Origin: Aliterella atlantica CENA595
GTDB lineage: Bacteria; Cyanobacteriota; Cyanobacteriia; Cyanobacteriales; Chroococcidiopsidaceae
Direction of reading: 5' to 3'
Length of the DNA stretch: 64,000 bases
NCBI RefSeq assembly: GCF_000952155.1
Contig: NZ_JYON01000008.1
Coordinates: forward strand, 1-64,000
A model generated the notes under the pieces. It made no database searches. It was not told the DNA's origin and saw only the letters and a program-made list of their open reading frames with translations. This document shows, piece after piece, positions 1 through 64,000 of this stretch. Numbering within the stretch: position 1 is the first letter of the stretch; the number at the start of each line of letters is the position of its first letter. The translations under genes were made by a program, and so were the position numbers.

Positions 1-1
1 A

Positions 2-115
2 CAATTGCGACGGAGATTGTCTGACATTCTCAAAGACTTAACTCCAGAATTGATTGCTTCGCTTACAGGTTGGGAGTTTATTACTGATGCTGTATTAAGT
101 TTATCTTCACATTAA
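2..115 (+). CDS. 3' end of an unidentified gene (truncated by window edge)
   Basis: An open frame enters from the left edge and stops at TAA 113-115, giving a 37-residue C-terminal tail that contains LRRRLSDILKDLTPEL. The tail is mostly predicted helix with a hydrophobic end. I do not recognise it with confidence; a loose resemblance to the end of DUF2294-type proteins is only an impression. It lies just upstream of a decayed monooxygenase in another frame, so it may itself belong to a broken gene. Confidence 0.3.
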   Translation, partial: QLRRRLSDILKDLTPELIASLTGWEFITDAVLSLSSH

Positions 116-130
116 ATTGGTATAACTTTC

Positions 131-829
131 GTGCCGTCAAATTTGGTGAAAATAAAGCCCGCAAACTTCTCACTAAAGGTTCTCTGTTCATTGCTAAGAA
201 TGCTAATCCCGCCCGCATTCTCTTTGATTGCCAGGTTAATATCTTATTTCCGCGACAGAATCACCAGGTTGTCAGCCTTGCTACCCCAGAAGCCGTGTTG
301 CAATTCATTCTTTCACACCTATTTTCCAGAGTTAGGTCAACTGATGAACGCATCAGCAGCAGAGGCATTTTTGCAGCACCCGCTGTCAAGAGTGTTAACT
401 ATTCGCTGCAATCGCTACCATCATGGCGATCGCGTCCTCATCTTAGGCGATGCAGCCCACGCAGTATCTCCGTCTCTAGGTCAAGGTTGCAACGCTGCTT
501 TAGAAGATGTCGCCATCTTTGACAAACTGTTGAATGAATATGACGATAATTGGGCAGAGGCGATCGCCAGCTTTACTACTCGCCGCAAAGTTGATGCTCA
601 CGCTCTACTAGAATTAAGCGATTATTCTTCTCCATCCTCTCCCCAACTAGCGATTGAATTTGTACTCAGAGAGCGACTTGCCAAAACACTGCATCAACTG
701 TTTCCTACTTTCTTCGCTCCATCGTTAATAGATATGGTGTTTGAAAGTACAGTTCCCTATGCAGAGATTTTGCGATCTTACAAAGGATGGATTGCCAAGG
801 TAAAATCGAACCAATATTCAATTGAATAA
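131..829 (+). pseudogene. FAD-dependent monooxygenase remnant (frameshifted, N-terminus lost)
   Basis: The 3' part encodes the C-terminal half of a kynurenine-3-monooxygenase-like flavoprotein. It keeps the FAD ribityl motif GDAAHAVSPSLGQGCNAALE (about residues 105-124 of the open frame), the following helix ALEDVAIFDKLL, and a C-terminal tail ending YAEILRSYKGWI. The dinucleotide-binding GxGxxG N-terminus is absent. The homologous middle part (NHQVVSLATPEAVLQF) is read in another frame up to about 310, and the match jumps to the present frame at about 315-325 (TYFPELGQLM), so there is at least one frameshift. The protein of the first 60 residues in the listed frame is not family-like. A family member is normally about 400-450 residues. 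I call it a dead gene. Confidence 0.75.
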
Positions 830-852
830 TTATTAAACTTCTCGCCAGCCTG

Positions 853-2079
853 TTAATATCGCAGCGATCGCGCTAGTGCTAACATGACCAAAGCTGCTAG
901 CAATGCCCCAACGACAATACTAAAAATTGCTAGATCGAAACTACCAGTCATCGCTACAATCGAACCTGGAATCAGCGAACCGCCGACACCACCAAACAAA
1001 ATAGAAAGCCCGTTGTATAAACCAGTCCCAGCACCAACTCGGTGTGAAGGTAACAAGCATTGGACGATCGCATATTCTTGTGCGCCGTAGGCACTTTGAA
1101 AGAAAACAGCGATCGCAAAGCATAACACTACAAGTTCTAACCGATTGACACTTGAGGCAATGTAGACAAACACGCCTGCGATCGCAAATCCGATACTAGC
1201 AAGCAGAGCGCGGCGTTGGAACTTGTCGCCCAAATAAGCCATCAGCGCAATTCCCACAACCCCCGCAGTAAAAACGATCGCTAAAGGATAGCCTAAACGC
1301 TCGAAGTCGATGCTTTTGGCGCGGTTGAAGTAACTAGGCAACCAGTTAAGCATACCGAAGGCACAAAAGGCATTAAGCGCACCGCCAAGTGTAACTAACC
1401 AAAATCGCCAATCTTGCCTGTAGGCTGTCGGTGGCGTGTCTTCAACTAATTCGATTTCGTTGGTACTATGACTGTGGTGCGGCTCATCCTCGACAAAAAA
1501 CCAAACTAAAGGCAGTGAAAGCAGCATTCCCGCTGTACCGAGGATGGCAAAGTTAGTTCGCCAGCCTACCGCGTGGATGAGGGGAATAATTAGTAACGGC
1601 GCGCAGGCAACAGCCAGAGTAATTCCTGCTCCCCAGATCGCATTTGCCCGCGATCGCTCGTGCTGAGAAAACCAACGGCTAGTAATTGCACTCAACATGG
1701 GGATATGTACCCCTTCCCCAAATCCTAACAACAGGCGTAAGACAATTAGTGCAGTCAAAGACTGCCCAAGCGGGGCGCAGAGTATGGTAAATAGAGAAAA
1801 GGCAGCGATTGTAGCCATTAGGCTCCGCTTTAGTCCAAATCGCTCGGCAAGCGGACTTAGCAGGATATTAGACAGTGCATAAGATAGAAAGAACGCCCCT
1901 AACAGCCATTCCCCATACGCTCCAATTTGGCGATCGCTCCAACCAAAATCGCGGGCAATACGAGGTAGTGATAGGGCTAGATTGTTGCGGTCTAAGTAGT
2001 TGAAGAATACTGTAACAGCAAGCACAATCGGAATGCGCCAACGGATTAGCTTGCTAGATTTAATAGTAGTAGCTGACAT
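853..2079 (-). CDS. MFS permease, probably anion:cation symporter (ACS) type
   Basis: This 408-residue inner-membrane transporter has about 12 hydrophobic segments in two halves split by a charged cytoplasmic loop near residues 200-222 (VEDEPHHSHSTNEIELVEDT). The early YLDRNNLAL motif (about residues 28-36) is typical of the ACS branch of the Major Facilitator Superfamily. The loop 2-3 motif LAERFGLKR matches the MFS GxLaDrxGrkr signature. Known ACS members move organic anions such as hexuronates or phthalate, but the substrate cannot be read here. A GGTAAGG ribosome site precedes the ATG. It is convergent with the monooxygenase remnant and stands alone. Confidence 0.85.
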   Translation of the reverse strand: MSATTIKSSKLIRWRIPIVLAVTVFFNYLDRNNLALSLPRIARDFGWSDRQIGAYGEWLLGAFFLSYALSNILLSPLAERFGLKRSLMATIAAFSLFTILCAPLGQSLTALIVLRLLLGFGEGVHIPMLSAITSRWFSQHERSRANAIWGAGITLAVACAPLLIIPLIHAVGWRTNFAILGTAGMLLSLPLVWFFVEDEPHHSHSTNEIELVEDTPPTAYRQDWRFWLVTLGGALNAFCAFGMLNWLPSYFNRAKSIDFERLGYPLAIVFTAGVVGIALMAYLGDKFQRRALLASIGFAIAGVFVYIASSVNRLELVVLCFAIAVFFQSAYGAQEYAIVQCLLPSHRVGAGTGLYNGLSILFGGVGGSLIPGSIVAMTGSFDLAIFSIVVGALLAALVMLALARSLRY

Positions 2080-2167
2080 CCTTACCTACCCCAACTCTAA
2101 ATGAAAAAGGACAATACAACATAATAGCGGTAGGAGTTGTTTGCTAGAACATTACTCTGCTTTTAGC

Positions 2168-3034
2168 CTAATAAAGTACAGATGGTAGATAACAGCCTTG
2201 AGGTTCTTGGTACTCGCCCATCGCCATTAATGTCGCTGGTTTGATGGCGCGCATTCCCTGAGCTAAACACCACCGAAATAAATCAGATTGACGTGTTGGC
2301 AGCAAAAACGAGATGGGGCGATCGCCACTCATATTTCCCACGCCAGCTAACAAAGCCTGCATATCTTTTTGCGACTCGGCTACAGCGTGATTCAACGCCC
2401 AAAAATGCGGCGCTGAAGTGTAAGCGCTAATGCGATCGTCGTTCACCGCTACAAAAGATGTCAGAAAAGGCGGCGTATTTTTCAACTCTCCAGTGCGCTC
2501 AATACCATATACTCTTCGGCACAATTCGGCGCACTGTGCAAAATCTTTGTTTTGGAGTGGACGAATCTCAATATTACTAGGAATATCACCTCTAACGTTG
2601 CCTTCGAGCATCACAAGTGGCTCTTTAACGTTGAAGCCAAGCGACGCATAAAGCGAAAGCGAAGCTAGATTGAAAGCGTTTTGAACTAAACGAATGCTTT
2701 TGCTGTGGATGGCGCGTTTAATAACTGCTTTCATTAATTCTCTACCCGCGCCCTCTGATTGAACATTTGGGTCGATAGCAAGCGGACCAACAGCCCGAAC
2801 AATGTCATATTCCGACAGATAGTTAGAGCCAATAATTTTGCCGTCACTCTCGGCAACGATGCTGAATATTTGTGGATTAGCGAAGCAAGATTGCGCTAAC
2901 TGAATACTAAACTCTAGAGACGGCTGATCTGGGCGAAAGTTATGACACTCAGCACTGTTTTTAAAAGCCTGGTAACATATTAGCCCACATATTTCAACAT
3001 CTTCTTGCCGCATTGAACGAATATGGATGTCCAT
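2168..3034 (-). CDS. GNAT-family N-acetyltransferase, two-domain
   Basis: This 288-residue cytoplasmic protein has an N-terminal GNAT fold. IGSNYLSE forms the beta-4 strand. The acetyl-CoA pyrophosphate loop follows beta-4/5 (VGPLAIDPNVQSEGAGRELM, about residues 82-101, with a QxxGxG/A core), and NLASLSLYASLGF is the usual alpha-4/beta-7 region. Residues from about 150 form a second, degenerate GNAT-like half (IEIRPLQNKDFAQCAELCRRVYG). Proteins of this type acetylate small amines or protein N-termini, but the acceptor is unknown. It is monocistronic, with about 90 bases to the permease downstream. Confidence 0.75.
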   Translation of the reverse strand: MDIHIRSMRQEDVEICGLICYQAFKNSAECHNFRPDQPSLEFSIQLAQSCFANPQIFSIVAESDGKIIGSNYLSEYDIVRAVGPLAIDPNVQSEGAGRELMKAVIKRAIHSKSIRLVQNAFNLASLSLYASLGFNVKEPLVMLEGNVRGDIPSNIEIRPLQNKDFAQCAELCRRVYGIERTGELKNTPPFLTSFVAVNDDRISAYTSAPHFWALNHAVAESQKDMQALLAGVGNMSGDRPISFLLPTRQSDLFRWCLAQGMRAIKPATLMAMGEYQEPQGCYLPSVLY

Positions 3035-3168
3035 TGAACGCTCCTCAGACTAGAATGGTATCATCGAGTCGATTCGTTACGCTCTCATTAACGGTTGGGT
3101 ATTGAAGTATGCCTCCCAAAATCATTATCTTTTCAGCAACGCCAATCTTATAACACTACCCATCTCCA

Positions 3169-3603
3169 TTAATATTTGGGGCGAGGGCTGATGAGGTGGA
3201 AAATGATCGGCGGCTTTACTCCAAAGCCCCTTAGTTCTGTGAGAGTACCATTTTTCCCATCTAGTACGTAGTTCGACTCAAGACCCTCTATGATTCGACC
3301 ATTGTTAAAGCACGTAAGTGATACCTTAGTCTTCAGAACTCCGTTCTCAACGACTCCTGTACCGTTGATGAGACCGCGATCGGTGCCATTGCACATCGTG
3401 TAATAGGTAGCATTCCCACTCACGCTGAACGTCCCATCTTCGTTACGCCTAATTGAACGCAAATGGCTCGCGCCATCATCAAAATCGATACCTTCCCATA
3501 GACCAACGACGGGAATTGTTTTCTCCTTATTTGCTAGGACGCTTTGACCATTAATTCCCATACTTATGAGCGTAGCCATTGCGATCGTTCTACAAAGTTT
3601 CAT
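3169..3603 (-). CDS. Small exported hypothetical protein
   Basis: This 144-residue protein has a clear Sec signal peptide (MKLCRTIAMATLISMGINGQSVLA, cleavage after about residue 24). The mature part is rich in beta-strand, Gly, Asn and Thr (VVGLWEGIDFDDGASHLRSI, then GNATYYTMCNGTDRG). Two cysteines, about residues 71 and 98, could form a disulfide in the periplasm. The opening VVGLWEGID resembles lipocalin-like or cell-surface beta-barrel proteins that start with GxW, but no family is recognised. The start is well supported by AAGGAG located 5 bases before the ATG. It is monocistronic. Confidence 0.6.
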   Translation of the reverse strand: MKLCRTIAMATLISMGINGQSVLANKEKTIPVVGLWEGIDFDDGASHLRSIRRNEDGTFSVSGNATYYTMCNGTDRGLINGTGVVENGVLKTKVSLTCFNNGRIIEGLESNYVLDGKNGTLTELRGFGVKPPIIFHLISPRPKY

Positions 3604-3875
3604 GTTTTTCTCCTTGGTACTTGTAGCATTTTAAATAAACTAATAACAAATTAAAATACTATTACAATAAATTGCAAATTACTTATTCAGTAATTTAAAT
3701 AATAAATTCATAATATTTATCAATCAAATTATTGGCAAGGAAATATTTGAATTAATTTAAATATTTCCAACACTTTCACGGCACTGGACTGTAAAACGTG
3801 ACAAGCTAGAATAGCACTGAATAGTAATGTCAACGTAACCTCAATATAGAATAATTGGGAGATAATGAGTCAAAG

Positions 3876-4142
3876 TTAAGTTAGTATCCACCTATACACT
3901 CCCAAACAATCAACAAATAAAAAAAGTGAAGCTGAATAGAAAATCATCAGCCGATCGCGCTCTACGATACTAGCTATAAGCATTTGACTTGAACTAGATG
4001 CCAAGAATAAAAACCCATAATCACTAATATTTATATTTGAGGCAAGTAAAGTACCACCTGCCAAAGCAAAAACACTGCTAGAACATTTGAGTAAACGAGA
4101 ATGCTTTAAACAGTACCTTTTTAATAAGAATAATTTTTTCAC
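3876..4142 (-). CDS. Small two-helix membrane protein of unknown function
   Basis: This 88-residue basic protein begins [19 protein letters not shown]. Hydrophobic stretches follow at about residues 22-38 and 44-60, and a third segment [18 protein letters not shown] lies near the C-terminus. The pattern suggests a small inner-membrane protein. It looks like a conserved cyanobacterial hypothetical rather than a chance frame, since it has organised membrane segments and a lysine-rich start. No function can be assigned. It sits in the AT-rich, sparse accessory stretch. Confidence 0.5.
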
Positions 4143-4319
4143 AAAACCTCTCTCAGCTAATAAATACTCAACTCAGATAACCTTATGCACGGATATATTT
4201 CAGTTTTGTAGCGAGTATAAGTGATAGAGATATGCACCCGAAAACAGATAATTTAGACAAGCTAAATTAGAGAAAATAGCAGACTTCTTGCCAAAGGTTT
4301 TAACGAGATGACGAAACGC

Positions 4320-4421
4320 TTAAAAAAATGGTATTTGGTTTGAACGATTAAAGGCATCAAAGCCACACCATAACCAAGCAGCAAGTAAAACTGTCCACTG
4401 ATAGCGACTGAGATGTAACAT
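4320..4421 (-). pseudogene. Possible N-terminal stub of an MFS transporter
   Basis: Reading from the ATG at 4421, the frame gives LSRYQWTVLLAAWLWCGFDA and ends soon after at a TAA. This resembles the opening of MFS permeases of the YQWTVLxAAWLGWGFDxFD type, cut after the first membrane helix. The remaining 300 or more residues of a transporter are absent. The open frame extends upstream to 4556, but that part (MSKLDCIQRDAKRVFVHYCF) has no family resemblance. Alternatively this is an unrelated small membrane ORF. Confidence 0.35.
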
Positions 4422-4864
4422 AATGACTGCTAAAGTCCTCAACTTGATTGCTACTTTACGACTTGAAATTCCCATCATTCCTAAGATCGATCCCAGAAAG
4501 CAGTAATGCACAAAAACCCTCTTAGCATCCCTTTGAATGCAATCGAGTTTCGACATTCGTTTCCGGTCAGCGGGTTATTTGTTAGTTTTTTAATCTCATG
4601 TGAAATACTTTGTCTAGATGTATGTTGCTCTTAGTTGTACAACGAAATTCATTAGCGAAAGTCGGAGTTTTTTCGGGCGAAGGTCGGAAGTTGTTGGGAA
4701 GAGATTGCTTTATTCCTTACTTATTCGTGAAAATCCTGCTTTAAATTAGCAACTTGCGTTGCTCGTTATATCGAAACGAATGGGTCAACTAGGAGAAATT
4801 GCTGCAACCGTTATCTTGGTCCCGATCCGCCACCTTTTCCACTCCTCAAACGGCTAAAGTTGAG
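4422..4864. other. Gene-poor AT-rich gap
   Basis: There is no convincing gene here. The left part carries the upstream extension of the small minus-strand ORF (to 4556). From 4557 to 4864 I see no coding pattern, hairpin or repeat. The stretch separates the MFS stub from the deleted SDR and is probably decayed DNA. Confidence 0.5.
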
Positions 4865-5117
4865 CTAAGAGGCTGTCCAACCGCCATCTACCTCAATAAT
4901 TTGCCCAGTTGCATAGCTGCAGATGGCAAAGGAAAACACAACTTCTGCCACCTCATCAGGTTGACCTGCGAGCTTTAGGGGAATTTTTGCTTTGCGGATT
5001 TCTGCTTGCCAAAATGACTTTTGCCTCAGCAGTTGCAAGACGTTTTGCAACTGCGTAACCAATTCCCGCAGAGCCGCCTGTGACAACAGCAATTTTTCCG
5101 GTCAGTATTCCTGCCAT
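4865..5117 (-). pseudogene. Short-chain dehydrogenase/reductase, internally deleted
   Basis: The N-terminus is intact: MAGILTGKIAVVTGGSAGIG carries the TGxxxGIG cofactor loop, followed by YAVAKRLATAEAKVILASRN. The C-terminus is also recognisable in a second frame: GQPDEVAEVVFSFAI, then ATGQIIEVDGGWTAS, the usual SDR end. The roughly 150 residues between them, including the catalytic Ser-Tyr-Lys segment, are missing. The frame changes at about 4990-5010. A typical SDR is about 250 residues; this remnant spans 253 bases. Its start overlaps the 3' end of the next gene by 16 bases. Confidence 0.8.
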
Positions 5118-6022
5118 GTAGTTCTCTCTTGTGCGTCTACATGATAGTATCTCTCCAGCCAAGACAACAAATCTTGTTCGACAACAGTTAGCTCAGTATG
5201 CTTTCCTAAAGCTTTAAGAATGTTGTCTGCTGCTCGGTCGATTTGCTCTACCTGGCGTAGTCTTCTAATGCGCTGCAAAATCTGCGGTAAGTTTTGCTGC
5301 ACATCCGACGAATCTATTTTGTTTAAATTATTTGGCTTTACAGTCAAAGTGGCATCGTGAACGTCAACAATTACTGTTGAGTTTGTTGGCTTGAGTGCGA
5401 TCGCCCAACAGCCGTTATACTGACTATCTTTACCTTGAAGTCTTGTTAAAATAAATACATCACCTACTTGGCAGTAGTCTTGAGCTAGCACTAAAGGTTT
5501 TGCTTGTAGCTGTTCGACAACTGCGCGCACAATTTGACCAGAGGGGACTTTGCCATGAGCTTTTTCTACGGCTTTGTTCCATGCTAGCCGCCATTGGTCG
5601 GGTTCTAAACTGGTTAAAGGTTTAACTTGCTCCAATTTAGTAGGCAGAATTTGAGCAGGAATCGTTCTCAAATTTCCCTGAGCATAATTCGGTGGCGAAA
5701 TCGTTCTGATAGAAAGCAAGTTTTCTACTACTTTAGCGCCATTAATTAAATAATCGCTATGACGGCGAGTAAATCCAAACCTGTCTTGGCAATAAGCCTC
5801 AAATGTCTTATGTGTAGTCCGATATAGCCGTCGCTCTCGCAACTGGGCAAGTGCCTTACCCGCCTGATAGAACGCTTGCTCTACGCCTAATTCTAGCCGC
5901 TGGCGATCGCGTTGTTCCTCTGGGGTTAGTTGTTCTAAAATATCTATTTGAGACGCTTCTACAGCTATTAATGCACTGGCTCCCAATAAGGAGGATTCAG
6001 TAACTACAAGGTTATCGATCAT
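5102..6022 (-). CDS. Plasmid-type DNA-binding-like protein of cyanobacteria
   Basis: From the ATG at 6022 this is a 306-residue soluble protein; a TTG start at 6064 is possible. Its N-terminal half has LTPEEQRDRQRLELGVEQAF, then KTFEAYCQDRFGFTRRHSDY. I recognise this arrangement from proteins common on cyanobacterial plasmids and in mobile regions, where the FxxYCxxRFGxxR segment resembles a KorB/ParB-like or HTH module. PLTSLEPDQWRLAWNKAVEK and VPSGQIVRAVVEQL follow, as in that family. The C-terminal half (QVGDVFILTRLQGKDSQYNG) may be a small beta-barrel. The role is unproven; plasmid maintenance or regulation is an inference. The location beside pseudogenes supports an acquired origin. Confidence 0.55.
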   Translation of the reverse strand: MIDNLVVTESSLLGASALIAVEASQIDILEQLTPEEQRDRQRLELGVEQAFYQAGKALAQLRERRLYRTTHKTFEAYCQDRFGFTRRHSDYLINGAKVVENLLSIRTISPPNYAQGNLRTIPAQILPTKLEQVKPLTSLEPDQWRLAWNKAVEKAHGKVPSGQIVRAVVEQLQAKPLVLAQDYCQVGDVFILTRLQGKDSQYNGCWAIALKPTNSTVIVDVHDATLTVKPNNLNKIDSSDVQQNLPQILQRIRRLRQVEQIDRAADNILKALGKHTELTVVEQDLLSWLERYYHVDAQERTTWQEY

Positions 6023-6303
6023 AATAAGCCTATTGGAGTTGGTTAGTTCAGATTGCTTGCCCAATTTCCTCCAAAACTATTTAGGCAAGATTTGCCCTAG
6101 TACAGGGGTAATGAGCGCCTGCCTTTTGCGCGTAATTTCCGATTTAGCCACTGTCTAAGAGTGCTGTTGCCATAAGTTTGCAGAAGATTGATGCAATTAG
6201 TTTTCAATCTATTAGCAACCACTAACTGCACGCATCGAATAAATGTCACTTCCAACCATTACATTTGTCACGAAGAAAATGCCTGAAGCGATCGCTTTAG
6301 CAG

Positions 6304-6984
6304 TTAATCGTCCGCAATCGGATTTGGCGCTAACAAATGACTAAAAGTATTAGCAACAATCGCCGCCTGAGTGCGATCGCGTAAATTCAACCGAGTCAGA
6401 ATATGCGAAATATGATTTCTGATCGTCCCTTCAGAAAGAAAAAGCGCAGCCGCAATTTCTTTATTACTTGCACCATCTGCAATCAAAAGCAAAACTTCTC
6501 TTTCCCTAGCCGTGAGTTCCTTAAGTCCTGGTGGTGGCTGTGTTTCTGGCGGGGATGTCTGCAAAGCGATCGCCTTTTCTACAATTCCTGGTCCAAACTG
6601 AGTGTAGCCTTGATGAATTGAGCGAATTGCCTTTGCTAGTTCCTCAACAGGCGTATCTTTTAGCAGGTATCCTTTTGCCCCAAACCTTAGAGCTTCGGCA
6701 ACGTAGTGAGAATCATCAAAAGTAGTCAAGACTAATATTTTCGGATTGGGAAACTGCTGGCAGATTATTTGAGTCGCTTGTACTCCGTCCATCACAGGCA
6801 TCCGAATGTCCATAACAATTACATCTGGCGCAAGAGATTTGGCGTGTAAAGCGGATAACTGGGCGATCGCCTTTTGTCCGTTATCCGCTTCGCCGACTAC
6901 CTTTAAATCGGGTTTTGTCTCCAACAATGTTTTCAATCCTCGCCGGACGATCTCTTGGTCTTCTACCAGCAACACTCGGATCAT
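6304..6984 (-). CDS. NarL/FixJ-type response regulator
   Basis: This 226-residue two-component transcription regulator has a receiver domain at residues 1-120 with an acidic pocket (VEDQ, about 8-9) and the phosphoacceptor Asp59 in DVIVMDIRMP. The conserved Lys lies in LLKDTP. A LuxR-type helix-turn-helix spans about residues 155-220 (LTAREREVLLLIADGASNKE, then LFLSEGTIRNHISHIL). It follows the kinase gene after only 7 bases, so the two are almost certainly one operon and a cognate pair. Targets are unknown; the divergent peroxidase/kinase genes are an obvious candidate. Confidence 0.92.
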   Translation of the reverse strand: MIRVLLVEDQEIVRRGLKTLLETKPDLKVVGEADNGQKAIAQLSALHAKSLAPDVIVMDIRMPVMDGVQATQIICQQFPNPKILVLTTFDDSHYVAEALRFGAKGYLLKDTPVEELAKAIRSIHQGYTQFGPGIVEKAIALQTSPPETQPPPGLKELTAREREVLLLIADGASNKEIAAALFLSEGTIRNHISHILTRLNLRDRTQAAIVANTFSHLLAPNPIADD

Positions 6985-6991
6985 GATGATT

Positions 6992-8113
6992 TTAACTGTT
7001 GGAGTTTAAATTTTGTAGTTGAGGGAAAGCAGCGACAATTCGGCAACCAGCACCAGGTGCGCTGCTCATTTCCAGCTTACCTCCTAAAGCCGCAGTGCGC
7101 TCTTGCATTCCTTGCAATCCATAGCCAATTCTGCTTTCATCTACGCGAAAACCCTTGCCATTATCTTCAAGTACAAGTGATAGCTCAGATTGGGTCGACT
7201 GGATGGAAATTTTTACTGCTGTTGCTTCTGCATACTTGCAGATATTAGTTAGCCCTTCTTGGACAATTCGATACAATGCTGTATTCATTACATGACATAA
7301 TGGCTGGTATAAATTAATACAAAGCTCTGGTAAAATTCCCGTAGTGTGGTGAAATTTTTGACTAAGAGAGGCGATCGCTTTTTCTAACGTTTGACCTTGC
7401 AGAGGGTCGAATCTCATTTGGGCGACAGACTGACGTACTGCTTGCAGGGCATTAGTTCCGAGTTGTTTTGCTTCTAGGAGAATTGTATAAGCTTGGCTTG
7501 GGTCTTGCTGCCATAAGGTAATGGCAGTTTCCATTTGAATATTCAGCGCTACCAGTGAATGCCCCAATGAGTCGTGAATATCGCGGGCAATACGATTGCG
7601 TTCTTCTATAGTCGCCATTTCCTCTATGCGCTGGTTGAGAATTTGCTCTTGGTTTAGTGCTTGGCGCAATTCTGCTTCTGCCTGTTGCAAACGGCTATTT
7701 TGCGCTTGCAGTTGCGCTTGCAACCTTGTAAGTTTGAGATGATTTTCAACTCTAACTAAAACTTCCTCGACTTGAAACGGCTTGGTAATATAGTCAACTC
7801 CTCCAACTGCGAAGGCTTTGACTTTATCGAATACCTCATTGAGGGCGCTGATAAAAATTACCGGAATCTCGCAGGTTTGAGGATTAGCTTTTAAGCGCTG
7901 GCAAACTTCATAGCCGTTCATAACTGGCATAGTGATATCTAGCAAAATTAGATCGGGGGGTTGCGCCTGCACGCCCATCAATGCCGTAGAACCATTTGGC
8001 ACGCTTCTAACTTCATATCCGCGATCGCTCAACATTGCCGATAAAAGGCGTAGGTTGTCCAGTGTATCGTCAACGATCAGGATGTCTCCTTTGAGGGACT
8101 GATTGTTATTCAT
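6992..8113 (-). CDS. Receiver-linked NarL-type sensor histidine kinase
   Basis: From the ATG at 8113 this is 373 residues; an upstream in-frame start at 8179 is possible but adds an unlike-family extension. Domains in order: a receiver (about 10-125, Asp59 in LILLDITMP, Lys in ITKPF), a coiled coil rich in Gln/Leu (about 128-165), HisKA_3 dimerisation with phosphoacceptor His180 in RIARDIHDSLGHS, and HATPase (NICKYAEA N-box, DNGKGF, GYGLQGMQERTAALGG). There are no membrane segments or PAS/GAF domain, so it is a soluble kinase. Its input may be phosphorylation of its own receiver, perhaps by the hybrid kinase encoded divergently (inference). Confidence 0.9.
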   Translation of the reverse strand: MNNNQSLKGDILIVDDTLDNLRLLSAMLSDRGYEVRSVPNGSTALMGVQAQPPDLILLDITMPVMNGYEVCQRLKANPQTCEIPVIFISALNEVFDKVKAFAVGGVDYITKPFQVEEVLVRVENHLKLTRLQAQLQAQNSRLQQAEAELRQALNQEQILNQRIEEMATIEERNRIARDIHDSLGHSLVALNIQMETAITLWQQDPSQAYTILLEAKQLGTNALQAVRQSVAQMRFDPLQGQTLEKAIASLSQKFHHTTGILPELCINLYQPLCHVMNTALYRIVQEGLTNICKYAEATAVKISIQSTQSELSLVLEDNGKGFRVDESRIGYGLQGMQERTAALGGKLEMSSAPGAGCRIVAAFPQLQNLNSNS

Positions 8114-8299
8114 GCCGTAAGTAAGTAGGAAGTAACAGCAATTAGAATCTAAGTTAAATATTTTCTGGGTTGATTGCAACTTTGACCAATTTGTATATAT
8201 TTATAAAAAATTCTGTTGATAGCGAACTGAAAAAATTTTCTATTTTAAAGTGATAGTGTTCAAACTTCGCTGCTTTCCACACTCCTTGATGGCGATCGC
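8114..8299. promoter_or_regulatory. Shared divergent promoter region
   Basis: About 186 bases separate the start of the REC-kinase (minus) from the cytochrome c peroxidase (plus). The middle is AT-rich (about 8180-8260), as expected for back-to-back promoters, with one HIP1 site just before the peroxidase ATG. I did not find an unambiguous operator. The arrangement suggests that both operons could be controlled from this gap, perhaps by the NarL regulator. Confidence 0.4.
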
Positions 8300-9337
8300 A
8301 TGGATTTATTTTCTCCATCTTTGCACGTTAAACGTCGAATCTACCTGATTGTTTTAGTTGTTCTAGCTTGTTTGGTAGCGCTGGTTTGGCAGCAGTTCCA
8401 GACCTCCCAGCCGTTAACAAGACCAAAGGTAGAGCAAGTAGAGGTGAAATGGGCGAACGAACCAATTCAACCAATTCCCCTAACAATTGATTTGGATCGA
8501 GATCAGGTTGCTTTGGGCAAGCAACTATTTGAGGATGTTCGCCTTTCTAAAAATAATCAAATTTCCTGCCTTAGTTGCCACAGCTATAGCACAGGAGGTA
8601 CAGATCGCGCCATGCATGAGACTGGGGGCGAAAAATTTGGCGCTATAAATACTCTCAGCGTATTTAATTCAAGCTTCAATTTCCGGTTGAATTGGAGCGG
8701 TAAGTTTGAGCAGTTAGCCCAGCAGATTGATAGCTTGTTACAAAACCCTAAAGTGATGGGAAGTAATTGGCAAGATATCATCGTCAAACTGCGCTCCTCT
8801 AGTCAGTACAGGCAGGCTTTTGCTCGGATTTACCCAGACGGTTTAACTCCCTTTAACGTCAAGGATGCGATCGCTACTTTTGAGCAATCCCTTTACACGC
8901 CCAACTCTCGGTTCGACCAATTTTTACGAGGTAATGCCCAAGCACTGACAGCAGCAGAAAAAGAGGGCTACCGAATTTTCAAAGACTACGGGTGTGTTAG
9001 TTGTCACCAGGGGATCAATGTAGGTGGCAATATGTTTCAACGCTTTGGCGTAATGGGAGACTATTTGGCGAATCGAGGTCATGTTACCAAAGCTGACTTA
9101 GGACGCTTCAACGTCACCCACAACCCAGCAGATCGCTACGTATTTAGAGTTCCCAGCTTACGCAATGTTGCTTTGACTCCGCCTTACTTCCATGATGGCT
9201 CTGCTCAAAATTTAGAGCAGGCGATCGCTGTCATGGCAAAATATCAGCTTGGTCGCCCCCTGTCAAAGCAGCAAACTGACTTAATTACTCAATTTTTAGG
9301 CACTCTGACGGGAGAATATCAAGGAAAACCACTATGA
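8300..9337 (+). CDS. Di-heme cytochrome c peroxidase (CcpA/MauG family)
   Basis: This 345-residue protein has an uncleaved N-terminal membrane anchor (about residues 12-31, RRIYLIVLVVLACLVALVWQ), so the catalytic part faces the periplasm or lumen. Two c-type haem sites are present, CLSCH at 90-94 and CVSCH at 232-236, the spacing of bacterial di-haem peroxidases. The C-terminal RVPSLRNVALTPPYFHDGSA is the family signature near the haem and calcium site. The enzyme would reduce H2O2 with electrons from a small redox carrier, or in MauG-like members oxidise a protein. The stop overlaps the start of the next gene (ATGA), so the two are translationally coupled. Confidence 0.93.
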   Translation: MDLFSPSLHVKRRIYLIVLVVLACLVALVWQQFQTSQPLTRPKVEQVEVKWANEPIQPIPLTIDLDRDQVALGKQLFEDVRLSKNNQISCLSCHSYSTGGTDRAMHETGGEKFGAINTLSVFNSSFNFRLNWSGKFEQLAQQIDSLLQNPKVMGSNWQDIIVKLRSSSQYRQAFARIYPDGLTPFNVKDAIATFEQSLYTPNSRFDQFLRGNAQALTAAEKEGYRIFKDYGCVSCHQGINVGGNMFQRFGVMGDYLANRGHVTKADLGRFNVTHNPADRYVFRVPSLRNVALTPPYFHDGSAQNLEQAIAVMAKYQLGRPLSKQQTDLITQFLGTLTGEYQGKPL

Positions 9338-12066
9338 AATTCTCTAACCTTAGCAAGATTCTCTCTATTCGCCGACATCATGAGACGAAAACAGTTAACA
9401 CCAACTTATCTCATCTACGCGGCTACTTGATTCTGCCAGGGTTAGTGCTGCTATTTGTCTTTCTGTGGCTCAAATCTCAAACAATCGACCTCAATCAACA
9501 TAATTATTACATCATCAACCTCCGACAAACTCAAGAATTGGATGCTCGGATTAATCAAAATGTTTTGCAGGCAAGGTATGGTCTGCTGTCACACTACGAT
9601 CCAATTGTCAATGACATAAAAAAATTAAAAAATATCCAAACGGAACTTCAGCAGGCTCCTAGCTTTATCGATCGCACGAGGCGCGAACAGTTAGATCGGT
9701 TGCTACAGGCAAATATCAAAGTCTGGCAAGAAAAAGAACAATACATTCAGAAATTTCAGTCAGAAAATGCTATTTTACGTAACTCCTTAAGCTATTTTCC
9801 GATCGCCATCAAAGAGCTAGTCGAACAAGATACAACTCCCCCAGCCTTAGCAAACCGCTTGAATACACTGCTGCGCGATCTGCTGCTATTTAACCTCTCA
9901 ACAGACGAAGAGTTAGTTGTACAGATCGACCGTGAAATCGAGCAAATTTTGGCATCCAGCACGCTTGCCAACAACGCCAACTTAAAGTTAGCGATCGCCC
10001 ATGCTCAAATCATCCTCAACAGGCGCTCTCAGGTAGATCGATTAATCCAAAGCGCGATCGCACTACCTACTAGCACAAGTGGAGAAAACCTGACTCAGAC
10101 TTATGATGGTTTCTACCAGCAAGCGCTCGACTCTACCAGTACCTATCGACTCTGGCTGTATCTGCTGTCTTTTGTTTTGCTTGTTAGCGTTGCTACTTGG
10201 ATAATTCTCCGGCTCAAGACTTATGCGATCGCCACAGAGCAAGCGGAGGAAAAATATCGAAGTATTTTTGAGAACTCTGTAGCGGGAATTTTCCAGACAA
10301 CTCCTGATGGACGCTATCTCAGCGCCAATCCTAAACTAGCAGCCATGTATGGCTACGATTCTAGCGAACAGCTAATCCAAAATTTGACAGATATCAATCG
10401 TCAGCTATACGTTTTGCCAGAGCAAAGGCTAGATTTTATCCATCTGCTGATGGCAAATGGTTCGGTGGCGGATTTTGAGTTTGAGGTTTACCGCCGAGAT
10501 GGCACAAAGATTTGGATTTCCCAGAATGCTCGGTTAGTGCGCGATCGCGATCGCAAGTTGCTTTATTACGAAGGTACTGCTACGGACATTACAGTTCGTA
10601 AACTTGCCGAGGCAGCTTTGCAACAAGCAATGGTAGCAGCAGAAGTTGCCAACCGCGCCAAAAGTCAGTTTCTCTCTAATATGAGTCATGAAGTACGTAC
10701 TCCTCTCAATGTGATTTTGGGCTTTACTCAGTTAATGACTCTGGGCGGTTCGCTTACCACACAGCAGCAGGAATATTTAGATACGATTAGTCGCAGTGGC
10801 GAACATCTCCTAGCATTAATCAACGATGTGTTAGAAATGTCCAAGATTGAGGCGGGGAGAACGACGCTAAATGAAAATAGCTTCGATGTTTACAATCTGC
10901 TCGATTCTTTGCAGACAATGTTACAGCTTAAAGCTGAGAGTAAAGGATTAGAGTTAATTTTCGAGCGAGCAAGCGACGTGCCTCAATACATTCGCACTGA
11001 TGAAAGCAAGCTGCGCCAAGTTTTAGTGAATCTGTTAGGTAATGCAATTAAGTTTACACAAGTTGGCAGCGTCACACTGCACGTAAAAGTAGAAAGTTCG
11101 ATCTCACCTCCTCGCCTGCTGTTTGCAGTTAAAGACACAGGGCTGGGTATTGCTATTACAGAACTAAAAAGCCTATTCGATCCTTTTATCCAAACAGAGA
11201 CAGGGCGCAACTCTCAAGAAGGGACGGGACTTGGTTTGCCTATTAGTCAGAAATTTGTTGACTTAATGGGCGGAGAGATTACTGTTGCAAGTCAACTTGG
11301 GTTGGGATCGGTGTTTGAGTTTGAGATTCAAACTAGCACAGTAGTTGCTGATGAAGTCCAAACTACCGTCGAACCATTACAGCAAGTAGTCGGTTTGGAG
11401 GCTGGACAACCTAATTACCGCATTCTCATCGTAGAAGACAAGTTGGAAAATCGGCGGTTGATGGTTGAGCTACTAAGACCAGTTGGTTTTGACGTGCGAG
11501 AGGCAGTAAATGGGCAAGAAGCGATCGCCCTGTGGCAAAGCTGGTCGCCTCAGCTAATTTGGATGGATATGCGGATGCCAGTTATGGACGGTTTTGAGGC
11601 AACCAAACGCATTAAATCTGCTGGCAAGATTGCTCCTGTGGTGATTGCTTTAACTGGAAGCGCCTTTGAAGAAGAGCGCACAGTTGTATTGTCCCAGGGG
11701 TGTGACGACTACGTACGCAAGCCATTTCGAGCTAATGTCATATTTGAGAAAATGGCGGAACATTTGGGAGTCCGCTACCTGTACGATGCAAAACAATTGT
11801 GTAGCGTAGATGAAGACTCGCTGCATCAGCCTACCCTCAGAGGGGAAGAAGTGAAACAGGCATTAGCCCAGATGCCTATCGATTGGCTAGAACACTTGCA
11901 TCAAGCAGCAATAAAGGTAAATGCAAAGCAGGTGCATCACTGGCTCGAGCAAATGCCAATCGCCAACGCTCCTTTAGCTAATGCCTTAACCGAATTAGTT
12001 GGTAACTTTTGTTTTGAGGAGATTGTTACCCTCACTCAGGCAGCATCACGTCAGCATTCTAACTAA
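9334..12066 (+). CDS. Membrane-bound hybrid histidine kinase coupled to the peroxidase
   Basis: The protein has 910 residues. A membrane helix (about 29-48), a helical extracytoplasmic domain (about 50-265, similar in style to DAHL double-helical ligand domains) and a second helix (about 268-292) form the sensor. The cytoplasmic part is PAS (about 300-425, NSVAGIFQTTPDGRYLSANP), HisKA with His452 in SNMSHEVRTPLN, HATPase (LVNLLGNAIKF; DTGLGI; GTGLGLPIS) and a receiver with Asp745 in WMDMRMP. A 100-residue tail has no Hpt histidine motif that I can see. ATGA overlap with the peroxidase suggests that it senses a peroxidase-related redox state (inference). Confidence 0.9.
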   Translation: MKFSNLSKILSIRRHHETKTVNTNLSHLRGYLILPGLVLLFVFLWLKSQTIDLNQHNYYIINLRQTQELDARINQNVLQARYGLLSHYDPIVNDIKKLKNIQTELQQAPSFIDRTRREQLDRLLQANIKVWQEKEQYIQKFQSENAILRNSLSYFPIAIKELVEQDTTPPALANRLNTLLRDLLLFNLSTDEELVVQIDREIEQILASSTLANNANLKLAIAHAQIILNRRSQVDRLIQSAIALPTSTSGENLTQTYDGFYQQALDSTSTYRLWLYLLSFVLLVSVATWIILRLKTYAIATEQAEEKYRSIFENSVAGIFQTTPDGRYLSANPKLAAMYGYDSSEQLIQNLTDINRQLYVLPEQRLDFIHLLMANGSVADFEFEVYRRDGTKIWISQNARLVRDRDRKLLYYEGTATDITVRKLAEAALQQAMVAAEVANRAKSQFLSNMSHEVRTPLNVILGFTQLMTLGGSLTTQQQEYLDTISRSGEHLLALINDVLEMSKIEAGRTTLNENSFDVYNLLDSLQTMLQLKAESKGLELIFERASDVPQYIRTDESKLRQVLVNLLGNAIKFTQVGSVTLHVKVESSISPPRLLFAVKDTGLGIAITELKSLFDPFIQTETGRNSQEGTGLGLPISQKFVDLMGGEITVASQLGLGSVFEFEIQTSTVVADEVQTTVEPLQQVVGLEAGQPNYRILIVEDKLENRRLMVELLRPVGFDVREAVNGQEAIALWQSWSPQLIWMDMRMPVMDGFEATKRIKSAGKIAPVVIALTGSAFEEERTVVLSQGCDDYVRKPFRANVIFEKMAEHLGVRYLYDAKQLCSVDEDSLHQPTLRGEEVKQALAQMPIDWLEHLHQAAIKVNAKQVHHWLEQMPIANAPLANALTELVGNFCFEEIVTLTQAASRQHSN

Positions 12067-12255
12067 CGAGCGATGTTTCTCGATGAGTTATACCAGAACT
12101 TAGCGATCGATCTGACGGATGGTAGAAATGCTTGCACATTCATCCTGTGCGCGGCAAGTCTCACCAAGATAGTCTTGAATCTTCGCAGCTATTATGCTTT
12201 CGCCAATAAATTAGCTTCAAGCAGCGTCAAGATGCTTGCCCTTCATTTGTTTCTC

Positions 12256-12289
12256 GCTCCTCCCCATATCTTCAAGAATGGGGAGGAGC
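12256..12289. terminator. Bidirectional hairpin between convergent genes
   Basis: A perfect 12-bp stem GCTCCTCCCCAT / ATGGGGAGGAGC with a 10-base loop lies between the kinase stop (12066) and the stop of the minus-strand DHS-like gene (12311). No strong T-run follows on either strand, so termination efficiency is uncertain. Confidence 0.6.
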
Positions 12290-12310
12290 AAATACAGTTA
12301 ATAACAACTG

Positions 12311-13501
12311 CTATGGACTATTGGGAATCAGCCTGCCGCAAGGATAAGTAGCTGTTTGCTCGGAGGCATTTTCAGCTACCGCTGCAGGGATTTCTTCTAC
12401 GGGGCGATTTTTGGCGGCGAGATAGTCTGCTTGCAATTTTGCTAGCATATCCTCCCGCTTGTCGTACAAACGCTTCAATGGGCGCGGCTGACATTGTTGC
12501 ATGACATAAGCAGTTAGTAGCGGTAGGGCGATCGTGCTATCTGTATAACAAACAATTGTACTGGGCAACTCTTCGGGGTCGATTTTGCCCCAACTTACAG
12601 CCTCCGATGGCGTTGCGCCAGAAAGTCCGCCAGTATCGGGACGCGCATCGGTAAATTGAATAAAGTAGTCGTGTCCTCTTTCTTCTAACCCCAACACTTC
12701 GTGCAACTGGGGCTGAGTTTGCAAAAGGAAGTTTTTTGGACTACCGCCGCCGATAATTACCGCCGCACTTTTGCCTTCTATATCAGCTATACCAGAATTT
12801 CGGGCGCTATAGGCGATCGCTGCTGTTTCATTTACATCTATTGAAGGATCGATAATCAATTTCGATCCCTCCAATGCCAAAGCCGCAACGTTCATCCCAA
12901 TCGAGCTATCCCCAGGCGATGAAGTATAAATTGGCACTCCACACTCATAAGCTGTAGCTAATAAACAAGAATGCTTGACTCCAATTTGCTTTTCTACTTC
13001 CCTAACATACTTACCTAGCAAATGGTGAAATTCTGCCGTACCCATCCGCTTTTGAAACGGTTCTGCTTGTAAAATCTTGCGGATAAAAGCATCAGTTTCT
13101 AGCAACACATCGTAGCCAAACATAATGTCATAGATGCGGATTGTCCCTTCTTGGCGCAACTTGACATCATCAACAAAAGGATGCCCAGAATAAAGTTCAA
13201 ACCCCAATCCATAATGCAAATCGTGATAGAGATTTGCGCCCGTACTAATCGCCCAATCAATAAAACCATTGCGGATTAGCGGTGCAAGTACGGAAACGCC
13301 AAAGCCAGCAGGTGTCATTGCACCAGACAAGCTAACGCCGACAGTAACGCCTGCTTGTAGTACATCCTTACTTAACAACTGGCAGATTTCCCGCAGCCGC
13401 GCTGAATTATATGCCGTAAAATAATTATCAATCAAATCCACCACGCTAATTTGTGCCTGCATGGGCGTGGGAGAGATTTTGTTGCTAGGCAATTTTGACA
13501 T
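12311..13501 (-). CDS. Deoxyhypusine synthase-like protein
   Basis: This 396-residue NAD-dependent enzyme belongs to the deoxyhypusine synthase fold. Recognisable parts are [35 protein letters not shown], the NAD-site segment [36 protein letters not shown] and the active-site EAVSWGKI, whose Lys306 matches the lysine that forms the enamine/imine in deoxyhypusine synthase. Bacteria lack eIF5A, and characterised bacterial relatives make homospermidine or act in other polyamine chemistry, so polyamine aminobutyl transfer is the likely role (inference). The C-terminal 50 residues are low-complexity Ala/Glu. It lies 31 bases after the macrodomain gene, probably in one operon. Confidence 0.85.
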
Positions 13502-13532
13502 TTTTATCCTTTAAATAGACACGCCATCTAAT

Positions 13533-14048
13533 TTAGCCATTTTCAGCGCTTTGTTTCACGGCATCTAGGTAACAATTATAAGAATCTTGGCTAAAGCAAA
13601 CTAAAATTACTTCGGCAATGCTGTCATCGCTAGCTAAAAAGCGCCGAACTTCACTAACGGCAATTTTGGCGGCTCTTTCTACCGGAAATCTATACACGCC
13701 CGTACTAATAGCCGGAAATGCGACTGCTTTTATCTCATACTCTTGAGCTATTTCCAAACTCCGGCGATAGCAACTAGCCAATAACTCATCTTCATTGTAG
13801 TTCCCACCTTGCCAAACAGGACCAACTGTATGAATGACCCATTTTGCAGGCAAGTTATAGCCTCTAGTAATCTTCGCATCGCCAGTATCGCAGCCATTTA
13901 GCTTGCGACATTCTGCTAGTAATTCTGGTCCCGCAGCGCGATGAATCGCCCCATCCACACCGCCACCACCAAGCAAAGATTCATTAGCAGCATTAACGAT
14001 CGCATCTACTTCTAACTTAGTGATATCGCCTTGCATCACCCTTATCAT
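13533..14048 (-). CDS. Macrodomain protein (ADP-ribose/O-acetyl-ADP-ribose hydrolase type)
   Basis: This 171-residue protein is a single macrodomain. The opening [20 protein letters not shown] and the loop [20 protein letters not shown] (about residues 22-41) are the MacroD/YmdB ADP-ribose site with the catalytic Asn and Asp. [15 protein letters not shown] is the second binding loop. Family members remove ADP-ribose from proteins or hydrolyse O-acetyl-ADP-ribose. It is first in a minus-strand pair with the DHS-like gene and divergent from cobO, the start codons being 66 bases apart. The shared NAD-related chemistry makes a functional link attractive but unproven. Confidence 0.92.
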
Positions 14049-14114
14049 AAATTAACTCTCCGTTTTCCCGATCTTGGTTCATCCTTAAGTAATGGTGGCA
14101 ATTGTTTAAGATTG

Positions 14115-14744
14115 ATGCAAACTAATTTAAATAACGAATCAGATTTGACAGCGGAACAATACCAGCGCAAGATGCAAAGGCGCAAGGAAGTTCAACAAGA
14201 GCGCGTTGCTAAAGCGTCACTGGAAAAAGGTTTAATTATCGTTAACACGGGTAACGGTAAAGGCAAAACTACAGCAGCATTGGGAATGGTGCTAAGATCC
14301 CTAGGTCATGGTTATAAAGTTGCGATCGTGCAATTTATTAAAGGCGCATGGGAACCTGCGGAAAAAGCTGTATTTAGTCTATGGCAAGACCAGCTAGTAT
14401 TTTATGCAATGGGTGAAGGCTTTACTTGGGAAACTCAAGATCGAGAGCGAGATATCGAAAAAGCGCAAGCAGCTTGGCAAACTGCTTTGACATTTATTGC
14501 TAACCCAGACTATAAATTAGTGCTGTTAGATGAAGTAAATGTTGCCCTCAAGCTTGGTTATTTGCAAGTTAACGATATTTTAGCAGGACTAGAACAAAAG
14601 CCTGCTGATACTCATGTCATTCTTACAGGTAGAGGCGCTCCAGCAGAGCTAATTGAACAAGCAGATTTAGTTACAGAAATGACTTTAATTAAGCATCCTT
14701 TCCGCGAACAAGGTGTAAAAGCACAACCAGGAATTGAGTTTTAG
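14115..14744 (+). CDS. cobO: Cob(I)yrinic acid a,c-diamide adenosyltransferase
   Basis: This 209-residue cytoplasmic enzyme transfers the adenosyl group from ATP to Co(I) corrinoids in coenzyme B12 synthesis and salvage. The ATP P-loop is GNGKGKTTAALGM. IVQFIKGAWEPAEKAVF and LVLLDEVNVALKLGYL are the substrate and Walker B segments of the CobA/CobO/BtuR family. VILTGRGAPAELIEQADLVTEM leads to the end HPFREQGVKAQPGIEF, a full-length family C-terminus. I chose the ATG at 14115 because the open frame upstream overlaps the macrodomain gene and has no family similarity. No cobalamin riboswitch is visible in the short leader. Confidence 0.93.
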   Translation: MQTNLNNESDLTAEQYQRKMQRRKEVQQERVAKASLEKGLIIVNTGNGKGKTTAALGMVLRSLGHGYKVAIVQFIKGAWEPAEKAVFSLWQDQLVFYAMGEGFTWETQDRERDIEKAQAAWQTALTFIANPDYKLVLLDEVNVALKLGYLQVNDILAGLEQKPADTHVILTGRGAPAELIEQADLVTEMTLIKHPFREQGVKAQPGIEF

Positions 14745-14751
14745 AAATAGC

Positions 14752-14777
14752 GGGGTGCGTTGCCTTGCAACACACCC
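14752..14777. repeat. GGGTGCGTTGC palindromic repeat, copy 1
   Basis: The stem GGGTGCGTTGC / GCAACACACCC has a 3-base loop and one mismatch (G-T in the minus-strand RNA). It fills the 35-base gap between two convergent stops, cobO (14744) and the minus-strand gene ending at 14780. Near-identical copies lie at 17091 and 18918, each directly 3' of a minus-strand gene. It may act as a terminator or RNA 3'-end stabiliser. Confidence 0.8.
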
Positions 14778-14779
14778 TA

Positions 14780-15382
14780 CTATTGCTGGTAGTTACTTTT
14801 GCAGGCTGCCAAGATTTGTCTGTCGCTTGAAGTTACAGTATTTATCTGGTGGTAGTTTTGCAGCGCTACTGAGTAGGGAGTAGAAACTGTACTATCGATA
14901 TCGTCTCCCATTGGGCTAGCGTTAATTGCTGCTACTTGGTGGTTATTGCTCACACCAGATGGATCGGGATATGCTTCTGTTTCTGGTCCCTCAGCTAGCA
15001 ACAATGCTAACTCTCCGGCTGTAATTGTCCCGTTGAAACAATTAAATTCGGAATGAGGTAGATAAAATGCTCCAATTACCTTACCTCTATTGACTTCCAA
15101 TACTATATACTCTTGACCTACTTGCTGCGGTTGCGGCGATTGACCATATAAGTAAATACCATCTTTATCTGGTAATTTGCCTTTAATTGCATTATCAGAC
15201 TGTTTAACCATGCTTTGACCCCGAATAGCAACTTTAACTTGGTGCAGTTGTGGTAGCTCTTTTGTCAAAGCTGGCTTAGTAGCGCCCGTAAAAATACTGA
15301 GAACTACAAATAAGCTAGTTACTGAGGCTGTACTGAAATGATGCCGTCCTAAAAAAAACTTAATAATGTGGTCAAGCATCAT
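14780..15382 (-). CDS. Exported hypothetical protein of cyanobacterial type
   Basis: This 200-residue protein has an N-terminal hydrophobic stretch (about residues 18-38, TASVTSLFVVLSIFTGATKP) that acts as a signal peptide or anchor. The mature part contains DKDGIYLYGQSPQPQQVGQE and YIVLEVNRGKVIGAFYLPHS, which I recall from conserved cyanobacterial hypotheticals without a known function. Two cysteines, about residues 122 and 194, could pair. No catalytic motif is visible. It is monocistronic, with the stop abutting a palindromic repeat. Confidence 0.6.
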   Translation of the reverse strand: MMLDHIIKFFLGRHHFSTASVTSLFVVLSIFTGATKPALTKELPQLHQVKVAIRGQSMVKQSDNAIKGKLPDKDGIYLYGQSPQPQQVGQEYIVLEVNRGKVIGAFYLPHSEFNCFNGTITAGELALLLAEGPETEAYPDPSGVSNNHQVAAINASPMGDDIDSTVSTPYSVALQNYHQINTVTSSDRQILAACKSNYQQ

Positions 15383-15566
15383 ATCTACCTCTAATAGTTG
15401 GCTTTAATTTAAAAATATTTTGTGTTTGTCATATTTAAAGCATACCCAACTTGCTATGCTTTCTTATTACTTCAAAAGTGAGACTTTTATTTCCGTAATA
15501 ATTAGTAACTTTGACGAAGTAGTTGATTTTACTGAGATTAAGCCTTGCCAGAAATTAGCACCATAC

Positions 15567-15596
15567 AAAAAAGCACCTCCTCCAGCGAGGAGATGC
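15567..15596 (-). terminator. Rho-independent terminator of the sigma factor gene
   Basis: On the minus strand the 10-bp stem GCATCTCCTC / GAGGAGGTGC with loop GCTG is followed by TTTTTT. One pair is a G-T wobble. It lies about 70 bases after the sigma factor stop at 15666 and reads in its direction. Confidence 0.85.
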
Positions 15597-15665
15597 ATTA
15601 TTAAATACACAAAGTCTTTAATTAGTATTGTGTATTGTAAAGTTTGTGTAGACTCTGTTTACAAA

Positions 15666-16649
15666 CTAGCTAGCAATATATTCCTGCACGTTCTCGCGGC
15701 GGCGGCGCAAGTGTGCTAAGGCTTGATGCTCTAGTTGGCGCACTCTTTCCCGACTGAGGTTGAGCCGTTCGCCAACTTTGGCTAAAGATAGTTCGTTTCC
15801 ATCTTGCAAACCAAAGCGCAGACTAAGAACTTCTCGCTGCTGCGGTGTCAGTTCTGCTAACAGAGTATCGATATCTTGACGTAAGGATTCTTGCGTCATG
15901 TAATGATCTGGAGATGGTCCTTCGTCTTCTAGCAAGTCTTGCAACTCGGTATCTTGGTTGTCTCCAACGCGGATATCTAGCGACACTGGCTGACGAGAAA
16001 GATTCAAATACTCGCGGATTTGAGCAGGTTCAAGCTCAAGAGCTTCGGCAATTTCCCCAGCATTGGGCGATCGCCCCAAGGTTTGCGCTAGCTCGCGCTG
16101 CACTTTCTTGATCTTATTGAGCTTCTCGGTAATATGGATGGGAAGCCTAATCGTGCGAGCTTGTTGAGCGATCGCACGGGTAATTGCTTGGCGAATCCAC
16201 CAGTAAGCATACGTCGAGAACTTATAACCGCGCATGGGGTCAAACTTCTCTACGCCGCGCTCTAATCCCATAGTTCCTTCTTGGATCAAATCCAAAAATT
16301 CCATGTTGCGCTTCTGATACTTTTTCGCGATCGCCACAACTAAGCGCAGGTTCGCTTCGATCATTTTCTGCTTGGCTCTTTGTCCGCGCCGAATTACATC
16401 TTCAACTTCGGCTTCGGGCAATTCTACTTTTGCCGCCCATTGACTAAGCGTAGGTTCGCTGCCTAATTTCTTGGCTAGAGCCTCTTTAGCTTCAATCAGC
16501 GACATCATGTGCTGCACCTGCTTACCGTAAACAATCTCTTGTTCGCGGGTTAATAGCGGTACTCTACCAATCTCCCGCAGATAGGTACGAACCATATCAG
16601 CCGTGAACTTGGTCGGGGGTGTTTCAGTTTTGGTGTTAACAGTGGGCAT
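15666..16649 (-). CDS. Group 2 RNA polymerase sigma-70 factor
   Basis: This 327-residue RpoD-like factor lacks the long region 1.1 of primary sigma. Region 1.2 is TADMVRTYLREIGRVPLLTR. Regions 2.1-2.4 run through NLRLVVAIAKKYQKRNMEFL, DLIQEGTMGLERGVEKFDP and YAYWWIRQAITRAIA. Region 3 is LPIHITEKLNKIKKVQREL. Region 4.2 helix-turn-helix is LAKVGERLNLSRERVRQLEH. It is close to the SigB/SigD class of cyanobacteria, which adjust transcription under light, redox, carbon or stress changes; I cannot separate the two by eye. It has its own terminator and a long leader with a candidate promoter. Confidence 0.93.
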   Translation of the reverse strand: MPTVNTKTETPPTKFTADMVRTYLREIGRVPLLTREQEIVYGKQVQHMMSLIEAKEALAKKLGSEPTLSQWAAKVELPEAEVEDVIRRGQRAKQKMIEANLRLVVAIAKKYQKRNMEFLDLIQEGTMGLERGVEKFDPMRGYKFSTYAYWWIRQAITRAIAQQARTIRLPIHITEKLNKIKKVQRELAQTLGRSPNAGEIAEALELEPAQIREYLNLSRQPVSLDIRVGDNQDTELQDLLEDEGPSPDHYMTQESLRQDIDTLLAELTPQQREVLSLRFGLQDGNELSLAKVGERLNLSRERVRQLEHQALAHLRRRRENVQEYIAS

Positions 16650-16893
16650 TGGTGCGTCGTCAACTCCGTAGACAATTGGATTGCTGAATGGCTAAAGCTG
16701 GACGGGAACAGCGTTACTTATTTATATCTGGACATTAGCTAAATATTGCTTGACTTACATCCTACAGAAGGTGTAGAGACGCTATTTCTATAAGGTAAGT
16801 TTCCCGTCGGCTATGAAAATTTGCATCTACTAAGGATTCATTTGTTTGTAACTCAAGAAGTGAGTTGGAATAACTTGAAGTCGATATGACTTT

Positions 16894-16923
16894 AGTATAA
16901 TACAGATTGAGCTATGCGAACAA
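16894..16923 (-). promoter_or_regulatory. Candidate sigma-70 promoter for the group 2 sigma gene
   Basis: On the minus strand TTGTTC is followed after 18 bases by TATACT, a fair -35/-10 pair. It lies about 245 bases upstream of the ATG at 16649, so the mRNA would have a long 5' leader. This is a pattern match only. Confidence 0.35.
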
Positions 16924-17090
16924 GTTTTTGCAAAAGTATTTTTTCTAGGGTAAAGGTAGCTAGATTGCCTTTAACTTGGCGAATAAGAGGCGATCGCGCT
17001 ACTCTTTATATGATCGCTCGAAAGCCTGGTAAATAGGTACTAGAAAGCAGCCGGATAACCGAACTTTTGGCTGCTAGATATTACGAATAA

Positions 17091-17113
17091 GGTGCGTTGA
17101 CTTGCAACGCACC
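17091..17113. repeat. GGTGCGTTG palindromic repeat, copy 2
   Basis: The perfect 9-bp stem GGTGCGTTG / CAACGCACC with a 5-base loop lies 3 bases beyond the stop of the HerA-like gene (17117, minus strand). It has the same core as the copies at 14752 and 18918. Confidence 0.8.
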
Positions 17114-17116
17114 CTA

Positions 17117-18838
17117 CTAAAAGCCTAAATCGGCTTTAGCAAGTTCGGCGGCAGCGAACAGTTCTTCGTCTGGCTTTTCTTCCCAGGCGGTATCGCCAAT
17201 TTCTGAGTAGAATTTTTCATCGTAAGGACGAGTTCTAACTACAACAGGCATAGGGACAGCATGACCTAGAATTAAAGCTTGTTGCTTAGAGTCGAGTTTT
17301 GCCAGTACCGATCGCAAAGCTTGTCCGCCAGATACGCCTGTAAAAATTGCCTCAATATCTTTCTCGTCGTTGAGTAAAGCTGTAATCCGCGTGCCGATTT
17401 GGGACATGACTTCGTTATCGATTCCCGATGGGCGCTGATCTACTACCAGCAACGTCACAAAGTATTTACGCATTTCGCGGGCAATGATGCCGAAAATAGT
17501 TTGCCTAACAGTAGCAGGATCGAGGAAACGGTGTGCCTCTTCAATCGTAATTACTAACGGGTGGGGGCGATCGCTAGTTTTTTTCGTTTGCAAAAACTGC
17601 TCTGCTTTATGAACGTAATGCTGGTGAATGCGGCGGGAAATCAAATTAGTTGCCAGCATATATGACAGCATATTTGACTGCGAACCAAATTCTATGACTA
17701 CGTGCTTGCCAGCCGTTAACGACTCCAATATTTGATTGATGTAATTATGCGGACAAGCAGAGCGCATATACTTGAGATCGTCCAAACGGCTGAGTTTGCG
17801 CTGCAATGCCATAATTGAAGACTTATTTCCCCGCTTTTCATCGCAAAATACTTGAATATCCTCATTACTCATACCCAATAACTGAGTAATCCAGGTCTTG
17901 CCAAACTCATTGCGGAGAATTAGGGCATTTTCTAAGCTAGCGTCGGATAAATTCAACTCACTCTTGACCAGCATGATATCTTCGACTTCAATTTGGTCGT
18001 AACTGAGGTAAAGTTCTTGAGCATCGCGTACGCCTCTACGCCTAGTAGAAGCTGGATCTAGCGTGTAAACTTGCACCTTACCTGGAAATAGCTGGCGCAA
18101 GCCTTTGACGGTACTAAATTGCTTGCCTTCCGATACTGCTTCCCAACCGTACTCAGAATGCATATCAAAAATTAAGTTCACCGCCGCTTGCTTGCGAATA
18201 ATCCCCGACAGCAGCAACCTAGTTAAAAATGATTTCCCAGTACCCGACTTACCAAACACGCCGTTGCTGCGCTCGACAAAGCGGTCTAAATCGATGCAAA
18301 TAGGGACATCCATATCTAGCGGCTGACCGATCGCAAAATTGCGCCTTGTGGGGTCATCTTCCCAACCAAACACCGCCCGAAAGTCTCGTTCGCTAGCATC
18401 GTAAACTTGGCTAAAGTGGCTGGGGATAGTTTTTACTGGTAGCAGTTCCATATTGCTGCTACTTTGCGGCTGAAACGAAGCTAAACCTGTTGAACCATTT
18501 TGCTGAGATTTACCATTAGTTGCAAACAATGGTTCTTCAACTTCAGGTGTAAACATCAACATCGGCGTGAGGTTAACAGTTCCATAAGTACCGCTACCTG
18601 CTAAGACTTCGCGCATAAAGTCGTCATTAGGAGCAGGCGGATTTGCCACAATCCGAGGGCTAGAAGTTCCTAAAGTAACATCAGTAAGCATACAGAAGAA
18701 GCGCGATCGCACGCCTTCTACGACCAGAAATTTGCCCACCCGCATATCTTCCACCAATACATCGGGGTGCAAGCGTACTTCTAATCCCTGACTGAGAGAT
18801 CCTTGTGTAACTGAACCTAAAGGCTGTCCCAAATTCAT
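17117..18838 (-). CDS. HerA/DUF87-type ATPase
   Basis: This 573-residue P-loop ATPase has an N-terminal beta-rich region (about 1-165) like the HAS barrel of HerA, which docks partner proteins. The Walker A motif is FGKSGTGKSFLTRLLL (about residues 196-211), with Walker B VITIEEAHRFL (about 424-434). The C-terminal VVDQRPSGIDNEVMSQIGTR carries the sensor/arginine region. Known HerA proteins are hexameric DNA translocases that pair with NurA in archaea; many bacterial relatives are uncharacterised. No nurA-like nuclease gene is adjacent. It appears to be a single-gene unit, followed by a palindromic repeat. Confidence 0.85.
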   Translation of the reverse strand: MNLGQPLGSVTQGSLSQGLEVRLHPDVLVEDMRVGKFLVVEGVRSRFFCMLTDVTLGTSSPRIVANPPAPNDDFMREVLAGSGTYGTVNLTPMLMFTPEVEEPLFATNGKSQQNGSTGLASFQPQSSSNMELLPVKTIPSHFSQVYDASERDFRAVFGWEDDPTRRNFAIGQPLDMDVPICIDLDRFVERSNGVFGKSGTGKSFLTRLLLSGIIRKQAAVNLIFDMHSEYGWEAVSEGKQFSTVKGLRQLFPGKVQVYTLDPASTRRRGVRDAQELYLSYDQIEVEDIMLVKSELNLSDASLENALILRNEFGKTWITQLLGMSNEDIQVFCDEKRGNKSSIMALQRKLSRLDDLKYMRSACPHNYINQILESLTAGKHVVIEFGSQSNMLSYMLATNLISRRIHQHYVHKAEQFLQTKKTSDRPHPLVITIEEAHRFLDPATVRQTIFGIIAREMRKYFVTLLVVDQRPSGIDNEVMSQIGTRITALLNDEKDIEAIFTGVSGGQALRSVLAKLDSKQQALILGHAVPMPVVVRTRPYDEKFYSEIGDTAWEEKPDEELFAAAELAKADLGF

Positions 18839-18917
18839 GTATTAACTGCATATGCGGGTTATTGGCTTATCTTATAGCCAATAGCTACTAACCGTCAGCC
18901 TTTTGGTAAAAATAGTG

Positions 18918-18942
18918 GGGTGCGTTGCCAGGCAACACACCC
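18918..18942. repeat. GGGTGCGTTGC palindromic repeat, copy 3
   Basis: The stem GGGTGCGTTGC / GCAACACACCC with loop CAG is the same sequence as copy 1 apart from the loop. It lies 10 bases beyond the stop (18953) of the glutathione transferase gene on the minus strand and upstream of the HerA-like start. Confidence 0.8.
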
Positions 18943-18952
18943 TACAATTGTC

Positions 18953-19747
18953 TCAATCAATACTAATCGCCGTTGGCGCTGAACCTGTTGTCGTCGAGGA
19001 ACCTGGTGTTAGTTTGCGAAATTGGCTGTATAAGCGATCGCGCCAGGCAAAAAATGGCTGATATGCTAAGTTATCTGCTAATCCTGGTATCCCTTTGCCT
19101 CTGACGCTAGCTGGTAGATTTAGATAAGGTCCATCAGGGAATTTAATGAGCATCGATAGTCCTGCTACTGATAAATCTGCTAGGGTAATGCGATCGCCTA
19201 CTAAGTAAGGACTATCGGCTAGTAATAGGCACAATGCTTCTAAATCTTGCTGCAAATCGTTTTCGGCTGATTTGACTACATCGGGACTGTAACCGACACC
19301 AAAGCCTAAAATCTTGAGTATATCGTTGGGAACGACTTCAAATATGCCTTTAATTAGATCGGGTGTTGTTGTGGGTAGTAATGCTTTGCGGAAATTTTGA
19401 TCTTGACTTAACGCGCCAAACAAAGCTTTACGGCTTTTAATCCCGATTGACTCATCTGCCCATTCTTCTATTAATAGACACATTCCTCGTTGTTTGGGGT
19501 CGGTAGGAATTAATGGGCGATCGGGATACTGTCTATCTAAGTATTTAGCAATTTCGGTTGAATCTGCAACTATATTACTGCCATCTTTGATTACTGGTAC
19601 TTTCCGCTGCCCTGTCATCCGAAACAAGTCTACTTGCCCAATTCCTGGCGTTACTTCTATTTTGCGGTAATCTAAGCCCTTATAATCTAGAATTAAACGG
19701 ACTTTTTCCGAATACTGGGACAATTCAAACTGGTACAGTTCAATCAT
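18953..19747 (-). CDS. Glutathione S-transferase family protein
   Basis: This 264-residue soluble protein has an N-terminal thioredoxin-like GST domain (MIELYQFELSQYSEKVRLIL), including the cis-Pro region GQRKVPVIKDGSNIVADSTE that binds glutathione. The all-helical C-terminal domain contains LVGDRITLADLSVAGLSMLI, the conserved N-capping box region. The catalytic position is SQYSEK, so it is a Ser- or Tyr-type enzyme rather than a CxxC glutaredoxin-like form. The start at 19747 is chosen over an upstream ATG because GAGGAGA lies 5 bases before it. The role is probably detoxification or peroxide reduction; the substrate is unknown. Confidence 0.88.
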   Translation of the reverse strand: MIELYQFELSQYSEKVRLILDYKGLDYRKIEVTPGIGQVDLFRMTGQRKVPVIKDGSNIVADSTEIAKYLDRQYPDRPLIPTDPKQRGMCLLIEEWADESIGIKSRKALFGALSQDQNFRKALLPTTTPDLIKGIFEVVPNDILKILGFGVGYSPDVVKSAENDLQQDLEALCLLLADSPYLVGDRITLADLSVAGLSMLIKFPDGPYLNLPASVRGKGIPGLADNLAYQPFFAWRDRLYSQFRKLTPGSSTTTGSAPTAISID

Positions 19748-19863
19748 TTCTCTCTCCTCACTATCAAAAGTTGACCAATGTAAATTGCTGGTTTGCAAAA
19801 GCGTATTTTTATTTTTACTACATTTATAATTTATTAGTTTTTTTCTTTATTGTTTAATAACAA

Positions 19864-19894
19864 ACACTCCCTCAGACATAGCTTGAGGGAGTGT
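19864..19894 (-). terminator. Terminator hairpin of the GlsB-like gene
   Basis: A perfect 11-bp stem ACACTCCCTCA / TGAGGGAGTGT with a 9-base loop is followed on the minus strand by a T-rich tail (TTGTTATT). It lies 31 bases past the stop at 19925. Confidence 0.75.
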
Positions 19895-19924
19895 GAATAA
19901 CTATATAATTCATCAAACTTTTGC

Positions 19925-20206
19925 TTACGCAGTCCGACGTGTGAGCAAGCCCCAGATGAATAGAAGGACAATCGCGCCAAGCACTGCAAAAATAACGCTA
20001 GGTAATGTTAAAGCACCTACTGAAGCTGCTGCTGCACCGCCACTGTACGGGAATAGCAAACCTCCTAACCAACCACCAACTAATGCACCGAGAATACCTA
20101 AAATCATTGTTGCTAGAATGCCACCGCCTTGGTGTCCTGGATAGATAGCTTTAGCGATCGCTCCAGCAATTAAACCCAATACAACCCACGCTAATAAACC
20201 CCACAT
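19925..20206 (-). CDS. GlsB/YeaQ/YmgE-family stress membrane protein
   Basis: This 93-residue inner-membrane protein has three hydrophobic segments and Gly-rich turns. It begins MWGLLAWVVLGLIAGAIAKA, then PGHQGGGILATMILGILGAL and VGGWLGG, the hallmark of the transglycosylase-associated GlsB/YeaQ/YmgE family. A third helix (VIFAVLGAIVLLFIWGLL) is followed by a basic tail. Family members are induced by general stress; the molecular function is unknown. GAGGGAGA before the ATG supports the start. It stands alone with its own terminator. Confidence 0.9.
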   Translation of the reverse strand: MWGLLAWVVLGLIAGAIAKAIYPGHQGGGILATMILGILGALVGGWLGGLLFPYSGGAAAASVGALTLPSVIFAVLGAIVLLFIWGLLTRRTA

Positions 20207-20697
20207 ATTTTTTCTCCCTCTTTTTCGTTTTCGCTAATCTTATTTCGTTATGTATAAGCTATCACTTAGACTTGAGTATTTCCCTCTACCGCAAGTAATA
20301 ACCTCAAGGCAGAGAAACTCCCTTAATATTTATTAGCTAACTTAGCGATTTATTTTGATAAAGATACTATTAAATATTTGGTTTTCAAAAATTATTGAAC
20401 GAGCAATTAACTTTGCTTAACCTGAGATTATTTCTACTTCTAATGACGTATAAAAATCTAATTTTGGCGATCGCTCTGAGTATTTACCGTACAAATGCTT
20501 GTATTTGTGCTGACTGCAAGTAAGCTTGTAGCTAGTGCGAGTAGCGATCGCCAGAAAAACCCGCATAAGCGATCGCATCGCTGCTAAATATATCTATCTC
20601 TAGCTAGATGTTGGCGATCGTTTGTGAAAAATGTTTGTATATTTATCCGTAAATGTTGTAAAAATTAACAAGTCCTGGAAATAAGAGGAAAGCAACA
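20207..20697. other. Divergent intergenic region rich in HIP1 sites
   Basis: No gene is seen in 491 bases between the divergent GlsB-like and FAS1 genes. The right half carries GCGATCGC octamers at about 20467, 20544 and 20569, and a related core near 20613. The rest is AT-rich and presumably holds both promoters. I see no riboswitch or tRNA. Confidence 0.5.
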
Positions 20698-21465
20698 GTG
20701 AGCGCAAAACAAAATCGCGATAATTTGCTCAAAAAGGCAGCTTGTATAATTGGCGTAGCTGGAGCCAGTATTATAATTGGTTTTCCCCTACAGGCACAGC
20801 AGTCAGGGGGCGGAGGAGCGCTAAATCCTAGTCCGAGTATTTTCAACGAACCTCCTTATAACCGCAGAGGCACAGGCGCTACAACGCCAACACCAGATAC
20901 TACTAGCCCTTCAACAACGCCTCCAGCAACAACACCAGATACTACTAGCCCTTCAACAACGCCTCCAGCAACAACACCAGATACTACTACTCCTACTCCT
21001 GATGCTACTACGCCGCCTCCTGCTGGCGGTGCATCAAGTGGAAGTGGAACAGAAAACGTAGTAGCTTTAGCTGCTGCTAATGGTTCGTTTAAGACGCTAA
21101 CAGCAGCCTTAAAAGCTGCTGACTTGACTACAACTTTAGAAGGAACAGGACCATTTACAGTTTTTGCACCTACAGATGCAGCTTTCGCGGCTTTACCTCA
21201 AGAAGCCTTGCAAGAACTGCTCAAGCCAGAAAATAAAGCTTTACTGGCTAAAATTTTGACTTATCACGTAGTTCCTGGCAATGTTGCATCTACCGATCTC
21301 AAGTCAGGAACAGTCAAAACAGTTGAAGGCGGTGCAATTAACGTTAAAGTCGATCCGGCTACTGGTGTAACGGTGAACGAAGCGAAAGTAGTTCAGCCTG
21401 ATATCAAAGCTAGCAACGGCGTAATTCACGTAATCGACAAGGTGATCTTGCCACCAGACATTTAA
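20698..21465 (+). CDS. Exported FAS1 (fasciclin) domain protein with Thr/Pro linker
   Basis: This 255-residue protein starts at GTG 20698, with AAGAGGAAA before it. A signal sequence lies at about residues 12-32 (KAACIIGVAGASIIIGFPLQ). A low-complexity Thr/Pro/Asp linker follows, at about 60-115, containing two exact 14-residue repeats (TTSPSTTPPATTPD). The single FAS1 domain fills about 118-255, with the H1 box PFTVFAPTDAAFAALP and the H2-like end KASNGVIHVIDKVILP. Such proteins mediate adhesion at the cell surface or in the periplasm. The linker probably spans the envelope or extends the domain. The stop is followed at once by a heptamer array and then a terminator. Confidence 0.92.
   Translation: MSAKQNRDNLLKKAACIIGVAGASIIIGFPLQAQQSGGGGALNPSPSIFNEPPYNRRGTGATTPTPDTTSPSTTPPATTPDTTSPSTTPPATTPDTTTPTPDATTPPPAGGASSGSGTENVVALAAANGSFKTLTAALKAADLTTTLEGTGPFTVFAPTDAAFAALPQEALQELLKPENKALLAKILTYHVVPGNVASTDLKSGTVKTVEGGAINVKVDPATGVTVNEAKVVQPDIKASNGVIHVIDKVILPPDI
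20899..20982 (+). repeat. Two perfect 42-bp direct repeats in the FAS1 linker
   Basis: Positions 20899-20940 and 20941-20982 are identical 42-base units beginning ACTACTAGCCCTTCAACAAC. They encode the 14-residue unit TTSPSTTPPATTPD twice. Exact DNA identity suggests recent duplication or slippage, so linker length may vary between strains. Confidence 0.95.
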
Positions 21466-21550
21466 CAGTGACCAGTGACCAGTGACCAGTAACCAGTTAT
21501 TACTTCACTCTTTGTTGGGTTTAAGTCCCCCACCAAACGCCTGGTCACTG
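21466..21550. repeat. CAGTGAC heptamer element, copy 1
   Basis: Five heptamers (CAGTGAC three times, then CAGTAAC, CAGTTAT; 21466-21500) begin on the base right after the FAS1 stop codon. The inverted end CTGGTCACTG lies at 21541-21550, so the 85-base unit can fold on itself. Similar elements occur at 25971, 55211 and 58026. Confidence 0.85.
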
Positions 21551-21569
21551 ATAACGGCTTTAAGTAAGG

Positions 21570-21602
21570 CTCATTCAAATTGAATTTTGAATGAGTTTTT
21601 TA
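21570..21602 (+). terminator. Terminator after the FAS1 gene
   Basis: The stem CTCATTCAAA / TTTGAATGAG is followed by seven T residues on the plus strand. The T-run reaches the stop codon of the convergent acetyltransferase at 21600. The heptamer element lies between it and the FAS1 gene. Confidence 0.8.
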
Positions 21603-22154
21603 TTTACAGTTAGTTTGCCAATCTTGTTTGAGAATTGAGTAAATTTTCACATCGTAGAAACTGCCTTTGGCAAGGAGATCTTGGCGCAATATACCTTCAA
21701 ATTGCATTCCTACTTTTTCCATTACTCTTGCTGAGGCTGTGTTAGCAATGACACATTTAGCTTCAATGCGATTGAGCTTCATCAGGCAAAAACCGAAGCC
21801 AAAAAGCAATCGTACAGCTTCAGGCATATATCCTTGACCCCAATATTTACTAGATAGCGCGTAGCCAATTTCTGCACGCCTAGCTGTAGCAATCCAATTT
21901 GTAAAGCCACAAGTACCGATAACTTTGTTGTCTGCTTTGCAAACAATTCCCCAGGCAGCTAATTGATGGTTGCGATATTGGGCGATGACTGATTCAATAA
22001 ATTGTTTGCTCTGGTTAATTGATTGATGTGCTGACCATGTAGCATACTGAGAAACTTGAGGATCGGCAGCGTACTCAAAAATATCGACAGCATCATTTAA
22101 GTTAAGGCTGCGTAGTAAAAGACGTTGAGTTTCTAATACTGGTAAGTTATTCAT
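21600..22154 (-). CDS. RimJ/RimL-type GNAT acetyltransferase
   Basis: From the ATG at 22154 the protein has 184 residues; a TTG at 22178 is less likely. The opening LPVLETQRLLLRSLNLNDAV is typical of the Acetyltransf_3 subgroup that modifies ribosomal protein N-termini or small amines. VIGTCGFTNWIATARRAEIG, YALSSKYWGQGYMPEAVRLL (acetyl-CoA loop, GQGY) and NRIEAKCVIANTASARVMEK follow in the family order, with the GFxxEGxLR-like end KVGMQFEGILRQDLL. The gene is complete. The substrate is not predictable. Confidence 0.88.
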   Translation of the reverse strand: MNNLPVLETQRLLLRSLNLNDAVDIFEYAADPQVSQYATWSAHQSINQSKQFIESVIAQYRNHQLAAWGIVCKADNKVIGTCGFTNWIATARRAEIGYALSSKYWGQGYMPEAVRLLFGFGFCLMKLNRIEAKCVIANTASARVMEKVGMQFEGILRQDLLAKGSFYDVKIYSILKQDWQTNCK

Positions 22155-22234
22155 CAAATATGTAATTTTGTTAGCCAATCTCTATATCAACTTTAAGATC
22201 GAATAACGCTATTGTTATGTTTGGGCTAAATTAG

Positions 22235-23425
22235 ATGAAGCTAAGTCTGTGCGCGATCGCCAAAAATGAGGAAGCTACTCTACCCAAATGCCTCAGCAGC
22301 GTTCGAGGTGTAGTAGATGAAATAGTTTTGCTCGATACAGGTTCGAGCGATCGCACAATAGAAGTTGCTCAAAATTTTGGTGCAAGGGTATATACCTACC
22401 AGTGGTGCAATGATTTTTCAGCGGCGCGAAATGAAGCTTTAAAGTACGTGCAAGGCGATTGGGTTTTGGTATTAGACGCTGATGAGGTGCTAGTACCCGA
22501 AATTGTCCCTAGTCTCAAGCAAGCAATAAATAGCGATTTTTATTTGGTAATTAACTTACTACGCCTTGAAGTTGGCGCTGCACAATCTCCTTATTCTTTA
22601 GTTTCTCGGTTATTTCGCCGTCACCCTCATATATATTTTTCCCGTCCCTATCACGCGCTAATCGATGATAGTGTGGGACTAATTTTAGATCGAGAACCTT
22701 ATTGGCAAATAGGTAACTTACCAGAAGTAGCGATTTTGCATGAAGGCTATCAAAAAAATGCGATCGCTTCCCAAAACAAGTTTGCCAAAGCCAGAAGCGC
22801 AATGGAAGGCTTTTTAGCGCATCATCCTGACGATCCTTATGTTTGCAGCAAGTTAGGCGCTTTATATGTAGAATCTGACTTAACTACACAAGGTATAGAG
22901 TTGTTAGAACGTGGACTTCGCTCTACATCAGTCAGCGCCGATATTTTGTACGAGTTGCACTATCACTTAGGTATTGCTTACAATCGCTTGCAACAAACGC
23001 AAAAAGCTATATTTCATTACCAAGCTGCGATCGATCTTGATGTCTATCCAATGCTCAAACTTGGTGCATACAATAATTTAGGTTCTTTAAAACGTGCAAG
23101 TGGAGACGTGATTGGCGCAAAAACCGATTATGAAATGGCTCTTGCTATCGATCCTAACTTTGCTATGGGTTATTTCAACTTAGGAATAACTTGGAAAGCT
23201 TTAGGCAAACTAAATGAAGCGATCGCAGCTTACAACAAAGCGATCGTTATTAATCCTGATTATGCAGAAGCTTATCAAAATTTGGGAGTAGTGTTGCTTA
23301 AAGGTGGATTGGTGACAGAGAGTTTAGCAGCGTTTAAACAAGCGATCGCACTGCACGCACAACACAATCCTATAGCAGCCCAGCAACTTCGCCAAGGACT
23401 GATAGACATGGGTTTTTCTGTATAG
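22235..23425 (+). CDS. Family 2 glycosyltransferase with TPR repeats
   Basis: This 396-residue protein has an N-terminal GT-A domain of about 220 residues that begins MKLSLCAIAKNEEATLPKCL. It holds the nucleotide-sugar loop DEIVLLDTGSSDRT and the metal-binding DADE in WVLVLDADEVL. From about residue 190 to the end there are four to five tetratricopeptide repeats, for example LGAYNNLGSLKRASGDVIGA, FAMGYFNLGITWKALGKLNE and YAEAYQNLGVVLLKGGLVTE. It is a cytoplasmic or peripheral enzyme; the GT2 plus TPR layout occurs in polysaccharide and SPINDLY/O-GlcNAc-like systems. The donor and acceptor are unknown. Confidence 0.9.
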   Translation: MKLSLCAIAKNEEATLPKCLSSVRGVVDEIVLLDTGSSDRTIEVAQNFGARVYTYQWCNDFSAARNEALKYVQGDWVLVLDADEVLVPEIVPSLKQAINSDFYLVINLLRLEVGAAQSPYSLVSRLFRRHPHIYFSRPYHALIDDSVGLILDREPYWQIGNLPEVAILHEGYQKNAIASQNKFAKARSAMEGFLAHHPDDPYVCSKLGALYVESDLTTQGIELLERGLRSTSVSADILYELHYHLGIAYNRLQQTQKAIFHYQAAIDLDVYPMLKLGAYNNLGSLKRASGDVIGAKTDYEMALAIDPNFAMGYFNLGITWKALGKLNEAIAAYNKAIVINPDYAEAYQNLGVVLLKGGLVTESLAAFKQAIALHAQHNPIAAQQLRQGLIDMGFSV

Positions 23426-23434
23426 TTTGATTGC

Positions 23435-24145
23435 TCAAGCAACAATAGTTACCTTACCAGTATCTAGATCGTAACGACCGCCAACAATTTTTAGCTGGTT
23501 TTGCTCCAGCAATCGAGTTAGGGTTGGCGATGTTTTTAACAGTTCAACTTGATATTGAACGTTGGCGACAACTGCATTTTCAACTGCATCGCCAGATTTA
23601 TCTTTGACTCTAGCAACAGCAGGCTGAATATCTGCAACAAAAGAGCCAATTTTGCCAGATAGTGATTTACCCGTTACTGCGGCTGTCACCGCGCCACATC
23701 TTTCATGACCTAGCACGACAATTAACTGCGAACCCAATATGTCTGTAGAGTATTCCAAACTACCCACAACTCGATCGCTAGCAACATTACCAGCAATTCG
23801 CACTACAAATAAATCTCCTAAACCTTGGTCAAAAATAATTTCTGCAGCGACACGCGAATCAGCGCAAGTAAGCAGCGACGCAAATGGGTATTGATTATTA
23901 GCAGTTTCTTCCAAGCGCAAGCGAGATTGATGGGGACTTTGGCGTTTTTGCTGCACGAACCGTTGATTTCCAGCTAATAGCCGCTCTAAAGCTGCGTCAG
24001 GACTAACAAATTGCATCTCTTGCGCCGCTACCTCAGACGACAGAAATAGACTGCTAGCGGTGGCGACAATACTGCATCCAGCTACTTTGACAAAAGTACG
24101 ACGAGCGATCGCCCGATTAGTCCAACCCATTCGCTCTTTTACCAT
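23435..24145 (-). CDS. Exported beta-class carbonic anhydrase
   Basis: The protein has about 236 residues from ATG 24145; a GTG at 24163 is possible. The beta-CA zinc ligands are present: Cys with the Asp-Arg dyad in SLLTCADSRVAAEIIF, and His-x2-Cys in LGHERCGAV. VVRIAGNVASDRVVGSLEYS is the family core. The N-terminus has a twin-arginine-like signal, ARRTFVKVAGCSIVATASSL, so export by Tat to the periplasm or lumen is likely. It would interconvert CO2 and bicarbonate outside the cytoplasm, like EcaB-type enzymes. It is convergent with the glycosyltransferase. Confidence 0.9.
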   Translation of the reverse strand: MVKERMGWTNRAIARRTFVKVAGCSIVATASSLFLSSEVAAQEMQFVSPDAALERLLAGNQRFVQQKRQSPHQSRLRLEETANNQYPFASLLTCADSRVAAEIIFDQGLGDLFVVRIAGNVASDRVVGSLEYSTDILGSQLIVVLGHERCGAVTAAVTGKSLSGKIGSFVADIQPAVARVKDKSGDAVENAVVANVQYQVELLKTSPTLTRLLEQNQLKIVGGRYDLDTGKVTIVA

Positions 24146-24245
24146 TAACAACAGGCGCAACACATATCTATATCAAGCCTGAGTAGTAATCATTGCACAA
24201 TCTGGTATTTAGATGTTCATCCCCCTTGTAATGCGCGAATTAAAA

Positions 24246-24280
24246 ATTACGAATTACGAATTACGAATTACGAATTATTA
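24246..24280. repeat. ATTACGA heptamer array, copy 1
   Basis: Four perfect ATTACGA units (24246-24273) are followed by ATTATTA. It lies between the carbonic anhydrase start and the next plus-strand gene. The same heptamer array occurs at 28421, 38477 and 55107. Confidence 0.95.
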
Positions 24281-24338
24281 AAATTCCCCTCTTAAAGTAA
24301 GCTAGAAAAAGTATTATTTGATTAAATGTGGTTTTACG

Positions 24339-25004
24339 GTGCAAAATTCCTCTCCAGCCAACCTTACAATTGCTAAACTCCTAGAAGTTGATGCCGATCT
24401 AGCCGCACAAGAAGTTGAACTAAGCACTCAACTTCAATCGCTTCAAGAGAAACGTCACAGCCTCAAAACTGTGATTGCTATGTTTGCTCCTGGAGATACC
24501 GCTACTAAACCAGTTGAGCCAAAACAGCTAGAATCTTCTCCTGCACCAGTGGAATCACCACAGATTGAAGATAAGCCAGAAACAACTGTTGGAGAAACAG
24601 AATTAGACGAGCCAGCGATAAATACTACTAAGGCTCCAGCAACCCCTCAGAAACAGCAAAACAAGAATTCGTCTTCTGCTAGCAGCAAGCAAGCGAAGAA
24701 ACCTACAGCCACCAAAAAGTCAAGTAAAGAGCCAGAAACTTGGCATTATTATCTGCAAGATGAGTTTAGCAATGCTACTTTAGCGCAAGCCGTATCTGAA
24801 GTTATGCAACAGCAAGAAGATCGGGTACTAGATATTGCCACAATTTTAAAAGCCATCTTTGTCGATGAAATTCCTAAAGCAGTACGCAGCACAGCACGAG
24901 AGCGTGTTTCTAACGTTCTCTCAGTTGGTGCTAAACAAGGAAAATGGTATCGAGGACAATTAGGTAAGTACAGTATGTCAAAAGCTGCACTTAAGAACAC
25001 TTAA
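24339..25004 (+). CDS. Hypothetical protein: coiled coil, Lys/Ala linker and winged-helix-like tail
   Basis: I choose GTG 24339 as start (221 residues); a TTG at 24318 is an alternative. An N-terminal coiled coil (about 8-50, VDADLAAQEVELSTQLQSLQ) is followed by a disordered Pro/Glu then Lys/Ser-rich linker (about 55-135). A compact C-terminal region contains EVMQQQEDRVLDIATILKAI and the end SVGAKQGKWYRGQLGKYSM. The end resembles HB1/ASXL-like or winged-helix modules seen in DNA-associated proteins, where KQGKW-RG-LGKYS is typical. A DNA-linked role is an inference. Confidence 0.65.
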   Translation: MQNSSPANLTIAKLLEVDADLAAQEVELSTQLQSLQEKRHSLKTVIAMFAPGDTATKPVEPKQLESSPAPVESPQIEDKPETTVGETELDEPAINTTKAPATPQKQQNKNSSSASSKQAKKPTATKKSSKEPETWHYYLQDEFSNATLAQAVSEVMQQQEDRVLDIATILKAIFVDEIPKAVRSTARERVSNVLSVGAKQGKWYRGQLGKYSMSKAALKNT

Positions 25005-25080
25005 CTCAGCGATCGCTCGTTGCCAATATGCGCTAATCGATTTCCTCAAAACTGCAACAAAATAAGTAGCTGAATAAATC

Positions 25081-25947
25081 TTATGCATTCGGCGGTACTT
25101 CCAGAGCGATCGCCCCTAATGCACCTTTACGAAAATCTGTCAACAACTGTCTTGCAGTACGTTCTACGTCTCCTTTATGGCGTTTTTCGGCTAAAGCGTG
25201 CAGGTAATCTTCGGCTGTCATAGTTACAGCATCGAGTTCGTAGCGAGTATATAGCGGGTTATGAGGCAAAAAATCTGCGGCAGTTTCGCCTAATTGTTGT
25301 AAGAGATTGATAAGGGCGATCGCAACTCTTTGATTATCATAAGCAGCATCGCCAATATCATCGCAAATAGCTAATTTAAACGCAGCCAGTTGATTATTTA
25401 ACTTAATGGGAATAATCCCTGGAGCATCTAATAGTTCCAATTGCTCGGAAATTCTTACCCACCGCAACTGACGAGTTACACCAGCACGCGCCGCACTTTC
25501 TACTACGCGCCGATTTAACAAACGATTGATCAAAGCCGACTTGCCCACATTCGGAAACCCAATTACCACCGCCCGAACGGGACGAGGTAACATTCCACGA
25601 CTAACACGCCGTTGATTGAGTTCTACACCAGTTTGCTGCGCTGCCTTGGCTACAGCAGCTACACCTTTACCTGCTTGAGCATTAGTAAAATAAGGCTGTT
25701 CCCCCTGCTGTCTAAACCATCTTTCCCAAGCTTGCTGTGCTTGTGGCAAGATAGCATCTACACGGTTTAGTACCAACACCCGCGCCTTATTACCCAACCA
25801 TTCTTGGACTTGGGGATGATGAGTCGCCAGAGGAATGCGCGTGTCGCGTACCTCTAAAACTACATCCACAAGCTTTAGCTGCTCTTTAAGCGCCTTTTCT
25901 GCCTTAGCGATGTGACCTGGATACCACTGGATGGGGGGAGTTGTCAT
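25081..25947 (-). CDS. rbgA: Ribosome biogenesis GTPase RbgA/YlqF
   Basis: This 288-residue circularly permuted GTPase has its motifs in the order G4-G5-G1-G3: LNRVD (G4) at about residue 60, then GFPNVGKSALINRLLNRR (G1, about 130-147) and LLDAPGI (G3). The start IQWYPGHIAKAEKALKEQLK is the RbgA signature. The C-terminal helical domain (YLHALAEKRHKGDVERTARQ, then LLTDFRKGALG) binds rRNA. It assists late assembly of the 50S subunit in the cytoplasm. It is monocistronic; a heptamer element lies just upstream of the ATG. Confidence 0.95.
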   Translation of the reverse strand: MTTPPIQWYPGHIAKAEKALKEQLKLVDVVLEVRDTRIPLATHHPQVQEWLGNKARVLVLNRVDAILPQAQQAWERWFRQQGEQPYFTNAQAGKGVAAVAKAAQQTGVELNQRRVSRGMLPRPVRAVVIGFPNVGKSALINRLLNRRVVESAARAGVTRQLRWVRISEQLELLDAPGIIPIKLNNQLAAFKLAICDDIGDAAYDNQRVAIALINLLQQLGETAADFLPHNPLYTRYELDAVTMTAEDYLHALAEKRHKGDVERTARQLLTDFRKGALGAIALEVPPNA

Positions 25948-25970
25948 GAGGGAGGAAGGGGAGACTTTTA

Positions 25971-26124
25971 CAGTGACCAGTGACCAGTAACCAGTGACCA
26001 GTTAAGAACCAGTAGCTAGTTACTGTTAATTGTTTGGAAGATTAACTATCTCATCATCATCCGTTATTGGTTATCAGCTACTTAGACTAGAGTATTTTTC
26101 TCTTTCTCTTTCACCTGGTCACTG
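25971..26124. repeat. CAGTGAC heptamer element, copy 2
   Basis: Five heptamers lie at 25971-26005 (CAGTGAC, CAGTGAC, CAGTAAC, CAGTGAC, CAGTTAA). After about 110 bases comes the inverted end CTGGTCACTG (26115-26124), 5 bases from the UspA stop. The same head and tail occur in copy 1, with a different and shorter middle there. Confidence 0.85.
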
Positions 26125-26128
26125 ATTT

Positions 26129-26539
26129 CTAGGGAACAATAAGGACTGGACAAGGGGAAAGGTTAATAACTCGGTTGGTAACGCTTTCTGATGCGCCTTC
26201 TTCGGTTAACCCTAAGCCTCGACAGCCCATGATAATTAAATTTGCACCTATTTCATCGGCTACATCGCAGATTGTAAAAGCAGGTTTGCCTTCTCTTTCG
26301 ATTACTTCAGCTTGGATTCCTTGCTGATTAAATAAAGATTGGGCAGTTTGGAGTAACTTGGCAACGGCTTCTGGAGATGCCATTACCTCTGCACTTGGCG
26401 GTTCTTCAGTCGATGGCGATTCTAATACTGATAGCAGAATTAACCGACTGTTGTACTGGTTGACAACGTTGGCAACTACTTCAACCGCTTCTCTTGCTTC
26501 TCGGCTTTGGTCGATGGGAAACAAAATAGTCTTAAACAT
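26129..26539 (-). CDS. Universal stress protein, UspA family
   Basis: This 136-residue single Usp domain begins MFKTILFPIDQSREAREAVE, with the Asp of the family ATP pocket, and ends VINLSPCPVLIVP. The loop near residues 108-124 reads MGCRGLGLTEEGASESV. It begins like the ATP motif G-x2-G-x9-G(S/T), but the expected third Gly is replaced, so the protein may bind nucleotide poorly or belong to the UspA-like branch that does not bind ATP. The role is stress tolerance in the cytoplasm, with details unknown. It is divergent from pgk. Confidence 0.9.
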   Translation of the reverse strand: MFKTILFPIDQSREAREAVEVVANVVNQYNSRLILLSVLESPSTEEPPSAEVMASPEAVAKLLQTAQSLFNQQGIQAEVIEREGKPAFTICDVADEIGANLIIMGCRGLGLTEEGASESVTNRVINLSPCPVLIVP

Positions 26540-26630
26540 TAACAGACACCTACGATACCTAGCTCCGGTAGAATTGTGGACGGCGCTAAACAGTTGACAA
26601 AACTAAAAACGCAATCAGGAGGTTAACGCT

Positions 26631-27833
26631 GTGTCCAAAAAAACTTTAGCAAATTTATCATCATCAGACTTATCAGGCAAACGTGCCTTAGTACGAGTAG
26701 ATTTTAATGTGCCTTTGGATGACCAAGGCAACATCACCGATGATACTCGGATTCGGTTTGCTTTACCTACTATTCAAGATTTAACCAAAAAAGGCGCTAA
26801 GGTAATTTTAGCTAGCCATTTTGGTCGTCCCAAGGGTGTAGATGATAAGTTGCGCCTTACTCCAGTTGCCAAGCGCTTATCGGAATTACTCGGTCAAGAT
26901 GTAATTAAGTGCGATGACTGTATTGGCGATGAAGTCGCAGCCAAAGTATCAACCATGCAAAATGGTCAGGTACTTATGCTAGAAAATGTCCGCTTCCACC
27001 CAGAAGAGGAAAAAAATGACCCCGAATTTGCCAAACAGCTAGCTGCAAATGCCGATTTGTACGTTAATGACGCATTTGGTACAGCACACCGCGCTCATGC
27101 TTCCACTGAGGGCGTAACTCACTACCTCAGCCCTTCGGTTGCTGGCTACTTGATTGACAAAGAATTGCAATATTTGCAAAGTGCGATTGATAATCCTCAG
27201 CGTCCTTTAGCGGCAATTATTGGCGGCTCAAAGGTTTCTAGCAAAATTGGCGTAATTGAGACTCTGCTCGATAAATGTGACAAGCTGCTGCTAGGCGGTG
27301 GCATGATTTTCACGTTCTATAAAGCTCGTGGTATCAATGTCGGTAAGTCTTTGGTAGAAGAGGACAAGCTAGAATTGGCTAAGTCTTTGGAAGCCAAGGC
27401 AAAAGAGCGCGGCGTTGCCTTTTTGCTGCCTACTGATGTAGTTGTTGCTGATAAGTTTGCGGCTGATGCTAATGCTCAAACTGTAAGTATCGACAATATC
27501 CCCGATGATGGCATGGGTTTAGATATTGGTCCTGATTCTGTGAAAACTTTCCAAGACGCGCTAGCTGATTGCAAAAGCGTGATTTGGAACGGTCCTATGG
27601 GTGTATTTGAGTTTGATAAGTTCGCTAAAGGAACTGAAGCAATCGCTTACTCTCTAGCTGAATTAACCAAAAAGGATGCTACTACTATCATCGGCGGCGG
27701 TGACTCTGTTGCTGCTGTGGAAAAGGTCGGACTTGCTGACCAAATGAGCCATATTTCTACTGGCGGCGGCGCTAGCTTGGAATTGCTTGAAGGCAAGGAA
27801 CTTCCTGGTATTGCTGCATTAGATGATGCATAA
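26631..27833 (+). CDS. pgk: Phosphoglycerate kinase
   Basis: This 400-residue enzyme interconverts 1,3-bisphosphoglycerate plus ADP and 3-phosphoglycerate plus ATP in glycolysis and the Calvin cycle. The N-terminal domain has [20 protein letters not shown] and SHFGRPKG (substrate arginines and His). The hinge and nucleotide domain show [20 protein letters not shown], the Gly-rich [13 protein letters not shown] and [14 protein letters not shown]. It is full length without insertions. A strong AGGAGG precedes the GTG start. A clear terminator follows the stop. Confidence 0.98.
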
Positions 27834-27850
27834 GCAAATTTAGTCTAGTT

Positions 27851-27893
27851 AAGCGGTTGCAGTTCTACTTGCGAACTGTAACCGCTTATTTTT
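27851..27893 (+). terminator. Rho-independent terminator of pgk
   Basis: The 15-bp stem AAGCGGTTGCAGTTC / GAACTGTAACCGCTT (one wobble) with a 7-base loop is followed by ATTTTT. It starts 17 bases after the pgk stop. Confidence 0.9.
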
Positions 27894-28026
27894 GCCAATA
27901 TACGCTCAAAGGTAGAAGGCTTGAGTAGCGATCGCCCCTTACGATGCTTGTCAGTCTTGAATTTAATGCCTGTGCTTTAGGTGCATATCTGCATTGATTT
28001 CACCCAAAAATAAGGAGTAAGTTTAT

Positions 28027-28371
28027 ATGCAGCCGATTTTTTCAATGTTAACCAATGCTTTTCGGCAAGTTTTAGTAATTTTGCTGATTGGCTTTATTAG
28101 TCTATCAAGTTTATTTGTTGTCAGCACTCAAGCTAGTTTCGCCGCAACTCCCAATCAGAAGCTAATCCAGCAGGAGAATTTAGATAAACAAAGTCAATCT
28201 GCAAGCGATCGCGAACAAGCTTATGAGGAGCAAATCAAGGCTGCTGAAGACCCAGATAAAGTTTTTAGCGAAAATTTGAAGGAATACAGAAAAGAAAATC
28301 CTGGTGAAAATGTCTTAGAAAAAGCTGCAGAAGGTGCAGAAAAAATAGTTGAGAAGGTTACTGGTAAATAG
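28027..28371 (+). CDS. Small exported, charged hypothetical protein
   Basis: This 114-residue protein has a hydrophobic signal segment (about residues 14-38, VLVILLIGFISLSSLFVVST) ending in the cleavage-like ASFAA. The mature 75 residues are highly charged and helical (DREQAYEEQIKAAEDPDKVF, then EKAAEGAEKIVEKVTGK) with amphipathic Ala/Glu/Lys repeats, as in small stress or CsbD/LEA-like proteins. AAGGAG lies 9 bases before the ATG. The function is unknown; a lumenal or periplasmic location is likely. Confidence 0.7.
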   Translation: MQPIFSMLTNAFRQVLVILLIGFISLSSLFVVSTQASFAATPNQKLIQQENLDKQSQSASDREQAYEEQIKAAEDPDKVFSENLKEYRKENPGENVLEKAAEGAEKIVEKVTGK

Positions 28372-28383
28372 TAAATAATGTCT

Positions 28384-28455
28384 AATTCATAATTTAATTG
28401 CTAAAACTCCTGCTAATTAAATTATGAATTACGAATTACGAATTACGAATTATTT
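28384..28455. repeat. 16-bp inverted repeat plus ATTACGA array, copy 2
   Basis: The perfect inverted repeat AATTCATAATTTAATT (28384-28399) / AATTAAATTATGAATT (28415-28430) runs into a heptamer array: ATTATGA, ATTACGA three times and ATTATTT (28421-28455). The array ends on the base before the ATG of the next gene at 28456, so it occupies the usual ribosome-binding site. Confidence 0.9.
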
Positions 28456-28953
28456 ATGCTTCCCTTTGACTATTCTTTAGATTTTAAAAATATTGATTTT
28501 CGTACTTCTCCTGAGCTATATCGAGTCGGTAAAGGCGAACAAGGCGTACTTTTAGTAGAACCTTATAAATCAGAAATTCTCCCCTATTGGCGCTTTAAAA
28601 ATCCAGAAATTGCTAAACAATCTAGCGAACAAATATATAAAATGTTCCTAGATTATCTCGATCGCGATGATTTTATTGGTGCAGATATGGCACGAAAGTT
28701 TCTGCAAATGGGTTATACGCGATCGCGCAGATATGCAAATCATAAAAGTGGCAATAAATTCAAGCAAAATCCCCAAAAGGAACCAACTAAAGAAGCTTTA
28801 ATGGCAGCGAGACAAAATGTCTTACCCTATGAAGTAGATCCAATTAAAGCTGAATCTGCAGCAATTTTTAAAGCAAAATGGATAGAAGCAAAGACAAATA
28901 GTCAATATCTCCAACTACTAGCTAAACATAAACTAATGTACGAAAAAGAGTAG
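28456..28953 (+). CDS. DUF4385 family protein
   Basis: This 165-residue soluble protein matches what I recall of DUF4385: FDYSLDFKNIDFRTSPELYR, VGKGEQGVLLVEPYKSEILP, YWRFKNPEIAKQSSEQIYKM and DFIGADMARKFLQMGYTRSR. The C-terminal LPYEVDPIKAESAAIFKAKW is also family-like. The function is unknown; the family is found in bacteria and some phages. The ATG directly follows a heptamer repeat, leaving no Shine-Dalgarno sequence. Confidence 0.8.
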   Translation: MLPFDYSLDFKNIDFRTSPELYRVGKGEQGVLLVEPYKSEILPYWRFKNPEIAKQSSEQIYKMFLDYLDRDDFIGADMARKFLQMGYTRSRRYANHKSGNKFKQNPQKEPTKEALMAARQNVLPYEVDPIKAESAAIFKAKWIEAKTNSQYLQLLAKHKLMYEKE

Positions 28954-28987
28954 TTATAATAAAACTAAGGTTTTTGAAATAAATTTT

Positions 28988-29413
28988 GTGAGTTTAAATT
29001 GGAGATTGTTAGTTCATCCTAGTAGCGGGTTATTAGTTGTATTGCTATCGACGATTGTTGCAGTCTATGGCTGGCGTTACCGTAATGCTCGATTAGGGAA
29101 AAGCGGTAAAGATGTAATAGAAACTTTCAACATCCAAAAAGTTCACAAACGCTTAGGCATTACACTACTATCATTAACTGTAATCGTCTGGTTGGTAGAA
29201 CTGGCGATTAACTTTAAAATGGTTAACAATGCTACTCATTCTCTCGGAGCGATCGCTTTAGTTGTATTATTAGCTACTAGCGCCACTATTATCCTAAAAT
29301 TCCGTCGCCGCCGCTGGGCTAGTCCCGTTCACCTCACTTTGAACGGTATCATTCTTGTAATAATAACAGTACAGTTATTATCAGGAATAAAAATACTAAA
29401 CTATCTATTCTAG
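28988..29413 (+). CDS. DUF4079-type four-helix membrane protein
   Basis: This 141-residue protein starts at GTG 28988. Four membrane segments are visible: LLVVLLSTIVAVYG (about 16-30), LGITLLSLTVIVWLVELA, ATHSLGAIALVVLLATSATI and HLTLNGIILVIITVQLLSGI. Histidines such as VHKRLG and ATHSLG, and LNG near the last helix, fit the cytochrome b561-like DUF4079 family of cyanobacteria. Haem binding and electron transfer are possible but unproven. The gap to the DUF4385 gene is 34 bases, so co-transcription is likely. Confidence 0.7.
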   Translation: MSLNWRLLVHPSSGLLVVLLSTIVAVYGWRYRNARLGKSGKDVIETFNIQKVHKRLGITLLSLTVIVWLVELAINFKMVNNATHSLGAIALVVLLATSATIILKFRRRRWASPVHLTLNGIILVIITVQLLSGIKILNYLF

Positions 29414-30113
29414 ATTGATGAGTAAATAGTCTTAATTTACCGTTCTGATTTAAGTGTTTATCTCAGGATAACATATCATTTTTCTACCTTAACAAAGATG
29501 TCAACGAATAAACCAATCTTGGGTAGTAAAAATGATTCTGATAAGAGCGATTAACTCAAGAATTTATATGTCATCAAATATAAATATATAGAAAAGATTG
29601 GCGTAACCGAAAAGTAGGATAAAGAGCTTAAAAAAAATACAAAATCGCGTGCGATCGCCCTCTAAACTAAGATATGCACCGAACAGTGGCTTTTTCTTTA
29701 ATTTACGCAGCGAACGTATTTTGTATAAAAAATTGCTTATTGCTATAAAAAAACACTCTCAACCCTAAGTATTTGGCATAGATCGACAGTAAAGCGATCG
29801 CTAAGGAAAAGGAGATTTTTCACTACATTTGATATATACGAACTATCATATAAATAGATAATTTGTAAACACATCATGTTTATCCTAAAAATCTTATCTT
29901 AAAAAGCTCTGAAAGAGCGAGATATCCAGAAGCATGATTTGGATAGGAAAATAACTATCCTTAATTGCAAAGATTATACGTGGCACTTGACAGCGTCAGG
30001 GACACGTCGCGCATTACATACCCTCAAGCCAAACTTTTCTTACTTATTGTCGGCTCCGATAGGAGAACGCATAGGCATCGCATTTGAGAAAATAATCTTG
30101 AAGCTACATCAAC
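29414..30113 (+). other. 700-base AT-rich upstream region of the double kinase
   Basis: I see no convincing gene. A 69-codon frame (29939-30148) overlaps the kinase start and looks accidental. Visible elements are A-tracts (29630-29640 and 29747-29754), HIP1 cores near 29652 and 29795, and a small hairpin GCTCT-GAA-AGAGC near 29902. The stretch is long for a promoter and could hide a small RNA, but no known RNA motif was recognised. Confidence 0.45.
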
Positions 30114-33100
30114 ATGACCTACTCTCAAGCCAATGTGACAACGCCTGACTTTCGAGTTTTATTTGAGTCAGCCCCAAACTTGTATATAGTCTTAACGCCC
30201 GACTTGACAATCGCAGCAGCTAGCGATGCCTACTTGCGGGCTACGCAGACAAAACGGGAGGAAATTATCGGGCGCTATGTCTTTGATGTTTTTCCAGACA
30301 ATCCTGAAGAAATCAGTGCTACAGGGGTTTATAATTGGCGAAATTCGCTAGAACTCGTGTTAAAGCATCGGGTTGCGCATACTATGGCGGTGCAGAAGTA
30401 CGACGTTCGTCGCCCAGAATCAGCAGGAGGCGGATTTGAAGAAAAGTATTGGAGTCCAATCAATTCACCAGTTTTTGGAGCAAATGGCGAGATTACCCAT
30501 ATCATCCATCGAACTGAGGACGTAACCGAGTTTGTCAAGCTTAAACAACAGGGAAATAAGCAGCTTGAAATAGAGCAAGAGCTACAAGAGACAATCAAGC
30601 AGATGGGAACTGAAATCTATTTGCGATCGCAAGAGTTGCAAAAAGTAAACAGACAGCTACGCTTGGCTAACGAGGCTTTAGCGGAATTAGACCGCGCCAA
30701 AACTGTATTCTTCAACAACATCAGTCACGAGTTTCGCACGCCCTTGTCGCTGATGCTCGGTCCCCTTGAAGATATTTTATCCAATTCAAGTTCGCTAAAC
30801 GTTTCAGAACGCGGACAATTGGAGATGGTACACCGCAATAGCCTCCGCTTACTCAAACTGGTAAATACCTTGCTAGACTTTGCCCGCATTGAGGCAGGCA
30901 GAATGCAGGCTGTCTACAAACAGGTAGATTTAGCAAGTTTCACAGCAGAACTAGCAAGTGTATTTCGTTCGGCAATAGAAAGAGCAGGATTGAGTTTTCA
31001 AGTTGATTGCCCGCCACTTGACAAGCCAATTTTTATCGACAGCGAAATGTGGGAAAAAATTGTTTTGAACCTGCTGTCAAATGCCCTAAAATTTACTTTC
31101 ACTGGAGAAATTGCTGTCAAATTGCAAGCAGTAGGCGATGGCGTTGAGCTAACGGTGCGCGATACTGGTACAGGTATTCCAGCCCCAGAGTTACCCCATA
31201 TATTTGAACGCTTCCACCGCATCCAGGGGGCGCGATCGCGCACTCACGAAGGTTCGGGGATTGGTTTGGCGTTAGTACAAGAATTAGTCAAGTTACACGG
31301 CGGTACAGTGCGCGTGTCGAGCGTAGTAGGAGAAGGAACGACTTTCACTGTAGTAATTCCCACTGGATCTGCCCATTTGCGATCGCAACCTATGTTAGCA
31401 CCTGATAACCTCCAACCACCTGTTACTAAGGCTGCCGATTATGTAGGGGAAGCATGGCGCTGGCAGCCAGCAAATGGTTGGGACAACGTTGTCGGCACAG
31501 AAGAAACTTACAAATACCATCTAGGCGTGCATTCCTCTAGCGCTCGCATTCTGCTAGTAGACGATAACGCAGATATGCGCGGTTATGTCAAGCGTTTACT
31601 TAGCCCTGCTTATGAAGTAGAGGCGGTAGCTGATGGAGAAGCAGCACTTATTGCCGTACGCGAACGGATGCCAGATTTGGTACTAACAGACGTGATGATG
31701 CCCAAGTTAAATGGGTTCGAGCTACTGCAAGCTTTACGTAACGATCCAGATACTAAAGAACTGCCAATTATTCTGCTATCTGCGCGTGCAGGAGAAGAAT
31801 CCCGCATTGAAGGACTTGAAGCTGGAGCAGACGACTACTTAATTAAACCTTTTTCTGCGCGTGAATTGCTAGCTCGCGTCCGCGCCAATTTAGAGATGAG
31901 CCACGTGCGCCAAGAAGCATCAAAACGGATAGAAGTTGAGCGTGCCTTCTTGGCAGCAGTCTTGCAGCAGATGCCTGCGGCGGTAATGATTGCCGAAGCT
32001 CCTTCAGGGCGGCTGCTCCTCAGCAACGAGCAGGTAGAAAAGATTTTGCGCCATCCTGTTTTGTCAACTGCTAATTTTGAGGGATACGACCAGTACAAAG
32101 GTTTTTACCCAGATGGGCAACCTTACAAACTCAACGATTTGCCCTTGGTACGGGCGGCGATTAAAGGCGAGGTAGTTGTAGGTGAGGAGATTGAATATCA
32201 ATGCGGTGATGGCGTTCGGCGCACTATGCACGCTAACGCCGCGCCAATTTGCGATCGCTCAGGAAAAATAATTGCTGGAGTGCTAACATTTGCAGATATT
32301 ACAGAGCGCAAACAAGCCGAAAAAGCGCTCCAGCACCTTAATACCAACTTAGAAAACTTAGTAAGCGAGCGCACTGCTCAATTACAACAGGCTTTAGACT
32401 TTGAAGCAACGCTCAAACGCCTTGTCGATAAAGTCAAGGGTAGCCTTGACGAACATCAAATTATTCAAACTGCCGTACAAGAACTAGCCCTCGTACTTGA
32501 CATCATCTGTTGCGATGCGGCGATGTACGACCTTGAGGCTAGAACTTCAACTATTTGCTATTCATACACAGTTTCTAGCAAAATTGACACGCCAACAACG
32601 CCCTCCTCTATAGGGTGCGTCGTGCAAATGGATGACTTGCCTGAGTTTTATCGCCAACTGTTGCAAGGTGAGTATTTTCAATATTGTCACCTAACTTGCG
32701 ATCCAATCCGCAGCCAGATGGCAGTGCTATCTTGTCCGATTGTTGACGATCGCACAGTGCTAGGAGATTTATGGCTGTTCAATCGCAAAAACTATGCTTT
32801 TGACGAATTGGAAATTAGATTAGTGCAGCAAGTAGCCAATCAATGCGCGATCGCAATTCGCCAAGCTCGATTGTACGCTACTGCTACAGCCCAAGTTGAG
32901 GAACTAGAAAAACTCAATGCTCTTAAAGACGACTTTTTGAGTACCGTTTCTCACGAATTGCGGACTCCGATTACAAATATGAAAATGGCGATCCAAATGC
33001 TCAAAATGTCTCCTAATCCTGAAAAGCAATCGCGCTACTTAGAGATTTTGCAAGCAGAATGCGATCGTGAAAGCCAACTTATTAACGAACTACTAGATTT

Positions 33101-33614
33101 ACAACGGCTAGAAGCTGGCTCTTATTCGCTCTTTCTTAACGACGCGATCGATCTAGAAAAAATGGTAGCCGAGCTAATTGAGCCGTTTCGCGTCCGCACT
33201 GGGGAACGCCAGCAAACTTTACAACTAAATCTTCCCCCCATGCCCCTAATAATTTCCGATCGCGCCAGCTTGGAGAGGATATTAGCAGAACTACTGAATA
33301 ATGCCTGCAAATACACTCCACGAGGTGGGGAAATTGTCTTGAGCATTTGCTACCAAGCTAGCGAAGCCGCAACTTTATTTACGGTCAGTAATTCAGTAGA
33401 AATCCCTGAAAATCAGTTGGCACATATTTTCGATAAATTCTATCGCGTTCCCAACGCCGACCCCTGGAAACAAGGAGGTACTGGGTTAGGATTAGCCCTG
33501 ATCCAAAAGCTAATTGAGCAACTACAAGGTACGATCGAAGTTGAAAACGCTCAAGGATGGACTACTTTTTCCGTCCTGCTACCCAACCAACTACCTAAAT
33601 GCGATCGCCTGTAA
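30114..33614 (+). CDS. Hybrid histidine kinase with two complete kinase cores
   Basis: This is a 1166-residue soluble signalling protein. Domain order: PAS (about 8-135), coiled coil, HisKA with its His in FFNNISHEFRTPLSLM (about 205), HATPase (LLSNALKF; RDTGTGIP; GSGIGLALVQ), receiver (ILLVDDNADMRGYV; Asp in LVLTDVMMPKLNG; Lys in LIKPF), PAS (about 620-740), coiled coil, GAF (about 765-925), then a second HisKA (FLSTVSHELRTPITNM) and second HATPase (LLNNACKYTP; GTGLGLALIQ). There are no membrane segments. Both cores keep catalytic residues. The receiver lies between the cores, so phosphoryl traffic may be internal. Confidence 0.93.
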   Translation: MTYSQANVTTPDFRVLFESAPNLYIVLTPDLTIAAASDAYLRATQTKREEIIGRYVFDVFPDNPEEISATGVYNWRNSLELVLKHRVAHTMAVQKYDVRRPESAGGGFEEKYWSPINSPVFGANGEITHIIHRTEDVTEFVKLKQQGNKQLEIEQELQETIKQMGTEIYLRSQELQKVNRQLRLANEALAELDRAKTVFFNNISHEFRTPLSLMLGPLEDILSNSSSLNVSERGQLEMVHRNSLRLLKLVNTLLDFARIEAGRMQAVYKQVDLASFTAELASVFRSAIERAGLSFQVDCPPLDKPIFIDSEMWEKIVLNLLSNALKFTFTGEIAVKLQAVGDGVELTVRDTGTGIPAPELPHIFERFHRIQGARSRTHEGSGIGLALVQELVKLHGGTVRVSSVVGEGTTFTVVIPTGSAHLRSQPMLAPDNLQPPVTKAADYVGEAWRWQPANGWDNVVGTEETYKYHLGVHSSSARILLVDDNADMRGYVKRLLSPAYEVEAVADGEAALIAVRERMPDLVLTDVMMPKLNGFELLQALRNDPDTKELPIILLSARAGEESRIEGLEAGADDYLIKPFSARELLARVRANLEMSHVRQEASKRIEVERAFLAAVLQQMPAAVMIAEAPSGRLLLSNEQVEKILRHPVLSTANFEGYDQYKGFYPDGQPYKLNDLPLVRAAIKGEVVVGEEIEYQCGDGVRRTMHANAAPICDRSGKIIAGVLTFADITERKQAEKALQHLNTNLENLVSERTAQLQQALDFEATLKRLVDKVKGSLDEHQIIQTAVQELALVLDIICCDAAMYDLEARTSTICYSYTVSSKIDTPTTPSSIGCVVQMDDLPEFYRQLLQGEYFQYCHLTCDPIRSQMAVLSCPIVDDRTVLGDLWLFNRKNYAFDELEIRLVQQVANQCAIAIRQARLYATATAQVEELEKLNALKDDFLSTVSHELRTPITNMKMAIQMLKMSPNPEKQSRYLEILQAECDRESQLINELLDLQRLEAGSYSLFLNDAIDLEKMVAELIEPFRVRTGERQQTLQLNLPPMPLIISDRASLERILAELLNNACKYTPRGGEIVLSICYQASEAATLFTVSNSVEIPENQLAHIFDKFYRVPNADPWKQGGTGLGLALIQKLIEQLQGTIEVENAQGWTTFSVLLPNQLPKCDRL

Positions 33615-33647
33615 AATCGCCTAAGCTTAGATTTTATTATCCCCAAT

Positions 33648-35423
33648 ATGTCCTTTTTGCGGTCTGCTCGGATTAACAAAAATGTCACTACCCGTAATGT
33701 AGGTAAAAACTACCAGTCATTATTTATCATGCTGGGCATAAGTTTAGCAATGTTTGGTGGGATTGGTAGCCGCCTTGCTTACCTGCAAATAATGGAAGGG
33801 ACGCGCTATCGCCAGCAAGCGGAAAGCAACCGGATTCGGACTTTACCCAAACAACCAGAACGCGGTAACATCTTCGACCGTCACGGCAAAATCTTAGCTA
33901 GCAGCCGTCTATCTCATGCCGTGTACGTATGGCCAATGGCTCCCAAAAACGTAGAATGGACAGCGACAAGAAAACGCCTAGCTCAAATTCTGCATACACC
34001 CGAAGCAGAAATTCAAAAGCGTTTAGATAAAGCAGGTTACAACTCGCCTACATTAGTGAGAGTAGCGCGGGATCTCAATCAAGCCCAAATTACCGCCCTT
34101 GCAGAATATCACAACCAACTAAAAGACGTTGAAGTATATATTGAAGCTGTAAGAGAGTATCCCAATCGGCAAATAGCCGCCCACGTCCTCGGTTATACCG
34201 GAGAAATGAGCGACAAAGAATTAGCCAAAAAGCGCAAGCAAGGCTATCGTTTGGGCGATATAGTCGGACAAATGGGAGTAGAATCCGCCTTTGAGCAAAA
34301 GCTAAGAGGAGAATGGGGCGGTCAGCAAGTAGAAGTAGATGGCAAAGGGCGAATTATTCGCATAGTCGGACGAAAACAGGCAAAAACAGGGCAAGATGTC
34401 CATTTAACCTTAGACTTAAACGTACAAAAAGCAGCAGAAAAAGCATTAGGAAATCGTCAAGGAGCGATCGTTGCTTTAGATCCGCGTAACGGCGCAGTTC
34501 TAGCAATGGTTAGCCGCCCAGATTTCGACCCTAACATCTTTACCAAACGCATCACCTCCAGCCAGTGGAAAAGCTTGCAAAGCAAAGACCATCCTTTCGT
34601 CAACCGCGCCTTAAGGGGTTTTCCGCCAGCTAGTACGTACAAAATTATTACCACAACAGCAGGGATCGAATCAGGCAAATTTGCTCCCAATACCGTACTT
34701 TCCACCTACGCTTGCATGAATATTGGCGGTACTAGATTTTGTGATTGGAACCTAGCAGGATTTGGACCTTTAGGCTTTGCAGGGGCGCTAGCATGGAGTA
34801 GCGATACATTCTTTTATCAAATAGGCAGAGGTATAGGCGGATCGACATTAATTGACTGGACGCGCCGCTATGGTTTTGGCAAGAAAACAGGCATAGAACT
34901 AGCCTCAGAAGAAGCACGTGGCTTAGTTGCAGACGATAAATGGAAGCGGGAAAACCTAGATTTACCCTGGAGTGTAGGCGATACCGTGAATATGTCTATC
35001 GGGCAAGGATTTTTGCAAGTAACGCCCCTGCAAGTAGCAATGATGTTCGCCGTACCTGCCAATGGCGGCTATCTAATCCAGCCACACTTATTAAAAGATA
35101 ATGAAGAAGCCAAATCCTGGCGCAAATCTTTAAATCTCAAGCCAGACACCGTACGCGTGTTGCGTCAAGGCTTGCGCCAAGTAGTAGATGGCGGTACAGG
35201 CAAAGCGTTAAACTCGCCTACAATTCCGCCAGCATCCGGTAAAAGTGGCACAGCAGAAGCATTTGGCAACAAATCGCATACATGGTTTGGCGGTTATGCA
35301 CCCAGCAACAAGCCCGAAATTGTCGTTGTCGCCTTCGCCGAACATTCTGGTGGTGGCGGTGGAAAAATTTGTGCGCCAATGGTATTGCAAGTAATGGAAG
35401 CTTACTTTAAAAACAAGAAGTAG
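33648..35423 (+). CDS. mrdA: Penicillin-binding protein 2 (elongation transpeptidase)
   Basis: The 591-residue protein has one N-terminal membrane anchor (about 26-46, LFIMLGISLAMFGGIGSRLA). The pedestal domain includes RGNIFDRHGKILASS. The transpeptidase motifs are SxxK in PPASTYKI, SxN as SSD in AWSSDTFFYQ and KSGT in ASGKSGTAEAF. It cross-links peptidoglycan during cell elongation, with RodA and MreB as usual partners; these are not in this window. It starts 33 bases after the kinase stop, so readthrough is possible although function differs. Confidence 0.96.
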   Translation: MSFLRSARINKNVTTRNVGKNYQSLFIMLGISLAMFGGIGSRLAYLQIMEGTRYRQQAESNRIRTLPKQPERGNIFDRHGKILASSRLSHAVYVWPMAPKNVEWTATRKRLAQILHTPEAEIQKRLDKAGYNSPTLVRVARDLNQAQITALAEYHNQLKDVEVYIEAVREYPNRQIAAHVLGYTGEMSDKELAKKRKQGYRLGDIVGQMGVESAFEQKLRGEWGGQQVEVDGKGRIIRIVGRKQAKTGQDVHLTLDLNVQKAAEKALGNRQGAIVALDPRNGAVLAMVSRPDFDPNIFTKRITSSQWKSLQSKDHPFVNRALRGFPPASTYKIITTTAGIESGKFAPNTVLSTYACMNIGGTRFCDWNLAGFGPLGFAGALAWSSDTFFYQIGRGIGGSTLIDWTRRYGFGKKTGIELASEEARGLVADDKWKRENLDLPWSVGDTVNMSIGQGFLQVTPLQVAMMFAVPANGGYLIQPHLLKDNEEAKSWRKSLNLKPDTVRVLRQGLRQVVDGGTGKALNSPTIPPASGKSGTAEAFGNKSHTWFGGYAPSNKPEIVVVAFAEHSGGGGGKICAPMVLQVMEAYFKNKK

Positions 35424-35567
35424 GAAATTTTCTCCCTCCTGCTTGTAGATGAGGGGACAAGGGGGACAAGGAAGAAAATAATTTAATTCTCCCCATCCCC
35501 CAATCTCGCCACCTAAGAGACTGTGGTAATATGGTAAATTGCTGCATTAATCAAAAACTAACTTTTT

Positions 35568-35837
35568 ATGGCACTGACGCAACAGCGCAAACAGGAATTA
35601 ATCGCTGACTATCAAGTTCACGAAACTGATACAGGCTCCTCTGAAGTTCAAATTGCTATGCTAACTGAGCGGATTAACCGCCTGAGCGAACACCTTAAAG
35701 CAAATCAACAAGACCATTCATCCCGACGTGGATTATTGAAAATCATTGGTCAACGCAAACAACTTCTTGCCTACGTGCAAAAGTCAAACAAGGAAAAATA
35801 TCAAGCATTGATCGCTCGCTTGGGCATTCGCGGTTAA
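35568..35837 (+). CDS. rpsO: 30S ribosomal protein S15
   Basis: The 89-residue protein has the full S15 sequence pattern: [40 protein letters not shown] and [20 protein letters not shown]. It binds the central domain of 16S rRNA and nucleates platform assembly. Sixteen bases separate it from the PAM68-like gene, so the two form a likely operon. Confidence 0.98.
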
Positions 35838-35853
35838 ACAAGGAGTTGAACTA

Positions 35854-36393
35854 ATGGCTGCCGAACCCCAGCGCAATCCTCTACCTTTTGAACCGAGTAA
35901 AAAGACAGCAAAAGCAGGGAAACCTGCGAATAAATCTGAAAAACCTGCTAGCAAGCCTGCAAAAACTGCTAGCAAACCAGAGAAAAAACAGCCTAGCGTT
36001 AGCAAACCACAATCAAAAGCCGCTGTAAGTAGCAAAAAGACTGAAAAAGCGCCACCATTTACCAAAGAAGAAATGGCAGTGCCAAAAGTAGTTAGCGATC
36101 GCATGGCGCGGCGGATGGCAGTATTTTGTGGCGTACCAACAGTTCTAGGTATGGCAACGCTAATTGCTGGCTATATCGTCCTAAGTCGTGGTTGGTTTCA
36201 TCCTCCCCATGTAACTGTATTGCTAGTAAGTATGGGCTTTTTGGGTTTGAGCGTGTTAGGTCTTACTTATGGCATACTTTCTGCTTCTTGGGATGAGGAA
36301 GTAGCAGGCAGTAAACTCGGTTGGCAAGAATTTACTGTAAATTGGGGACGCATGATGTCAGCTTGGCGTTCGACTCGGCAAAAAAACGTTTAA
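35854..36393 (+). CDS. PAM68-family photosystem II assembly protein
   Basis: This 179-residue protein has a disordered Lys/Pro/Ala-rich N-terminus (about 1-75, made of KPASKPAKTASKPEKK-like repeats). The conserved PAM68 core follows: PKVVSDRMARRMAVFCGVPT, a first membrane helix VLGMATLIAGYIVLS and a second VLLVSMGFLGLSVLGLTYGI, ending with the typical WDEE and GWQEF. In plants and cyanobacteria PAM68 helps early PSII assembly, including insertion of CP43/CP47. The gene is downstream of rpsO and is followed by a terminator. The Lys-rich tail is longer than in some relatives. Confidence 0.92.
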   Translation: MAAEPQRNPLPFEPSKKTAKAGKPANKSEKPASKPAKTASKPEKKQPSVSKPQSKAAVSSKKTEKAPPFTKEEMAVPKVVSDRMARRMAVFCGVPTVLGMATLIAGYIVLSRGWFHPPHVTVLLVSMGFLGLSVLGLTYGILSASWDEEVAGSKLGWQEFTVNWGRMMSAWRSTRQKNV

Positions 36394-36485
36394 CTCGTGC
36401 TAGCAGCACCTACATAGCCCAAAGTTATAATTAATATATAATCAGGGCTAAAAAATCAAAAATATTCGCAAATTTCACTTGCATT

Positions 36486-36523
36486 CACTCCCCTGTTATT
36501 TAATAGGGGAGTGTTAGATTTTT
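36486..36523 (+). terminator. Terminator after the rpsO/PAM68-like operon
   Basis: The perfect 9-bp stem CACTCCCCT / AGGGGAGTG with a 10-base loop is followed by TTAGATTTTT on the plus strand. It precedes the DAHP synthase gene by about 40 bases. Confidence 0.85.
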
Positions 36524-36560
36524 ATTTAGGCTCGGATATTTGTAGATATAGGAATCTAAA

Positions 36561-37619
36561 ATGATTGTGGTCATGAAAAGCGGTTCGCCCGAAGCTGAGA
36601 TTGCCCGCATCAGCGAAGAATTAAGCGATCGCGGTTTAACTCCAGAAAAAATTATTGGCAAGCATAAAGTAGTAATCGGCTTAGTCGGCGAAACTGCTAG
36701 CCTCGATCCTTTACAAATCCAAGAAACAAGTCCCTGGATCGAACAAGTTTTGCGTGTAGAACAACCTTTCAAACGAGCTAGTTTAGAATTTCGTCACGGA
36801 CAAGCAAGCGATGTCGTAGTCGATACTCCCAGCGGCGCAGTACACTTTGGGCAAAACCATCCAGTTGTAGTTGTTGCTGGTCCTTGTTCCGTTGAAAATG
36901 AAACAATGATTGTCGAAACAGCACGGCGCGTCAAAGCCGCCGGAGCGCAATTTTTGCGTGGTGGCGCATACAAACCCCGTACATCTCCCTACGCTTTCCA
37001 AGGACACGGCGAGAGTGCTTTAGAATTGCTAGCTGCAGCGCGAACGGAGACAAGACTTGGCATTATTACCGAAGTTATGGATGCAGCAGAACTCGACAAA
37101 ATCGCATCTGTAGCAGATGTAGTGCAAGTAGGCGCGAGAAATATGCAGAACTTCTCGCTGCTCAAAAAAGTCGGCGCACAGCCAAAACCCGTTTTACTCA
37201 AGCGAGGAATGTCTGCAACGATTGAAGAATGGCTAATGGCAGCAGAATACATTATGGCAGCAGGCAACCCAAATGTAATTCTTTGCGAAAGGGGAATACG
37301 CACGTTTGACCGCCAGTATGCCCGCAATACTCTAGACTTATCTGTAATCCCAGTTTTAAGATCGCTAACTCACTTACCGATTATGATTGACCCCAGTCAC
37401 GGTACGGGAAAAGCGGAATATGTCCCCTCAATGGCACTAGCAGCGATCGCCGCAGGGACAGATTCGTTAATGATAGAGGTTCACCCCAACCCCGCTAAGG
37501 CTCTATCTGATGGTCCTCAATCGTTGACTCCAGACCGTTTTGACCATTTGATGTCGGAACTTGCTGTCATTGGCAAAGCTGTTAATCGTTGGCAGCAACC
37601 GAGCGTACTTGCTTATTAA
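36561..37619 (+). CDS. aroF: 3-deoxy-7-phosphoheptulonate (DAHP) synthase, type I-beta
   Basis: This 352-residue enzyme condenses PEP and erythrose 4-phosphate at the entry to the shikimate pathway. The N-terminal ferredoxin-like regulatory domain spans about residues 1-70 (MIVVMKSGSPEAEIARISEE). The TIM-barrel core has VAGPCSVENETMIVETARRV, RGGAYKPRTSPYAFQG, LLKRGMSATIEEWL, LCERGIRTF, and MIDPSHGTGK with metal-binding His. EVHPNPAKALSDGPQSL completes the barrel. The domain layout is the I-beta subtype, like the Thermotoga and Bacillus enzymes, and not the E. coli I-alpha type. A short palindrome lies after the stop. Confidence 0.96.
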   Translation: MIVVMKSGSPEAEIARISEELSDRGLTPEKIIGKHKVVIGLVGETASLDPLQIQETSPWIEQVLRVEQPFKRASLEFRHGQASDVVVDTPSGAVHFGQNHPVVVVAGPCSVENETMIVETARRVKAAGAQFLRGGAYKPRTSPYAFQGHGESALELLAAARTETRLGIITEVMDAAELDKIASVADVVQVGARNMQNFSLLKKVGAQPKPVLLKRGMSATIEEWLMAAEYIMAAGNPNVILCERGIRTFDRQYARNTLDLSVIPVLRSLTHLPIMIDPSHGTGKAEYVPSMALAAIAAGTDSLMIEVHPNPAKALSDGPQSLTPDRFDHLMSELAVIGKAVNRWQQPSVLAY

Positions 37620-37630
37620 TTTAAGTTTAG

Positions 37631-37649
37631 GGGTGCAATAATTGCACCC
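37631..37649. repeat. Short perfect palindrome after the DAHP synthase gene
   Basis: GGGTGCAA-TAA-TTGCACCC forms an 8-bp stem with a 3-base loop in the 45-base gap before sipA. It could be a weak terminator or processing site; there is no T-run. Confidence 0.6.
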
Positions 37650-37664
37650 TGCAAAGGCTAAATT

Positions 37665-37901
37665 ATGTCTCAAGAATTTACTATCGGCGCACAAGTTAGA
37701 GTTGTCGCCCTTCCTCCTTATCTCAAAACTGCCGAACCAATGCCAATGCTTCGTCCTGCCGATATCATATCGCTAGGGGAAGAAGGCACGGTTAGCGATC
37801 GCCGTCCTGGTGGCTATTGGGCTGTACGCTTTACCAAAGGTACTTTTCTCATTGACAGTCAGTATCTAGAAGTAGCAGCTACGCCCAAACATACAGATTG
37901 A
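37665..37901 (+). CDS. sipA: SipA-like regulator (NblS-interacting protein, DUF3148)
   Basis: This 78-residue protein has an SH3-like beta fold: IGAQVRVVALPPYLKTAEPM, PMLRPADIISLGEEGTVSDR, PGGYWAVRFTKGTFLIDSQY. The order and length match SipA, which binds the kinase NblS (Hik33) and modulates its autophosphorylation in light and nutrient-stress control of cyanobacteria. It is a cytoplasmic adaptor. The gene is short, and the next gene (peroxiredoxin) starts 38 bases downstream. Confidence 0.93.
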   Translation: MSQEFTIGAQVRVVALPPYLKTAEPMPMLRPADIISLGEEGTVSDRRPGGYWAVRFTKGTFLIDSQYLEVAATPKHTD

Positions 37902-37939
37902 TTGGTAAGCTTAAAATAAGTTTACAATTGGTTAATAAA

Positions 37940-38491
37940 ATGCGATCGCGTCGTACTGCCCTTAGTCTCATCTTGGCTATTTGTCTAACATTCCTTAGCT
38001 GGTTGAACGTACCAGCAGCTAGCGCTATAGGCGGCAAATTGCCTCCTGTAGATCGCCCTGCCCCTGAATTTACCTTACCGACAAATACAGGCGACGGCAA
38101 AGTTTCCTTGTCTGATTATGCAGGCAAATGGGTAGTAGTATATTTTTACCCCAAAGACTTTACCGAAGGCTGCACAATCGAAGCGCGACGGTTTCAGCAA
38201 GATTTACCCAAATATATCGATAGAAACGCGCAAATTATTGGCATTAGCGCAGATTCAGTAGAATCTCATGCCGAGTTTTGCGACTCGGAAGGCTTAAAGT
38301 TTCCCTTACTAGCTGATACAACAGGCGAAGTTAGTAAAGCCTACGGTTCGTGGCTGGGTATTGCATCAGTGCGTCATAGTTTTATCATCGATCCTCAAGG
38401 CATCTTGCGCGAGACATTTGTAAAAGTAAATCCTATAGTTCATAGCATGGAAGTGTTAGCCAGGCTTGACCAAATAATTCGTAATTCGTAA
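37940..38491 (+). CDS. Exported PrxQ/BCP-type peroxiredoxin
   Basis: From the ATG at 37940 this is 183 residues. A signal peptide (about 1-30, LSLILAICLTFLSWLNVPAA) directs it to the lumen or periplasm. The peroxidatic Cys lies in YFYPKDFTEGCTIEARRFQQ. PrxQ often has a second Cys five residues on; here that position is not Cys, but a Cys in EFCDSEG further on could be the resolver. LLADTTGEVSKAYGSW and HSFIIDPQGILRETF complete the fold. It reduces peroxides with thioredoxin-like donors. The last residues IRNS and the stop are read from a heptamer repeat array. Confidence 0.9.
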   Translation: MRSRRTALSLILAICLTFLSWLNVPAASAIGGKLPPVDRPAPEFTLPTNTGDGKVSLSDYAGKWVVVYFYPKDFTEGCTIEARRFQQDLPKYIDRNAQIIGISADSVESHAEFCDSEGLKFPLLADTTGEVSKAYGSWLGIASVRHSFIIDPQGILRETFVKVNPIVHSMEVLARLDQIIRNS

Positions 38492-38510
38492 TTCGTAATT
38501 CGTAATTAAT
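38477..38510. repeat. ATTCGTA heptamer array, copy 3, overlapping the peroxiredoxin stop
   Basis: Four ATTCGTA units (reverse complement of TACGAAT) run 38477-38504, followed by ATTAAT. The array begins 15 bases inside the coding sequence. Codons ATT CGT AAT TCG TAA give the final residues and the stop codon at 38489-38491. Confidence 0.95.
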
Positions 38511-38586
38511 TTGGGTACACGTCCCCACCAAAAATCTTTAATGCAAGGTAGTCTTCAATTGGTAGCACGTTCTTCGCGTACTGACT

Positions 38587-38611
38587 AATTCGCGAATTGC
38601 CGCTTTGCGGC
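38587..38611. repeat. Two adjacent small palindromes
   Basis: AATTCGCGAATT (38587-38598) is a perfect 12-base palindrome directly followed by GCCGC-TTT-GCGGC (38599-38611). They lie between the peroxiredoxin and a small membrane protein gene. This may be a degenerate repeat element; no other copy was found in the window. Confidence 0.6.
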
Positions 38612-38688
38612 TTGACGAATTGCAGGCAGCTAATTCATAATTTCAGCATGAGTTGGGCGATCGCTACCATCGGTACTAGAGGCAAGTA

Positions 38689-39117
38689 ATGAATTTAGAA
38701 CCAGACGCAGAGCCAAATATCATTACTAGCGATCGCTCACCAGTGGAGTTGCTGCGAGATACAGAAGGCTTGCTACGGCGTAAAACTGTAGCCACATTAG
38801 TGCCAATATTGCCGCAAAATTTAGCTACTAACTTGCAGAAAACTTCCTTATTAGCTGAAAACTCGCTGCAACAGCTAGCAGAAATCGAGCTAGAACAAAT
38901 TACAGATGACGACTTACAAGCCTCAAGAATTATTGCAGGTTTAACTTTTGTTGGCTTTGGAGCGCTAACACTAGCAATACTAACTTTGTATCTATATTCT
39001 TTGCATCCCGAACTAAGTACGATAGAGCAAGTAAGAAACTATTGGCATCAATATATTTGGTTAGTTAGCTTAGGCGTAGCTGGAATGTTTATGCTCGGTA
39101 GAGAGGCAATGCGCTAG
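38689..39117 (+). CDS. Small membrane hypothetical protein
   Basis: This 142-residue protein has an N-terminal soluble part that is Leu/Glu-rich and helical (about 20-82, LLRRKTVATLVPILPQNLAT). Two membrane helices follow: IIAGLTFVGFGALTLAILTL (about 83-102) and YIWLVSLGVAGMFMLGREAM near the end. The two-helix C-terminal hairpin is like many cyanobacterial thylakoid or envelope hypotheticals, but I recognise no family. Its stop overlaps the stop of the convergent MprF-like gene by 4 bases. Confidence 0.55.
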   Translation: MNLEPDAEPNIITSDRSPVELLRDTEGLLRRKTVATLVPILPQNLATNLQKTSLLAENSLQQLAEIELEQITDDDLQASRIIAGLTFVGFGALTLAILTLYLYSLHPELSTIEQVRNYWHQYIWLVSLGVAGMFMLGREAMR

Positions 39118-40781
39118 AGATCGGGTTTGAAATAGTCCCACAAGCGATCGCCAGAATCAGCCCTGACTAAACACGTAATTATACTTGGCAAAGCCGTTAA
39201 AGTAGGATAAATCAAATAGCGCGGCTGCCATTGGGGATTAAACTTATCTTTGAATGAGTGCAGCCCTTCAAAGCTATAAAACTGGTTGAGGTGGGCGCTA
39301 AGGTAATGCAAAACTCTTTCTAGATGCGGCGATCCTTTGGTTTCTCCAACTCCAGATAAGGCTGATAAGCCTAAATTGAAACTGTCGTAGCCCAATTTTT
39401 GATATTGTTGCAGCATAGAAGCAAAGAGAAATTCCATCGTGCCATTTTCTACCTCCAGCCGTCGCCGCATCAAGTCTATAGTTACTTCTTTACCTTGATA
39501 AGCAGGAAATATATTAGCAAAAGCGCAAATATCCCCGTTGGAAGTATGTACCGCTACCACTTGAGAATTTCGCACGTAGTCATCAGTAAACCAACCTACA
39601 GAAAACCTTTTTTCTGCGCCATGCATCAACTGCAACCATTCATTGCTGACGACTTTAAGTTGTTCTAATATGCGATCGCTAATTGGTGGAGTGTAAAACG
39701 CAAACTCATGTCCGGTTTTAGTTAAACGATTGATCGCAGTTCTCAAATTTTGATTAGCTTTACCTTTGAGCGAAAACTTATGCAGATCGATAATTGCTTC
39801 TTCGCCGATTTGCAAGCTGCGAAAGCCTAAAGATTTGTATAAATCTATACTGTCAGGCGAAGTTTGATAGAAAGCAGGATACCAATCATTGCGAGCGCAA
39901 AAGTGTTGAAAACCAATAATAGCTTCGCGTCTATCTGCAATTGCACCAATAGGATCGCCTAAAGCGATCGCGCTGTGTCCTTTGGCTACGTAAGAAATTG
40001 TACTTGCACCAGAAGGACTAAAATAGTATGCTTTGTCATCAAGTAAAGCCAGCCTAGCTAAAAAAGACTGACCGTACTCTTGGGCGATCGCTTTTGCTCG
40101 TTTTCTGTCTACAGCATCAGAGCGATCGTGCAGTAAGACAGGTCGTAGCAACATGATTAAAGCATAACTAAGCGTAGCAAATCCGATGATATAAATTGAA
40201 TTAGCAAAAAACTCGCCAAATTGCGTTTTTGGCTGTAACCCTGCATTATCCTCGGTAAAAAACATTGCCAAAGTTTGGCTAACTGCATTTTGAAGATCGA
40301 AGTTAACAGAATATTGGCGATCGAGGATATAAAAACCTGCTATGCCATAAGCTAATGTAAACAGCAAAGCACCAATTAATGCTTTAATTCCTTGAGTAAT
40401 AGCAGGGCGATCGCTATTGGCTGTAAATACATTCCGCATCAACAATAATTGCACGATCAAAGCCCCAGCTAGCAAGCTTTCTTCATAATCTAAGCCTTTG
40501 ACTAAATGGCTGATTATAGAAATAATTAGTAATCCCACAGTTAGCAACCAAGCAACCCGCTTGCGTCTGAGCAAATTAGCTGAGAGCATCAGCAGAATAA
40601 AGCCAGTAATGGCGGCAAACATACGTCCTGTGGCGCGAATTGGAAAAGTATAAAACCCATCTAGCCATTGAATCCGGTCATAATAGCTAAGAGACACAGC
40701 CGATAGGAGGTTGACTACTCCCATCAAAGCTGTCACTAGCGCTGCTATCCACAGCCAAATTCGAGTACGTCTTGCTAGCAC
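39114..40781 (-). CDS. MprF-like membrane protein with C-terminal DUF2156 (GNAT-fold) domain
   Basis: This 555-residue protein starts at GTG, with GGGAGGA 6 bases before it. The N-terminal ~215 residues form about six membrane helices (for example WLWIAALVTALMGVVNLLSA). The C-terminal ~300 residues are the phosphatidylglycerol lysyltransferase/DUF2156 type double GNAT domain: SYVAKGHSAIALGDPIG, AFYQTSPDSIDLYKSLGFRS, LQIGEEAIIDLHKFSLKGK, FNLGLSALSGVGE and FYSFEGLHSFKDKFNPQWQP. MprF uses aminoacyl-tRNA to add an amino acid to lipids and flips the product. This protein has the synthase part but a smaller membrane part, so flippase activity is doubtful. The acceptor may differ. Confidence 0.85.
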   Translation of the reverse strand: MLARRTRIWLWIAALVTALMGVVNLLSAVSLSYYDRIQWLDGFYTFPIRATGRMFAAITGFILLMLSANLLRRKRVAWLLTVGLLIISIISHLVKGLDYEESLLAGALIVQLLLMRNVFTANSDRPAITQGIKALIGALLFTLAYGIAGFYILDRQYSVNFDLQNAVSQTLAMFFTEDNAGLQPKTQFGEFFANSIYIIGFATLSYALIMLLRPVLLHDRSDAVDRKRAKAIAQEYGQSFLARLALLDDKAYYFSPSGASTISYVAKGHSAIALGDPIGAIADRREAIIGFQHFCARNDWYPAFYQTSPDSIDLYKSLGFRSLQIGEEAIIDLHKFSLKGKANQNLRTAINRLTKTGHEFAFYTPPISDRILEQLKVVSNEWLQLMHGAEKRFSVGWFTDDYVRNSQVVAVHTSNGDICAFANIFPAYQGKEVTIDLMRRRLEVENGTMEFLFASMLQQYQKLGYDSFNLGLSALSGVGETKGSPHLERVLHYLSAHLNQFYSFEGLHSFKDKFNPQWQPRYLIYPTLTALPSIITCLVRADSGDRLWDYFKPDL

Positions 40782-40978
40782 TATTTTTCCTCCCTGGATG
40801 CAACTTCATGACTAGAATCTAATTTTTCTCATCCTTGCCTACATAATTCAACGACATCAGCAGTAAGCCTCGCTTATATTACCCACAACCAACTTGCTTT
40901 TCACAGCAAACTATTAGTTTCTAGCTGGATAATGAAGATAGTTGTTTGAATAGGTTATAGCTTACCGCCAACAGCTTT

Positions 40979-41689
40979 ATGGATATTTTGATTGTCGAGG
41001 ACGAACCGGAGATTGCCAAACTGATTCAACTATCGTTAGAAAAAGAAGGATTTTCTTGCCAGATTAGTCCTGATGGTTTGAATGCATTGCGGTTAGTTCA
41101 AGAGCAACAGCCAGATTTAATTATTCTAGACTTGATGCTCCCTGGGTTAGATGGACTAGAACTATGCGCCAGAATCAGGCAAAAGCCTGGGACAAAAGAT
41201 CCTTATATATTGATGCTCACAGCTAAAGGTGAAGAAATCGATCGCGTAATTGGTTTGTCTACTGGCGCAGATGATTATTTAGTTAAACCTTTTAGTCCCA
41301 GAGAATTAGTTGCGAGAGTAAGAGCGCTACTAAGGCGGAGTTTGCGCCAAGGCGGACAGCATCAAACCTATCGCACCGAGCATTTTAGCGTTGATGTAGA
41401 CGCGCACACTGCTAGCCGCCATCTAAATAGTAAAGATGCTGAAGAACTATTAGATTTGACAACATTAGAGTTTAACTTATTAACGATGTTTGTCAGCAAT
41501 CCTGGCAGGGTATGGAACCGCAGCCAATTAATAGATAAACTTTGGGGTAGCGACTTTTTTGGCGATGAACGAGTAGTAGATACTCATGTGGCGCGGTTGC
41601 GGAAGAAAATTGAGCCAGATTCTAGCAATCCGACTTTTATTAAAACAGTAGTGGGTGTAGGTTATAAATTTGAAGACCGAGAAAGCTAA
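40979..41689 (+). CDS. OmpR/PhoB-type response regulator
   Basis: The 236-residue regulator has a receiver domain (about 1-120) with DILIVEDEPEIAKLI, phosphoacceptor Asp in LIILDLMLPGLDG and Lys in DDYLVKPFSP. The DNA-binding winged helix spans about 140-233 (LEFNLLTMFVSNPGRVWNRS, DERVVDTHVARLRKKIEP, IKTVVGVGYKFE). It overlaps the sensor gene by TAATG, so the pair is one operon. It is divergent from the MprF-like gene, which could be a target (inference). Confidence 0.95.
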   Translation: MDILIVEDEPEIAKLIQLSLEKEGFSCQISPDGLNALRLVQEQQPDLIILDLMLPGLDGLELCARIRQKPGTKDPYILMLTAKGEEIDRVIGLSTGADDYLVKPFSPRELVARVRALLRRSLRQGGQHQTYRTEHFSVDVDAHTASRHLNSKDAEELLDLTTLEFNLLTMFVSNPGRVWNRSQLIDKLWGSDFFGDERVVDTHVARLRKKIEPDSSNPTFIKTVVGVGYKFEDRES

Positions 41690-42780
41690 TGACTAGATGG
41701 GGATTGCGATCGCGCTTATTTTTTTCTCACATTTTGGTAATGACTGTGGGGATAATTAGTTTGGTTGCGATCGGCAAAATTTCTTCGCCGCGCTTTTTCG
41801 TTCTGAAGCTAGAACAGTTAGAGGGTACGGGTTTTCGGTTGCGTTACGCTCGTCCGCAACTAATTGAAGGCTTTGAAAATGCTTGGTATCGCGGCACATT
41901 TTGGTCGGTAATTGCTAGTACCACAGCATCAGGAGCATTGAGTTATTGGCTATCGCGGCGTATCGTCCAAAGTTTGACGCAAATGGAACAAATGACTCAG
42001 CAGTTTGCATCAGGACAATTAGATCGGCGTTTACCTGCGAGCGATATTCCCGAACTCAATAGCCTCAGCGCTAGTTTTAACCGCATGGCAGATAGTTTAG
42101 AAGGAGTAGAACAAAGGCGTAGAGAACTAATTAGCGATCTTACACACGAACTAAGGACACCTTTAACCATTGTGCGGGGATATTTAGAAGAACTAGCCGA
42201 AGGAGGAATAGCACCTTCACCAGAAATATATCTGCAAATAGCAACTGAAACTAAGCGCTTAGAAAGGTTAGTTAACGATTTACAAGAACTATCTAAAGCT
42301 GAAGCAGGATACTTGGCAATTAACTTGCAACCTGTTAACTTACGTCCCTTATTAGAGTCATTAGTACAAAGATTTGCCGATCAATTGTTAGAAGAAGGAC
42401 CAACTTTAAGTTTGCAATGTCCGCCGCAATTGCCGCTAGTATTAGCAGATATCGATCGCACAGAACAAGTATTAGTAAATTTGCTAGGTAATGCCCTACT
42501 TTATACACCTACAGGTGCGATCGCACTTTGCGCCTGGGTAGAGCCAGGTTCGCTGTGGTTAGCAGTTACAGATACAGGCATTGGGATTGCTCCAGAGCAT
42601 TTACCGCATATATTCGAGCGCTTTTATCGAGCAGACAGGTCCAGGTCGCGTCATTCTGGAGGTACGGGGATAGGTTTAGCTATATCCCGCCGTCTAGTTG
42701 AACTGCAAGGCGGCGAGATTGCAGTTGAAAGCGAATTAGGTAAAGGCAGTACGTTTCGGTTCTTTTTGCCCTTGGTTTAA
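41689..42780 (+). CDS. Membrane sensor histidine kinase paired with the OmpR regulator
   Basis: The 363-residue kinase has two membrane segments (about 12-28, FSHILVMTVGIISLVAI; about 69-86, GTFWSVIASTTASGALSYWL) flanking a short loop of about 45 residues. HAMP spans about 87-140 (QMTQQFASGQLDRRLPASDI). HisKA carries its His in LISDLTHELRTPLTIV. HATPase has LVNLLGNALLYTP, DTGIGIAPEHLPHIFERFYR and GTGIGLAISRRLVE. The small external loop suggests sensing within the membrane or by partners. It is translated by TAATG overlap with the regulator. Confidence 0.93.
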   Translation: MTRWGLRSRLFFSHILVMTVGIISLVAIGKISSPRFFVLKLEQLEGTGFRLRYARPQLIEGFENAWYRGTFWSVIASTTASGALSYWLSRRIVQSLTQMEQMTQQFASGQLDRRLPASDIPELNSLSASFNRMADSLEGVEQRRRELISDLTHELRTPLTIVRGYLEELAEGGIAPSPEIYLQIATETKRLERLVNDLQELSKAEAGYLAINLQPVNLRPLLESLVQRFADQLLEEGPTLSLQCPPQLPLVLADIDRTEQVLVNLLGNALLYTPTGAIALCAWVEPGSLWLAVTDTGIGIAPEHLPHIFERFYRADRSRSRHSGGTGIGLAISRRLVELQGGEIAVESELGKGSTFRFFLPLV

Positions 42781-43101
42781 TTGTAGTGCTGCATTATCGC
42801 TTAAGCAATTTCTTCCTAATCCACTAGAGAAACCGCGTCCCGATTCGCAATCGCGCTCGTTGTAAGCTAGTAAAAACCGCACCGAGTCAGGTCGCCATAA
42901 GCTAACTACCTGCATCACGTTAGCGTTTAAGACGATTCGCGTACTTCTTAGACTGCATGACGCGCCCCTTCTTTGTGAATCTCTTTAGGAAGTTGCACAT
43001 TCTAACTAGAATCGTAACCAGGAGATACAACCCTAGATAAATCTTCTGCTGCGCCATACTTTTACCCCCAGATAAATCTTGCTATCCTAGTTTGCCCAAA
43101 T
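42781..43101. other. Convergent gap without clear genes
   Basis: This is 321 bases between the sensor kinase stop and the DacB stop. A 60-codon minus-strand frame overlaps the kinase gene and lacks any family pattern. No strong terminator hairpin was found, nor a repeat. I see nothing further. Confidence 0.5.
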
Positions 43102-44640
43102 TTAGCAACGACGCAAGCTGGCAAGATTAACGACAATTTCATCAACAGCTTGTCTTAAAACTGTCGTAGGTCGATCTGATTGATTGACAATAATACTAAA
43201 AACTAGAGGTTCGTAATTTGGCGCTTCTATATACCCTGACAACCCAATAGCACCACTTATCGTCCCTGTCTTAGCACTGACAATACCTTGAGCGGGCGTA
43301 CCTTGCAAGCGATTTTTCAGCGTACCGCTAACGCCTGCTATTGGCAAGGAGGCGCGATAAATAGCCGCCTGGGGTGACTTTGCCATTGCATTGAGGGTTT
43401 GGGCGATCGCTTTTGGCGTTGCTAAATTATGCCGCGACAATCCCGAACCATCTGCTAATACATACCCAGTTGCATCTACTCCTAGTGTTGTCAAAGCTTG
43501 TTTGACTGCAATTATTCCTTTTTGCGAGTTACTATTAGAGGAATTTACCCTACTTCCTAACGCCCGTAACAACGCTTCTGCATACAAGTTGTTGCTATTT
43601 TGATTTGTCTCTATTAATAACTGCGATAAGGGCGACGAATTTATGGCTGCAAGTTCAGGTGCTTTAGCTAGTTGCTTTTGCACTTCAATAATATTTAGTC
43701 TTACCCTGTCGCTATTATCCGCAATCCCTGCAACCAATAGTACGCGGCGCAAATGCTGCACAAAATTTTCTGCTGGGTTGACTACAGCTAGCGCTACTGA
43801 TTCAGGTGGAGAATCGGCGCTTAACTGTCCGCTTATCTGCAAAATACCGCTTAAATCTCTATTTACTACAACTTCTGCTGGTGATTTTGGCTTTGCTGTC
43901 ACCGATTGATTATCAACTTGCCACATTCTTGCAGCAATTGGATCTTGCCAAACAAGGCGCAATGGTTGATTTACTTGTTGCGGTAATAGCTGTAACGTTA
44001 CAGCATTTTGATTCAAAATTAAGCTGCCAATGGGTGCGCCATAATCTGCCTGAATATCTCCCCATTCCCAATCTGGGCTGATGATATCGTCAGCACGATC
44101 GCCTTCAACTCCTAAATATATTAATTGACGCACTCCGGTAAGCTTCAACTGCCTTGCTAATGCTGTAAGCTGCACATCTGTCAAACTTGGATCTCCCCTT
44201 CCCACAAGGCGCAGCAGCCCGTCATCTGTGCCATAAATGGAAGTGCGAAACCGAAAGTTTGCCCCTAACTTTTGTAAAGCCGCAGCAGTTGTTAGTAGTT
44301 TGAGGTTTGAAGCGGGAATAAAATATTTATCTGCATCGCGGCTATAGAGATTTTGAGCATTATTTAATTTTTGAACGACGATTCCCCAACGCGATCTGCT
44401 AAATTGGGGGCGATCGATAATCCTATCTATTGCCGTACCTAACTGCGCTGGGCAAACAGAATTAGGAGATTTTAACAGATCGGGTAGCGCAGACTGGGCG
44501 TAAATGCCCTGAATATTTCTTTTAGCTGCAACTGGTTGGCTAATGCTGAACTGGGCGTTGAGCAAAATTAGAACTAAACTTGTCTGTTTAGTCATGCCAC
44601 TGGCGAACTTTACCGATTTACTTTTGAATAATTGCCACAT
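43102..44640 (-). CDS. dacB: D-Ala-D-Ala carboxypeptidase/endopeptidase (PBP4/DacB, S13 family)
   Basis: The 512-residue protein has an N-terminal signal (about 20-38, TSLVLILLNAQFSISQPVAA). Active-site motifs are SxxK in FIPASNLKLLTTAAAL (about residue 107), SxN in QNSNNLYAEALLRALG and KTG in IVSAKTGTISGAIGLSGYIE. The large insert between SxxK and SxN is typical of S13 enzymes. It trims or cleaves peptidoglycan cross-links in the periplasm. YVLADGSGLSRHNLATPKAI also matches the family. The gene is complete, and convergent with the sensor kinase. Confidence 0.95.
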   Translation of the reverse strand: MWQLFKSKSVKFASGMTKQTSLVLILLNAQFSISQPVAAKRNIQGIYAQSALPDLLKSPNSVCPAQLGTAIDRIIDRPQFSRSRWGIVVQKLNNAQNLYSRDADKYFIPASNLKLLTTAAALQKLGANFRFRTSIYGTDDGLLRLVGRGDPSLTDVQLTALARQLKLTGVRQLIYLGVEGDRADDIISPDWEWGDIQADYGAPIGSLILNQNAVTLQLLPQQVNQPLRLVWQDPIAARMWQVDNQSVTAKPKSPAEVVVNRDLSGILQISGQLSADSPPESVALAVVNPAENFVQHLRRVLLVAGIADNSDRVRLNIIEVQKQLAKAPELAAINSSPLSQLLIETNQNSNNLYAEALLRALGSRVNSSNSNSQKGIIAVKQALTTLGVDATGYVLADGSGLSRHNLATPKAIAQTLNAMAKSPQAAIYRASLPIAGVSGTLKNRLQGTPAQGIVSAKTGTISGAIGLSGYIEAPNYEPLVFSIIVNQSDRPTTVLRQAVDEIVVNLASLRRC

Positions 44641-44867
44641 CTGATTATTTTGCGATCGCGATGTTAGATTTTAGGCATTTTTCAGCCCCAAATTACCAAA
44701 TCTAAGTAAACCTTTCCCCAGACAGAACCCCTGAAAATTTACCTTGGATATAATTTTTACAATGACTGCTTAAGTAATCCGGCTATTAGGCTCAGAAAAA
44801 CCAGTCGCAGAGATTGTATCTACCATAAATTCAGTTAATATACAAACTATTTTTGGCATCTAACACT

Positions 44868-45611
44868 ATGGCAGCCCAAGATCGAGGTTTAAATACTCCT
44901 CCTAGTCCCACTGTTATCCAGTATCCCAGCAATAAAGGTAATAAAACTTTGGCGGCGATCGCATTATTACTATCTAGTCTGGCTTTATTAGGTACGGGCT
45001 TAACATTATTTCAAGTCTCTCAACTGCGGCAAGAACTCAGCCAAGTAAGAGATAGCATCAATAGTTTATCTGCTGCTAATTCCAATGCCCAAACTCAAGC
45101 CCCGTTGACAGCACAAACCAATGATGGCACATCTGCGACTTACTCCGCAGTTCCTCTTAATACCGTTCCTCCAACAACTGTATCGCCTACAGCACCCAAT
45201 CCTACTATTACACAAGCCCCTGTAAGTAATGCTGGCATCCAACCAGGGCAATTTGTTCAGCCTGCCTTTAAAACTAAAGGACAAGTAGAATTACTACAAG
45301 TAAATAGAGTTAAAAGTCAGCCTGATGTAGTAAACGTGCAAGTGCGCGTCCGCTTGCTAAGACCGCAAGAGGCAGTTGGCAGCGATGCTATGTATATAGG
45401 TGGGGCAACAGCCCGCAACCCCGAAACTAGCGAAACTTACCAGGCGGTTGATGATAAATCAACAGGTACAGTTTCTCTGTACTCAATGAAAATAGCGAAC
45501 CAGTCTTCAGCCGACGCTTATGTATGGTTGCAAATTCCTAAAGAAGTTAGCAACGTAGATATCTACATTCCCAATACCCAAGCATTTCAAAACGTGCCAA
45601 TTGCCAATTAA
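44868..45611 (+). CDS. Membrane-anchored hypothetical protein, tandem paralogue A
   Basis: From the ATG at 44868 this is 247 residues; a TTG at 44853 lies in the shared upstream stretch. It begins MAAQDRGLNTPPSPTVIQYP. A single membrane helix (about 27-47, TLAAIALLLSSLALLGTGLT) and a short coiled coil (QVSQLRQELSQVRDSINSLS) precede a Thr/Pro/Ala-rich linker (about 80-135). The C-terminal beta-rich domain (about 140-247) contains VELLQVNRVKSQPDVVNVQV and ends EVSNVDIYIPNTQAFQNVPI. It resembles PilO/anti-sigma-like topology only in general form. The function is unknown. It is followed 65 bases later by its duplicate. Confidence 0.8.
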   Translation: MAAQDRGLNTPPSPTVIQYPSNKGNKTLAAIALLLSSLALLGTGLTLFQVSQLRQELSQVRDSINSLSAANSNAQTQAPLTAQTNDGTSATYSAVPLNTVPPTTVSPTAPNPTITQAPVSNAGIQPGQFVQPAFKTKGQVELLQVNRVKSQPDVVNVQVRVRLLRPQEAVGSDAMYIGGATARNPETSETYQAVDDKSTGTVSLYSMKIANQSSADAYVWLQIPKEVSNVDIYIPNTQAFQNVPIAN

Positions 45612-45676
45612 AATTTATGGCGCATCGCATCTCGTTGTAGTACACAAAAATTTGATAGTAGTTCTTATCTAACACT

Positions 45677-46426
45677 ATGGCAGCCCAAGATCGAGGTTTA
45701 AATACTCCTCCCAGTCCTACTGTTGTCCAGTATGCCAATAATAGAGGCAACAAAGCTTTATCTGCGATCGCATTATTACTATCTAGTCTAGCTTTATTGG
45801 GTACGGGCTTAACATTATTTCAAGTTTCCCAATTGCGGCAAGAACTCAGCCAGATAAAAGATAGTATCAATACTTTGTCTGTTGCTAACTCCAATGCCCA
45901 AAATCAAGTACCGCTGAATGCACAAACCAACGATGGTACATCTGCAACCTACTCCGCAGTTCCCCCTAATACTGTCCCCCCAGTAAATTCTGTCCCACCA
46001 ACAACAGTACCCAATACTACTACCACCCAAGCGCCTGCAACTAATGCAGCCATTCAACCTGGTCAATTTGTGCAACCTGTTTTTGGAACCAAAGGACGAA
46101 TAGAATTACTCAGAGTTAATAGAGTTGAAGGGCAGCCTGATATAGTTAACGTCCAAATGCGTGTACGTGTACTTAGACCACAAGTGACAACTTACAGTGA
46201 TTCTATTTATCTAGAGGGGACAACTGCCCGCAATCTCCAAACTACCGCAACTTACAAAGCCGTGTCTGGTGAATCAACGGGTTCTGTATCTTTGTTTTCA
46301 ATGAAAACTCAAAATCAAACTTCAGCCGATGCTTATGTATGGCTACAGATTCCTAAAGAAGTCAGCAATGTAGATATATATATCCCCAACACCCAAGCAT
46401 TTCAAAACGTACCAATTGCTAACTAG
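45677..46426 (+). CDS. Membrane-anchored hypothetical protein, tandem paralogue B
   Basis: This 249-residue protein is the tandem copy of the preceding gene. Identical or near-identical parts include the start MAAQDRGLNTPPSPTVVQYA, the membrane helix ALSAIALLLSSLALLGTGLT and the C-terminal SSADAYVWLQIPKEVSNVD-like end with NTQAFQNVPI. The Pro/Thr linker and the middle of the beta domain (RPQVTTYSDSIYLEGTTARN) have diverged. The upstream ATCTAACACT just before the ATG is also shared. Duplication was tandem; the function is unknown. A strong hairpin follows. Confidence 0.8.
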   Translation: MAAQDRGLNTPPSPTVVQYANNRGNKALSAIALLLSSLALLGTGLTLFQVSQLRQELSQIKDSINTLSVANSNAQNQVPLNAQTNDGTSATYSAVPPNTVPPVNSVPPTTVPNTTTTQAPATNAAIQPGQFVQPVFGTKGRIELLRVNRVEGQPDIVNVQMRVRVLRPQVTTYSDSIYLEGTTARNLQTTATYKAVSGESTGSVSLFSMKTQNQTSADAYVWLQIPKEVSNVDIYIPNTQAFQNVPIAN

Positions 46427-46429
46427 AAA

Positions 46430-46459
46430 ATCGGCGGGATAAAATATTATCCCGCCGAT
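46430..46459. terminator. Bidirectional terminator between paralogue B and ilvB
   Basis: A perfect 13-bp stem ATCGGCGGGATAA / TTATCCCGCCGAT with a 4-base loop sits between two convergent stops (46426 plus, 46483 minus). It is GC-rich at the base and AT-rich at the tip; no long T-run is present. Confidence 0.75.
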
Positions 46460-46482
46460 CGCATAATTAAAATTACCCTTAT

Positions 46483-48396
46483 CTACAGCTTAGTACCGCA
46501 TTCAGGGCAGAAATTGTTACCAATATTTTTAGCCCCACAACTGCTGCAATAAACTGGTTCTACTTGTTGTGGTTGCGGGCGTTCCGGCAAACCAATCATC
46601 TGCGAATTGCTCTTGCCTGGCGCTACCATTGGATAGCAGTTTTCATCTCTGGTAACGTGCGCGTCTACTAACACTGGACCATTGTGTGCCAGCATTTGCG
46701 CGATCGCATTTGGCAATTCTTCGCGGCTATGAATCGTTATCCCCTTTATCCCATAAGCCTTTGCCAGCATCTCGAAGTCTGGCATTGCTGGCTGCATATT
46801 TGAGGACGAATAACGTTCGCCATAAAAAGCTTGCTGCCATTGCCGTACCATTCCCTGCCAACCATTGTTGACAACTACGATCTTGACATTTATACCATAG
46901 TGTGCTAACGTCCCCAATTCTTGCAAATTCATCTGGAAACTAGCATCGCCACTAATACAAATTACTTCTTCCTGCGGTAAGGCAACTTTAGCACCCATAG
47001 CAGCAGGCAAGCCATAACCCATAGTGCCTAATCCCGCGCTAGAAATCCAGCGACGCGGACCATTTTTCAAAAATTGTGCCGACCACATTTGATGCTGTCC
47101 AACATCAGTTGTATAGTAAGCATCCGGCGCTTGAGTAGCTAGTTCGACAATTACCTCTTGAGGCGACACACTATCAGCGTGGTGAGGTACATTCAACGGG
47201 TAATCTTGCCGCCAACTACTAATTTTATTTAACCATTCTTGAGTTTGGTTAGGTGCAGCACTGCCGCTTGCTTGACATAAAGCCAGCAATTCTATCAATA
47301 CTAAGCGCACGTCACCGACAATCGGCACGTCGGGAACGCGGTTTTTACCTACTTCCGCCGGATCGATATCGATGTGAATTACCCTAGCGCGAGAAGCAAA
47401 TTCATCTAACTTACCAGTAACGCGATCGTCAAATCTTGCACCTACACAAATTAGTAAATCGCACTCGCTCACTGAGAAATTAGCATAAGCTGTGCCATGC
47501 ATTCCTAGCATTCCCAAGGCTAGAGGATGATTTTCATCAAAAGCACCCTTACCCATCAACGTCGTAGTAACGGGAATATTAAATAACTCAGCTAACTGTT
47601 GAATTTCTGCATGAGCATTAGCTGCGATCGCACCACCACCTACATACAGTAACGGACGGCGTGCTTTTTGAATCAACTGCAACGCTGCATTAATTTGCCG
47701 AGGATTGCCTTTAACTGTAGGACGATACCCTGGAAGCTTTACTTGTCCAGGTTCTACGCTTACGTAGTCGAACTCCTCTAAGCCTACATCTTTGGGAACA
47801 TCAATTAATACTGGTCCTGGTCTACCCGTACTAGCGATATAAAATGCTTCGGCGACAATTCGCGCCATATCTCTAACATCGCGCACTACAAAAGAATGCT
47901 TGACGATGGGCAAGGTAATTCCATAAATATCAGTCTCTTGAAAAGCATCCGTACCGATCGCCGCGCGAGATACTTGCCCTGTGACAATTACCATCGGGAT
48001 CGAGTCCATTTGCGCCGTAGCAATACCTGTAACTAGGTTAGTTGCTCCTGGTCCTGAAGTGGCAAAACACACGCCTACTTTACCTGTAGCCCGCGCGTAG
48101 CCATCAGCCGCATGAGCCGCACCTTGTTCGTGGCGAACCAAAATATGTTCGATACCGCCCGCAGCTTCAGCCTTATACAATTCGTCGTACAAAGGCAAAA
48201 TTGCCCCACCAGGATAGCCAAAAATATGCTCAACGCCGTGACGTTTGAGACTGTCAATTAAGGCAAATCCCCCAGTAGCGCGTATAGGGCTAGATATAGC
48301 TGCTCTAGATACTTCTTGAACTTTTACGGAATTAATCTTAGCAATGGAGTCCCCGTCTGAGATATTTGGCGATCGCACTTGATAAACCTCACGCAA
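46483..48396 (-). CDS. ilvB: Acetolactate synthase large subunit with C-terminal zinc ribbon
   Basis: The 637-residue TPP-dependent enzyme makes acetolactate or acetohydroxybutyrate for branched-chain amino acids. It contains [15 protein letters not shown] with catalytic Glu in [16 protein letters not shown], the FAD domain around [20 protein letters not shown] and the TPP/Mg motif [15 protein letters not shown] followed by VVNNGW. The last 21 residues (617-637) form CxxC-x9-CxxC (Cys617, 620, 630, 633), a zinc ribbon that is not part of the standard E. coli-type subunit. No ilvN lies adjacent. The N-terminal 35 residues are an extra leader. Confidence 0.95.
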
Positions 48397-48514
48397 CAGC
48401 TAATTTGATTGCAGTATTATTTGTAGCTAAAGATGCATTTTAATGTAAAACAATACTCTAATGTTGACATGAATTCTTATCTTTGACAGTAACAATCAGC
48501 AGCTATTGTCAAAG

Positions 48515-49798
48515 TTAGATTACATTGCGTAAAACTCGGCGGGTATTGTGCCAAGCCCAGACACCAACTAAGGTCACAAACACGCTCATACCCAGCAAAA
48601 CTAGCTGTAAGCCTAAAGCCGCTGAACCGACCCAATTGCCAAGTGCATCTGTCAATGGTCCAGTAATTGCCAAAGGCAAGCTTAAAGCAATGTTAATCGC
48701 ATTATTTTGAAATCCAAACACTTTGCCATGCATACTCGCGGGTGTTTGTTGTTGAATCACCGTTTGCATGGGTACGCCAATCAAGGCAGCGCCTAGACCT
48801 AAAAATACACTGATGCCTAAGCCTATAACCACACTATCGCTAAAGCTAAATACAGCTAAAGCAATAGCCATAGATAAAAAACCAATTAAAGGTAAAGGTT
48901 TGTGATGAAAGCGATCGCCCCAATGACCTAAGATTCCTGCACCCAATACCATGCCGATTCCAGCCGTTGCTAACAAAGCATACTTATTGGACTCTAAGCC
49001 AATCTTACTGCCTAATTCAACTGCGAGTACCGTCATCGCGGCAAATACAGAGTAAAGTGCAGTCAACTGGATCATCGCATTACTTACTAGGCGGTTTTGG
49101 CGCAAGTAAGCCAAACCCGCTTTAAAATCATGCCAAGGATGTACCTCAATCTGAGCATCTGTACTTCTAACTTCCTGCAAAGGCATCAAGTAAAATACAG
49201 CCGCAGCTAACAGATACAATCCACCTACTAATATTTCTTGCCCGCTTTCTCCCCAAGTTTCTGCTAAAGCTAATAACGGCTCTCCTACCGCAAAGCCGAC
49301 AATTACAGCGCCCATCATCGTTGTTGTAAACAAGGCATTTGCTGACAGTAGAGATTCTTTTTTTACCACTAGGGGAATTGCTGCTTGTTCAGCCGGAGCG
49401 AAAAATTGCGTCATTACAGATTCGCAAAAAGCAATCAAAATTAGCACAATATATAGTTTGGGCAGCAATGGCAACGACAATATTAATAGTCCCCTACTCC
49501 AATTGCAAACCTCTAAAACCTGCTTTTTTTGGAAGCGATCTACAAAAATACCTGCCGCAGAGCCAAACAAAATTGCTGGTAGAGTGCAAGCAATTAGCAA
49601 AACAGAGCGTACAGAATTAGCTCCCCAATTGGAGGGCGATGGGTAGCTTTCTAGTAAAGGAATAGTCAGCAAGATAAAAAATATCTTATCTGCTACCTGC
49701 GATACTACTTGTCCGCTCCACAGCGCTAGAAAAGAGCGATTTTTCAGCAAGGCACGAAACCCGCTGTTGGGAGCGGAAGGTTCTTCAACAGGAAACAT
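48515..49798 (-). CDS. MFS permease (MFS_3/MFS_1 type)
   Basis: This 427-residue transporter has about 12 membrane helices. The first helix pair carries FLALWSGQVVSQVADKIFFI, and the loop GIFVDRFQKKQVLEVCNWSR is the MFS motif between helices 2 and 3, which is typical of the MFS_3 group that also includes enterobactin exporter-like proteins. A second conserved part is LGHWGDRFHHKPLPLIGFLS. The central loop is short and basic. The substrate is unknown; export of a small compound is typical. It is 8 bases from the next gene upstream (49807), so the two are co-transcribed. Confidence 0.85.
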   Translation of the reverse strand: MFPVEEPSAPNSGFRALLKNRSFLALWSGQVVSQVADKIFFILLTIPLLESYPSPSNWGANSVRSVLLIACTLPAILFGSAAGIFVDRFQKKQVLEVCNWSRGLLILSLPLLPKLYIVLILIAFCESVMTQFFAPAEQAAIPLVVKKESLLSANALFTTTMMGAVIVGFAVGEPLLALAETWGESGQEILVGGLYLLAAAVFYLMPLQEVRSTDAQIEVHPWHDFKAGLAYLRQNRLVSNAMIQLTALYSVFAAMTVLAVELGSKIGLESNKYALLATAGIGMVLGAGILGHWGDRFHHKPLPLIGFLSMAIALAVFSFSDSVVIGLGISVFLGLGAALIGVPMQTVIQQQTPASMHGKVFGFQNNAINIALSLPLAITGPLTDALGNWVGSAALGLQLVLLGMSVFVTLVGVWAWHNTRRVLRNVI

Positions 49799-49806
49799 AA
49801 TAATTT

Positions 49807-50400
49807 TTAAATAACTTCAGACTCGTCACTAATCTCCTCAATATATCGTTTCAACAGAATATATAAAAATTGGGCTGCACTTAAGTAACGCGATCGCGCT
49901 ACTTCTGCTTGAGAACTGACTACCCACCCAGTAACATTAGCAGGCGATCGCCACAATTCTAAATGCTCTACTGGTGGATCGGCGTAGAAATCCTCCCGAC
50001 GATGGAATAGTAGCGCCGTATCGTGCGTAAAGCGATCGTGACTGAGGCAATGGATCGGAAAATTGCCCGCTAGCGGCACTCCCCAGCTATCTACAGCAAT
50101 TAACGCTCGAACGCGCCCGCCCATTATCTGCCATCCCCAAGCTGCGCCGATTGCTCCCACGTTACCCGCACTAAAACTAATCAATACTAAGGGTAAAGCG
50201 CTGCGAGGATTACCGTAGCATTCTTGCAAAAATCGGAGGATATGGAATGTAGATAAATTTTTATAGCCCTCAGCCGGAAAAATCCGTAAATTTCCTGAGA
50301 TATCCCAGCTTGAATTGGCAGACAATAGAAGTTCAAACTCCCTTACAAAACTTCGTGTTAGTTCGGGTGCGTGAATGCCAGGACAAATAAAAACATTCAT
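49807..50400 (-). CDS. Alpha/beta-hydrolase-like protein of unknown function
   Basis: From ATG 50400 this is 197 residues; an upstream start would add a hydrophobic extension. It begins MNVFICPGIHAPELTRSFVR, and FPAEGYKNLS then LPLVLISFSAGNVGAIGAAW give a strand-Ser-x-Gly nucleophile-elbow-like turn (SFSAG, about residues 84-88). ALIAVDSWGVPLAGNFPIHC and HRREDFYADPPVEHLELW could position Asp and His. It looks like a lipase or thioesterase-like fold, but the GxSxG motif is altered to SxSAG and no activity can be asserted. It lies just upstream of the MFS gene with an 8-base gap. Confidence 0.6.
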   Translation of the reverse strand: MNVFICPGIHAPELTRSFVREFELLLSANSSWDISGNLRIFPAEGYKNLSTFHILRFLQECYGNPRSALPLVLISFSAGNVGAIGAAWGWQIMGGRVRALIAVDSWGVPLAGNFPIHCLSHDRFTHDTALLFHRREDFYADPPVEHLELWRSPANVTGWVVSSQAEVARSRYLSAAQFLYILLKRYIEEISDESEVI

Positions 50401-50653
50401 TACGAAAATAAAAAATAAAATGAATAATAGTAAGTAAGCAGTCAGCAAGTTTCTAATTAATAGGTTTTAGCTAAGTTTAAATAATTTTTATAAAAAGTAA
50501 TATAGCAGAATGAAAAATATTCTTGGGCAATTGAACTCATTAAGTGCATCTCTATGGCTAAAAATAAAAATGCTCCAAAGTGCAACGCTGTTTAATTGCT
50601 TGATGTTCTATCTATAAAATCCACACGTTTGGTAAGGAAAGGAAAAACCCTAA

Positions 50654-53600
50654 GTGGGTAATTGGCAAATAATGGACACAAAAATCGCACCACCAATACC
50701 TACAAACGAGTCATCAAGGCTTGCAGCGCTTTGTCAGTACCAAATTCTCGATACCATTCCTGAAAAAGCTTATGACGATATTACTCTTTTAGCTGCCTCT
50801 ATTTGCCGTACTCCTGTTGCTTTAATTAGCCTAATAGATGCCAACCGTCAGTGGTTTAAAGCCAAAATTGGCTTGGAAGCAGCGCAAACACCCCGCGAGA
50901 TTGCTTTTTGCGCTTATACAATTTTGCAGCAAGACATATTTATTGTTCCTGATGCCCTCGAAGACGAACGTTTTGCCCGCAACCCATTAGTTACTTCCGA
51001 CCCCAATATTAGATTTTATGCTGGCGTACCACTAATTACATCAGACGGTTACGCTTTGGGCAGTTTAGTCGTAATTGACTTTATAGCGCGAGAACTCGAA
51101 CCTCAGCAAATTGAAGCGCTCAAGTCTTTAGGGCAGCAAGTTGTGAAGCTAATTGAGCTACGCCGGACTGTATTAAAATTAGAGAATATCGCCCAGAAAC
51201 ACAAAAAACTACATAAAAATCGCCAAAAATTCTTTCAAAGAATTGCTATAGCCCTGGGTTTGACATCGGTAATGGTTGCAGGTGCAGGATTTTATTCTTA
51301 CCGCAGCTTGAGCAATATCGTGGCGGTTGGGGATTTGCCTGTAAGTAACTATAAAGTCATCCAAGAACTTGAAGACATACATTCATCTATTCAAAAAGTA
51401 GCGATCGCCAAACATCGCTATCTTAGAAGTTCTGAAGTACGTTATTTAGATCCGTACTATCAAGCTAGAGAAGAAATTCAGCAAAAACTCAACCAACTAA
51501 AAAAAGATGTCAAAAATGACCCAGTTAGACAAAGTCGCGTAGCAGCATTAGAAATATTAATCGCGCAGAAATTAATAGAGATAGAGCAAACGATTACTAT
51601 CAGTCAATCTCAGGAGTTGGGTAACGCTTCAGTTCCTCAGCTAATGGAACAAAGCAAACAACTGTCAGATCGGGTTGAAACAACAATTCAATCTATGCAA
51701 GCAGCCGAAAATCAATCGTTGCAAAAGCGATCGCAATCTTTGCAAGCCAATACCCGCAATTCCAGCGTAATTTTTTTCGGTGGCATTTTGCTCAATTTTG
51801 CCGTACTGGCGATCGTTTACTACTTTATGCGTCGAGAAATTAGCGAACGCCAGCAAGTAGAAGTTGCCTTAGAACAAGAACGCGATTTTACTTTTGCCAT
51901 TCTCGATACGATCGCTTCATTAGTAGTAGTATGCGACTTTCAAGGCAAAATAGTCCGCTTCAACCGCGCCTCGGAACAAGCAACAGGCTATTACAGCAAT
52001 GAAGTCAAAGGCAGTTACTTATGGAGTTTATTTGTACCACCAGAACAAGTAAACATAGTAGAAAAAGCGATCGGAGACTTACTGACAGGAACACCTACCA
52101 ATGAGTATGAAGCCTACTGGATTGCTCGTGATGGCAGTCGGCGCTTAATTGCCTGGTCAAACACTACCCTCCGCAACCCTGCAGGTGCAGTTGAGTACAT
52201 TATTGCTAGTGGTATTGATATTACAGAGCGCTTTTTAGCCGCCCAAGAACTCAAAGAAAGCCAACAGCGTTACCAAGACTTATTTGAAAATGCTAGCGAT
52301 TTAATTCAAAGTGTCGCTCTAGATGGTCGTTTCTTATACGTCAATCGAGCTTGGTTGGAGACATTAGGGTATAGCGAATCGGAAATTTTTGGGCTTTCCC
52401 TATTTGACATCATTCATCCCGACGACCACGCCCATTGTCAAGAGTTGTTTGGACACGTAATCGGTGGCGAGAGACTTAACAATATCCAAACTAGCTTTAT
52501 GACCAAAACAGGTCATAAAATTCTAGTTGAAGGCAGTGCTAGCTGTAAATTTGTTGATGGCAAACCTATTGCTGCTCAAAGCATTTTCCGCGATATCACA
52601 TTACGCAGACAGACAGAAGTAGAACTGCAAAAAGCTAACGAGCAACTATGCCTCTCAGTCAAACAACTAGAACAGCGCAATCACGAAATTACATTACTAA
52701 GCGAAATTAGCGACGTGCTACAAGCTTGCCGTACTACTGAAGAAGCTTACACAGCAATTTCTACTTTTCTCAAACTGATGTTCCCTGACTTGCCAGGCGG
52801 CATTTTCTTAACTAATGCCTCCAAAAATCTGGTCGAGGTAGTTGTTAGCTGGGGACCGCCACCTCTAACCAGTAACTCTATATTTTCACCTAGCGAGTGT
52901 TGGGCATTGCGGCGGGGTAGACCTCATTTTGCTGGCACACTGCATGGTAATTTGCAATGCCGACATTTAGATCGCCCCATTCCTGCCGCCTCTTTGTGCG
53001 TTCCCATGATCGCCCAAGGCGAAGCTTTAGGAATGCTCTATTTAAGCTCTCCTGAATCAGCAACTCCCATAGAAGCAAAACAACAGCTAGCAATTACCGT
53101 CGCCGAACACATTGCCTTAGCGCTAGCAAATATTAAACTGCGCCAAACATTAGAAAATCAAAGCATCCGCGATCCGCTTACAGGCTTATTCAATCGCCGC
53201 TACATGGAAGAATCTTTAGAGCGAGAAATTCAAAGATGCGATCGTAAGCAACAATCGTTAGGAGTTATTATGCTAGATGTCGACCACTTCAAGCGTTTTA
53301 ACGATACCTTCGGTCACGAGGCGGGCGATAGTATCCTTAAAGAATTGGGACAGTTTTTGCAAAAATACGTTCGGGGTTCCGATATTGCTTGTCGTTATGG
53401 TGGCGAAGAATTTACTCTGATTTTGCCGGAAGTGTCTCTGGAAATTACCAACAGACGCGCCGAGCAAATTAGAGAAGGAATTAAGCACTTAAGCGTACAG
53501 TATCGCCACGAATCACTAGGACAAATTACGCTATCTTTGGGTGTGGCTAGTTTTCCAGAACATGGCGTAACAGGGCAAGTAGTAATTCGCCAAGCAGATG

Positions 53601-53656
53601 CCGCGTTATATCGTGCCAAGCAGGAAGGACGCGATGCTGTAAGAGTAGCTCTTTAA
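50654..53656 (+). CDS. Membrane diguanylate cyclase with GAF and PAS sensors
   Basis: The protein has 1000 residues from the GTG at 50654; an ATG at 50672 is equally plausible. Domain order: GAF (about 25-170, YQILDTIPEKAYDDITLLAA), membrane helix (about 198-220), extracytoplasmic helical region (about 222-370, CHASE3-like), membrane helix (about 373-393), two PAS domains (about 408-530 and 540-660), GAF (about 680-830) and GGDEF (about 840-1000). The signature YGGEEFTLIL (about 915-924) is active-site type, with an RGSD inhibition site five residues earlier. It makes cyclic di-GMP and is probably subject to product inhibition. There is no EAL domain. Confidence 0.93.
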   Translation: MGNWQIMDTKIAPPIPTNESSRLAALCQYQILDTIPEKAYDDITLLAASICRTPVALISLIDANRQWFKAKIGLEAAQTPREIAFCAYTILQQDIFIVPDALEDERFARNPLVTSDPNIRFYAGVPLITSDGYALGSLVVIDFIARELEPQQIEALKSLGQQVVKLIELRRTVLKLENIAQKHKKLHKNRQKFFQRIAIALGLTSVMVAGAGFYSYRSLSNIVAVGDLPVSNYKVIQELEDIHSSIQKVAIAKHRYLRSSEVRYLDPYYQAREEIQQKLNQLKKDVKNDPVRQSRVAALEILIAQKLIEIEQTITISQSQELGNASVPQLMEQSKQLSDRVETTIQSMQAAENQSLQKRSQSLQANTRNSSVIFFGGILLNFAVLAIVYYFMRREISERQQVEVALEQERDFTFAILDTIASLVVVCDFQGKIVRFNRASEQATGYYSNEVKGSYLWSLFVPPEQVNIVEKAIGDLLTGTPTNEYEAYWIARDGSRRLIAWSNTTLRNPAGAVEYIIASGIDITERFLAAQELKESQQRYQDLFENASDLIQSVALDGRFLYVNRAWLETLGYSESEIFGLSLFDIIHPDDHAHCQELFGHVIGGERLNNIQTSFMTKTGHKILVEGSASCKFVDGKPIAAQSIFRDITLRRQTEVELQKANEQLCLSVKQLEQRNHEITLLSEISDVLQACRTTEEAYTAISTFLKLMFPDLPGGIFLTNASKNLVEVVVSWGPPPLTSNSIFSPSECWALRRGRPHFAGTLHGNLQCRHLDRPIPAASLCVPMIAQGEALGMLYLSSPESATPIEAKQQLAITVAEHIALALANIKLRQTLENQSIRDPLTGLFNRRYMEESLEREIQRCDRKQQSLGVIMLDVDHFKRFNDTFGHEAGDSILKELGQFLQKYVRGSDIACRYGGEEFTLILPEVSLEITNRRAEQIREGIKHLSVQYRHESLGQITLSLGVASFPEHGVTGQVVIRQADAALYRAKQEGRDAVRVAL

Positions 53657-53967
53657 TATAGTTGCGAGTTTTGAGTTAGAAGGTTGTTAAATAGTTTTAA
53701 GTCTCAATCTTTTCCTATCCCTGCAACAGTTTTAGTAGATACTCGCTGGCTCCAAACTACTTAGATTATTTCCCCACCCAGTTTTGATAAATACTGAAAA
53801 TTAACTCAAAATTAAAAACTTAAAACTCAAAACTACTTAATGCGATCCCCCAGTAGGGGATGTTAACCTAAGAAAAGGACGCACCATAGCTCTGCAAGTT
53901 AGGTGTGTCTTTAAGTATTTAATAGATTGTCGAACACTTCAAAATTTATCCAGCCGAGGAACGCATA
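53657..53967 (+). other. Gap with GAGTTTT repeat arms and a stem near the ferrochelatase-like start
   Basis: No gene is seen in these 311 bases. The left part is an inverted-arm repeat element (53666-53834). ATCCCC-CAGTA-GGGGAT forms a 6-bp hairpin near 53845-53861. GACGCACC / GGTGTGTC with a 16-base loop (about 53879-53911) is followed by TTT. The latter could be a terminator or attenuator 50-60 bases before the GTG of the ferrochelatase-like gene. Confidence 0.55.
53666..53834. repeat. GAGTTTT heptamer element with inverted ends
   Basis: GAGTTTTGAGTTAG starts 9 bases after the diguanylate cyclase stop. The reverse complement arm AACTCAAAACT lies at 53824-53834, 11 bp identical to 53667-53677. 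A related direct array (GAGTTTT twice) occurs at 59653. The 169-base unit looks like a small mobile or repetitive element. Confidence 0.7.
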
Positions 53968-55107
53968 GTGGTTGCAACTCCTGAAAAATCTCACTCAACT
54001 GATACACTCAATGCAGCAACAGGTAAAGACCGAGTTGCCGTCTTATTAATGGGTTACGGTGAAGTCGAGAGCTACGAAGATTTCGCTAACTACAACGAAC
54101 AAGCTTTAAATCTACTCACTGCTAAGTTTGCCCCTGTACCAACGTGGGTTTATCCGCCCCTGGCAAAGCTGCTAGCAATGTTCGATCGCCATGAATGGGA
54201 TCACCAACACGATAAGTTTATCTCGCCTCACAATGCTATTTTTGAGGCGCAAAGGGCTGGTATTGAAAAGTGCTTGCAAGATAAATGGGGCGATCGCATT
54301 CAAGTTTTCAAAGCTTTTAACTTCTGCGCTCCTTTCTTACCCGACCAGGTATTGACAGAAATTAAAGCTCAGGGTTTTGATAAGTTATTAATCTACCCTC
54401 TATTAGTTGTAGATTCCATTTTTACTAGCGGGATAGCAGTAGAGCAAGTCAACCTAGCTTTAACCAAGCTTGCTGATGAAGGCGAACACTGGCTCAAAGG
54501 ACAGCGCTATATTCCTTCTTTCTTCGACAAAACCGCCTACATCAAACTAATGGCGCAAATGGTAGAAGAAAAAATTGCCGCAGATTTAGCCAGCGCTTAT
54601 CTACCTTCGCAAACTGGGATCGTGTTGATGAATCACGGTTGTCCCCACAAAGCTAAAGGTTTCACGTCTGGGATTGTCGAAAGCCAAACACTATACGATC
54701 GCGTCAGAGACGAACTGATCGAGCGCTATCCCTTAATTTCTGTAGGTTGGCTCAATCACGATACTCCCTTAATTGAGTGGACGCAGCCCAACACCTTTGT
54801 CGCAGCCAAAAACTTGATCGATCTAGGTGCAAAAGCGATCGTCTTTATGCCTATCGGTTTTGCTACAGAAAATCACGAAACTCTCTTAGACGTAGACCAT
54901 ATCATTCATGCATTGCAACGCAAGCACCCAGAAGTAAACTACGTCCAACTACCCTGCGTCAACGATCGCCCAGAGTTTCTCCAAATGGCTGCAGACTGGG
55001 CTAATCCCCTAATTGAAGAGTTGCTATCAGAACAAGCGATCGCAGTTAACCCACAATTAGCTGTACCTCATACCCACTATCACCATCACCACGACCATCA
55101 CCATTAA
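53968..55107 (+). CDS. Ferrochelatase-family protein with C-terminal His tail
   Basis: This 379-residue chelatase-fold protein has RVAVLLMGYGEVESYEDFAN, PLLVVDSIFTSGIAVEQVN, GIVLMNHGCPHKAKGFTSGI and PIGFATENHETLLDVDHIIH. These correspond to the HemH active-site His region and the G-F-x5-ETL-x-x-D motif with the catalytic Glu. It lacks the hydrophobic chlorophyll-binding tail common to cyanobacterial HemH. Instead the last 12 residues are His-rich (HTHYHHHHDHHH), as in cobalt or nickel chelatases. It could be a second ferrochelatase or chelate another metal or tetrapyrrole; substrate is uncertain. The stop overlaps a heptamer array. Confidence 0.8.
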   Translation: MVATPEKSHSTDTLNAATGKDRVAVLLMGYGEVESYEDFANYNEQALNLLTAKFAPVPTWVYPPLAKLLAMFDRHEWDHQHDKFISPHNAIFEAQRAGIEKCLQDKWGDRIQVFKAFNFCAPFLPDQVLTEIKAQGFDKLLIYPLLVVDSIFTSGIAVEQVNLALTKLADEGEHWLKGQRYIPSFFDKTAYIKLMAQMVEEKIAADLASAYLPSQTGIVLMNHGCPHKAKGFTSGIVESQTLYDRVRDELIERYPLISVGWLNHDTPLIEWTQPNTFVAAKNLIDLGAKAIVFMPIGFATENHETLLDVDHIIHALQRKHPEVNYVQLPCVNDRPEFLQMAADWANPLIEELLSEQAIAVNPQLAVPHTHYHHHHDHHH

Positions 55108-55140
55108 TTCGTAATTCGTAATTCGTAATTCGTAATTAAG
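55107..55140. repeat. ATTCGTA heptamer array, copy 4, touching the ferrochelatase-like stop
   Basis: Four ATTCGTA units (55107-55134) are followed by ATTAAG. The first A of the array is the last base of the stop codon TAA (55105-55107). It is the same array as at 38477, in the same orientation relative to the upstream gene. Confidence 0.95.
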
Positions 55141-55144
55141 AAAG

Positions 55145-55181
55145 GGACTACAGGGGGATCGTCGATGCACCCCTGTAGTCC
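55145..55181 (+). terminator. Terminator after the ferrochelatase-like gene
   Basis: The perfect 12-bp stem GGACTACAGGGG / CCCCTGTAGTCC with a 13-base loop is followed by TCCTTGTTT on the plus strand. It lies just beyond the heptamer array. Confidence 0.8.
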
Positions 55182-55210
55182 TCCTTGTTTCAACTAAGCA
55201 AAGCAACTGA

Positions 55211-55231
55211 TTAACTGGTCACTGGTCACTA
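55211..55231. repeat. CAGTGAC heptamer element, copy 3 (short, inverted)
   Basis: TTAACTG, GTCACTG and GTCACTA are three heptamers reading CAGTGAC on the minus strand. They end 2 bases before the stop codon of the FMN reductase (55234, minus strand). Head and tail parts seen in copies 1 and 2 are missing. Confidence 0.75.
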
Positions 55232-55233
55232 AA

Positions 55234-55779
55234 CTAATCAATTCCCCTTAACTTACGAGTATTGTCTACTAAACTTTGGGCAAATGCATCGAACCTTTGC
55301 GACAGCTTTTCGTCTACAATCTTGCCGTCTGGTGAAAATGCTTTCCAGGCTTGTCCGATCGCAATTTGTTCGGGAATTACCCAACCGTGTACCCAACGCA
55401 TAATTACTCGCAGATCGTTGAGGGCGTTACTATTAGGTTGACCGCCCAACACGCTGATTAATCCTGTAACTTTATTGTCAAGCTGCTCAAAACTCATCAA
55501 ATCGAGCGCATTTTTGAGTACGCCGCTCAAGCTGCCGTGATACTCTGGCGTAGATAGAATCAATCCATCGGCTGCTTTTACAGTATTTTGTAACTGCTCT
55601 ACATCGGGGTAATCAAGATACTCATCTTCCCCACTGCAAAAGGGTAAGTTCATCTGCCGCAAGTCGAGAACTTCTACTTCTGCTCCTAATACCTCTACTC
55701 GCTTTGCAGCTAGCTCTAATGCTATCTGGCTATAAGAACCAGCCCGTAAACTGCCGCCAATTCCAACTATTTTGACCAT
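55234..55779 (-). CDS. NADPH-dependent FMN reductase
   Basis: The 181-residue flavodoxin-fold protein begins MVKIVGIGGSLRAGSYSQIA, the FMN phosphate loop (GSLRxGS). LILSTPEYHGSLSGVLKNAL is the family flavin-binding segment. DNKVTGLISVLGGQPNSNAL follows. It reduces FMN, or small substrates such as quinones or chromate, using NADPH; the precise substrate is unknown. The length is normal for the SsuE/ArsH-related family. The ArsH-specific extensions are absent. A heptamer repeat directly follows the stop. Confidence 0.9.
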   Translation of the reverse strand: MVKIVGIGGSLRAGSYSQIALELAAKRVEVLGAEVEVLDLRQMNLPFCSGEDEYLDYPDVEQLQNTVKAADGLILSTPEYHGSLSGVLKNALDLMSFEQLDNKVTGLISVLGGQPNSNALNDLRVIMRWVHGWVIPEQIAIGQAWKAFSPDGKIVDEKLSQRFDAFAQSLVDNTRKLRGID

Positions 55780-56054
55780 ATTATTCTCACGTAGGCTAAT
55801 TATTTGCGAACAATGCGCTTATGTAATCTTCATCCTCAATTGTTGCAAGTCGTAGTCATTACGATTACACTTATTTTAGCTAGTTATTTTTAGTTTGGCA
55901 AATCGCTCTTTAGTCAGCGTAATTAAGCCAGAGTGACAGCGACGATGAGAAGAAAGTTAAAATAGATTTTGTGTAAAGCGTTCAAGCTTTGACTGATACA
56001 AAGTTTGAATTAGTAAATAACGATCGCCATCCCGCAGACAGAGGGCAGTTGAAT

Positions 56055-57971
56055 ATGATAGGTTCTCGCAAAAAAGCATTGAAAAGTCAGCAATCAGATA
56101 ACAAGATAGCTGGAAATAAAGGTGTAGCAAAGCAAAACCTGCGCCGATTGGCAGCCGGATCGCTGTTAATATTGCAGTCAATGCTGATTGGTACTCCGGC
56201 GATCGCTCAAAAAGCAGAAAAAGATGCTCTAACCTATGGCGAACTATTACAAAAAATAGATGCAGGACAAGTTAGCAGAGTAGAACTAGATCCAGAACAA
56301 CCTATAGCCAAGGTGCAACTAGCAGGACAAAGTGCTGATGCGCCTTTGCAGGAAGTAAGAATACTAGAGCGCGATCGAGAACTGATTGAGCGTTTGCGGA
56401 GTAAGAATGTAGAGATAGAAGTCAATTCTTCGGCTAATAGCAGAGCCGCTATGTGGTTTCTGCTCAACTTGTTATGGATTTTGCCTTTGGTCGCTTTAAT
56501 GCTGTTGTTCCTGCGCCGTTCTGCTAATGCTGGTAGTCAAGCGATGAACTTTGGTAAATCAAAAGCCAGGTTCCAAATGGAAGCCAAAACAGGCATAACA
56601 TTTAGCGATGTCGCGGGAATCGACGAAGCTAAAGAAGAATTGCAAGAAGTAGTAACTTTCTTGAAACAGCCAGAACGCTTTACCGCAGTAGGCGCAAAAA
56701 TTCCTAAAGGAGTACTATTAGTTGGTTCGCCAGGAACGGGGAAAACATTACTCGCAAAAGCGATCGCTGGTGAAGCTGGAGTACCATTTTTTAGCATCTC
56801 TGGCTCGGAATTTGTCGAAATGTTTGTCGGTGTGGGTGCATCCCGCGTCCGCGATTTATTTAAGAAAGCCAAAGAAAATGCTCCTTGTTTGATCTTCATC
56901 GATGAAATTGATGCAGTAGGTAGACAAAGAGGCGCAGGAATTGGCGGTGGTAACGATGAAAGAGAACAAACCCTCAACCAGTTACTTACCGAAATGGACG
57001 GCTTTGAAGCAAATACAGGCATTATTATTATTGCTGCAACTAACCGTCCTGATGTGTTAGACGTAGCCTTGCTGCGTCCAGGACGCTTCGATAGACAAGT
57101 AATCGTCGATACGCCGGACTTGAAAGGACGATTGGAAATTCTTCAAGTCCACGCTAGGAACAAAAAAGTCGACCCCTCTGTATCCTTAGAAGCGATCGCG
57201 CGGCGCACTCCAGGCTTTTCGGGCGCAGATTTAGCCAATTTACTCAACGAAGCTGCAATTTTGACAGCTAGACGGCGCAAAGAAGCAATTACCATCCTCG
57301 AAGTTGACGATGCGGTAGATCGAGTAGTAGCAGGAATGGAAGGTACGCCGTTAGTTGATAGCAAGAGCAAGCGTTTGATTGCATATCATGAAATTGGACA
57401 CGCTTTGATTGCAACTGTAATTAAAGAACACGACCCCGTACAGAAAGTTACGCTAATTCCACGCGGACAAGCACAAGGCTTAACTTGGTTTACACCTAAT
57501 GAGGAACAAGGCTTGATTTCTAGGTCGCAGCTTCTTGCTAGAATTACTGCTACTTTAGGGGGTAGAGCCGCAGAAGAAGTTGTATTTGGTAGATCGGAAA
57601 TTACTACAGGTGCAGGACAAGACCTGCAACAATTGACTAATTTAGCTAGGCAAATGGTAACTAGGTTTGGAATGACCGATCTAGGGTTAATATTGCTAGA
57701 AGACCAAAATAACGACGTATTTTTAGGTCGTGATTGGATGAAACGTTCCGAGTCTTCTGAGGAAATAGCTAGTAAAATCGACGCGCAAGTAAGAGAAATT
57801 ATTGGCAAATGCTATCAAAAAGCATTAGAAATTTTGCAAGAGCAGCGATCGCTAATGGACTTCCTGGTAGAGCAATTGATCGAGCAAGAAACCATTGATG
57901 GCGATGCTTTTAGGCAAATTGTTGATGAATACACGCAGGTAGATAAGGAACAGTTAGCTGTTTCTCGCTAG
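56055..57971 (+). CDS. ftsH: FtsH-type membrane zinc protease
   Basis: I choose the ATG at 56055 (638 residues); a TTG start at 55989 would add 22. An N-terminal hydrophobic segment ([20 protein letters not shown]) and a second helix ([20 protein letters not shown]) flank a periplasmic or lumenal domain. The AAA module has [20 protein letters not shown] (Walker A), [15 protein letters not shown] (Walker B) and [17 protein letters not shown] (second region of homology). The zinc site is [10 protein letters not shown], with the usual HExxH. It degrades membrane proteins. Cyanobacterial FtsH forms hetero-hexamers, some repairing PSII. Which paralogue this is cannot be told. Confidence 0.96.
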
Positions 57972-57992
57972 GAATAAGCTTTAGCGAACTAT

Positions 57993-58106
57993 AAGCCAGG
58001 AGAACTTAACAGCATCAGTTAAAAAGTTACCAGTTAACACAGTTAATACTAGCTAGTTTTATTTCTTAACTGGTCACTGGTTACTGATTGCATCTCCTGG
58101 CTTTTT
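57993..58106 (+). terminator. FtsH terminator with an inserted repeat in its loop
   Basis: A perfect 11-bp stem AAGCCAGGAGA (57993-58003) / TCTCCTGGCTT (58093-58103) is followed by TTT. Its loop is 89 bases, far longer than usual. The loop holds the arms GTTACCAGTTAA (58026-58037) and TTAACTGGTCAC (58066-58077), which are themselves inverted with one mismatch. This suggests insertion of a small element between the terminator arms. Confidence 0.7.
58026..58088. repeat. CAGTGAC-type element, copy 4, within the ftsH terminator loop
   Basis: The degenerate arms GTTACCAGTTAA and TTAACTGGTCACTGGTTACT carry the same heptamer core (CAGTGAC/CAGTAAC) as the elements at 21466 and 25971. It sits inside the loop of the terminator that follows ftsH. 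Confidence 0.65.
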
Positions 58107-58108
58107 GC

Positions 58109-58804
58109 TTAGAATTCGGAAACTTTACTATTGACTAGCTGTTGTTTGCTAATCGACGACTGTTGGATATTGGTTGGTTGTTGAGCGTACATAGCTCTAA
58201 GTACCAAGGCTGGATCTACATAATTGTTGCCATATTTTAGCCCCCAGTGTAGATGAGGTCCGGTGGTACGTCCTGTCATGCCTACTCTACCAATTCTTGT
58301 CCCAGCGCCGAGTTGCTGCCCTTCTCTAATTTGGATACCACCTTGACGATCTACCAAATAGCGATCGCCTCCCGCAGTTTCTACGTGTCCTTTCATGTGA
58401 CAGTATTTGTGTTCCCACTGCCCAGATTGAATAATTATATGGGTTCCGCAAGCGCTTTTATCAGCAACTTTGACAACTGTGCCTCCCCACCAATTACGAA
58501 TATAACTGCCTTGAGGAGCAGCTAAGTCTAAACCGCCATGAAATTCCCAGTTAGAACCTCCTGTCGCCGAACGACGATAGCCAAAAGGGGATGTATAGCC
58601 GCGAAAATTCTCAACGGGAAATGAAGCACCGCGCCAAGTGCTTCTACTACTTGCTATTTGTTCGCCTTCAGTTTCTAATGCTTTGACGCTCTGCGATTCG
58701 GAGAGGGAAGCTGGTATAGAAACGATCGCGATCGCAACTAATGACAGCATTGAAATGTAAGGCTTATTTAGCAAAGGTGAATGGGGTTTAGACTTGTGAC
58801 TCAT
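58109..58804 (-). CDS. M23-family (LytM-type) metallopeptidase
   Basis: From ATG 58804 this is 231 residues, with GAGGAG 10 bases upstream. The N-terminus has a signal-like segment (ISMLSLVAIAIVSIPASLSE). The catalytic domain shows WEFHGGLDLAAPQGSYIRNW (His-x3-Asp zinc ligands) and TTGPHLHWGLKYG (His-x-His). It would cut peptide cross-bridges in peptidoglycan, or be an inactive LytM regulator; zinc ligands are all present. The remainder (YRSATGG, GGDRYLVDRQGGIQIREGQQ) is typical. It is convergent with ftsH. Confidence 0.93.
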   Translation of the reverse strand: MSHKSKPHSPLLNKPYISMLSLVAIAIVSIPASLSESQSVKALETEGEQIASSRSTWRGASFPVENFRGYTSPFGYRRSATGGSNWEFHGGLDLAAPQGSYIRNWWGGTVVKVADKSACGTHIIIQSGQWEHKYCHMKGHVETAGGDRYLVDRQGGIQIREGQQLGAGTRIGRVGMTGRTTGPHLHWGLKYGNNYVDPALVLRAMYAQQPTNIQQSSISKQQLVNSKVSEF

Positions 58805-59264
58805 AATTCTGACACTCCTCAACAAAACACACGGACATTGATAACTGGCTAGTAATTTACTGTCATAGATTGCCATTGGATAATTTTGCCGCAGAATGGA
58901 AAATCTGCAAATGCGCTCTTAGCGATCGCGACTGTGTAACATATACTTCCCAAATGGCAGTTAAAAGTAACTTTAAATCAGGCAAGAGCGAATATTTTTG
59001 GTTAGTTTTTACTACGGCGTTAATAATTTTTATCCACCCTTATCGACTAAGGATGTCAACGAAAAATTTTACTTGATGATTGCTTAATGTCAAGGAGGAT
59101 AAGAGGATTGAAGGCTGCTTATCATGTAGCTCAAAGCACAGTTTTTAGGAAAAGCAGCAAGACACAGCAATTTCAAAGGTTGAGATAGCAAAGGTTTTGT
59201 TAATTGAGGGCTTTATCGTTAAAATTCTTTAAGCGCCATCTGTTTCTCAAAAATTACCTAACTC
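58805..59264. other. Divergent intergenic region
   Basis: This is 460 bases between the M23 gene and a small membrane gene. A 68-codon plus-strand frame (58870-59076) overlaps the M23 leader region and shows no family pattern; I do not annotate it. One HIP1 core lies near 58923. No RNA motif was recognised. Confidence 0.5.
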
Positions 59265-59648
59265 ATGTTGAGCGATATTTTTCCGTTTAGGTTTGATTTA
59301 AATGCTACGGCGATCGCAGGGGCTAGTTTGTGGTCTTTAGCTCTATATCTTGGCTTTTCGCCATTTAGCACCTGGATTATGCACCAACTACAGCGTTGGT
59401 TTAATTTTGCCGAGCGATCGCTTTACATCAGCGAGCAAGAATTTGAAAAGACGCGCCCAGCTAGAGAATCTCAAAATGCTTTCTACGCTTCAATTTTTAG
59501 CATTGTGCCATTTTTAGCTTTAGGCGCGTTATGTAACTACGGCGTAGAACTAAGTTTAGGCGCAAGTTGGGCAATTTCAATGGGCGTTATTGCTTGTATA
59601 GGTTGCGGTGTGTACGAATTAGGGCGTAGAGATGGAATGAAGGAATAG
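59265..59648 (+). CDS. Small membrane hypothetical protein
   Basis: The 127-residue protein has three likely membrane segments: AIAGASLWSLALYLGFSPF (about 16-34), FYASIFSIVPFLALGALCNY (about 72-91) and WAISMGVIACIGCGVYELG (about 102-120). The central part is amphipathic (HQLQRWFNFAERSLYISEQE). The end GRRDG resembles a positive cytoplasmic tail. I think it is a conserved cyanobacterial hypothetical. No catalytic motif is visible. The stop is followed within 5 bases by a GAGTTTT array. Confidence 0.65.
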   Translation: MLSDIFPFRFDLNATAIAGASLWSLALYLGFSPFSTWIMHQLQRWFNFAERSLYISEQEFEKTRPARESQNAFYASIFSIVPFLALGALCNYGVELSLGASWAISMGVIACIGCGVYELGRRDGMKE

Positions 59649-59652
59649 TTCT

Positions 59653-59673
59653 GAGTTTTGAGTTTTCAGTTAG
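59653..59673. repeat. GAGTTTT array overlapping the LpxB-like stop
   Basis: GAGTTTT, GAGTTTT and CAGTTAG (59653-59673) lie between two convergent genes. The stop codon of the LpxB-like gene (59666-59668, minus strand) falls inside the array. It is related to the element at 53666. Confidence 0.75.
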
Positions 59674-61015
59674 AAGAAAAGAGTTTTGGGTGGGAATGTG
59701 TTTGGGTTTGTAGTTCTTCGCGGACTAGAGTAGCTAGTTTTTGGGCGGCTCCGGCTTCGCCGCGTATGCTTCGCAGGCGATCGCTAATTTGGGCGAGTTT
59801 TTCGGGATGTGCTAAAAAGTCCAGCACCATGTTAGCTATATCGCTAGCTTGAAGTTTGCCAACTAACTCTGGTACTACCTCAGATTTTGCCCAAATGTTG
59901 GGCCAAGCGTACAAGCGCCGAGGCAGATGTAAAATTGTCCAATTGATAGCTTTTGCCATAGTTGTACCGACTAGAGGTAAATTGGCAAGTATTCCTGGCA
60001 AACCATCCCAAGCACGCATCGCATCTAATTGTTGTGTAGGCAATAAGACAATCATTGGTACAGCCAAAGCACCTAATTCAGCCGTATTAGCGCCTACAGT
60101 AGTTAAACAAAGGCAACATTGAGATAATAAGTCATAAGCAGGCGATCGCGTCCACAACTGGACGCACAAGCCGCTATATGTTTTCAGTATTGGGGATGGA
60201 TCGACAATAAGTTCGGCTGTGACTCCGCCGATTTGCTCGATTACTGGATTTTGTTGCAAATTAGCAAAACTAGCTAAGGTTTCCAAATCTAAGGTTGGCG
60301 CGACAGGAATTACAAATTGTGTTTGCGGACGTTCGGCTTTGACTATTTCAGCAACAGCTAATAATAGCGGTACTCCTTGGGCTAATTTTGCTGCTTTTGA
60401 ACCTGGTAATAATCCAATTAATTCTGCGCTGGGTGGACGGTTGTGGGTGTCGTTTTCGGTTGGGAGACGTAGCACTGCTACGTCTCTACTATCGTTTGTT
60501 TGCGTTTGCCCTGCTTCTACCATTAAATCGCCTACTACTGCGAATTTATGGGCGAATTGGCGATTTTGGGGAATAATTTTTGCTTGCATGACTCCGAAAC
60601 GATCGATCCAACGATGCCATCGGGTTTCCCATTCGGCATATACTACGGTGCGATAGTTTAGACGTTTGCCGATAATTACTGGGAAAATTTGATCGCCGCC
60701 TAAAAACACAACTACACCGCGATCGCGCCATTGCCAATTTTCGGCTGTTTTGCCTCGAAGTAAGAATTGCCAGAAATGTTCGGCTGCTTGTACTCTATCT
60801 ACTTCTGGGTAACTGCTGGCGATCGCTGCTTCTTTGCCCGTACCGTTGGGACAAGGCGATAATACAACTGATATTCGTATCTTCGAGCGATCGTCGCCCA
60901 ATTGTTGCCGCAGCGCTTCAACAACTGGACGCACCCAAGTTGTAATTTCTCCTGGACCGTTGGAAAGGATTACTATATCAAAGTTTTCCACGTCTAATAA
61001 AGTTTTTGCAACCAA
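59666..61015 (-). CDS. Lipid-A-disaccharide synthase-related glycosyltransferase (LpxB-like)
   Basis: This 449-residue protein has IVILSNGPGEITTWVRPVVE at the N-terminus, VVFLGGDQIFPVIIGKRLNY, ELIGLLPGSKAAKLAQGVPL, CLCLTTVGANTAELGALAVP and MIVLLPTQQLDAM. This is the GT-B arrangement of LpxB, with the donor site in the C-terminal half. Cyanobacterial LpxB-related proteins exist beside genuine LpxB and may act on other glycolipids (inference). The segment DSRDVAVLRLPTEND (about residues 177-191) is encoded by an 11-bp palindrome and looks like an in-frame insertion. The last codons overlap a heptamer array. Confidence 0.85.
   Translation of the reverse strand: MVAKTLLDVENFDIVILSNGPGEITTWVRPVVEALRQQLGDDRSKIRISVVLSPCPNGTGKEAAIASSYPEVDRVQAAEHFWQFLLRGKTAENWQWRDRGVVVFLGGDQIFPVIIGKRLNYRTVVYAEWETRWHRWIDRFGVMQAKIIPQNRQFAHKFAVVGDLMVEAGQTQTNDSRDVAVLRLPTENDTHNRPPSAELIGLLPGSKAAKLAQGVPLLLAVAEIVKAERPQTQFVIPVAPTLDLETLASFANLQQNPVIEQIGGVTAELIVDPSPILKTYSGLCVQLWTRSPAYDLLSQCCLCLTTVGANTAELGALAVPMIVLLPTQQLDAMRAWDGLPGILANLPLVGTTMAKAINWTILHLPRRLYAWPNIWAKSEVVPELVGKLQASDIANMVLDFLAHPEKLAQISDRLRSIRGEAGAAQKLATLVREELQTQTHSHPKLFSSN
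60464..60486. repeat. GAGACGTAGCA palindrome inside the LpxB-like gene
   Basis: GAGACGTAGCA-C-TGCTACGTCTC is a perfect 11-bp inverted repeat with a 1-base centre. This palindrome type is frequent in cyanobacterial intergenic DNA. Here it is in frame within a coding sequence and adds roughly 8 residues. Confidence 0.85.
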
Positions 61016-61285
61016 AATTGAGTAACTACTATAGATTCTGTCAATAAACGCAAAGAATTATTGCGGAATTTTTATCAAATTGTGTCATATAAGCGCTCAA
61101 GTTCTCTTTTGGTAAGCGTTTTCTGATAAAAACACTAGATGAGTCATTAATCGATCTTACGGCAGAGTCAATTCTGCCCAAGGTCAAAGGAAACCAATTC
61201 CCTATTAACTGACTTATTAAACCACCAATTAATAACGCTTTTAGATCCAAGGTGCAAAACACGCAGCACAGGGGAGTTTTATTAT
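61016..61285 (+). promoter_or_regulatory. Upstream region of chlH
   Basis: These 270 bases divide the LpxB-like and chlH starts. A 73-codon minus-strand frame is present but shows no family pattern. AGGGGAG lies about 9 bases before the chlH ATG. Promoters of both divergent genes must be here; I could not define boxes with confidence. Confidence 0.4.
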
Positions 61286-64000
61286 ATGTTCACTCACGTC
61301 AAGTCCACCATCAGACACATCGCACCAGACCACCTGCGGGGGCGATCGCTTATTAAGGTGGTCTATGTCGTGTTAGAGTCGCAGTATCAAAGCGCTCTAT
61401 CGCAAGCGGTGCGGTCAATCAACGACAACCACCCAGCAGTTGCCATTGAAATTTCAGGTTACTTAATTGAGGAATTGCGATCGCCTGAAAACTACTCAGA
61501 ATTCCAGCGAGACGTTGCTAATGCCAATATTTTTATTGGTTCTTTGATTTTCATTGAAGACTTAGCAGACAAAGTAGTAGCAGCAGTAGAACCGCATAGA
61601 GATAGATTGGATGCAGCGGTAATCTTCCCCTCGATGCCGCAAGTAATGCGCCTCAATAAAATGGGCAGCTTTTCGATGGCGCAGTTAGGGCAATCAAAAA
61701 GTGCGATCGCTCAATTTATGCGTAATCGCAAGGAAAAGTCTGGCGCTTCTTTCCAAGATGGGATGCTGAAGTTGCTACAGACTTTGCCTAAAGTGCTGAA
61801 ATACTTGCCTATAGACAAAGCCCAAGATGCACGTAATTTCATGTTGAGCTTTCAGTATTGGCTAGGAGGTTCATCAGAGAACCTAGAGAACTTCTTGCTG
61901 ATGCTAGCAGATAAATACATCTTCAAAGATGTTAAAGCCCAACTAGGAGCCGCGTTAAAGTACCAAGAACCTGTAACGTATCCTGACATGGGTATTTGGC
62001 ATCCCCTATCTACGCGGATGTTTGAGGATGTCAAAGAGTACCTTAATTGGTATAACAGCCGCAAAGATATTTCTGCCGATCTCAAAGATCCGTTAGCGCC
62101 TTGTGTGGGCTTAGTTTTACAACGCACTCACCTAGTAACTGGCGATGATGCCCATTATGTAGCAATGGTGCAGGAATTTGAAGCAATGGGCGCAAGAGTA
62201 ATTCCTGTATTTGCTGGTGGTTTAGACTTTTCTAAGCCAGTGGATGCATATTTTTGGGACAATGCATCTAGTGCGCCGCTAATAGATGTAGTAGTTTCTC
62301 TAACTGGCTTTGCTTTAGTCGGAGGTCCAGCAAGACAAGACCATCCTAAAGCAATTGAAGCATTAAAGAAACTAAATCGCCCTTATATGGTAGCTTTGCC
62401 TTTGGTATTTCAAACTACCCAAGAATGGCAAGACAGCGATTTAGGGTTGCATCCGATTCAAGTAGCATTGCAAATTGCTATTCCCGAATTAGATGGTGCA
62501 ATTGAGCCGATAATTTTATCGGGAAGAGATGCAAATACAGGAAAAGCGATCGCACTACAAGATCGCATTGAAGCTGTAGCCGGACGCGCTTTAAAATGGG
62601 CTAACCTGCGCCGTCAGCCGAAATTGCAGAAAAAAGTTGCAATTACTGTATTTAGCTTCCCACCAGACAAAGGCAATGTGGGAACTGCAGCATACTTAGA
62701 TGTATTTGGCTCGATTTACGAAGTTATGCAAGCGTTGAAAAACAACGGCTACGACTTGCCAGACTTGCCAGATTCAGCCGCAGCCTTGATGCAAGAAGTT
62801 ATCCACGATGCCCAAGCACAATATAGCAGCCCAGAATTAAACGTTGCTTACAAAATGTCCGTACCAGAGTACGAACAACTTACACCATACTCGCAGCGTT
62901 TAGAGGAAAATTGGGGACCGCCGCCAGGACATCTCAACAGCGACGGACAAAATCTACTAATTTACGGCAAGCAATTCGGTAACGTATTTATTGGCGTACA
63001 GCCGACATTTGGCTACGAAGGCGACCCGATGCGGCTGTTATTTTCGCGTTCTGCAAGTCCTCATCATGGTTTTGCAGCTTATTACACGTATTTAGAGCAA
63101 ATTTGGCAAGCTGACGCAGTATTGCACTTCGGTACGCATGGATCGTTAGAATTCATGCCTGGCAAGCAGATGGGAATGTCGAATGATTGTTACCCAGATA
63201 ACTTAATTGGTTCAATTCCTAACCTGTATTACTACGCCGCCAATAATCCCAGCGAAGCAACGATCGCCAAACGTCGCAGTTATGCTGAAACAATCAGCTA
63301 CCTCACGCCACCAGCAGAAAATGCAGGCTTGTATAAAGGGTTGAAGGAACTTAGCGAACTAATCGCTTCCTACCAAACCCTCAAAGACAGCGGTAGAGGC
63401 ATTCCCATCGTCAATACGATTATGGATAAATGCCGCATCGTCAATCTAGATAAAGATATTGCTTTGCCAGAAACCGATGCTAGAGATATGACTGCCCAGG
63501 AGCGAGATAATATTGTGGGCATGGTGTATCGCAAGTTGATGGAGATTGAATCGCGGCTGTTACCATGCGGGCTGCACGTCATTGGTAAACCACCAAGTGC
63601 AGAAGAAGCGATCGCAACTTTAGTCAATATTGCCAGCCTAGATCGCTTGGAGCAAGAAGTCTTGAGCCTTCCCCGCATTATTGCTAACAGCATTGGGCGC
63701 AATATCGAGCAAGTTTACACCAATAGCGATAAAGGCATTTTAGAAGACGTAGAACTACTGCAACAAATTACTCTAGCAACTAGAACAGCAGTTGCAGCCT
63801 TGGTAAAAGCTCAAACTGACGCAGAAGGGCGAGTTTCCAAGGTCGCTAAACTCAACTTCTTCAACATGGGCAAAAAAGAGCCTTGGATTGAAGCACTGCA
63901 TCAAGCAGGATATGCCAAAGTAGACACCCAAGAACTCAAGCCTTTATTTGAGTATCTAGAATTTTGTTTGCAACAAGTTTGTGCAGACAACGAACTAGGC
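61286..64000 (+). CDS. chlH: Magnesium chelatase subunit H (5' part; runs off the window)
   Basis: 905 codons are present; the full protein is about 1330 residues. It inserts Mg into protoporphyrin IX with ChlI and ChlD at the first committed step of chlorophyll synthesis. Recognisable parts are [120 protein letters not shown] with its His-rich core and [20 protein letters not shown]. The ATG at 61286 follows AGGGGAG. No frame break is seen up to the window end. Confidence 0.98.

Follow-up and report, generated by a model that had tools for sequence, protein, structure and literature searches.

The window analysed here comprises 64,000 nucleotides of Aliterella atlantica CENA595 (contig NZ_JYON01000008.1, positions 1 to 64,000). 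The locus under study consists of two divergent units, one coding for a soluble kinase and a response regulator, the other for a di-haem peroxidase-like protein (CCP) and a membrane hybrid kinase (Table 1). Open frames and Pfam matches bore out the four genes, the ATGA coupling and the 186-base divergent gap of the original prediction, each at its predicted position. The frame of the soluble kinase reaches 8179 if a TTG start is taken instead of the ATG. Past the receiver of the hybrid kinase, about 100 helical-looking residues (window 11755-12066) had no match to Pfam or Hpt. Convergent with the hybrid kinase gene lies a gene for a deoxyhypusine-synthase-like homospermidine biosynthesis protein (NF001980; window 12311-13501).

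Table 1. Features of the locus, in window positions.
Feature	Positions	Strand	Basis
NarL/FixJ-type response regulator, receiver (Response_reg) + GerE/LuxR HTH, 226 aa	6304-6984	-	open frame + Pfam
Soluble kinase, Response_reg + HisKA_3 + HATPase_c, 373 aa from ATG	6992-8113	-	open frame + Pfam
Divergent intergenic region, 186 bases, putative promoters for both units	8114-8299		sequence
Di-haem peroxidase-like protein (CCP; CCP_MauG family), 345 aa, N-terminal membrane anchor	8300-9337	+	open frame + Pfam
ATGA, CCP stop overlapping hybrid kinase start	9334-9337	+	sequence
Membrane hybrid histidine kinase, 910 aa, TM-DAHL-TM-PAS-HisKA-HATPase_c-receiver-C-terminal tail of ~100 aa	9334-12066	+	open frame + Pfam
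DAHL domain (PF19443), predicted periplasmic all-helical input domain	9484-10149	+	Pfam + AlphaFold

The window CCP matched Pfam CCP_MauG (PF03150) with 164 bits (cut-off 25.6, E 3.8e-48) and contained both CxxCH motifs. Its N-terminus bore one strong hydrophobic helix at about residues 14-30, with a mean hydropathy of 3.1. It was the sole close full-length CCP of its own genome, where the remaining CCP_MauG matches sat in longer frames, of some 690-790 aa.

The "large helical external domain" first noticed in the kinase turned out to be a DAHL domain (PF19443). It scored 196 bits against a cut-off of 38 (E 7.1e-58), covered positions 1-221 of the 221-position profile and was the one DAHL in its genome. 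The AlphaFold model was all-helical, with a pLDDT of 96 and a pTM of 0.88. Foldseek searches with this model gave the ligand-binding domain of McpS and TorS as the best solved folds, both weakly (E about 2e-3, TM 0.42-0.53). In the open literature we found neither a description of a ligand for DAHL nor an explanation of what its name means.

Conservation of the gene neighbourhood

We searched 391 genomes of the window's order for close relatives of the CCP and for strong DAHL matches. Close CCP relatives occurred in 45 of them, 44 of which also had a DAHL; in the window's genus, two of the six sampled genomes had the CCP. In the neighbourhoods fetched from this order, nearly every full-length CCP relative of at least about 48% identity directly adjoined a DAHL gene, and four remoter ones (37-43% identity) did not. 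A DAHL gene directly adjoined the CCP in 78 of the 80 top-ranked relatives in named genomes, loci which were chosen by their similarity to CCPs already known to be paired. They came from Cyanobacteriota, Pseudomonadota (Gamma-, Beta- and Alphaproteobacteria, Magnetococcia), Thermodesulfobacteriota, Acidobacteriota, Opitutia and candidate phyla, a breadth that rests chiefly on cyanobacteria and proteobacteria since several of these taxon labels belong to metagenome bins.

Because of the way these loci were picked, a reverse test started from DAHL, using nothing but its Pfam model. Across 321 Gammaproteobacteria, a CCP was immediately adjacent to 49 of 54 DAHL genes, the exceptions being L211, L240 (at a contig start), L250, L260 and L261. 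The phylum that includes the Desulfuromonadales locus yielded two DAHLs, both paired, one of them at the locus first found via its CCP. In the window's order (391 genomes), some 49 strong DAHLs could be tested, and about 41 of these had a CCP partner. The unpaired ones were six members of one family (f15), one kinase (G024) and G324, in which CCP and DAHL were both present on separate contigs. The original prediction hung on homologues of peroxidase and kinase being usual neighbours, and in both directions of the search they were. By an informal estimate, chance adjacency would be well below 1% per gene, CCP-type genes numbering a handful per genome (about four in the window's own). The gene order of the window is far above chance, and its CCP-DAHL part recurs across several phyla.

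Some DAHL proteins without an adjacent CCP deserve mention in their own right. In the cyanobacterial f15 family (L097, L099-L102, L104), the two proteins scanned, L097 and L101, read DAHL-PAS-class III cyclase; these DAHLs are candidates for another or a distant partner. Divergent DAHL hybrid kinases at L105-L111, with no CCP nearby, had an overlapping or abutting neighbour gene, which coded for REC-PAS-GGDEF-EAL where scanned (L106). Since f15, G024 and this divergent clade have no adjacent CCP, DAHL can work without a linked one.

The divergent kinase and regulator behaved differently from the CCP-DAHL pair. On the CCP tree the window protein fell within a supported clade of 14 (SH-aLRT 98), and a REC-HisKA_3 kinase, mostly with a NarL regulator and in varying orientation, lay beside 12 of these CCPs. 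Kinase and NarL were both present at the window, L038, L039, L040, L042, L047, L059, L060, L112, L121 and L130; G355 (via L078/L098) had the kinase with no NarL, and L041 and L044 had neither. In the neighbourhoods surveyed outside this clade, the pair was not clearly seen beside CCPs, which makes it a lineage-specific output branch and not part of the core module. The four genes thus did not hold up as a general unit. Between the window and its nearest relative, L038, the 186-base gap was alike in little except a short AT-rich stretch, and no conserved regulator site was found in it. A phosphorelay between the two receivers, as had been proposed, is speculation; none of the four proteins had a Pfam match to an Hpt domain.

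Architecture and co-divergence of the pair

In all, 162 unique CCP-DAHL pairs were compared. The CCP preceded the DAHL gene in 159 of them, and 101 shared the exact 4-base ATGA overlap. No natural fusion of the two was found among 213 CCP and 223 DAHL frames. A joint AlphaFold model of the L042 CCP and DAHL, read through the TAA between the two in-frame genes, reached a pLDDT of 74 and a pTM of 0.50 with the CCP half mostly unfolded; with four aligned CCP rows it was uninformative.

The constant membrane input was joined to many outputs. Behind DAHL we found a histidine kinase with or without a receiver in 81 pairs, GGDEF or GGDEF plus EAL in 43, a class III cyclase in 12, a Y1-transposase-like domain in six, an MCP in four and SpoIIE in two, the other 14 having no assigned class, mostly because they were cut by the ends of loci or contigs. 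On the CCP tree the output switched class 17 times or more (50-59 times with shuffled labels). As the output behind DAHL is often no kinase, the constant unit is CCP plus DAHL rather than CCP plus kinase.

The Y1-type DAHLs are cyanobacterial membrane proteins (L068:6468-7964, L069:9256-10866, L074:6568-8076, L075:4349-5980, L079:1340-2851) whose C-terminal domain matches Y1_Tnp, an IS200-like transposase, apparently without the HUH motif. It appears to be a domesticated, catalytically degenerate transposase domain serving as a sensor output. At two loci the CCP was followed by a short DAHL protein with no recognised output domain (L246:3004-3963 and L257:2880-3659), possibly a stand-alone DAHL subunit. 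The C-terminus of one DAHL hybrid kinase (L072:8174-10987) gave a marginal Pfam Rieske match, likely by chance.

For 80 kinase pairs we compared evolutionary distances. Those of CCP and DAHL correlated with r = 0.895 and those of DAHL and the ATPase domain of its own chain with r = 0.618, a contrast that rests partly on close relatives, since distant pairs gave 0.38 and 0.40, respectively (CCP-ATPase, -0.09). Shuffling the pairing lowered the CCP-DAHL correlation to at most 0.18. The partial correlation of CCP and DAHL given the ATPase domain was 0.86, that of CCP and ATPase given DAHL -0.17. What is inherited together is best taken to be CCP plus DAHL and not CCP plus kinase. The core of the original prediction, a sensing pair of peroxidase and kinase, was strongly supported, and more widely than proposed, adjacency having been found in both directions; the constant partner is DAHL and not the kinase.

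Adjacency might also be a relic of one horizontally spread operon whose genes travel together without interacting. The patchy distribution of the CCP, in the order as in the genus, would suit such hitch-hiking. It is nevertheless a very improbable explanation, given that the pair has been kept through all these output changes and a deep divergence, with the same overlap.

Haem ligands and P-haem pocket of the CCP

The active sites of the 162 paired CCPs were scored against the CCP of N. europaea (1iqc). Nearly all of them kept both CxxCH haem motifs, and 161 kept the Trp that lies between the haems. The axial Met of the E haem (Met258 of 1iqc) was kept in the window and in 154 overall, Gln92 in the window and in 145 overall. 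The distal His (His59 of 1iqc) was absent from the window protein as from all 162. The catalytic Glu (Glu102 of 1iqc) was kept in 119, its state changing 11 times on the CCP tree, and was missing from 14 of 14 members of the window's clade. In the window, its position (Glu118 in N. gonorrhoeae) is taken by Val.

In N. gonorrhoeae CCP the P-haem pocket is formed by Phe97, Gln108, Pro112, Glu118 and Met119, and variants of the Glu and the Gln are reported to be inactive (PMC10094543). Compared with this pocket, the window CCP kept Gln and Met and had Asn for Phe (position 81 of 1iqc), Leu for Pro and Val for Glu. With no distal ligand and with the Glu, Phe and Pro of the pocket lost, the window CCP should have an accessible haem that cleaves peroxide poorly, as would suit a detector. 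For the same residues missing, together with the distal His, the label of an enzymatic peroxidase is doubtful for this protein. Most of the paired CCPs, namely the 119 with the Glu, may on the other hand be active enzymes.

The nearest solved relative of the window CCP was PDB entry 9qdt (1.7e-74). This is probably E. coli YhjA, because its haem ligands His 166 and 310, counted on the alignment, match His211 and His355 of YhjA with a constant offset of 45. YhjA shares with the window CCP the membrane anchor and the lack of a distal ligand at the P haem, which in YhjA leaves that haem accessible to H2O2 when oxidised (PMC10301912). It differs by a third haem, 9qdt keeps the catalytic Glu, and YhjA is an H2O2 reductase whose description includes no sensor gene. 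The classical bacterial CCPs (1iqc, 3o5c, 1zzh) share the two haem c motifs, the Met of the E haem, the Trp between the haems and the Gln of the pocket; unlike the window CCP, they retain the distal His as well as the catalytic Glu.

We also considered the chemistry of MauG, by which the CCP would oxidatively modify DAHL and the modification would be the signal. MauG shares the Pfam family of the CCP and appears among the matches. The matches, however, favour peroxidases over MauG, the E haem carries Met in place of the Tyr of MauG and BthA, and the catalytic Glu is missing throughout the window's clade. Such a signal is extremely unlikely, and a MauG-type protein-modifying enzyme was dropped as a candidate for the window protein.

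Discussion

The side-by-side occurrence of CCP and helical DAHL across many bacteria, with the outputs swapped, suggests a haem protein as the periplasmic detector of a sensor. CCP and DAHL probably form a two-protein input module in which the CCP acts as a haem co-receptor that signals to DAHL. On the best reading of our data, the CCP would report peroxide, another ligand or a redox state.

As we picture it, the CCP would be a membrane-tethered di-haem co-receptor, presumably located in the periplasm. Lacking a distal protein ligand, its P haem would leave room for H2O2 or a different small ligand, and its Met-ligated E haem could pass electrons to and from carriers in the periplasm. A change in ligation or redox state would be passed on to the helical DAHL by contact, and DAHL would then shift the transmembrane helices and so switch the output, which in the window would be the PAS-HisKA-REC hybrid kinase. 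The divergent REC-HisKA_3 kinase and the NarL regulator would probably form a downstream or parallel branch of this hybrid kinase.

A variant of the co-receptor reading has the E haem passing the redox state of the periplasmic or lumenal electron-carrier pool to DAHL, the signal then not being peroxide. The conservation of the E-haem CxxCH and Met in nearly all pairs, the almost invariant Trp between the haems and the repeated loss of the catalytic Glu are all consistent with such a relay, which sequence does not separate from a peroxide signal. The P haem that is open everywhere and the frequent retention of Gln92 speak for ligand binding at the P haem, and we regard the relay as possible but somewhat doubtful.

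A more conventional view would take the CCP for an ordinary peroxide-detoxifying enzyme under the control of a DAHL protein that senses its substrate, its product or stress. The catalytic Glu is, after all, kept in most pairs, 9qdt is a real peroxidase without a distal ligand, and translational coupling would suit equal expression of enzyme and regulator. Yet chemoreceptor, cyclase, SpoIIE and GGDEF/EAL outputs do not directly regulate the CCP gene, in the window's clade the genes have stayed adjacent after the catalytic Glu was lost, and DAHL tracks the CCP and not its own kinase. We consider this view unlikely.

The co-receptor reading finds its closest parallel in E. coli TorS, which is controlled by periplasmic TorT and inhibited by the membrane-anchored apo-cytochrome TorC, which binds to its periplasmic part (PMC8534201). 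In that system an all-helical two-bundle periplasmic sensor of a hybrid kinase is under a separate periplasmic protein and a c-type cytochrome. TorS is, by analogy, the best precedent for DAHL as the receiver of a partner protein. It was among the nearest solved folds, weakly, but belongs to a different Pfam family. Unlike TorT and TorC, the partner proposed here is di-haem peroxidase-like and the pair, known here from genomic coupling, is joined to many output classes. Among solved folds, the one nearest to the DAHL model was the helical bimodular ligand-binding domain of McpS (2yfb; E 1.9e-3, TM 0.52). Its structures, however, bind small acids (succinate, malate) directly and with no partner protein, and its sequence identity to DAHL is about 12%.

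We found no description of a pairing of this peroxidase with DAHL or a sensor in the open literature; it may have been noticed before. In a broader form, on which we lean slightly to the positive side, DAHL would be dedicated to reading a di-haem peroxidase-like co-receptor wherever the two co-occur. The pair would then constitute a modular haem-based extracytoplasmic sensor, spread over several phyla and joined to no fewer than six kinds of output, in which a peroxidase was repeatedly turned into a non-catalytic pseudo-enzyme detector.

DAHL fronts many bacterial signalling proteins, among others in Pseudomonas, Comamonas and cyanobacteria. If it reads a di-haem co-receptor, DAHL input becomes directly testable. 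The easily recognised CCP-DAHL gene pair would mark periplasmic peroxide or redox sensing in genomes, and a peroxidase lineage would have turned sensor repeatedly through loss of its catalytic Glu.
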